Below, one piece after another: positions 1 through 34,206 of a stretch of DNA of 34,206 nucleotides. The DNA is from an uncultured Clostridiaceae bacterium (GTDB lineage: Bacteria > Bacillota > Clostridia > Clostridiales > Clostridiaceae), in assembly GCA_937976175.1 (NCBI GenBank), contig CALJTN010000282.1, positions 1 to 34,206 of the forward strand. Reading direction: 5' to 3'. A program made the position numbers and the translations under genes. The first letter of the stretch is position 1. Each line of letters opens with the position of its first letter. The notes under the pieces are model-generated. The model was not told where the DNA came from. It searched no databases and worked only from the letters and a program-made list of their open reading frames with translations.

Positions 1-1157
1 GTATGAGCTAAAGTACCTACTAGTGGAAGTCCCGCAAAGCCTGAACCGCTAAGTCCAAGAAGTGTACTAACTGCTGTTTGTATGCCTACCACAGAGTATT
101 TGGATAAAGGTATCCTACCGGCAGCATATATTCCTATATCACTCAAAATGCCACTAGCTCCATTTCCCAGTATGCCAATTGCTGTACTCTCACTTCCTAG
201 AAAAAAGAAAGCACCGATAATTATAATTGGTGCAAAGATACTTATACCAAAAGTAAAACCACTTTTGATATATTTAGTAACCTCTCCTAGGGATGTTTTA
301 ATATTAGTATTAATTATAGATGTAGCTATCATTATTATAGCTGCAGTTCCACCTATTAGTGCTGTAGATTCAGAGCCTTTTAACCGGAACTTTTGTATAA
401 ATATAATATCTATTATAAATGCTAATGGTGTAGCTATTGCCATTACTCTGGGTCCTATAGTCTTCGGATGCTTTAGTTTTTTAGTTTCAGTTACTTCTAC
501 ATGTCCTGCAGTATCTGAGCTTTTGTCTTTTCTCATTAGTATAAAGGCAGTAGTTATAGTAACTATACTCATTACTCCCCAAAAAGGAAGGCTTTGTTTA
601 ATAATTCCCAGTGGACTCGGTATATTTGCAGTCTTAGCAGTTATTGATGGGGCTGCTTGAAGAACGAAATCGCTGGATAAAGCTACTCCATTGCCGAATA
701 TACATAAAACTACCGCGGCCCATACTGGTGGTAATCCTGATTTTATGGCTGCTGGTACCATTAAAGCCCCTATAAAAACCACTGCTGGTGTGGGCCAAAT
801 AAACCAGGAAATTAAAGTCATAGTGACACCTAGCACAAAGAAGGACATAGTTTTGTTTATCATTAGTTTCTTTATAGGCTTTATAATTAATTCGTCCGCA
901 CCTAGGTCAGTCAATGCACTGGACATTGCATTAACTAATGCAATAATTACAACTACTTCAGCAAATTCTTTGGAGGATACAACTACTGCTTTATATATTA
1001 TCTGCATAGCCTTTATAATACTACCCGTGAAGATATAACCTATTGTTCCAACTCCTAAAATACATGGAAGTATTACATCTCTTTTAAGTGCAATTGTAGC
1101 TATGATTATTAGAACAATGATAATGTACACATAATGGATTATAGCTAGATTTATCAT
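1..1157 (-). CDS. Multi-TM ion/organic-acid transporter, GntP/DcuC/citrate-like IT superfamily; C-terminus cut by window edge
   Basis: Manual reverse translation from ATG at 1157 is open to the left edge: MINLAIIHYVYIIIVLIIIATIALKRDVILPCILGVGTIGYIFTGS...FIWPTPAVVFIGALMVPAAIKSGLPPVWAAVVLCIFGNGVALSSDFVLQAAPS...LSGSGFAGLPLVGTLAH. Upstream AGGAGG. Absent from the ORF track because it has no stop in the window; ORFs 82-660 and 691-1038 are its antisense. Confidence 0.85.
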   Translation of the reverse strand, partial: MINLAIIHYVYIIIVLIIIATIALKRDVILPCILGVGTIGYIFTGSIIKAMQIIYKAVVVSSKEFAEVVVIIALVNAMSSALTDLGADELIIKPIKKLMINKTMSFFVLGVTMTLISWFIWPTPAVVFIGALMVPAAIKSGLPPVWAAVVLCIFGNGVALSSDFVLQAAPSITAKTANIPSPLGIIKQSLPFWGVMSIVTITTAFILMRKDKSSDTAGHVEVTETKKLKHPKTIGPRVMAIATPLAFIIDIIFIQKFRLKGSESTALIGGTAAIIMIATSIINTNIKTSLGEVTKYIKSGFTFGISIFAPIIIIGAFFFLGSESTAIGILGNGASGILSDIGIYAAGRIPLSKYSVVGIQTAVSTLLGLSGSGFAGLPLVGTLAH

Positions 1158-1428
1158 GTGTTTTTATTCCTCCTATGTGTTAAACTTAGTGAACAGTTAT
1201 ATAGCATATGAACTGAAAAAATTCATTTAAGTGAACCTATGGATTTTTATTGTTTACTAAAAACATAAAAACATACAATGTATTAGCTATATTACATGAC
1301 TTTAACTATTATTTATGATAAACTTATGACTAACAAAAAATATTCCACTATGCAATGATGTTTTGTAAACAGGAGGAGCCGCAGGTAATAATTATCATCT
1401 ATTCATAAAGGGAAACAAGGAGGCAAAG

Positions 1429-1701
1429 ATGCTAAAAATTTGGGGAAAATTAATCCGTGATAATAGAATTATTAAAGATGAAGTGTCAGTATCAGAAATG
1501 GAAGGAAGTTATCAAGAAAATCTAAAAGCATGTATATCAGAGTTATGCTATAAATTCGATATTTCAACACCTTACTGGCTAAAATCTAATATTAATGAAT
1601 ATAATAGAAGGCATAAAACTAGCTTTGATGAAAATAATTTTATTGAGGAAATGTATTTTGATAAATTTATGATAGAGGAATTAAAACCAAATGAAAAATA
1701 G
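1429..1701 (+). CDS. Conserved-looking small hypothetical protein (90 aa)
   Basis: ATG preceded by AAGGAGGC; ends inside a terminator-like hairpin. Confidence 0.75.
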   Translation: MLKIWGKLIRDNRIIKDEVSVSEMEGSYQENLKACISELCYKFDISTPYWLKSNINEYNRRHKTSFDENNFIEEMYFDKFMIEELKPNEK

Positions 1702-1729
1702 TGCAATCATGCACTATTTTTTCATTTGG
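1687..1729. terminator. Bidirectional intrinsic terminator between convergent genes
   Basis: CCAAATGAAAAATAGTGCA-ATCA-TGCACTATTTTTTCATTTGG, one bulge, A/T tracts on both sides. Confidence 0.75.
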
Positions 1730-1731
1730 CT

Positions 1732-2421
1732 TTATACTTCAAATCTATACCCTACCCCCCATATAGTTTCAATATATTGGGGATTAGATGGATCTATTTC
1801 AATCTTTTCTCTAATTTTTCTTATGTGCACAGTTACCGTTGGAATATCACCTTGTGAATCAATTCCCCATATCTTCTCAAAGAGTTCCTCTTTAGTAAAT
1901 ACTTTGTTTGGGTTTGCAGCAAGATATACTAGTAAATCAAATTCTTTGGTGGTGAGAATTACTTCCTTTTCATTTATAAACGCTCTTCTAGAACTCTTAT
2001 CCATGGAAAGTCCTCTTATTTCTATTTTGTGGCTTTTAATTTGATCACCTTGAGTTAATCTTTCAAATCTTGAAATATGAGCCTTAACTCTAGCTACCAG
2101 TTCACTTGGACTAAAGGGTTTTGTCATAAAATCATCTGCTCCTAGACCTAGTCCCCTTATTTTATCTATATCCTCCTTTTTAGCAGACACCATGAGTATC
2201 GGAGTATTATTTTCACTTCTAATTTGTCTACATATCTCAAAACCATCAATCTTTGGCAGCATCAAATCAAGAATTATTAAATTATATTGATTTTGTCTTG
2301 CATTTTGAAGGCCTTTATCACCGCTATGCTCTATAACTACTTGAAAGCCATTTATCTCAAGGTAATCCCGTTCAAGTTCTGCTATACTGATATCATCTTC
2401 AATAATTAAAATTTTTTTCAT
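1732..2421 (-). CDS. OmpR/PhoB-family response regulator
   Basis: Receiver domain (IIEDD, LDLMLP, K of MTKPF) plus winged-helix C-terminus (VTVHIRKIREKIE, WGVGYRF). Confidence 0.95.
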   Translation of the reverse strand: MKKILIIEDDISIAELERDYLEINGFQVVIEHSGDKGLQNARQNQYNLIILDLMLPKIDGFEICRQIRSENNTPILMVSAKKEDIDKIRGLGLGADDFMTKPFSPSELVARVKAHISRFERLTQGDQIKSHKIEIRGLSMDKSSRRAFINEKEVILTTKEFDLLVYLAANPNKVFTKEELFEKIWGIDSQGDIPTVTVHIRKIREKIEIDPSNPQYIETIWGVGYRFEV

Positions 2422-3890
2422 TATATGTCACCACATCTATATTTTTTTAGAGTAAACACCATACTTGTACCCTCTCCTTCAATACTATTAGCCCTAATAT
2501 TACCTCCATGCTCTTCAATAATTTTTTTTGCAATAGAAAGACCGAGTCCACTTCCACCTGTTGCAATATTTCTAGCTGGGTCAGCCCTATAAAATCTATC
2601 AAAAATATATGGAAGGGCTGATTTAGATATTCCCTGTCCATTGTCCCTAACTTCTATTATAACGCTACATTCATCCTGCGTTATAATAATATTTATTTCA
2701 CCATTTACCTTATCCATATATTTTACTGCATTTTCAATTATGTTTATAAATACTCTTTTAAGCTGTTGCACATCTGCAACCACATACAAGGGATCTGCAT
2801 GCGTCGGAAGACTATTTATTGTGATATTTTTTTCCAGTAAATGAAAATGAAGTTCTTCTATACAGTCCTCTACATACTGATGTACATTTACCCTAGCAAA
2901 ACTAAATGGAAACCTATGCAAATCTAATTTAGAATAGAAGAATAATTCATCAATTAGTTTATCAACATCAGAAGCCTTAGTATAAATGGTGTTTATATAT
3001 TTACTCATTTTTTCTGGAGTATCTGCAATGCCGTCTCTTATGCCTTCAACGTATCCTTTTATTGCTGTAATAGGTGTCTTTAAATCATGAGAAATATTAG
3101 AAATAAGTTCTTTCCTATTTTCTTCATATTGAAGCTGAACTTCTATAGATTCTTTCAGCCTTGCTCTCATTTCCTCAAAGGCAGTGCACACTTCTCCAAT
3201 TTCATCCTTTGAATTCGTTTTAATTTGAAAATCTAAATTTCCTTCCTTAATTTCATTAGCTGAAGCTTTTAATTTATATAGCGGTTTTATAATACCTCTA
3301 GCTACAATAAAGGTCAGTGTGCCGTTAGTTGCAATAAGTATTACTATTATGAATATACTTATTGTAATATGAAGCTTATTGAAGGCTCTTTTCAAAGGTT
3401 CTACATTAGTAGCTAAAAACACACTTCCGCTTCCTTTATCCGTAAAATAGAAGTCCTGCTGACTTAAAAACAATCCTATTTTGGTACCTCTGAAGGGAAC
3501 AGTAATGTTTTTTACATATTCCCCAAACTTAGGGAGATATTCATTTGAATTAAAGTCCAGTAGTGTGGGGCTAGAATATATTATTTGATTATTTTTTCTT
3601 ACTATGATCCCTGAATTTAACACCTCTAATTCTTGTTCTAAATCCTTTAAATATATTTCATTCTGAAAGTTCTCAGGATTCTGAATTGAAGTTAACTTAA
3701 TGGTTGAAAACAATTCTTCTCTCTCATCTACAGTTTTGCTAAAAGGATACATTTGAGTTTTAATGTCATAAGCCTTTTGAGCATCACTAAAGTAATAGAA
3801 TCCCGCTAGTAAGGCTACCATTACAGTTAAAATGATGGGTACAATAAGCATAGCAATATACGACAATATCAATCTTACTTTTATTGACAT
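2421..3890 (-). CDS. Sensor histidine kinase (HAMP, HisKA, HATPase_c)
   Basis: Two TM segments, H-box ISHDLKTPITAIKGY, N-box NIIENAVKY, G-boxes DNGQGIS and GGSGLGLSIAKKI; overlaps the response regulator start. Confidence 0.95.
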   Translation of the reverse strand: MSIKVRLILSYIAMLIVPIILTVMVALLAGFYYFSDAQKAYDIKTQMYPFSKTVDEREELFSTIKLTSIQNPENFQNEIYLKDLEQELEVLNSGIIVRKNNQIIYSSPTLLDFNSNEYLPKFGEYVKNITVPFRGTKIGLFLSQQDFYFTDKGSGSVFLATNVEPLKRAFNKLHITISIFIIVILIATNGTLTFIVARGIIKPLYKLKASANEIKEGNLDFQIKTNSKDEIGEVCTAFEEMRARLKESIEVQLQYEENRKELISNISHDLKTPITAIKGYVEGIRDGIADTPEKMSKYINTIYTKASDVDKLIDELFFYSKLDLHRFPFSFARVNVHQYVEDCIEELHFHLLEKNITINSLPTHADPLYVVADVQQLKRVFINIIENAVKYMDKVNGEINIIITQDECSVIIEVRDNGQGISKSALPYIFDRFYRADPARNIATGGSGLGLSIAKKIIEEHGGNIRANSIEGEGTSMVFTLKKYRCGDI

Positions 3891-3917
3891 ATTTACCTCC
3901 TTGTATCCCTCTTAATT

Positions 3918-5129
3918 TTATTCATATCTAAGGGCATCAATTGGATCAAGTTCAGCTGCTTTCTTAGCTGGGTATATACCAAAGAAAACACCTACTGCTG
4001 AAGAGAACAAAATAGAACCAATTATGGAAGCGCCAGATACTACTGGAGTTATCCCTGCAAAACTTCCTATTATTTCTGCCCCAACAATACCTAAAATCAT
4101 TCCAATTATGCCCCCTATTAAGGAAATAATAACTGACTCAATTAAAAATTGCATTAATATAATCTTAGTTGTTGCGCCTACTGCCTTTCTTATTCCTATC
4201 TCTCTTGTTCTCTCCGTAACTGATACAAGCATTATGTTCATGACACCAATACCCCCAACTAGTAGAGATATAGCCGCAACAGCGCTTATAAATGCTGTAA
4301 ATATTCCAAGCACACTGTTAATTTGTTCAAGCATTGATAGTGCATTTTCTGCTGAATAAATTTCCTTTCCTCTGTTATTGTGTCTTGACTCTAACATTTT
4401 TATTGTTCCATGTCCTACTGATTCACTATTATCTTGTGAATCTGCAACCACTGTCATGGAATTTATTTTAAGTTCACTAGACTGTAACGTACTTAAGAAG
4501 GTTACTGGTGCAGTTACTATAATTGGTCTACCCGAATTTCCTCCTCTACCAAAAGGAGAAGATATTCCTTTTTCCACACCAATAATAGTCATCTTTTTCA
4601 TTAAAGTACCCTGGCCTATCTTAATACTCTCACCTACCACATCTGAGTAACCAAATAAAGTAATTGCATCATTTTCGTCAAGTATTCCTACTGCTGTTCC
4701 TTGTTCATATTCCTTTTCGTTAAAATATCTTCCAAAGATAATCTCTGTATTATTTATATATACTAGATCCGGGGAGCCACCTCTCATATAAGCTTTTTTG
4801 CTGATTTTCTCAGAAAAAACAGTGCCTTGAAGTTGAAATGAAGGGCTCGCATATTTAATACTCTCAATCTTTTCTTTTATTTGTTTAACATCTACTAAGG
4901 TTATATAATCAGTTGACTGTGCATTTGCTCCACTTACTTTAACAGTAACAGATGCCGCTCCTAATTTTTCAAATTCACTTGTAATAGCTGATTGACCTCC
5001 TTGGCCAAGAGATACAATTGTTATAACTGAACTTATACCAATTATTATTCCAAGCATGGTAAGGAAAGCTCGCATTTTATTCGCCTTTATACTTTCCAAG
5101 GCTGTTTTTACACTTTCAAATATATTCAT
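3918..5129 (-). CDS. MacB/FtsX-type ABC transporter permease
   Basis: MNIFESVKTALESIKANKMRAFLTMLGIIIGISSVI; C-terminal TERTREIGIRKAVGA and GIYPAKKAAELDPIDALRYE. Confidence 0.93.
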   Translation of the reverse strand: MNIFESVKTALESIKANKMRAFLTMLGIIIGISSVITIVSLGQGGQSAITSEFEKLGAASVTVKVSGANAQSTDYITLVDVKQIKEKIESIKYASPSFQLQGTVFSEKISKKAYMRGGSPDLVYINNTEIIFGRYFNEKEYEQGTAVGILDENDAITLFGYSDVVGESIKIGQGTLMKKMTIIGVEKGISSPFGRGGNSGRPIIVTAPVTFLSTLQSSELKINSMTVVADSQDNSESVGHGTIKMLESRHNNRGKEIYSAENALSMLEQINSVLGIFTAFISAVAAISLLVGGIGVMNIMLVSVTERTREIGIRKAVGATTKIILMQFLIESVIISLIGGIIGMILGIVGAEIIGSFAGITPVVSGASIIGSILFSSAVGVFFGIYPAKKAAELDPIDALRYE

Positions 5130-5141
5130 ACTTTCACTCCC

Positions 5142-5834
5142 CTATAAAACAATTCTATGAGTAACCTTTGAATCTGATACAACTTGCCCATCCCTAAATC
5201 TGATTATTCTATTTGTGTGGTCTGCAATATCATTTTCATGTGTTACCATGAGTATTGTAGCTCCTTCATTGTTCAAGTCTTGAAATATCTTCATTATATC
5301 TTCTGAAGATTTAGAATCAAGATTTCCTGTAGGCTCATCTGCCATAATTACTGCAGGAGAATTCACTATAGCTCGTGCTATGGCAGCTCTTTGCTTTTGC
5401 CCTCCTGATATTTCATTTGGTAGATGCTTTACCCTATCATAAAGACCGACTTTTTCCAGTGCATAAAGAGCTTTTTCTTTTCTTTCTTTAGATGGTATTC
5501 CTGCGTACATCATTGGAAGCTGCACATTATCAAGCAAGCTAATTCTTGGAATAAGGTTAAATGATTGAAATACAAATCCTATCTCTTTATTTCGAATATA
5601 AGCAAGTTCATCACCACTAAGAATTGAAATATCTTTTCCGTTTAAAATGTACTTACCACTATTCATTTTATCAAGACACCCAAGTATGTTCATCAAAGTA
5701 GATTTTCCAGAACCAGAAGCCCCCATTATTGCTGTAAACTCGCCCCTTTCAATCTTGAGGCTAATATTATTTAGAGCTGTGAATTCTACATCTCCAGTTT
5801 TGTATATTTTTACTAAGTCTCTTACCTCTAACAT
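5142..5834 (-). CDS. MacB/LolD-type ABC transporter ATP-binding protein
   Basis: Walker A GASGSGKS, signature ISGGQKQR, Walker B VIMADEPTGNLD. Start moved from 5867 to ATG 5834 (MLEVRDLVKIY), preceded by AAGGAGGAAT. Confidence 0.95.
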   Translation of the reverse strand: MLEVRDLVKIYKTGDVEFTALNNISLKIERGEFTAIMGASGSGKSTLMNILGCLDKMNSGKYILNGKDISILSGDELAYIRNKEIGFVFQSFNLIPRISLLDNVQLPMMYAGIPSKERKEKALYALEKVGLYDRVKHLPNEISGGQKQRAAIARAIVNSPAVIMADEPTGNLDSKSSEDIMKIFQDLNNEGATILMVTHENDIADHTNRIIRFRDGQVVSDSKVTHRIVL

Positions 5835-5875
5835 TCCTATTCCTCCTTGTATTCCACTGAGGTACAAAACAATTA

Positions 5876-7039
5876 CTATTTGTTTTGCTCTGTTGCCTCT
5901 TTCACAATTGTACCTTCTTTAATTATAGTTGAAGGATTCAATATGACTTTTTCTCCACTTTTAACTCCTTCAGTTATTTGAACTTCAGTATCTGATTGAG
6001 TGCTAATATTTACATTTCTTTCACGTACCATGTTTTCTTCAACCACATATACTAGGTTTTTACCACCTTTTTCTACCTTCAAAGCCTCCGACGGTATTTT
6101 AGTAGCCTCTGCAACTTTCTCTACAAGTATATCTACATCTACATCAAAATCTATCTTTATAGCTGGAGCCTTATCTAAAATAGATATCTCTATTCCTAAA
6201 GCAGTTTCACTTCCTGTTGCTCCTACTGTTTTCTTTGCTGCAGGGTCAATAAATGAAATACTTCCTTTATATATGTTAGTTCCACTTTTAATCATTACCT
6301 CTTGACCAATTTTAACTTTATTAGCATCATACTTACCAAGTGATGCTATTGCCTTTAAGTTTTCTATATCTTGGATTACAACCACTACTTGCATTCCATT
6401 CCCTATAGAACCTTCTATTGCGTTCATTGTTGTTACTACTCCAGCATTTTCAGCTACAACTGTGCTTTTATTTTCAGTTACTCTTTGTTTTGCAGAATTT
6501 AATGATAATTCCGCTAGTTTTACAGCATTATCTGTTTGCTTTAGCTTCTCCTCTGAGATAGGTGACAGTGAGCTCTTTTGCTGTTTTAAAGTCTCCGCTT
6601 TCGCTTTATCTGTTGGATTTAAACTTTTCTCTAATGTTGTAATTTCTTTATCTAAATCTGTAATTCTACTTTTTATACTCTCGTTTTGATTGTACAAATC
6701 TTTTTTCTGAAGCACTGCATTCTCATATTGAATTTGCGCCTGACTAACGGTTGAGGTTAAATCTTGAGCTTCATAAACAACTAATGTATCTCCTACTTTA
6801 ACTGTATCTCCTACCTTTACATTAACCTTTTTAATTTTAGCTTGAAGGCCATAATATTCCTTACTATTCTTTGATTTCACCGTTGCTGTGGTAGAGATAT
6901 AGGACTTAAGCTCCCCCACCGTTACTATAGAAGTTTTTACAGCTACAATTTTATTATCTTTCTTTTTTCCACTTATTAAAAATACACCACTTAAAATACC
7001 TACAACAATTAAACCATACACTACTGTTTTCTTTTTCAT
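5876..7039 (-). CDS. HlyD/MacA-like efflux adaptor (membrane fusion) protein
   Basis: N-terminal TM, biotinyl-lipoyl-like hairpin (KKVNVKVGDTVKVGDTLVVYEAQDL), coiled coil, beta-barrel region; first gene of the ABC/two-component operon. Confidence 0.9.
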   Translation of the reverse strand: MKKKTVVYGLIVVGILSGVFLISGKKKDNKIVAVKTSIVTVGELKSYISTTATVKSKNSKEYYGLQAKIKKVNVKVGDTVKVGDTLVVYEAQDLTSTVSQAQIQYENAVLQKKDLYNQNESIKSRITDLDKEITTLEKSLNPTDKAKAETLKQQKSSLSPISEEKLKQTDNAVKLAELSLNSAKQRVTENKSTVVAENAGVVTTMNAIEGSIGNGMQVVVVIQDIENLKAIASLGKYDANKVKIGQEVMIKSGTNIYKGSISFIDPAAKKTVGATGSETALGIEISILDKAPAIKIDFDVDVDILVEKVAEATKIPSEALKVEKGGKNLVYVVEENMVRERNVNISTQSDTEVQITEGVKSGEKVILNPSTIIKEGTIVKEATEQNK

Positions 7040-7194
7040 GATTATTCCTCCTTATATGTCCATATTCATAGATAGGCAATTATTAACCTTTATCTAGCTA
7101 ATCCTAACTCCCTATTTACATTATACAATATTGATATAAACTCCATCTAAAGCATTTCTAAAATTTTTCTAAAATATACATAAAAAAAATAAAA

Positions 7195-7228
7195 ATAGAA
7201 GCAGAACCTAAGCTTTGTTCTACTTCTA
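7195..7228 (-). terminator. Intrinsic terminator after the PP-loop gene
   Basis: AGAAGCAGAAC...GTTCTACTTCT stem with one mismatch; T-rich tract follows on the minus strand. Confidence 0.6.
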
Positions 7229-7233
7229 CCTTT

Positions 7234-8106
7234 TTATTCTTCATCTTCATTATAAAAATCTAGATATGAATGACTTTCTCCGTGCTTTTTCCAGCCTAAA
7301 ATAGAATCCATATTTACGTTTTGTGCGGATCTGAAAATTGATTTCTCAACATCACTAAAATTTTTCTTTAACTCTTTAATTAACTCTTTAATTTCATGGC
7401 GTTTGTTTCCTATTTTTTTAGCTGCAACCATGCAGGCACAATTTAGTGGCCAAATACCACTGTTTTGAGTAAAGTTTTCAATATATTGTTCTTCAATATA
7501 ATATAGAGGACGAATTAATTCCATTCCTTGAAAATTTTGTGCTTTTAATTTGGGAAGCATGGTCTTGAAATTTCCCGAATAAAAAACATTTAGCATTGTT
7601 GTTTCAACTACATCATTATAATGGTGTCCAAGGGCAAGTTTGTTACAGCCTAGCTCCTGCGCTTTTGCATATAAGGCGCCACGGCGCATTTTCGCACACA
7701 TGTAGCAAGGATAATCCTGTGCTATATTATCGATTATATCAAAAACCCTTGATTCAAATATCTTCACGGGAATATTTAAATATTTACAATTGTCAATTAA
7801 TAATTCTTTTATATTTTCATGATAACCAGGATCCATAGCAATATATTCTAGTTCAAAGTTAACTCTACCGTAGCGTTGTAACTCTTGAAGCAATTTAGCC
7901 ATTATCAGACTATCCTTACCTCCTGATATAGCTACAGCGATTTTATCACCTTCTTCAATTAGCTTATAATCCTTTATGGCTTTAATAAATTTTGTCCAAA
8001 CAGGTCTTCTGTATGTTTTAATAAGGCTACGTTCTATTTCCGCAAGTGGTTTTCTTTCATTAAACGGAACTAAGATTTCACACCCTTCTCCTGCAATACT
8101 ACTCAT
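7234..8106 (-). CDS. PP-loop ATPase of the TtcA/TilS family (tRNA thiolation-like)
   Basis: PP-loop AISGGKDSL, CYMCAKMRRGALY, GHHYNDVVET, second CAC pair NCACM. Confidence 0.88.
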   Translation of the reverse strand: MSSIAGEGCEILVPFNERKPLAEIERSLIKTYRRPVWTKFIKAIKDYKLIEEGDKIAVAISGGKDSLIMAKLLQELQRYGRVNFELEYIAMDPGYHENIKELLIDNCKYLNIPVKIFESRVFDIIDNIAQDYPCYMCAKMRRGALYAKAQELGCNKLALGHHYNDVVETTMLNVFYSGNFKTMLPKLKAQNFQGMELIRPLYYIEEQYIENFTQNSGIWPLNCACMVAAKKIGNKRHEIKELIKELKKNFSDVEKSIFRSAQNVNMDSILGWKKHGESHSYLDFYNEDEE

Positions 8107-8257
8107 AAAATCACCCCTTTTTTACTAGAGTATTATAACATATTTAAAAAGCATTTGTCTTTTTTTCTCACTCACTATATATAGTCTATAATCAAGTATA
8201 TGCTAAGGTCTTAAATATTTTAGCTATGCAAATCTTTTATTTATCAATAAGAAAGAC

Positions 8258-8274
8258 CTTAGACATAAGTCTAA
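8258..8274. terminator. Possible terminator hairpin downstream of the lipoprotein gene
   Basis: CTTAGAC-ATAA-GTCTAAAG inverted repeat; U-tract weak. Confidence 0.4.
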
Positions 8275-8299
8275 AGCCTCCCATAATTTAGCTATTAAT

Positions 8300-8761
8300 T
8301 TATTTTTTTTGTGCCTTTGCTTCTTCATATAATGCTTTAAAAGCTGTTGTTGCAGTAGTTGCACCAGTAACTACATCTACCTTATCTTCATTTAAAGCAG
8401 TCTCAATTAATTTAGCATAAGCTTCTGCAGGAGAAATTTTTGTAACGTCTTTCATCATTTTAGCATATGCTTCATCTTCACTCTTTTTTAAACCATCTTT
8501 ATTAACTTCATCATATTCTATTTTAACAATTTTATCATCTTCATAAGTTAATGATAATTCTGCTTTCCAACCACGCTCGTCAAAATCTGCTGCTGACGCT
8601 GTATATGTTGCATTAGTTTTTTCTGGCGTTGTTGTTTCTACTACTGTTTCCGGTGCTTTAGTTTCAGGTGTTGTAGTCTCTGCTGCTTTACCACATCCAC
8701 TTAAAATCGAAAGTGTCATTACACCAGCTGTTATTATTGAAAGAATTTTTTTCATTTTCAT
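8300..8761 (-). CDS. Secreted lipoprotein with FMN-binding-like (flavinylation-motif) domain
   Basis: Lipobox LSILSGCGK; threonine-rich linker; C-terminal DVVTGATTATTAFKALYEEA resembles the D-x-x-[ST]-G-A-T motif of FMN-binding domains. Confidence 0.75.
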   Translation of the reverse strand: MKMKKILSIITAGVMTLSILSGCGKAAETTTPETKAPETVVETTTPEKTNATYTASAADFDERGWKAELSLTYEDDKIVKIEYDEVNKDGLKKSEDEAYAKMMKDVTKISPAEAYAKLIETALNEDKVDVVTGATTATTAFKALYEEAKAQKK

Positions 8762-8914
8762 TATTAAGACCCCCTATTGATAAATAATATTTTCACAAAT
8801 ATCTAGATTATTATACAATTTTTATTGAAAATAGTCAATTAATTAGCTTTAAAATAGAGTTTTGTTCATAAAATTCACAAATTTCTTCAAAAATACACCT
8901 ACCACACATTTACC

Positions 8915-9988
8915 TTACTCAACTGTTATTGCATCTCTTATTGCAAAGACCATTCTATATCCTTCTATATTAGATTTGTTTTTTTCTTCTCCATCAATAT
9001 TTCTTGAAATAAATAAATAATAGGTTTCAGAGTAATTATAATTTATAATAGGCGTAACTTTAACATATTTTTTATCAAAACTTACACTCAAGATAACATC
9101 CACTTTATTGCCAAGACTATCTAGAACGTATACTGTATCTCTAGTTATAACTAAATCTTCAATAATTTTGTTGAATTTAATTGTCCATTCTTTATCTTCT
9201 TTTACACTAGTAAAACTTTTTAAGTCTTTCCAGTGTTTGCTTTGAATATTTGAGTCAAGGGTATTGGAGTAGATTTCATTAAATGGCATTGCCACGGCGA
9301 TATTATACTTTGAAGGCGTTCCTAGAACATATTTTACAAGTACCTTATCTCCAACCTTTAAATCCTTAACTGATTTTAAGTTTGATGAATAATAATAGTG
9401 ACTATTGCCTTTTGCATCTAAAACTGTAATATAGATATTTTTTTCTATAGTTTCAATTTTGTTCAAAATTCCTGTTATATCATTCACGCCTATAGGCTGC
9501 TTTATTTTTTCCATAGTAAGATTATTAAAGTTTTGTTCCTTAAGATTTTTAACGGTTATATTGGATGTTATACCTTTTGCTCTTACAACTGTATAAGGAT
9601 AAGTTATAGCTTGTGTTACTATCATATCTTTTGATGGGCTTACCTCTTTAACGAATACATTAGTTCTACCTTCATTATCTTCTATGCCTGTAACTTCAAT
9701 TGAATATCCTCCCGTAGGTTTAGCACCACTCATTACTGCAATATAAACATATCCAGTTGAGTCATCTACCATATAAAGAAACCCTTTTTCATGTTTGTTT
9801 TTATTAATCCTGTCCATGAGTATTTCAGGTGTGTCTTTATGGCTTACTACCTCAAAATTTATTTTGTTAAGCGTAATACTCTGCAAAGGAGCATTACTTA
9901 CTATCTTTGAACTTAAAGCATATACGGAAAGTGATGCAAAGCTAAGTGACATAGTTAATATTAGGCTAAGTACTATATTTCTTTTCAT
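8915..9988 (-). CDS. Secreted protein with PrcB_C-like domain and C-terminal Ig-like region
   Basis: Start revised to ATG 9988 (MKRNIVLSLILTMSLSFASLSVYA, signal peptide, upstream GGAGGG). Region YIAVMSGAKPTGGYSIEVTGIED...FVKEVSPSKDMIVTQAITYPYTVVRAK resembles PrcB C-terminal domains. Confidence 0.7.
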   Translation of the reverse strand: MKRNIVLSLILTMSLSFASLSVYALSSKIVSNAPLQSITLNKINFEVVSHKDTPEILMDRINKNKHEKGFLYMVDDSTGYVYIAVMSGAKPTGGYSIEVTGIEDNEGRTNVFVKEVSPSKDMIVTQAITYPYTVVRAKGITSNITVKNLKEQNFNNLTMEKIKQPIGVNDITGILNKIETIEKNIYITVLDAKGNSHYYYSSNLKSVKDLKVGDKVLVKYVLGTPSKYNIAVAMPFNEIYSNTLDSNIQSKHWKDLKSFTSVKEDKEWTIKFNKIIEDLVITRDTVYVLDSLGNKVDVILSVSFDKKYVKVTPIINYNYSETYYLFISRNIDGEEKNKSNIEGYRMVFAIRDAITVE

Positions 9989-10084
9989 AGTTATTCCCTC
10001 CATTGTTATAAAGATTCCTTTATAGAGTAGACGATAGTAGCCTATATAATGTTTCATAAATTTAAACTATTAACAAGAAGAAAA

Positions 10085-10116
10085 GAGAAATGGCAACCTA
10101 ATGGCTTCCATTTCTC
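10085..10116 (-). terminator. Intrinsic terminator downstream of the 52-aa ORF
   Basis: GAGAAATGG...CCATTTCTC inverted repeat with TTTTC tract on the minus strand. Confidence 0.55.
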
Positions 10117-10200
10117 CTTTTAAAATTTTCTATTATTCTATGACTCATAAGCTACATCTACAGACCTAGTGAGCTCTTCATGAAATCTAGGGATGTATTT

Positions 10201-10359
10201 CTATTTATCAAATAGACCGCCAGTTTTCTTATTGCTTCTACTTGCTTTTCTTTGTTTTCCAATTACTTTATCAGGTCTTGAAATTCCACCCTGCTCAGAA
10301 CTTTTCTTTTTCTTTTCCTCAATAATTTTTTTCATCATTTCAATATTGTTGCTCGACAT
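10201..10359 (-). CDS. Small basic protein (52 aa), missing from the ORF track
   Basis: Manual translation MSSNNIEMMKKIIEEKKKKSSEQGGISRPDKVIGKQRKASRSNKKTGGLFDK*; AAAGGAGGAAAATTT RBS directly upstream of ATG 10359. Confidence 0.8.
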   Translation of the reverse strand: MSSNNIEMMKKIIEEKKKKSSEQGGISRPDKVIGKQRKASRSNKKTGGLFDK

Positions 10360-10586
10360 AAATTTTCCTCCTTTTGCAGCAAATTAAAGAATGTTATATA
10401 CTATAGAATTTATGCTGTAATTTATAATTTCTACATTTTTATTTTCTACACTCAAATATAACTTGTTATTTTCCCTACTAATCAGTTTATCCTAATTCTT
10501 TTAAAATTTCAATATAATATTACAAGTAAAGAGCACTTTTTTATAAAAATCAATGTTTGACCTACTAAATGTTTATATATGCATAA

Positions 10587-11219
10587 CTATTTAGAGGTGA
10601 TACTATCCAGCTTAGTTAGTACATTTCTATATCCCGGTTTTATAATTTCGTTATTATATAAATCTTCATAGCTTACTTTATTTATATCAAATTCTAATGC
10701 TTTTAAAAAATTGTGGCCATAAAGCTTTTTAATAAACATCTCATAGTCTTCTTTTATTAAATTATGGTGTTTTTTTTCATAGTCATATGCTTTTGTATCA
10801 TTATTTAATTTCTCTATAATTCCATATAATTGATAAATATAACTCATTTCTTTTAAACTAAAAGTTTCCTCTAAAGCTGAAATAGCTTCAGCATAATTTA
10901 AGTTCATAGGTATAGGATAAATGCTGATTTTATTCTTATAGTGAAATTCTTTTAACATCCTTAAACTTTGAAATAAGGTAGTGCATATATCTAATCTAAT
11001 AATGGTGGCATACTCAATAAGCTTAAGAACTCGATTTTGTTCTTGATACTCTCTTCTAGCTTTTTCAATTTTACTTTGTGTTTCAATTGACTTACAAGTT
11101 GAATTTTTATTTATAAACCAACTGAAAATGCCCCCTAAAATAGTTCCAATTATAATAGAAATAGAGGATATCAGTGGAGTTATAAGCTTATCGGGTATGA
11201 GTGCCAATGCTCCTATCAT
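10587..11219 (-). CDS. Hypothetical membrane-anchored protein (N-terminal TM, helical cytosolic region)
   Basis: TM segment LITPLISSISIIIGTILGGIFSWFI; GAGGAGG RBS upstream. Confidence 0.7.
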   Translation of the reverse strand: MIGALALIPDKLITPLISSISIIIGTILGGIFSWFINKNSTCKSIETQSKIEKARREYQEQNRVLKLIEYATIIRLDICTTLFQSLRMLKEFHYKNKISIYPIPMNLNYAEAISALEETFSLKEMSYIYQLYGIIEKLNNDTKAYDYEKKHHNLIKEDYEMFIKKLYGHNFLKALEFDINKVSYEDLYNNEIIKPGYRNVLTKLDSITSK

Positions 11220-11487
11220 CCCAATTTCCTCCTCATAAAAAGTATTTTCTGAAAAAGTATTTTCTACAATATAGTTTCCATAGAAATATATTTTATTCTC
11301 CCACCCTTACATGACTTTTTCACTCATTATAGAAGTGTAGCCATTTACTCCTCAAATCTTATCAAAATATATTTTGACAAGGCTATCATAATTGGGGTAT
11401 TGTTTCTATATAAAGTTTATGCAAAAACATTCTTGTAAAATTAAAAGTAGGCTTTAAAGTAATTTTATTGAAGGAGATTATAAAATC

Positions 11488-11703
11488 ATGGATACACAAA
11501 CTAATAATGTAGGTCAAGTTAGAAATAATATATCTATAGGTGCTACCGTTGATGTTATATTAAAAAAAGATCAACGAACAAGTAAGTTAACTAGAGGTGT
11601 AGTAAAGAGGTTATTAACCAACTCAGCAGTACACCCACGAGGCATAAAGGTGATGCTAGAGGATGGTCAAGTAGGTAGAGTTCAAGCTCTTATTTCTAAA
11701 TAA
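11488..11703 (+). CDS. ywbE: YwbE family protein
   Basis: 71 aa, VRNNISIGATVDVILKKDQRTSKLTRGVVKRLLTNSAVHPRGIKVMLEDGQVGRVQ is typical of the YwbE family; GAAGGAG RBS. Confidence 0.9.
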   Translation: MDTQTNNVGQVRNNISIGATVDVILKKDQRTSKLTRGVVKRLLTNSAVHPRGIKVMLEDGQVGRVQALISK

Positions 11704-12131
11704 AAATCAATATTTTAAGTTTTAAAATAGTTTACCATTATAATGAATTTAATGGTAAATTATTTTTTGTGTTTAAATTTATAAATTTTTATTGCATTTA
11801 TAGTTAGAATCATATATACTTATAAAGTTACCTAGTCCAAATAAAATATTTACAAAATTATAAAAAACTTGCTAATGCATTGCAAAACATCGGATCATTG
11901 AAACCCATAACAAAAGATAAGACATGAATTTTAAAACTTCAATTCTTAAATTCTTACCCTTTTGATTCTAAAATTTCTTAATGAATCCCTTAATAAAAAT
12001 TTTGTTGAATAACGTACTGATAACGCTTATAACATAGCCTAATTTGTTATAACATGATTTACATTTCTACTAGAGGAATAATCAATTAATAATTGTTATA
12101 TGCCTTAGTATACTGGTAAGGAGGTATTTAA

Positions 12132-12200
12132 ATGAAAAAAGATGAATTGTTTGAAATTACAGAAGATGTAATTAATGAATGTCTAGAATGTTTAGACTAA
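12132..12200 (+). CDS. Putative 22-aa acidic peptide MKKDELFEITEDVINECLECLD
   Basis: AAGGAGG 7 nt upstream of ATG; hairpin plus T8 tract directly downstream. Confidence 0.5.
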   Translation: MKKDELFEITEDVINECLECLD

Positions 12201-12213
12201 CAACAAAAAAGCA

Positions 12214-12253
12214 AATCTATCACTGCTAACGTTCTAGTGAAGGTTTCTTTTTT
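12214..12253 (+). terminator. Intrinsic terminator after the 22-aa ORF
   Basis: AAATCTATCACT...AGTGAAGGTTTC imperfect stem followed by a long T tract. Confidence 0.5.
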
Positions 12254-12352
12254 TTATATAAAAATATTTTAAGAATTTTCAAACAATTAATGATGTAAAT
12301 AGAGGAAATTTACTTTTTATGGAGAATTAGTACTTGAAAGGAAGTGTATAGA

Positions 12353-12535
12353 ATGTTAACTATTTCTTTTATTAGTGGTGAAAAGGAACTATTTGATTTA
12401 AAACAATCTGAATGTGATATGTTTAAAAGTTGGTTTTATAATTTTGAAAACTCTAGACCACATGAGATTAATTCTATGGGTAAAAAATATTTATTTAATA
12501 AAAAGGCAATAGCTTATATTGAGATAGAGCCTTAG
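12353..12535 (+). CDS. Small hypothetical protein (60 aa from ATG)
   Basis: GAAAGGAAG upstream; the track's GTG start at 12344 overlaps the RBS, so ATG 12353 is preferred. Confidence 0.65.
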   Translation: MLTISFISGEKELFDLKQSECDMFKSWFYNFENSRPHEINSMGKKYLFNKKAIAYIEIEP

Positions 12536-12661
12536 AGTATGCTTTGACACATCAAAGAAATGAATGTTTCTTCGCTTTTTTATATTTTAAATAGCATCGG
12601 TTGTAACATTTCTTATGCCATAACATATTATAATACTAAATTTAAATTGTGGAGGTATAAA

Positions 12662-13144
12662 ATGCATGCTATGGCTCATATACAAGGAAGTACGTTAGCC
12701 CCCAAGCTTACTGGTATGGTTTACTTTATGGATGTTCCAGGTGGCACAGATGTTTATGTGGAAGTTAAGGGCTTGCCATTATATAAACCTGGAACAAATA
12801 AGACCCCACCCATTGGTCCACATGGCTTTCATATACATGAAATTGGAAATTGTAACATGAATGACCCAACAGAACCATTTACTAAAGCCGGTGAACACTG
12901 GAATCCTACCAATCAGCCACATGGCAACCATGCAGGAGACTTACCTGTGCTATTTTCTAATAATGGTTATGCCAGAATGATGTTTTTTACAAATAAATTT
13001 AAGGTTTCAGATATAATTGACAGAGCTGTTCTTATTCATGAAAACCCAGATGATTACCGTACAGATCCAGCTGGTGATGCTGGTAAGCGAATAGGCTGTG
13101 GTGTAATTAAACAAAGTTCTTACCCACTTCGTCCATATATTTAA
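12662..13144 (+). CDS. sodC: Cu/Zn superoxide dismutase family protein without signal peptide
   Basis: Start revised to ATG 12662 (GGAGGTATAAA upstream). Cu/Zn ligands HGFHIHEIGNC, GEHWNP, PHGNHAGDLP, LIHENPDDY; active-site Arg in GKRIGCGVI. Confidence 0.92.
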   Translation: MHAMAHIQGSTLAPKLTGMVYFMDVPGGTDVYVEVKGLPLYKPGTNKTPPIGPHGFHIHEIGNCNMNDPTEPFTKAGEHWNPTNQPHGNHAGDLPVLFSNNGYARMMFFTNKFKVSDIIDRAVLIHENPDDYRTDPAGDAGKRIGCGVIKQSSYPLRPYI

Positions 13145-13220
13145 ACATATTACAGCTCCAAAGGTGATGATTTAAAGTGTAGTTTATTATTAAAATCTAC
13201 ACAAAAACCTCTTGCTATAT

Positions 13221-13264
13221 AAAAAATAAAGCGTACTGCAATTAACCAGTACGCTTTATTTTTT
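13221..13264. terminator. Bidirectional intrinsic terminator
   Basis: AAAAAATAAAGCGTACTG-CAATTAAC-CAGTACGCTTTATTTTTT, perfect 18-bp stem. Confidence 0.9.
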
Positions 13265-14413
13265 AAACTCTATTTCTATTTGAACAATTTCTGAAGCTGT
13301 TCCTATTCTTATAGGAGGTCCCCAAGTTCCCGCTCCACTTGAAACTACAATATTATATGTGCCTTTACTAAGTAACCCGAAGTCATTCTCAAATATCCGG
13401 CTAGTAATAATATTTGCTGGTAGCAATTGACCTTTGTGAGTATGTCCTGAGAATTGTACATCCACTCCTGCTTTTTCTCCTTCACCAAGATTTGCAGGTT
13501 GATGGTCAATTACAAAAACAGGTAAACTTTTATCTGTATCAGCTAGCAATTCATCTAGTTTTTTTCGTTTTGTCTTAGCATATCTCTCATAGGATAAATC
13601 CTCTCTGCCTACAATGTAAAAACTATTATCTATTTTTACAGTCTTTTCCCTTAATAGATTAAAGCTGGCTGAGTTTTCATACTCATAAGCAATTTTATCT
13701 ACTGCTCCCCCATAATACTCATGATTACCAAATACTGCATAAACTCCATATTTAGAACGTATTTTTTTGAATTCTTCACCCATGTTCTGACTTATAAAAG
13801 GCTCTATATAATCATCAATAGTGTCACCAGCTAGTATTACTATATCGGGGTTTAATTCATTTATCTTGTTTACTATACTTATAAGTCTCTTTTTATTAAC
13901 AATGTCACCAAGGTGCAAATCTGAAAGCATTACAACATTTAGTTTTTTTAACGTTCCCGCATCTTTGTTAATTTTTATTGCATACTTTGTTGTTATAAGA
14001 TTTGTTGCATTGTAAGTTCCACAAACTAATAAAACAGCTACAATCATAAGTGCTCCAATATTAGATATAAAATATATCTTTTGAAGTGTAATAGCACTTA
14101 TGAAGGAAAACCTCGTTATACCCAAAATCAGTTTTACAATATCTATAATTCCTAGTAATATTATAAAATATAAAAAAGCTGCCATCCAGTATCCACCTAT
14201 AATATTAAGGGATTTTTCAAAAAAATGAGGTACTCTATTTTTACCTAGCCTTGCTATTACAAAAGAGAATGCAATAAAAACAAACATTGCCCAATATAAA
14301 TAAACACTGAATTTAGGAATTGCTCTGTTTATAAGTAACCAGCCTTTTCTGCCAACATAAATATTTGCTCCTATAAAAAGAAAAAAAGAAAAGAATATTT
14401 GAAAATAAATCAT
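13256..14413 (-). CDS. Membrane-anchored metallophosphoesterase (YkuE-like)
   Basis: Multi-TM N-terminus; SDLHLGD, GDTIDD, GNHEYY, DHQP, SGHTHKGQ motifs. Confidence 0.93.
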   Translation of the reverse strand: MIYFQIFFSFFLFIGANIYVGRKGWLLINRAIPKFSVYLYWAMFVFIAFSFVIARLGKNRVPHFFEKSLNIIGGYWMAAFLYFIILLGIIDIVKLILGITRFSFISAITLQKIYFISNIGALMIVAVLLVCGTYNATNLITTKYAIKINKDAGTLKKLNVVMLSDLHLGDIVNKKRLISIVNKINELNPDIVILAGDTIDDYIEPFISQNMGEEFKKIRSKYGVYAVFGNHEYYGGAVDKIAYEYENSASFNLLREKTVKIDNSFYIVGREDLSYERYAKTKRKKLDELLADTDKSLPVFVIDHQPANLGEGEKAGVDVQFSGHTHKGQLLPANIITSRIFENDFGLLSKGTYNIVVSSGAGTWGPPIRIGTASEIVQIEIEFKK

Positions 14414-14569
14414 TTAATTATATTTCCTCCAAACTTAGTTATTTAAGATTAATCTTTGGTTCTTTAACTGCTCTAATTTGTCTAATTATACTAAACATTG
14501 GCATTTAAGTCTATGTACAATTATAATATTTACAAGTTTTTTTATTCGAATATTAGCTATATATTTTAA

Positions 14570-14607
14570 TGCAACCGATTGCATATATTTGTGTAACATA
14601 TTATAAT
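14570..14607 (+). promoter_or_regulatory. LacI/MalR or CcpA-type operator overlapping -35 of the amylase promoter
   Basis: TGCAACCGATTGCA (14570-14583); -35 TTGCAT (14579-14584), 17-nt spacer, -10 TATAAT (14602-14607). Confidence 0.8.
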
Positions 14608-14632
14608 ATAAGTATATGAAGGGGGTAACTAT

Positions 14633-16126
14633 ATGAAAAAACTTTTTTTAATGCTTAGTTTTGTATCTATACTCATATTTGCAAGTGGTTGTAATCAAAA
14701 CTCAGCACTTCCTAATAAGGATGTAAGTATAAAAGAAAATGCTGTTAAAGATAATGAACCTTTAAGCACAGTAATAAAAGGAGATAGTAAATTTAGTAAT
14801 AAAGATTTAATTTATTTTATAATGACAGATCGTTTTTATAACGCAGATACATCAAATGATAACTTTGCTGATGTAGATAAAAATAATGCTAAAGCTTATC
14901 ATGGTGGCGATCTCCAAGGGGTAATAGATAAGTTAGATTATATAAAATCCCTAGGAACAACTGCCATTTGGATTACTCCTGTGGTGAAAAATGAATACGC
15001 TGGTTATCACGGTTACTGGACTGAAGATTTCTACGCAGTAGATCCTCATCTAGGTGATATGGCTACACTTAAAAAGCTTGTGAGTGAAGCTCACAAAAAA
15101 GATATGAAGGTTCTCCTTGACCACGTTGTTAATCACACTGGTTACAAATCTCCTTGGTTAACTGACAAAAGTAAAAAGGATTGGTTTCATCCTAAATTGG
15201 ATATTTCTAATTGGAATGATCAAAAACAAGTTGAAAATGGGTGGCTGGCAGGTCTTCCTGATTTAAACACCGAGAATGTTGAGGTGAGAAAATTCTTGCT
15301 AGACAATACCTTATGGTGGATTGAACAAACTGGTGTTGATGGAATGAGATTAGACACTGTAAGACATATTCCCATGGATTTTTGGCAGGAGTTCACTGAG
15401 ACAATTAAAGCTAAATATCCTAGTTTTTATTTCCTAGGGGAAGTATGGAATGAAAATTCTAGATACTTAGAGCAGTATCATAAGTTAGGACTCGATGGTT
15501 TAACTAACTACTCTATGTACAAGGGTATTCGTGAGTCTTTTACGAGATTTGGCAAGACTAATTCATTAATAAGCGCAATAAATCGTGAAGAGAGCTTTTC
15601 TTCTCCCGAACTTAACGGTATTTTCATTGATAATCATGATAATACAAGATTAATAACTCAAGGTGGAGAGCACGGCACAGAGTATTTAAAACAAGCCTTA
15701 AGCTTTATAATGACATACCCTTCCATACCTATTATATACTATGGAACTGAGATAGGCATGGAAGGTGGTGCTGATCCAGATAACAGGCGAGATATGGAGT
15801 GGAATAAGGTAGAAAAGAGTGATATTTTAACTTTTTATAAGAGCTTAGCTAATTTAAGAAGCACCAACCCTGCCATAGTGTCAGGAGACTTTAAATTATT
15901 AGACTATGATAATTACTTTATTTCCTACATGAGAGAAAAAGATAAGAAATCAGTTATAGTGGTAATGAATCTTCAAAACAAAGAAAAAAATGTTGTCATA
16001 AATATTCCAAATAAAACAAAAGAATTTACGGACTTATTAACTAGTAAAAAATTCAAGGCAAAGGATCAAAAATTAGAAATAATCCTTAAGCCATTAGATT
16101 TAATAATTCTTCAATCTAATGATTAA
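14633..16126 (+). CDS. GH13 alpha-amylase family lipoprotein
   Basis: Lipobox FASGCNQ; GH13 regions DHVVNHTG, GMRLDTVRHI, FLGEVWNE, IDNHDN. Confidence 0.95.
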   Translation: MKKLFLMLSFVSILIFASGCNQNSALPNKDVSIKENAVKDNEPLSTVIKGDSKFSNKDLIYFIMTDRFYNADTSNDNFADVDKNNAKAYHGGDLQGVIDKLDYIKSLGTTAIWITPVVKNEYAGYHGYWTEDFYAVDPHLGDMATLKKLVSEAHKKDMKVLLDHVVNHTGYKSPWLTDKSKKDWFHPKLDISNWNDQKQVENGWLAGLPDLNTENVEVRKFLLDNTLWWIEQTGVDGMRLDTVRHIPMDFWQEFTETIKAKYPSFYFLGEVWNENSRYLEQYHKLGLDGLTNYSMYKGIRESFTRFGKTNSLISAINREESFSSPELNGIFIDNHDNTRLITQGGEHGTEYLKQALSFIMTYPSIPIIYYGTEIGMEGGADPDNRRDMEWNKVEKSDILTFYKSLANLRSTNPAIVSGDFKLLDYDNYFISYMREKDKKSVIVVMNLQNKEKNVVINIPNKTKEFTDLLTSKKFKAKDQKLEIILKPLDLIILQSND

Positions 16127-16175
16127 TTATGGCTATCTTCACTATAATATTAATGACTTCTCTTATAAAATAAAC

Positions 16176-16229
16176 GTAGATAAACATTAAAAAGACGACC
16201 AAAAGGTCGTCTTTTTAATGTTTATCTAC
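16176..16229. terminator. Bidirectional terminator between convergent amylase and pullulanase genes
   Basis: Perfect 25-bp inverted repeat GTAGATAAACATTAAAAAGACGACC-AAAA-GGTCGTCTTTTTAATGTTTATCTAC. Confidence 0.9.
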
Positions 16230-18111
16230 ATAATATATAGGTACAAATGGCAGGTACAGTTACCTCTTTTATAAAAGCTACAGCACCCTTATTTACACCT
16301 GTTTTATTTACTTCATATTCATTTGCTAAAACTCTCCACTGATTATCATCGGGCAAAACTACTTTTATTCCTTCTTTGTTAGAATTATGAATTATGATTA
16401 ATTTGCTGTAATCCTCTTTAAAGGAAGATGTTAATTCATAAGCTACAGAGTTACAAGGAGCTTCAAGGAAGGTTAAGGATTTTCTTACTTCAACCGCAGT
16501 GTCCAAGGTCATAACCTTTTGGCTCTTTCTCAAGGCAATTAAATTCTTAATGTATTCATAGGTTTCTCTGTATTTAGCTTTTCTACTCCAATTTATTTCA
16601 TTCACGGCGTCACCGGAATTATAACTATTATGGTTCCCTTGTTTAGTCCTTAATATTTCTGTTCCACCCTGAATAAAAGGTACTCCTTGAGAAGTAAGAA
16701 CTATAGATAAGGCAAGCCTATTCATTTTTTCTCTTTCTAAAGCAGTGTTATTAGAATTGCTTTTTTCAAATTTATCATTTAAGCACAAATTATCATGAGA
16801 GCTTACATAATTTATGGATTCTCCAGGTTCTTGTGTGAAATTATATATTTCATTGTCGTACATAATTCCACCAACAATGCCCTTTTTAATTTCTATCTCA
16901 AGGTTTAATGCACCATTTACAAATCCCGCGGAACTACCGTCATTATCCCCCTTTATTGCATTTCTTATATCGTCATTAAACACAGATATTTGCATACCCT
17001 TTTGACTACCTTTTCTTAGCTGCATAGAAGGTGGTAATGATGATGGTCCCCCAGTCCATGGTTCACCATAAATAATAATATTGGGATTAATAATCTTTGC
17101 TTGGGTTACTACTTCCTTCATAGTCTCAATATCATGAAGAGCCATTAAGTCAAATCTAAATCCATCTATCTTATATTCCTCTGCCCAAAACTTAACACTA
17201 TCTACTATAAACTTCCTCATCATTGGCTTCTCAGAAGCTGTTTCATTGCCACAACCAGAACCATTAGTGTAGTTACCTTCTTCATCCCTTCTATAATAAT
17301 ATCCTGGCACTAAGGTATCCATGGGTGAATTTCCTGTAGTAAAGGTATGATTATAGACAACATCCATAATTACGCTAATACCATTTTCGTGCAAGGTCTG
17401 AACCATAGTCTTAAACTCTTTGATTCTTACGGTGCCATCTAGAGAATCTGTAGCATAAGAGCCCTCTGGAACATTATATAAATAAGGGTCATATCCCCAA
17501 TTATATCCACCAACAGTTTCATCCACACTTGCAAAATCATAAACTGGTAATAAATGAACATGAGTTATCCCTAGATCTTTAAGATGATCAAGTCCTGTAG
17601 TAATGCCCTCAGGGGTTTTGGTGTTTTTCTCAGTGAAGGCTAAATATTTACCTTTATTTTTAATCCCTGAGTCTTCTGATACTGAAAAATCTCTAACATG
17701 CATTTCATAGATTACTGCCTCAGTTCTATTAATTACTAAAGGTTTGTTGTGATTTTCCCAATTGTCAGGATTTAGAGAATGGAAGTCAACAATCATTCCC
17801 CTCTTACCATTAGCACTAGCTCCTTTAGTGTAGATATCCGGTGTTTCCTTTTCTACTCCATTAAATACTACTAAATAGTTGTAGTATTTATTTTTAAAGT
17901 CGCCTTTAAGGGAAAGCCTCCAGACTCCTTTTTCACCTTTGGTCATTGCGTATTTTTGTCCTAAGTCATCTTGCGGAGTTTCGTACACTAACACTGAAAT
18001 TTGTTCTGCAGTAGGGGCCCAAACCTTAAATGTTGTATTATCCTTAGTGTAAACTGCACCTAAATCACTTCCATCATATATAAATTCTTGGTTTTCTGAC
18101 ATTTTATCCAT
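16222..18111 (-). CDS. Type I pullulanase-like GH13 enzyme
   Basis: CBM48-like N-terminus; YNWGYDP motif typical of type I pullulanase; DVVYNHT, GFRFDLMAL, YGEPWTGG, SSHDN. No signal peptide. Alternative start MSENQ a few codons in. Confidence 0.93.
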   Translation of the reverse strand: MDKMSENQEFIYDGSDLGAVYTKDNTTFKVWAPTAEQISVLVYETPQDDLGQKYAMTKGEKGVWRLSLKGDFKNKYYNYLVVFNGVEKETPDIYTKGASANGKRGMIVDFHSLNPDNWENHNKPLVINRTEAVIYEMHVRDFSVSEDSGIKNKGKYLAFTEKNTKTPEGITTGLDHLKDLGITHVHLLPVYDFASVDETVGGYNWGYDPYLYNVPEGSYATDSLDGTVRIKEFKTMVQTLHENGISVIMDVVYNHTFTTGNSPMDTLVPGYYYRRDEEGNYTNGSGCGNETASEKPMMRKFIVDSVKFWAEEYKIDGFRFDLMALHDIETMKEVVTQAKIINPNIIIYGEPWTGGPSSLPPSMQLRKGSQKGMQISVFNDDIRNAIKGDNDGSSAGFVNGALNLEIEIKKGIVGGIMYDNEIYNFTQEPGESINYVSSHDNLCLNDKFEKSNSNNTALEREKMNRLALSIVLTSQGVPFIQGGTEILRTKQGNHNSYNSGDAVNEINWSRKAKYRETYEYIKNLIALRKSQKVMTLDTAVEVRKSLTFLEAPCNSVAYELTSSFKEDYSKLIIIHNSNKEGIKVVLPDDNQWRVLANEYEVNKTGVNKGAVAFIKEVTVPAICTYILCR

Positions 18112-18168
18112 TATAAAACCTCTTTTCTTCTAAAATATCGTTAATTCATTACCCAAATGCTATAACAC

Positions 18169-18182
18169 GACAAACGTTTGCA
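18169..18182. promoter_or_regulatory. Operator-like palindrome upstream of pullulanase
   Basis: GACAAACGTTTGCA (core CAAACGTTTG perfect palindrome), a variant of the operator at 14570 and 23019. Confidence 0.6.
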
Positions 18183-18239
18183 TAAAATAAAAGATCTATT
18201 AAGCTCTATTTTCTTCATAATATGTAATCATCCTTAAAA

Positions 18240-18267
18240 AAATAACTCTAGATGTCTAGAGTTATTT
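18240..18267 (-). terminator. Terminator at the 3' end of the LacI-family gene
   Basis: AAATAACTCTAGA-TG-TCTAGAGTTATTT perfect inverted repeat followed by TTTTTT on the minus strand. Confidence 0.8.
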
Positions 18268-19260
18268 AGTTGATTCTCTTTCAACCAACTTTGTATCAAT
18301 AATATAATTATTGATATATTCCTTTTCATTCTCTAACTTGTTTATTAACAGCTTGACTGCAAAATAACCTAACTCTTCAGAATTGACATCTACTGAAGAT
18401 AGTGGAGGATTTCTATAAGCAGCTAGTGGAGTGTTATTAAACCCAATAATAGAAATAGGCTTATCTGATATTTCAGCAATAGCTTTAGATGCACCAAAGG
18501 CAATTAAATCATCAGTGGTAACAACAGCCGTAGGATTAGATTTACTTAAGATTTTTTTCATAGCATCATAACCACTAATTTCTGTAAAGTCTGCTACTTC
18601 TATCATATTTCCATCTATTTTTACGCCTATATTCTCCATAGCTCTCTTGTAACCTTCTAATCTATTTATAGTTACATTAAGAGTAGGTGACCCTCCTATA
18701 AATGCAATTTTTCTTTCACCCTTTTGTATAAGGTAATTAACAACACTATACATGGCATGAAAGTTATCATTATCAACCCATAAAAGCCCTTCGGTACTTT
18801 CAGGTTTTCCTATTACTACGAAAGGATAATCTGCTTCTTTTAAATAGGCGATACATTTGTCATCCTTCCTTACCGTTGGCAAAATAATGCCATCAACCCT
18901 TCTACTATTTATTAAACTTGCTATGTACTCTACTTCTTGCTCTTCATTGCTACTGTAAGTATACATAATATAGTATCCCTTTTTTTGAGCGTAATGACTT
19001 ATGCCCCTCATAATTTGGATAAAAAAAGGATTAACAAATAAATCTTCATCAGTATTAGGTAAAATAAGACCTATGGTTTTAGTTGTTTTACTAACAAGGC
19101 TCCTAGCTATGGCATTAGGGTGGTAATCCACTTCCTTCATTGCCTTATAAACCTTTTTTTTAGTTGCATCACTAATTTTAGGATTATCTGCTATTACTCT
19201 TGAAACTGTTGAGGGAGATACATTCGCTAGTTTAGCGACTTCTCTTATAGTTACTGACAT
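18262..19260 (-). CDS. malR: LacI-family transcriptional regulator, probable maltose regulator
   Basis: HTH MSVTIREVAKLANVSPSTVSRVIADNPKISDATKKKV; periplasmic-binding-like effector domain; lies inside the maltose locus. Confidence 0.85.
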   Translation of the reverse strand: MSVTIREVAKLANVSPSTVSRVIADNPKISDATKKKVYKAMKEVDYHPNAIARSLVSKTTKTIGLILPNTDEDLFVNPFFIQIMRGISHYAQKKGYYIMYTYSSNEEQEVEYIASLINSRRVDGIILPTVRKDDKCIAYLKEADYPFVVIGKPESTEGLLWVDNDNFHAMYSVVNYLIQKGERKIAFIGGSPTLNVTINRLEGYKRAMENIGVKIDGNMIEVADFTEISGYDAMKKILSKSNPTAVVTTDDLIAFGASKAIAEISDKPISIIGFNNTPLAAYRNPPLSSVDVNSEELGYFAVKLLINKLENEKEYINNYIIDTKLVERESTK

Positions 19261-19349
19261 AAAAACTTCACTTCCTACTTTCTAAAAATATTCTATGCTC
19301 ATTATATTATTAAATGTACTATTAAGCAAGTTTAGCTTTTACAAATGCT

Positions 19350-19402
19350 AGGCACCATTTAAGATAACTATATTAGTATGCTAGTTATTTTAAATGATGC
19401 CT
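19350..19402 (-). repeat. Hairpin element, copy A, related to the element at 27836
   Basis: Minus strand: AGGCATCATTTAAAATAACTA-GCATACTAATA-TAGTTATCTTAAATGGTGCCT; downstream of malG, no clear U-tract after the stem. Confidence 0.6.
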
Positions 19403-19413
19403 TGCTAGAAAAT

Positions 19414-20319
19414 TTAACCTTTAGTAGCACCAGAGGATAATCCTTCTACAATATGCTTTTGCAGATATACAAACAGCAATGTAATTGGAATAGCAACTAG
19501 AATAGCTGCTGCTGCAAATCTTGTAAATTGAGTATTTTGTTGCTTTTGAACCCAGAAGAATAATCCCATAGCAAGTGTTTTCTTCTCTGCGCTTCTTAAT
19601 ATTATTTGAGGAAGTATAAAGTCAAACCAAGGTGCCATGAAATTTGTAAGTGCAACTAATGTAATTATGGGTCTTGCTAAAGGTAATATTACTTTTACAA
19701 AAATCGTCATATTAGAAGCTCCATCTATCTTTGCAGCTTCATCTAAGCTTCTTGGAATACCATCGAAAAATCCCTTACATAACCATGTGTTATATGGTAT
19801 CTGCCCCCCAGCGTACACAAGGATTAACCCCCAATGACTATTTAATAATCCTAACTTATTCAATAGAATATAAATAGCAGTCATAGCCAAGAATCCTGGG
19901 AACATTTGTAAAATCATCATAGCCATAAGTCCTTGTTTTCTACCTTTAAACTTAAATCTTGAAAAAGCATAGGCAGAAAGTGTTGTTAGCATAATTGACA
20001 AAAACATATTGATGGTGGCAATCTTTAATGTGTTTTTATACCATATTGGGAAATCTGTTTTTGTAAACAACTCTTTATAGTGAATTATCGTTGGATCTTT
20101 AGGCATTAATGATGAACTAAATATGTTTGTACCACTATTGAATGAAGATAAAACAATCCAAACTATGGGTGTCAATATTACTATACTTATAATCACTAAT
20201 ATAGCATATATTATGGTCCTTTGAATAAGCGTAGATAAGCTTACCTTTTGGTTTTTGCTTTTTACCGCTTTAGGTAAATTACTATTTTGTCTTTTGTTTT
20301 TTTCTGTATTTATATTCAT
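19414..20319 (-). CDS. malG: Maltose/maltodextrin ABC transporter permease, MalG-like
   Basis: EAAxxDGA motif (DEAAKIDGASNMTIFVKVILPLARP) and MalG-like C-terminus. Confidence 0.9.
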   Translation of the reverse strand: MNINTEKNKRQNSNLPKAVKSKNQKVSLSTLIQRTIIYAILVIISIVILTPIVWIVLSSFNSGTNIFSSSLMPKDPTIIHYKELFTKTDFPIWYKNTLKIATINMFLSIMLTTLSAYAFSRFKFKGRKQGLMAMMILQMFPGFLAMTAIYILLNKLGLLNSHWGLILVYAGGQIPYNTWLCKGFFDGIPRSLDEAAKIDGASNMTIFVKVILPLARPIITLVALTNFMAPWFDFILPQIILRSAEKKTLAMGLFFWVQKQQNTQFTRFAAAAILVAIPITLLFVYLQKHIVEGLSSGATKG

Positions 20320-21605
20320 TACATCATCTCCTCCTCTTTAAAAGATTTGGTTTTACTAAAGCTATATGCTGAAATGCTTGCAACAAAAATAAATAGAATA
20401 AGGGTGATTACAGATGCCATATGGAATTGATTCTGATCCTTTGTCATCTTATAAATCCAGGAGATTAAAATATCAGTATCTCCTGCATATTTTAACTTTC
20501 CATTAACTGGATTACCATCAGTCAATAAATAAATCATTGCAAAATTATTGAAATTATAAGCAAAAGACATTGTTAATAGTGGCATTGTTTGAAAAAGAAC
20601 TAGAGGCAAAGTAATCTTAGAGAATTGTTGCCACTTAGTTGCGCCATCAATTTCAGATGCTTCATATAAAGAGTTATCTATATTAGTAAGTACCCCTGAC
20701 ATAAGTGCCATAAAATAAGGTGCTCCTATCCAAACGGTTATTATCAAAACCATTATTTTCGCTAAAAGTGGGCTTGTAAAAAAAGGTATCTTTTCCATTC
20801 CTAAAGAACTAAGCACATTATTTACTGGACCAGGTCCACTAAAGGCCAATCTCATTACCAGTAATGAGATAAATGCTGGTATTGCATAAGGTAAAATAAA
20901 AATTGTCCTAAAAACCTTTTTGAACTTTATTCCCTTAGCATTAGTTATTAATGCTAAGAATAATCCAGCAAAAAAGTTGCAAGTAGTGCTTACTACAGCA
21001 AATATAATTGTCCAAAGTCCTACACGTACAAAAGTATTATTCCAGATCTTCAAGTTCACTAATTGCTTAAAATTGTTAATTCCTACCCAATCAACTAAAT
21101 TCCTAGGTGGTAGATAATTAGGGCTTGAAAAATTAGTAAAGGCCACAGCTACGGTGAACATAATAGGAAGCAGAATAAAAAAGGTAGTAAATAGAAATCC
21201 CGGTGTTATCATTATATGAGGAAAATACTTGTCCCAAGCATAGATTAAGAATTCCTTTGTGTTTAGTGGCTTAGTACCTTTTTCTATGGCTTCTCCTACT
21301 CGTTTTGCATCATAGATGTTAAAAATATATACTAAAATTATAAGACATAAAACAATAATGGCTATAAGACCTTCAATCATTAAGAAAATAGAGTGGTCTC
21401 CCGCTGCGATTCCCTTCACAAAGTATTGTGGAGTATCTCCAAGGGTAATAAGTCCCTTTATTGATGTTAAAAAATATGAATAATTAAATAAAGTGATTAT
21501 TCCTATAATTGAAAACACAATTCCTTTAAAAATTTCTTTATTAAATAACTGTCCGAGGCCCATAAAGAGCACAGAGAAAATAGTTGCTTTTTTTGATCTT
21601 TTCAT
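20319..21605 (-). CDS. malF: Maltose/maltodextrin ABC transporter permease, MalF-like
   Basis: EASEIDGATKWQQFSKITLPL motif; FAYNFNNFAMIYLLTDGNP typical of MalF; stop/start overlap with malG. Confidence 0.9.
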   Translation of the reverse strand: MKRSKKATIFSVLFMGLGQLFNKEIFKGIVFSIIGIITLFNYSYFLTSIKGLITLGDTPQYFVKGIAAGDHSIFLMIEGLIAIIVLCLIILVYIFNIYDAKRVGEAIEKGTKPLNTKEFLIYAWDKYFPHIMITPGFLFTTFFILLPIMFTVAVAFTNFSSPNYLPPRNLVDWVGINNFKQLVNLKIWNNTFVRVGLWTIIFAVVSTTCNFFAGLFLALITNAKGIKFKKVFRTIFILPYAIPAFISLLVMRLAFSGPGPVNNVLSSLGMEKIPFFTSPLLAKIMVLIITVWIGAPYFMALMSGVLTNIDNSLYEASEIDGATKWQQFSKITLPLVLFQTMPLLTMSFAYNFNNFAMIYLLTDGNPVNGKLKYAGDTDILISWIYKMTKDQNQFHMASVITLILFIFVASISAYSFSKTKSFKEEEMM

Positions 21606-21639
21606 TTATTGCCTCCTAAATTAGCTAGATTTTTTTAAA

Positions 21640-21675
21640 AATTTAGTCATTCGCTATATAGCAAATGACTAAATT
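21640..21675 (-). promoter_or_regulatory. Intercistronic hairpin between malE and malF
   Basis: AATTTAGTCATT-C-GCTATATAGC-A-AATGACTAAATT, followed on the minus strand by TTTTTAAAAAAA. Confidence 0.65.
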
Positions 21676-21695
21676 CTATTTACCACTAATTATAT

Positions 21696-22979
21696 TTATT
21701 TTTGAGCGGCTATTGCTTCTCTAACAGTCTTTGCTGCATTTTTTAATGCAGTTTCAGGAGATATTCCGTCGTTCCACATTGTTGAGAATGCTGCTCCGTA
21801 TGGCTCCCAAACAACTCCCATTTGTGGAATTGATGGCATTGGTACAGCGTATTGTGCTTGCTCTAAAAATGGTGCAACAAACTCATTATTTTTAATTGCA
21901 TCTGCATCCATTAGTGCTTTTACTGGTGGTATTTGCTTAGTTAGTTCAAATCTTTTTAGTAACATTTCATCAGATGTTGCAAAGCTAGCGAACAACTGAG
22001 CTGCTTTTGGATATTTTGAATAAGCACTAACAAATAATGTTCTTATTCCTGAAAAACTTGATTGTTGATCTCCATTTGTTAATTTAGGTAATGGTGCTAC
22101 AGCAAAATTAACTCCAGCTTCTGTTCTACCTTGTACTGCCCATGGTCCATTAATCATGGCTCCTATTTTTCCTTCGTCAAATAGACCTTCCATAATTTGA
22201 CCACTTGCATCTGCTGAGTTAACTGGTAAAATCTCTTTTAAAGCTATTAAGGATTTTGCTCCTTCAACTGCTCCTGTTGAATCAATACCTACATCATCCT
22301 TATTTGTTCCACCTTGTCCAAAAATGTAGCCACCGCCACCAGCTATAAAGCTATGAGAGAAATAAGCATTTCCGATATCCCACATAAAGGCATACTTGTT
22401 TGATTTTGCATTATTGAATGTCTTAGCTTTTGCTATTATTTCTTCATAAGATTTTGGTGCCTCTGGGAATATATCTTTATTATAGAATAATCCATAAGTT
22501 TCTATTGCTGTTGGGTATCCATAAACTTGTCCTTTAAATGATACTGCATCAGAAGCTGCTTGCATGTAGTCATTGGTAACCCTGTCTGCAAATAGAGTGT
22601 TTTCTATAATTAAACCTGATGCCACAAGTTCTCCAGTGTGATCATGTGGTGCAGCAAATACGTCAGCTCCTACTCCTGCAGGGCCATCTTGAGCTAATTT
22701 ACCTTTAGCATCAACAGGTCCTACTTCTTCGTATGTAACTTTTACTCCGTATTTCTTTTCAAATTCCTCAGTAACAAGTTTCATAAACTCGCCTTCTGGA
22801 CCTTGAGATTCCCATGCTACTAAAGTAGCTCCCTCTTCAGGTTTTAGTTCATCTTTTACTGTTTCTGAAACTTCTGGAGTTTTTTCAGTATCTTTGTTAG
22901 TAGTATTCTTAGTGCCACACGCTGCTAAAGATACCGTACATGTTAAAGCTAACAATAGACTTAATAATTTTCTTTTCAT
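21696..22979 (-). CDS. malE: Maltose/maltodextrin-binding lipoprotein, MalE-like
   Basis: Start revised to ATG 22979 (MKRKLLSLLLALTCTVSLAACG lipobox, AGGGGG RBS); MINGPWAV and PQMGVVWEPYGAAF typical of MalE-type binding proteins. Confidence 0.9.
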   Translation of the reverse strand: MKRKLLSLLLALTCTVSLAACGTKNTTNKDTEKTPEVSETVKDELKPEEGATLVAWESQGPEGEFMKLVTEEFEKKYGVKVTYEEVGPVDAKGKLAQDGPAGVGADVFAAPHDHTGELVASGLIIENTLFADRVTNDYMQAASDAVSFKGQVYGYPTAIETYGLFYNKDIFPEAPKSYEEIIAKAKTFNNAKSNKYAFMWDIGNAYFSHSFIAGGGGYIFGQGGTNKDDVGIDSTGAVEGAKSLIALKEILPVNSADASGQIMEGLFDEGKIGAMINGPWAVQGRTEAGVNFAVAPLPKLTNGDQQSSFSGIRTLFVSAYSKYPKAAQLFASFATSDEMLLKRFELTKQIPPVKALMDADAIKNNEFVAPFLEQAQYAVPMPSIPQMGVVWEPYGAAFSTMWNDGISPETALKNAAKTVREAIAAQK

Positions 22980-23018
22980 ATTCAATCCCCCTAAATTATT
23001 ATTAGTGCAAGATTCCCT

Positions 23019-23032
23019 TGCAACCGTTTGCA
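23019..23032. promoter_or_regulatory. Operator at the predicted malE start site
   Basis: TGCAACCGTTTGCA immediately downstream of the malE -10. Confidence 0.75.
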
Positions 23033-23039
23033 TGGTTTA

Positions 23040-23068
23040 ATTATAAACTGACTTTTTCAAATTGTCAA
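23040..23068 (-). promoter_or_regulatory. malE sigma-A promoter
   Basis: Minus strand TTGACA (23068-23063), 17-nt spacer, TATAAT (23045-23040): consensus match. Confidence 0.85.
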
Positions 23069-23128
23069 ACACTTTTTATAGTTAAATTTTATTTCTTTAA
23101 CTGTAAAAAAAGCTTTCATGTTTTACAG

Positions 23129-23165
23129 TGCAATCGGTTGCAAATACTTTCCACTTGATTATAAT
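23129..23165 (+). promoter_or_regulatory. Operator overlapping -35 of a promoter reading toward pgmB-GH65
   Basis: TGCAATCGGTTGCA (23129-23142); -35 TTGCAA (23138-23143), 16-nt spacer, -10 TATAAT (23160-23165). Confidence 0.7.
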
Positions 23166-23326
23166 ATCTTAGTTTCACTTCTGTCAATAAAAATATTGTG
23201 TCACTTTTATGATTTTTCTATTTCTTCTGCACTTCCCTTGTTGGAGCAAGGGGTTTAACCGAGGTACACTAATTTTTTTCTTGCCATCATATTTTCGCAT
23301 ATAAAAAAATAATAGAAATTATTTTG

Positions 23327-23365
23327 TGCAAACGCATTCACAAATACTTAAATTTATATTATTAT
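23327..23365 (+). promoter_or_regulatory. Possible second promoter toward pgmB with a degenerate cre/operator site
   Basis: TGCAAACGCATTCA fits TGNAANCGNNNNCA; TTCACA (23337-23342), 17-nt spacer, TATTAT (23360-23365). Confidence 0.45.
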
Positions 23366-23498
23366 ATTAGAATAGGACTTAAAATATTACGTTATATTTT
23401 AGTATTCATGAAATTATGGTTTTTAACCATGTATACCAGACTGTTAGGTAATGACTTTCATTGCTATAGTAGTTTACATAAAGATAAAGGAGGAAGCT

Positions 23499-24161
23499 AT
23501 GCATAATAACATTAAAGCAGTTATATTTGATTTAGATGGGGTATTAGTTGATACTGCCAAATATCATTATTTAGCATGGAAGAGGCTAGCACAGGAGCTG
23601 AATATTGAGTTTTCTATAGAAGATAATGAGAGATTAAAAGGTGTAAGCAGAATGCAGTCATTGGAAATCATACTGGAGATTGGCAATACTACATTAGATC
23701 CTGATAAAAAACATGAACTAGCTGAAAAAAAGAATATTTGGTATGTGGATTACATTTCTAAATTAACCCCAGAGGATATTTTACCTGGCGTTATAGGTTT
23801 TTTAGAAAGCACCAAGGCAAATGGTATAAAGGTTGCTTTAGGCTCTGCAAGTAAAAATTCTATGCTTATTCTTAATAAATTAAATTTAACGGATTATTTT
23901 CAAGCTATAATTGATGGTACAAAAGTAAGTAAAGCAAAACCCGATCCTGAAGTTTTCTTAAAAGGTGCTGAGGCACTTAATGTATCGCCTCATCAATGTA
24001 TTGTTTTTGAAGATGCAGAAGCAGGTGTGGAAGCTGCCATTAATGCAGGAATGTTCTGCATTGGAATTGGTTCTGAAAATATATTAAAAAAAGCTCATTT
24101 AGTGATTTCAGGATTTTCTAATATGACTTTTGATAAATTAAAACTACATGGAGCAAATTAG
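23499..24161 (+). CDS. pgmB: Beta-phosphoglucomutase (HAD superfamily)
   Basis: Start revised to ATG 23499 (AAGGAGGAAGCT RBS). VIFDLDGVLVDTAKYHYLAWKRL, LGSASKN, KPDPEVF, FEDAEAGVEAA. Confidence 0.94.
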   Translation: MHNNIKAVIFDLDGVLVDTAKYHYLAWKRLAQELNIEFSIEDNERLKGVSRMQSLEIILEIGNTTLDPDKKHELAEKKNIWYVDYISKLTPEDILPGVIGFLESTKANGIKVALGSASKNSMLILNKLNLTDYFQAIIDGTKVSKAKPDPEVFLKGAEALNVSPHQCIVFEDAEAGVEAAINAGMFCIGIGSENILKKAHLVISGFSNMTFDKLKLHGAN

Positions 24162-24204
24162 TTAATGGTTAATTTGTACTCCAGGAAATAACTAGGAGGT
24201 TTTT

Positions 24205-26514
24205 ATGAAACACTATTATAAATTAGACGAATGGAATATTATTGAAGAAGGCTTTAATGCTGATAACAATGAAATATCTGAGAGTATTTTCAGCTTAGGT
24301 AATGGATATATGGGACAAAGAGCAAATTTTGAAGAAGAATACAGTGGTTCAACTCTTCAAGGAAATTATATAGCTGGGGTTTACTACCCTGATAAAACCA
24401 GAGTTGGTTGGTGGAAAAATGGGTATCCAGAATATTTTGCTAAAGTTTTAAACTCAACAAACTGGATTGGCATAAACATTAAAGTTAATGATATCTCTTT
24501 AGATCTTGCTAAGTGTGCTGTAAAGGAATTCCAAAGAGTTTTGAACATGGAAGAAGGTTATTTACAGAGAAGTTTTAAGGCTGTACTCTCAAATGGTAAT
24601 GAGATTGAAGTAATGGCTAAAAGATTTATTAGCATGACACGTGGTGAAATAGGAGCAATTAAATATTCTATAAGACCACTAAATTTCAAGGGTAAATTAG
24701 AGATTTCTCCTTATCTTGATGGAGACGTCATGAATTCTGATTCTAACTATGATGAAAAGTTTTGGGATGAGATTTCCAAAGACGTTAAACCTTATGAAGC
24801 GTGCATGATGCTAAAAACGAAAAAATTGGATTTTCACATCTGTACGTATATGACCTATGAATTAACTAAAAACGGTGAAATAATTAGCCCTGCCGTGACA
24901 CTAGATAAAAGTGAAAAATATGTTGCCAGCACTGCTTTAGTGGATTGCAATGAAAATGATGAAGTTGTAATTTATAAATATGTTGCAAATACCTCATCTA
25001 GATATTATGAAATAGATAAACTTATTGAAAAAACTAAAAAACTTTGCACCAACGCCAAAGCGGATGGGTTTGAAGTATTATTAAAGGAACAAGCTCATGC
25101 TTGGAAGGAAAAGTGGAAAGAAAGCGATATAGTTATTGAAGGTGACGTTTCTGCACAACAAGGTATTCGATTTAATATATTCCAATTGAATCAGACATAT
25201 ACGGGAGACGATCACAGACTAAATATAGGACCAAAGGGGTTTACTGGTGAAAAATATGGTGGAAGCACCTACTGGGATACTGAAGCTTACTGCATTCCCT
25301 TTTATCTAAGTACTGCTGAGGAAAAAGTATCTAGAAACCTTTTATTATATAGGTACAAGCAGTTAGATAAAGCTATTGAAAATGCTGAAAAATTAGGCTT
25401 TACAAATGGAGCCGCTCTTTATCCAATGGTAACAATGAATGGTGAAGAATGCCACAATGAGTGGGAAATAACTTTTGAAGAAATCCATAGAAATGGTGCC
25501 ATAGCTTACGCTATATATAACTATGTAAATTATACTGGTGACAAGACTTGTCTAGGTGAATTTAGCTTTGAGGTGCTGGCTGCCATATCAAGATTTTGGG
25601 CTCAAAGAGCTACTTTTTCAAAAGATAAAAATAAATATGTGATTCTAGGCGTTACCGGACCTAATGAGTATGAAAATAATATAAATAATAACTGGTATAC
25701 AAATAAAATTGCCTGCTGGTCTTTAGAGTATACCCTTGAAGTTATAAATTACCTAAGTGAAAATGAACCTGAAAGATTAAATGAACTGAAGCAAAAACTT
25801 AATTTTAAAGATGATGAGATAATTACTTGGAAGAATGTCATTGAAAATATGTACTACCCATCTGATGAGGAACTTGGAATTTTCCTTCAACAAGATGGCT
25901 ATATGGACAAAGAGCAAACATTAGTTAAGGATCTAGATAAAAAACATTTGCCATTAAATCAAAACTGGTCATGGGATAGAATACTGCGCTCATGCTTTAT
26001 AAAACAAGCTGATGTACTTCAAGGTATTTACTTATTTGAACAGCAATATGATACTGATACAATTAAAAGGAATTTTGAATTCTACGAGCCTAGAACAGTA
26101 CATGAGTCTTCCTTATCCCCTTGCATTCACACCATTTTAGCTGGAAGAATTGGAGATCATGATAAAGCTTATGAAATGTACTTAAGGGCTTCTAGACTTG
26201 ACCTTGATAATTATAACAATGATACAAACGACGGCTGCCATACTACCAGTATGGCAGGAACCTGGATGGCAATTGTCCATGGTTTTGGAGGACTCAGAGT
26301 TGGTCAAGATAAATTAATTTTAAATCCGTTCATTCCGAAGCACTGGTGCTCATGCTCCTTTAAAATAATATATAGAGGTGCACTTCTAAATATTAAATTT
26401 ACAGCAAACACCCTTCAGATACAAAATGAGAATGACACAGTAGTTAAATTATTAGTTTATGAAAAAGATTACTGTTTAAATGGAACTGATTTATTAGAAA
26501 TTAAAATACTATAA
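24205..26514 (+). CDS. GH65 disaccharide phosphorylase, probably maltose phosphorylase
   Basis: LGNGYMGQRANFEE, GGSTYWDTEAYC, GVTGPNEYENNINNNWYTN catalytic region; adjacent to pgmB. Confidence 0.93.
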   Translation: MKHYYKLDEWNIIEEGFNADNNEISESIFSLGNGYMGQRANFEEEYSGSTLQGNYIAGVYYPDKTRVGWWKNGYPEYFAKVLNSTNWIGINIKVNDISLDLAKCAVKEFQRVLNMEEGYLQRSFKAVLSNGNEIEVMAKRFISMTRGEIGAIKYSIRPLNFKGKLEISPYLDGDVMNSDSNYDEKFWDEISKDVKPYEACMMLKTKKLDFHICTYMTYELTKNGEIISPAVTLDKSEKYVASTALVDCNENDEVVIYKYVANTSSRYYEIDKLIEKTKKLCTNAKADGFEVLLKEQAHAWKEKWKESDIVIEGDVSAQQGIRFNIFQLNQTYTGDDHRLNIGPKGFTGEKYGGSTYWDTEAYCIPFYLSTAEEKVSRNLLLYRYKQLDKAIENAEKLGFTNGAALYPMVTMNGEECHNEWEITFEEIHRNGAIAYAIYNYVNYTGDKTCLGEFSFEVLAAISRFWAQRATFSKDKNKYVILGVTGPNEYENNINNNWYTNKIACWSLEYTLEVINYLSENEPERLNELKQKLNFKDDEIITWKNVIENMYYPSDEELGIFLQQDGYMDKEQTLVKDLDKKHLPLNQNWSWDRILRSCFIKQADVLQGIYLFEQQYDTDTIKRNFEFYEPRTVHESSLSPCIHTILAGRIGDHDKAYEMYLRASRLDLDNYNNDTNDGCHTTSMAGTWMAIVHGFGGLRVGQDKLILNPFIPKHWCSCSFKIIYRGALLNIKFTANTLQIQNENDTVVKLLVYEKDYCLNGTDLLEIKIL

Positions 26515-26539
26515 AAGTACATTATATTTAAAATTAATC

Positions 26540-26576
26540 AAAAGCCTCAGCTTATATTTTCAAAGCTGAGGCTTTT
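26540..26576. terminator. Intrinsic terminator after the GH65 gene
   Basis: AAAAGCCTCAGCTT...AAGCTGAGGCTTTT perfect 14-bp stem. Confidence 0.85.
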
Positions 26577-26650
26577 ACTATTTACTCAGCCCGCTTATTT
26601 TGATAAACTTTATTATAAACAAAAGAAAAATTCATCAATGGAGGATAACT

Positions 26651-27112
26651 ATGACTTTTAATAATGATAAGATTAAAGCAATAGCTGATAGGATTATGAA
26701 TAGAGCAATTAAAAGCGGCTTTAAAAAGGAAGAAATAGAAGATTTCTATATAGAATCAATATTAAAGCAAACCACCTCAACTAGAATCAAGGACTTTATT
26801 GAATTATCCTATTATAAAGGAATATTTAAAGGACTTCAATATTCTGAAACTTTAATTAACTCAAGTATTATTCAGAAAAATACTAACACTTATGCTAATG
26901 AACTTGAAAAACAGAATGCTGAACTAACCAAAAGACTAGAAGCTTTAAGTAATATAGTTTTAAATATTAAAGAATCTCCTAAACACACAGGTAAGCTAAT
27001 TGAAGATGGGCGCAACTTTGTTTCTTATAAGAATAAATTCATAAGTAACATTAACAATGCAATAAAGATGGCCTTAGATAACACAACTTTTTTAGATGAA
27101 AAACAGTTATAA
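26651..27112 (+). CDS. Hypothetical helical protein
   Basis: Start revised to ATG 26651 (MTFNNDKIKAIADRIMNRAIKSG), preceded by GGAGGATAACT. Confidence 0.65.
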   Translation: MTFNNDKIKAIADRIMNRAIKSGFKKEEIEDFYIESILKQTTSTRIKDFIELSYYKGIFKGLQYSETLINSSIIQKNTNTYANELEKQNAELTKRLEALSNIVLNIKESPKHTGKLIEDGRNFVSYKNKFISNINNAIKMALDNTTFLDEKQL

Positions 27113-27242
27113 TTACTAATAAAATAGCAAATGTCTACTCTTGTTTTTGATATATTCATATGTGTAAAACATGAAATTTTAAGAAACATTTACAGACTTC
27201 CATCATATAGTATAATAATATAACTATAAAGAAGATGATAAT

Positions 27243-27830
27243 ATGCATGAAGACAAAGATTTTTATATTCAATTAAATGATAGCGTTGAAAGAATGCTTA
27301 GAACATCAGAGTTTTTAGGTTCTGGTCATAATGGAATAGTTTATTTGCTTCCCAATAATAGAATAATCAAGATTTTTAAAAATAAAAAAATTTGTGAGAA
27401 AGAGTATAGTATTTTTATAAGAACTAGAAAGAGCAAATACTTTCCTAAAGTATACGAACATGGAGCCTATTACATTGTACGAGATTATGCAGGTGGAGAA
27501 CGGCTAGATAAATATATTAAGAAGAACGGTATTAATAAGAAAATATCCTATAACATAATTAAGCTTATTGAGGAATTTAAGAAGCTTAAGTTTAAAAAAT
27601 TAGACATTCGATGTAAGGATTTGTACTTAAAGGCTGACTATTCAATTACCGTAATTGATCCTAAAAATAATTATTCTAAAAGAGTGGTTTATCCTAGACA
27701 TTTGATGAAAGGATTAAACCATTTAGGTGTACTGGATGAATTTTTATCAGTAGTTAGACATGAGGCTCCTGAAACTTATGAACTATGGAATTTTAGGTTT
27801 AAACAGTATTTAGAAAAGGGCATTAAATAA
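27243..27830 (+). CDS. Small protein kinase-like protein (195 aa)
   Basis: Gly-loop LGSGHNGIVYLL, VAIK-like RIIKIFK, hinge IVRDYAGGERLDKYI, catalytic-loop-like LDIRCKDLYLK, DFG-like VIDPKN. Confidence 0.65.
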   Translation: MHEDKDFYIQLNDSVERMLRTSEFLGSGHNGIVYLLPNNRIIKIFKNKKICEKEYSIFIRTRKSKYFPKVYEHGAYYIVRDYAGGERLDKYIKKNGINKKISYNIIKLIEEFKKLKFKKLDIRCKDLYLKADYSITVIDPKNNYSKRVVYPRHLMKGLNHLGVLDEFLSVVRHEAPETYELWNFRFKQYLEKGIK

Positions 27831-27835
27831 AACAT

Positions 27836-27889
27836 AGGCATCTTAAAAAAATAACTGGTAAGCATACTAGTTATTTTTTTAAGATGCCT
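27836..27889 (+). repeat. Hairpin element, copy B (perfect 21-bp stem)
   Basis: AGGCATCTTAAAAAAATAACT-GGTAAGCATACT-AGTTATTTTTTTAAGATGCCT; directly downstream of the kinase-like gene; shares stem ends and loop GCATACT with copy A. Confidence 0.65.
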
Positions 27890-27959
27890 TAATATCAAAA
27901 TACATTTAAACTATTATTAAGCGTGTCTTTAACATAGATAATTACCTTAAGTTTATAAA

Positions 27960-27984
27960 AGTAATAATATTGTATATTATTGCT
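27960..27984 (-). terminator. Probable terminator of the PIN-domain gene
   Basis: AGCAATAATA-TACAA-TATTATTACT followed by TTTTA on the minus strand. Confidence 0.45.
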
Positions 27985-27987
27985 TTG

Positions 27988-28467
27988 TTATAAGACCTTT
28001 AACTCTCTTAACTCTTCTATAAACTCCTCAAAGTTTAACACCCTTGAATAATCTAATATGGTCCTTGCGTTTCGGATTATTTTTTTATCATCTGATACTA
28101 ATATATAGGATTTGTTGTTCTGGCAAATATCAATTAGGCTATAATCATTTATAGAAACTTTATCTCCGTTAGCAAAATATATTTTTTTATTTTGCTCATA
28201 TTTAATAAAATCACTTGCCATGCGCCCTTCAGTAGAACTAGGGCCTTTATCAGTAATAATGTGTGTTAATAGCTTTAAAAATTTGTTTGACAGTACAAAA
28301 TCTTTATTGAACTTCACATACTCTTTTACTGATAACTCTCCAGCTATATCCTCGGATATTTTAAAGTCAATATACTCTATATTTTCGATAGTATCAAGTA
28401 AGGTGGGATATTTATTCCACACTTTTATAACTATATTAGTATCCAATAAATACTCTTTACGCATCAT
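27988..28467 (-). CDS. PIN-domain-like nuclease protein
   Basis: YLLDTNIVIKVW, acidic positions in ISEDIAGELSV, SINDYSLIDICQNN, ILVSDDKKI; 159 aa; AAGGAGAT RBS. Confidence 0.7.
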   Translation of the reverse strand: MMRKEYLLDTNIVIKVWNKYPTLLDTIENIEYIDFKISEDIAGELSVKEYVKFNKDFVLSNKFLKLLTHIITDKGPSSTEGRMASDFIKYEQNKKIYFANGDKVSINDYSLIDICQNNKSYILVSDDKKIIRNARTILDYSRVLNFEEFIEELRELKVL

Positions 28468-28792
28468 TCTCTTATCTCCTTTTAGAAGTAATATATATTA
28501 GATTCTAATTAAAAACACGTCTACACTGCTATTATTTAGATGTGTCAATTTAATCGCCTACTATTAGTTTTATTAATATTATATTCACTAATAAATAAAT
28601 GGTTAACTATTATCAAAATTCTTATTATTTGCACCTTGATAAATGTAAATAATGACACTATAATTTAGATAGTAACTTATGAGTTTTTAAATTCCTATGA
28701 GGTATAGTATTTACATTATTATAATAAAAAAACTATAGGGAGTAAACAATTAATTATTGTTATACAATCCTGCGAACTACAAGGAGGGCAAA

Positions 28793-29806
28793 GTGCTTGA
28801 TATAAACTATAAAGCCATAGATAAAACACTTTGGCAAGGACGAATTGATAGTGATAGTAACTTTGATGCCTTTAGATGGCATCAATGGGTGAAGCCAATT
28901 GATTTAAGAGAAGAAAATTTAATTCCATACCAGGGCAAGCTAGGATTTGCTTTCCTAGGATTTTGTTGTGATGAAGGAGTTAAACGTAATAAGGGCAGAA
29001 CTGGCGCTGCTAAAGGGCCTGAAAGTATTAGAAAGGAACTCGCTAATCTACCATGTCGTTTCACAAAGGAAGTAAAGATTTTTGATGCTGGCGATATTTT
29101 CTGTGAAAATATATCTTTGGAAGAAAGTCAAAATTTACTTTCAAAAGCAATAGAAAAAATCTTAAAACTAAATCTTTTTCCAATTGTTTTAGGCGGTGGA
29201 CATGAAATAGCTTTTGGACATTATAAAGGTATATTAAATTATTTAAACCAAAGTAATACTAATCCCAAAATTGGTATAATAAATTTTGATGCTCATTTTG
29301 ATCTTAGGCCTTATCCAAATGGTGGTAGCTCTGGAACTATGTTCAGACAGATATCGGATATATGTAAAGAAAAAGATCTTAAGTATTCTTATCTATGTAT
29401 TGGAGTTCAAAAACATAGTAATACTATTGATTTGTTTAAAACTGCAGATAATCTTGGAGCTGAATATATGTTAGCAAAAGATATTGTAGATAGTGATAAC
29501 TGGAATGTCTTGGAAAAGTTGGATGGTTTTATAAAATTCCAGGATGAAGTCTACATAACTATATGTTCTGATGTATTTTCTTCAGCTTTTGCACCAGGAG
29601 TAAGTGCATCACAGCCTCTGGGCCTAGATCCCGAAAGAGTATTAAAATTTCTTAAATATATCTTAAAGTCTAATAAAGTAATTAGTTTTGATATAGCAGA
29701 AGTTTCCCCAAGGTTTGATCAAGATAACGTTACAGCAAACTTGGCCTCTGTATTAATCTTTTCAATAGTTAATTCTTTATGTGAGATTCATGATTTATAC
29801 CTATAA
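28793..29806 (+). CDS. hutG: Formimidoylglutamase-like ureohydrolase (arginase superfamily)
   Basis: Start revised to GTG 28793 (AAGGAGGGCAAA RBS; the track's TTG 28757 lacks one). LGGGHEIAFGH, NFDAHFDLRPYPNGGSSGTMFRQI, SDVFSSAFAPGVSASQPLG. Confidence 0.85.
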   Translation: MLDINYKAIDKTLWQGRIDSDSNFDAFRWHQWVKPIDLREENLIPYQGKLGFAFLGFCCDEGVKRNKGRTGAAKGPESIRKELANLPCRFTKEVKIFDAGDIFCENISLEESQNLLSKAIEKILKLNLFPIVLGGGHEIAFGHYKGILNYLNQSNTNPKIGIINFDAHFDLRPYPNGGSSGTMFRQISDICKEKDLKYSYLCIGVQKHSNTIDLFKTADNLGAEYMLAKDIVDSDNWNVLEKLDGFIKFQDEVYITICSDVFSSAFAPGVSASQPLGLDPERVLKFLKYILKSNKVISFDIAEVSPRFDQDNVTANLASVLIFSIVNSLCEIHDLYL

Positions 29807-29910
29807 GACTTAATAATTATATAGAATTAAAAGTGATTTTGAGACAAAAATATTAATAAGTTCAAAATACCAAGGAAGGAGTAGCTGATTCACAGCTAAC
29901 AAATAAAAAT

Positions 29911-30099
29911 ATGGATGTACACGTGTTTTTAAAAGGCAGTAAAGAACCTATTATTTATAAAGGCGACAGAATTGATGTTTTGGATTTTGAAATGAACAAA
30001 GTTAAATATAAACAGATCAGATATTTTAGAAATGGTTTCAGTAAAAGTGAATTAGTAGAAGCCACATGTATAAATAAAATAGTCAAGATTGAATTATAA
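29911..30099 (+). CDS. Small hypothetical protein (62 aa)
   Basis: Complete ORF followed by a strong terminator; SD-like AAGGAAGGAG lies about 25 nt upstream. Confidence 0.6.
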   Translation: MDVHVFLKGSKEPIIYKGDRIDVLDFEMNKVKYKQIRYFRNGFSKSELVEATCINKIVKIEL

Positions 30100-30100
30100 T

Positions 30101-30135
30101 AAATACCTACATTCATATTCTGAATGTAGGTATTT
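30101..30135. terminator. Bidirectional intrinsic terminator
   Basis: AAATACCTACATTCA-TATTC-TGAATGTAGGTATTT perfect 15-bp stem. Confidence 0.88.
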
Positions 30136-30145
30136 TTATAGTTTG

Positions 30146-32173
30146 TTATTGCCTTTTTTTGCTCTTAGACTTATTATCTTGCTTAACTCCGTAGATTTTC
30201 TTGCTTTCTGTGATTGTGTGCTTATTTTTCTTTTTAAAAGTTTTATCAATAGGTTTGTCTTTAGTATTACCTTTTCTATTTTCAACTTTATCTTTACTTT
30301 TATTTATACTCTTATCTTTATACTTAATTTCTTTTGATTTTCCGCTGTTGCTACTAAAATGCTCATTATTTTTCTTTACTCTTGGTTTTATTAAACACTT
30401 AGGTCCATAACCAATGAGATCTTCTCTGTTTGCTTCTGTTAAAGCTGAATATACTAAATCATATTTCATAGGATCTTTATACTGAAGCAATGCCCTTTGC
30501 ATAGCTTTTTCATGTTTGGTTTTAGGTATATGAACTTCTTCAAGGGTATTTGGATCAAGTCCTGTATAAAACATTGTTGTTGATGGTGTACCTGGTGTTG
30601 GATAGAAATCTTGAACCTGCTCAGGTTGGTAATTAGTATCCCTAAGGTATTCTGCTAGTTCTACTGCAGAAGTTATTGTACACCCAGGGTGGCTAGACAT
30701 TAAATATGGTATAAGGTATTGTTTTTTTTCTATTTTCTCAGTAGCCTTATAAAACTTTTCTCTAAATTTACCATAAGTTTTTCCAGCAGGTTTTCCCATA
30801 AGCTTTAAAACTTTATGTGAAACATGTTCTGGTGCAACTTTAAGGTTGCCACTGACATGATGCTTAATAAGTTCATTGAAAAAGGTATCATTTTTATCTG
30901 CCATAATATAATCATATCGTAATCCAGAACGCACAAAAACTTTTTTAATATTAGGCAATGCCCGAAGTTTTCTAAGCACATTTAAATATTCCATATGGTC
31001 AACATTTAGATTTTTACAGGGGCTAGGATGTAAACATTGCTTATCTTTACATGCACCTACTTTTAACTGTTTATCACAAGCAGGCTGTCTAAAGTTGGCG
31101 GTAGGCCCCCCTACATCGTGAATATATCCTTTAAAATCTTTAAACTTTGTAATTTCTATTGCTTCTTCTAATATTGAACTCTCGCTTCTACTTTGTACAA
31201 TTCTACCTTGGTGAAAGGTTATGGCACAGAAAGCACAACTACCAAAACATCCTCTTGAACTGACTAAACTAAATTTAACTTCCTCGATTGCTGGTATTCC
31301 GCCCAGTTCTTCATAAACAGGATGATAATTTTTTTCATAAGGCAAGCTATATACCTTATCTAATTCTTGCCTGGTAAGTGGCATTTCAGGTTTGTTTTGC
31401 ACAAGATACTTATTAGAATGCTTTTGTACTATAGCACTTCCTCTCACAGGATCTTGTTCGTCATATTGTATTTTAAAGGCTTCTGCATATTTCTTCACAT
31501 CGCTACAGACCTCTTTATAAGAGGCTATTTCAACATAGTCATTTATATCTTCTATATTCTCTGCTACATAACATGTGCCAAGCACCTTTGTAATAGATTT
31601 AATATCTACACCTTCATTTAACTTCCTTGCAATATTGACAACTTGCTTCTCACCCATACCAAATATCAATAAATCTGCTCCACTATCTATTAGCATAGAT
31701 TTTCTTACCTTATCACTCCAATAATCATAATGTGCAAAACGCCTTAAACTTGCCTCTACGCCTCCAATAACAATAGGAATTCCTTTATATGCTTCTCTTA
31801 TTCTATTACAATAAACTATTGTCGCTCTATCAGGTCTAAGTCCCATTTTGCCACCGGGAGAATACATATCTTTTTCTCTTATTTTCTTGCTTACTGTATA
31901 ATGGTTAACCATAGAATCCATGTTTCCAGCATTTACCAAAAATCCTAATCTTGGCTTCCCCAACTTTTTAAAATCCTCCGTATCCTTCCAAGCTGGTTGA
32001 GCTATTATCCCCACTTTGTAGCCTTCACTTTCAAGAACCCTTGAAATGATAGCCGTTCCAAAACTATGATGATCCACATATGCATCACCAGTAACTATAA
32101 TAAAATCTAACTCATTCCAACCTCTATCTATAATATCACTCTTGCTAATAGGTAAATAATTATTATCTTTCAT
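30146..32173 (-). CDS. YgiQ family (UPF0313) radical SAM protein with long lysine-rich C-terminal tail
   Basis: Radical SAM motif [56 protein letters not shown] 32173 preferred over GTG 32182. Confidence 0.93.
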
Positions 32174-32278
32174 TACTTGCACCTTCTTTTGTTTTAATCA
32201 TAAATTTCAATATCTAATTCAAAATATAATTATAACATTCTTTAGGATTTATTTCTTTGAAAATAATAAAATTTATTC

Positions 32279-34048
32279 TTAATTAGAGAGCTTGAATTTA
32301 TTAATCTGTTCGTTCATTTTAACCGCCATGTCATTCAATAGTTGTGATGAAGAGGAAACCTCATCAGCCGCTGCAGTCATTTCCTCTGAGGAGGCAGTTA
32401 TTTGTTGCGATAAATCTGAATTCTCTTTTGATACTAAATTTACCTTATCCACCTTTATAATTAGTTCATCTTGTTTAGAACTTAACCCTATTATCATTTC
32501 ATTAATATATCCAATCTTTGGTTGAATTTCTTCCACTGCACTTGCAATGTTATTAAAAGAATTAACAGTATTATCTACAACGTCATTTTGAACTTTTAAA
32601 TGACCATTTACTGTCTGTGTAATCTTCACTACATTGTCTGCGCCTAAGGAAATATCTTTTATTAAAATATTAATTTCTTTTGATGAGTCCTTAGACTGCT
32701 CAGCAAGTCCCCTTATTTCTTCAGCAACAATAGCAAATCCTCTTCCAGCATCACCTGCTCTTGCAGCTTCTATTGCTGCATTCAAGGCTAACAAATTAGT
32801 TTTATCTGATATAGTTTTAATCATATTTGTAATATTGTTTATTTGCTCAATCTTTTTACTTAAAATAAGGATTTCTTTATTAACATAGTTAAAAGAACTA
32901 TTTATACTGCCCATAGCTATCATCAAAGTTCCAAGTTCTTCTTTTCCTTTCTCTGCTATGTCCCCAGTTATTTTTGAGTCCTTTCCCAATGTTTCTATAT
33001 AGCACAAAATACTGGATATCTCCTGTCTTAATTTAATTATTGTTTCATCAATGTTTGACAAATTGCTACTTTGTGTTAAAGAGCCCACAGCAACATTCTC
33101 TATTGATACGGCAATTTGTTTTGAAGCTAAATTCATTTCCTGTGATACCTGGCTTAAACTAAAAGATTGTTCAACTATACAGTGGGAATTGTCTGTTACC
33201 AATTTTAGTATATTAGATACATTATCAATCATTTTAGCTAAGGATTTTTTCATCATGCCAAATTCATTAGAATCTTTAACATTTATTTTTCCTGTAAAAT
33301 CACCTTGTGAAACAGAATTTAATTCTTCTATTAATTCTTTAAGTGAATTTTTAATAATCTTTATAATACTAAAAGAAAGTAGGGCCAAGATAATAATTGC
33401 TGATATGTTTATAATATAAAGCATCTTTACACCGTCATTATATATTTTACTACTGTTTATTTTTAATTTTTCCGCAGCTAATTTATTGTACTTAATGAGG
33501 CCATCCGTTGAAGTAATTATATTTCTTTCTAGAGTAATAAGATTATTCTTTTCCATAGTTAAAGAATTATTACCTTCTTTTTTCTTAACTTTAATGGATT
33601 CCCACATTAACATGTAGTCACTATAATCTTTTTTTATTTTTTTTATGTATTCATTTTGATACTCGTCTTTATTTGAATTTTCATACTGTTCCAATGCCTT
33701 TTTTATATGCTCATTGTTAGACTTAATATCCTTTTCAAACTCATAATAAAATTGGCTTTCTGTACCTCTTGATACATTATAACGGATTGTTGAAAACTTA
33801 CTATGAATCTCTCCAATATTTATTATTGATACCAATTGATCACTATAAATTCTATCAGTATTATTGTTTACTTTTCTAACGGTTATTTGACCTATAACAC
33901 CAACTACACCTAAAAATATAACAGATAATATTAAAATAATGATAATCAAGTTAATTAACTTAACGCTGTGAGACTTTGCTTTACCTTTATTTTTCTGATT
34001 TTGGGGGTTTGTAAATTTCTCATCTCTAGTTTTCTTAGTTTTTTTCAT
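32279..34048 (-). CDS. Methyl-accepting chemotaxis protein (4-helix-bundle-type ectodomain, HAMP, signalling domain)
   Basis: Two TM segments; HAMP; signalling hairpin [46 protein letters not shown]. Confidence 0.95.
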
Positions 34049-34088
34049 ATATTCCCTCCATTAAGTCGACTTTTGGTATTCTATTTAC

Positions 34089-34126
34089 ATTATACTAAAT
34101 AAAACACCAGTATGCAATCGGTTGCA
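34089..34126 (-). promoter_or_regulatory. MCP promoter with the same operator as the amylase
   Basis: Minus strand TGCAACCGATTGCA (34126-34113); -35 TTGCAT (34117-34112), 17-nt spacer, -10 TATAAT (34094-34089). Confidence 0.8.
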
Positions 34127-34206
34127 TTGTCATTTAGAGAATATTATAATTATTAGCATACGTTTTTTTTGCATTTATAGTGAAATTACAAAAAAAAAGA
34201 TAAAAA

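Follow-up and report, generated by a model that had tools for sequence, protein, structure and literature searches.

The window analysed here, i.e., the whole stretch of 34,206 nt, is the complete contig C282 of a draft genome of 3.38 Mb in 414 contigs, which is 94% complete. A methyl-accepting chemotaxis protein (MCP) of 589 aa is encoded close to its end, on the minus strand (32279-34048), with a membrane-anchored 4HB/TarH sensor, a HAMP domain and an MCP signalling domain (Pfam PF12729, PF02203, PF00672 and PF00015, the last one matched at 7.5e-36). Only 158 bp of contig lie upstream of the MCP start codon. The window also contains an alpha-amylase / cyclomaltodextrinase-like lipoprotein gene (14633-16126, plus strand, PF00128), a pullulanase gene (pulA, 16222-18111), the gene of MalR, a LacI-family repressor of maltodextrin genes (18262-19260, minus strand, PF00356 and PF13377/PF00532 above cut-off), the malE-malF-malG genes of a maltodextrin ABC transporter (19414-23033, minus strand; the hits of malE to PRK09474 and of malG to PRK10998 fall short of the curated cut-offs) and a beta-phosphoglucomutase (bPGM) gene together with a GH65 glycoside phosphorylase-family gene (23451-26514). 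The MCP and the sugar genes are set apart by unrelated ORFs, as stated in the initial annotation.

The 18-mer AATGCAACCGATTGCATA is found exactly at 14568-14585 (plus strand), in the amylase promoter, and at 34111-34128 (minus strand), in the MCP promoter. The identity of the two promoters over 18 nt, claimed previously, is thus exact, and only the amylase coordinates given with it (14569-14586) were one base off. When up to three mismatches are allowed, the window contains 2 matches to AATGCAACCGATTGCATA vs. 0.02 expected from dinucleotide shuffles, and about 8e-7 copies are expected under an order-2 Markov model. Chance similarity of the MCP site is ruled out by both calculations (far below 1 in 1000).

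In the MCP promoter (34089-34117, minus strand) the -35 box TTGCAT (34117-34112) lies inside the operator and is followed by a 17-nt spacer and the -10 box TATAAT (34094-34089). In the amylase promoter the same elements are TTGCAT (14579-14584), 17 nt and TATAAT (14602-14607). The arrangement described earlier for both promoters, i.e., a palindrome over the -35 at 17 nt from TATAAT, can be read directly in the sequence. One operator half serves likewise as the -35 of the alpha-glucan phosphorylase gene (glgP; site at C337:3198, ORF 3334-4953, PF00343), again with 17 nt to TATAAT, and this is kept at glgP in nine relatives. The geometry thus looks selected, since it is found at glgP both here and in these relatives.

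The draft genome contains 6 perfect TGCAANCGNTTGCA sites vs. about 0.09 expected (order-2 Markov model): malE has two of them, and the amylase, the MCP, glgP and a truncated exported protein on another contig (C82) have one apiece. Among these targets only the MCP is not clearly an alpha-glucan gene. The site on C82 (C82:117) is directed toward the end of its contig; next come a Shine-Dalgarno sequence, an ATG and a signal-peptide ORF, the start of which, MRKLKKITSLVLAFLFLITILP, resembles secreted amylase-type proteins carrying the site in relatives. This site lies downstream of an MCP and was considered as an MCP site; it was rejected, being oriented away from that MCP and toward the exported protein. 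Besides flagellin genes, the genome carries about 30 MCP genes; about 2e-4 perfect sites are expected by chance within 200 bp upstream of 30 MCPs, and no convincing operator was seen in the flanks examined of the other MCPs.

The two perfect sites of malE (both minus strand) are located directly downstream of the -10 of the malE-proximal promoter (23019-23032) and downstream of the -10 of the distal one (23129-23142), a placement that contrasts with the -35 overlap at glgP. malE apparently has two tandem promoters, each with TTGACA and TATAAT (23019-23192), and a perfect operator occurs within about 15 nt after each. Weak sites with 2 mismatches precede pulA (18169-18182, minus strand) and the bPGM-GH65 genes (23327-23340, plus strand); the latter has a nearly identical 16-mer at the same place in seven relatives. 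A one-mismatch site lies ahead of a second sugar ABC transporter (C116:7343). Another MalR-like site with one mismatch is found within the gene of an AraC-type regulator that lies ahead of a GH13 gene (L022:533-546, L164:10636); it is kept in a relative and may act from within the coding sequence.

The repressor associated with the operator

Five LacI-type DNA-binding domains are encoded in the draft genome. MalR orthologs, 85-92% identical, are present in 14 of the 16 other genomes of the genus and mostly adjoin mal genes, i.e., malEFG, pulA, bPGM or GH65; in other genera malR is also encoded with maltose genes. Among 98 genomes of the family, a MalR ortholog is found in 29 of the 35 with a perfect operator vs. 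18 of the 63 without (Fisher p = 2.3e-7, a value that overstates independence, the genomes being related). The perfect sites of other family genomes are mostly ahead of GH65, amylase, pullulanase, sugar-binding-protein, glgP or malQ genes. Since the sites track MalR orthologs and sit mostly before starch and maltodextrin genes, the palindrome family is assigned, on these comparative grounds, to MalR and not to the clostridial cre type.

The MalR proteins of S. pneumoniae and other Firmicutes, also of the LacI family, have a near-identical operator core, (C/T/G)GCAAACG(T/C)TTGC(G/A), and the same kinds of targets as here, i.e., ABC transporter, amylase, pullulanase and phosphorylase (PMC4451989, PMC3616900, PMC4052901). 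The passages searched report no chemoreceptor in these regulons. In S. pneumoniae, mutation established CGCAAACGTTTGCG and GGCAAACGCTTGCA as MalR operators, since repression was relieved when the sites were altered (PMC4451989). In Caldicellulosiruptor bescii, malEFG, glgP, amylases and a pullulanase are under MalR, as proposed here, through a palindrome that resembles the motifs of other MalR proteins; the word chemotaxis is absent from the main text of that paper (PMC8579813).

The receptor and mal-linked chemoreceptors of relatives

The first 250 residues of the MCP are modelled as a four-helix bundle (mean pLDDT 83). The nearest fold found by Foldseek is the amino-acid receptor Vc1313 (TM 0.79 by target, E 0.006); Tsr, Tar and MCP2201 are weaker matches, and LytS bound to the xylose-binding protein XylFII is weaker still. 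The LytS-XylFII complex is an example of a binding protein docked on a four-helix bundle, but has no specific bearing on this MCP. A search of PDB sequences with the sensor returned nothing useful and Foldseek only generic four-helix receptors, with E above 0.005. The modelled sensor thus gives no clue, by sequence or by predicted fold, to its ligand. Tar of E. coli is a four-helix-bundle chemoreceptor in an organism with the maltodextrin-binding protein MalE. The present organism is comparable in having both a four-helix-bundle receptor and a maltodextrin-binding protein; however, the match of the sensor model to the Tar fold is weak (E about 0.1-0.3) and the model gives no support to MalE docking.

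Neither 40 relatives nor one scan of the genome-contig collection yielded an ortholog of the MCP with more than 36% identity, and the gene upstream of ygiQ differs among relatives. Nevertheless, other chemoreceptors are linked to mal genes in the family. In five Clostridiaceae genomes of three genera, dCache chemoreceptors of about 710-720 aa, unrelated to the MCP of the window, are located under MalR operators or in mal/GH13 operons (L165:9722-11878, L259:10186-12315, L258:6045-8207, L260:7629-9791 and L261:6208-8370). In one genome (G003), a dCache MCP of 718 aa lies 16 bp behind a GH13 gene, the promoter of which has a one-mismatch MalR site. In another genus (G071), the dCache homolog follows malR, GH13, malE, malF, malG and GH13 in the same direction. 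In the third genus (G045, G086 and G110), the homolog is apart from the mal genes and is preceded by TGCAAACGATTGCC, an operator with one mismatch located about 20 nt before the start codon, just before the RBS. TGCAAACGATTGCC is unchanged in these three genomes while some adjacent bases vary; this is modest evidence, because the flanking DNA is also well conserved. The other dCache homologs examined have no mal link, so on sequence comparison the association of chemoreceptors with mal genes is a recurrent option and not a rule.

A different pair, i.e., a FIST protein and a soluble MCP of 329 aa, lies between malR and malEFG in three genomes (G001, G004 and G010; L160:7250-9287, L161:10354-12391 and L162:10397-12434). 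No operator was seen before the FIST gene in these three genomes, and the link is thus one of neighbourhood only. The same combination of a FIST-like protein with a soluble MCP is also present in four genomes from other genera.

Competing explanations

According to the initial annotation, the palindrome also fits a cre consensus and the common regulator could be the LacI protein (18262-19260) and/or CcpA. If the site were a cre box, CcpA would repress the MCP within general catabolite control. The MCP site indeed resembles a cre core, and LacI-family operators overlap: CcpA of S. pneumoniae acts also on malXCD and pulA (PMC4451989). The fit to cre does not hold on comparison by hand with the clostridial consensus sequences, the best alignment having 3 mismatches to that of C. 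acetobutylicum, WTGWAAACGWTWWCAW (PMC3507653), and 5 to that of C. difficile, RRGAAAANGTTTTCWW (PMC3510511). Both lack the C and G at the diagnostic positions of TGCAA/TTGCA. Moreover, the perfect targets are alpha-glucan genes and not a broad catabolite regulon, and, while the ccpA-like protein of relatives scores 345 bits to TIGR01481, this draft, which is only 94% complete, yielded no match above 230 bits and no clear CcpA. Control by CcpA through a cre box is therefore very unlikely. MalR is a much better candidate, because of the co-occurrence of operator and MalR, the core resembling that of S. pneumoniae, the mismatches to cre and the lack of a comparable CcpA match; CcpA may add control. 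The LacI half of the earlier proposal is thus the one retained, being supported by the regulon, the co-occurrence, the -35 architecture and the mal-linked chemoreceptors of relatives, and MalR is likely the common regulator of the maltodextrin genes and the MCP.

Two further explanations concern the purpose of the site and the signal of the receptor. The operator is shared with a candidate divergent promoter on the plus strand (34122-34150), made of TTGCAT (34122-34127), 17 nt and TATAAT (34145-34150), and the site could serve mainly an alpha-glucan gene beyond the contig end, the MCP being repressed only via the shared site. The fit to TTGCAT-17-TATAAT is equally good for the rightward and the leftward half, only 56 bp of contig remain after the rightward -10, and all other perfect sites of the genome serve alpha-glucan genes (by resemblance for the C82 target). 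These 56 bp contain no RBS with a start codon of an open frame, and no contig continuing past 34206 was found among the loci of the same genome that were examined. However, the MCP promoter has the operator, -35 and spacer architecture of the amylase and glgP promoters and would be blocked too, and the rightward -10 may be fortuitous because ATTATAAT is its own reverse complement. A divergent MalR-controlled gene past the contig end is a serious possibility; it could largely explain why the site exists, and would leave MalR control of the MCP in place. That the operator mainly serves such a gene is nevertheless held to be unlikely. The other explanation is that the MCP senses something unrelated to alpha-glucans, e.g., amino acids, and that the role of MalR is limited to matching MCP production to growth on starch. 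It is compatible with a MalR operator at the MCP and bears only on what is sensed. In its favour, the sensor is a generic four-helix bundle with the amino-acid-binding receptors Vc1313 and Tsr/Tar as nearest folds, and the mal-linked MCPs of relatives carry unrelated sensors (dCache, or soluble with FIST). The contrary argument is an indirect one: specific co-regulation usually points to a related signal, as inferred for mcpNag of Shewanella (PMC3223726). An unrelated signal is a real possibility, somewhat short of an even chance.

Proposed regulation and its significance

The preferred explanation is that 34111-34128 is a MalR operator, by which the MCP would be blocked without maltodextrin and made with the uptake and degradation proteins when it is present; it is considered quite probable. 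The site, its architecture, the make-up of the regulon and the association with MalR across genomes are shown here, and binding of MalR, repression and induction are inferred. In the absence of maltodextrin, a MalR dimer on the -35 box would block RNA polymerase at the MCP promoter, and the amylase and glgP promoters would be blocked in the same manner. Maltose or maltodextrin entering the cell would release MalR, the MCP would then be produced alongside the uptake and degradation proteins, and the induced MCP would alter the composition of a chemoreceptor array for which about 30 receptor genes are available. The regulatory half of the proposal, i.e., control of the MCP by MalR, is well supported by the comparisons above. 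Since the MCP promoter carries the putative MalR operator and several relatives couple other, unrelated chemoreceptors to the sugar system, the set of attractants that cells can follow probably shifts in the presence of maltodextrins. That the MCP helps cells to find alpha-glucans is a guess, and the earlier suggestion that it might sense maltodextrin or liganded MalE, by analogy with Tar and MalE, is a conjecture.

A broader proposal is more tentative and, taken as a whole, rather improbable: the MalR regulon of Clostridiaceae would have repeatedly recruited unrelated chemoreceptors (4HB here, dCache in five genomes and possibly the soluble MCP with FIST in three), the array would be rebuilt on alpha-glucan induction, and the MCP of the window would detect maltodextrin directly or via the lipoprotein MalE. 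This would amount to substrate-induced chemotaxis to starch breakdown products.

Streptococci, in which MalR operators have been studied, are non-motile. The closest precedent is found in Shewanella oneidensis, where NagR, the LacI-family regulator of the chitin and GlcNAc genes, directly represses mcpNag, as established by EMSA and by a 16-fold derepression in a nagR mutant (PMC3223726). Both systems have a sugar-specific LacI-family repressor on a chemoreceptor and on catabolic genes, here at the level of sequence. They differ in that NagR-mcpNag belongs to a gammaproteobacterium and to N-acetylglucosamine, whereas a clostridial MalR and alpha-glucans are concerned here, and in that several unrelated receptor types are here coupled to one regulator in different relatives. 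The MalR regulon on the one hand, and a chemoreceptor controlled by a repressor on the other, are thus already established (PMC4451989, PMC3616900, PMC4052901, PMC8579813, PMC3223726). No MalR-controlled chemoreceptor was found in the literature passages and term searches, the scope of which leaves out many subscription papers.

The recurrence of unrelated receptors under the MalR system is the more interesting part. For most of the numerous clostridial chemoreceptors no signal is known, as far as we are aware. When a receptor gene and a single sugar pathway have a specific operator in common, a ligand hypothesis follows that can be tested, and with the link recurring in relatives, several independent receptors are available for this. 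If true, chemotaxis controlled by a repressor would extend from the chitin sugars of Shewanella to starch use in Gram-positive anaerobes.
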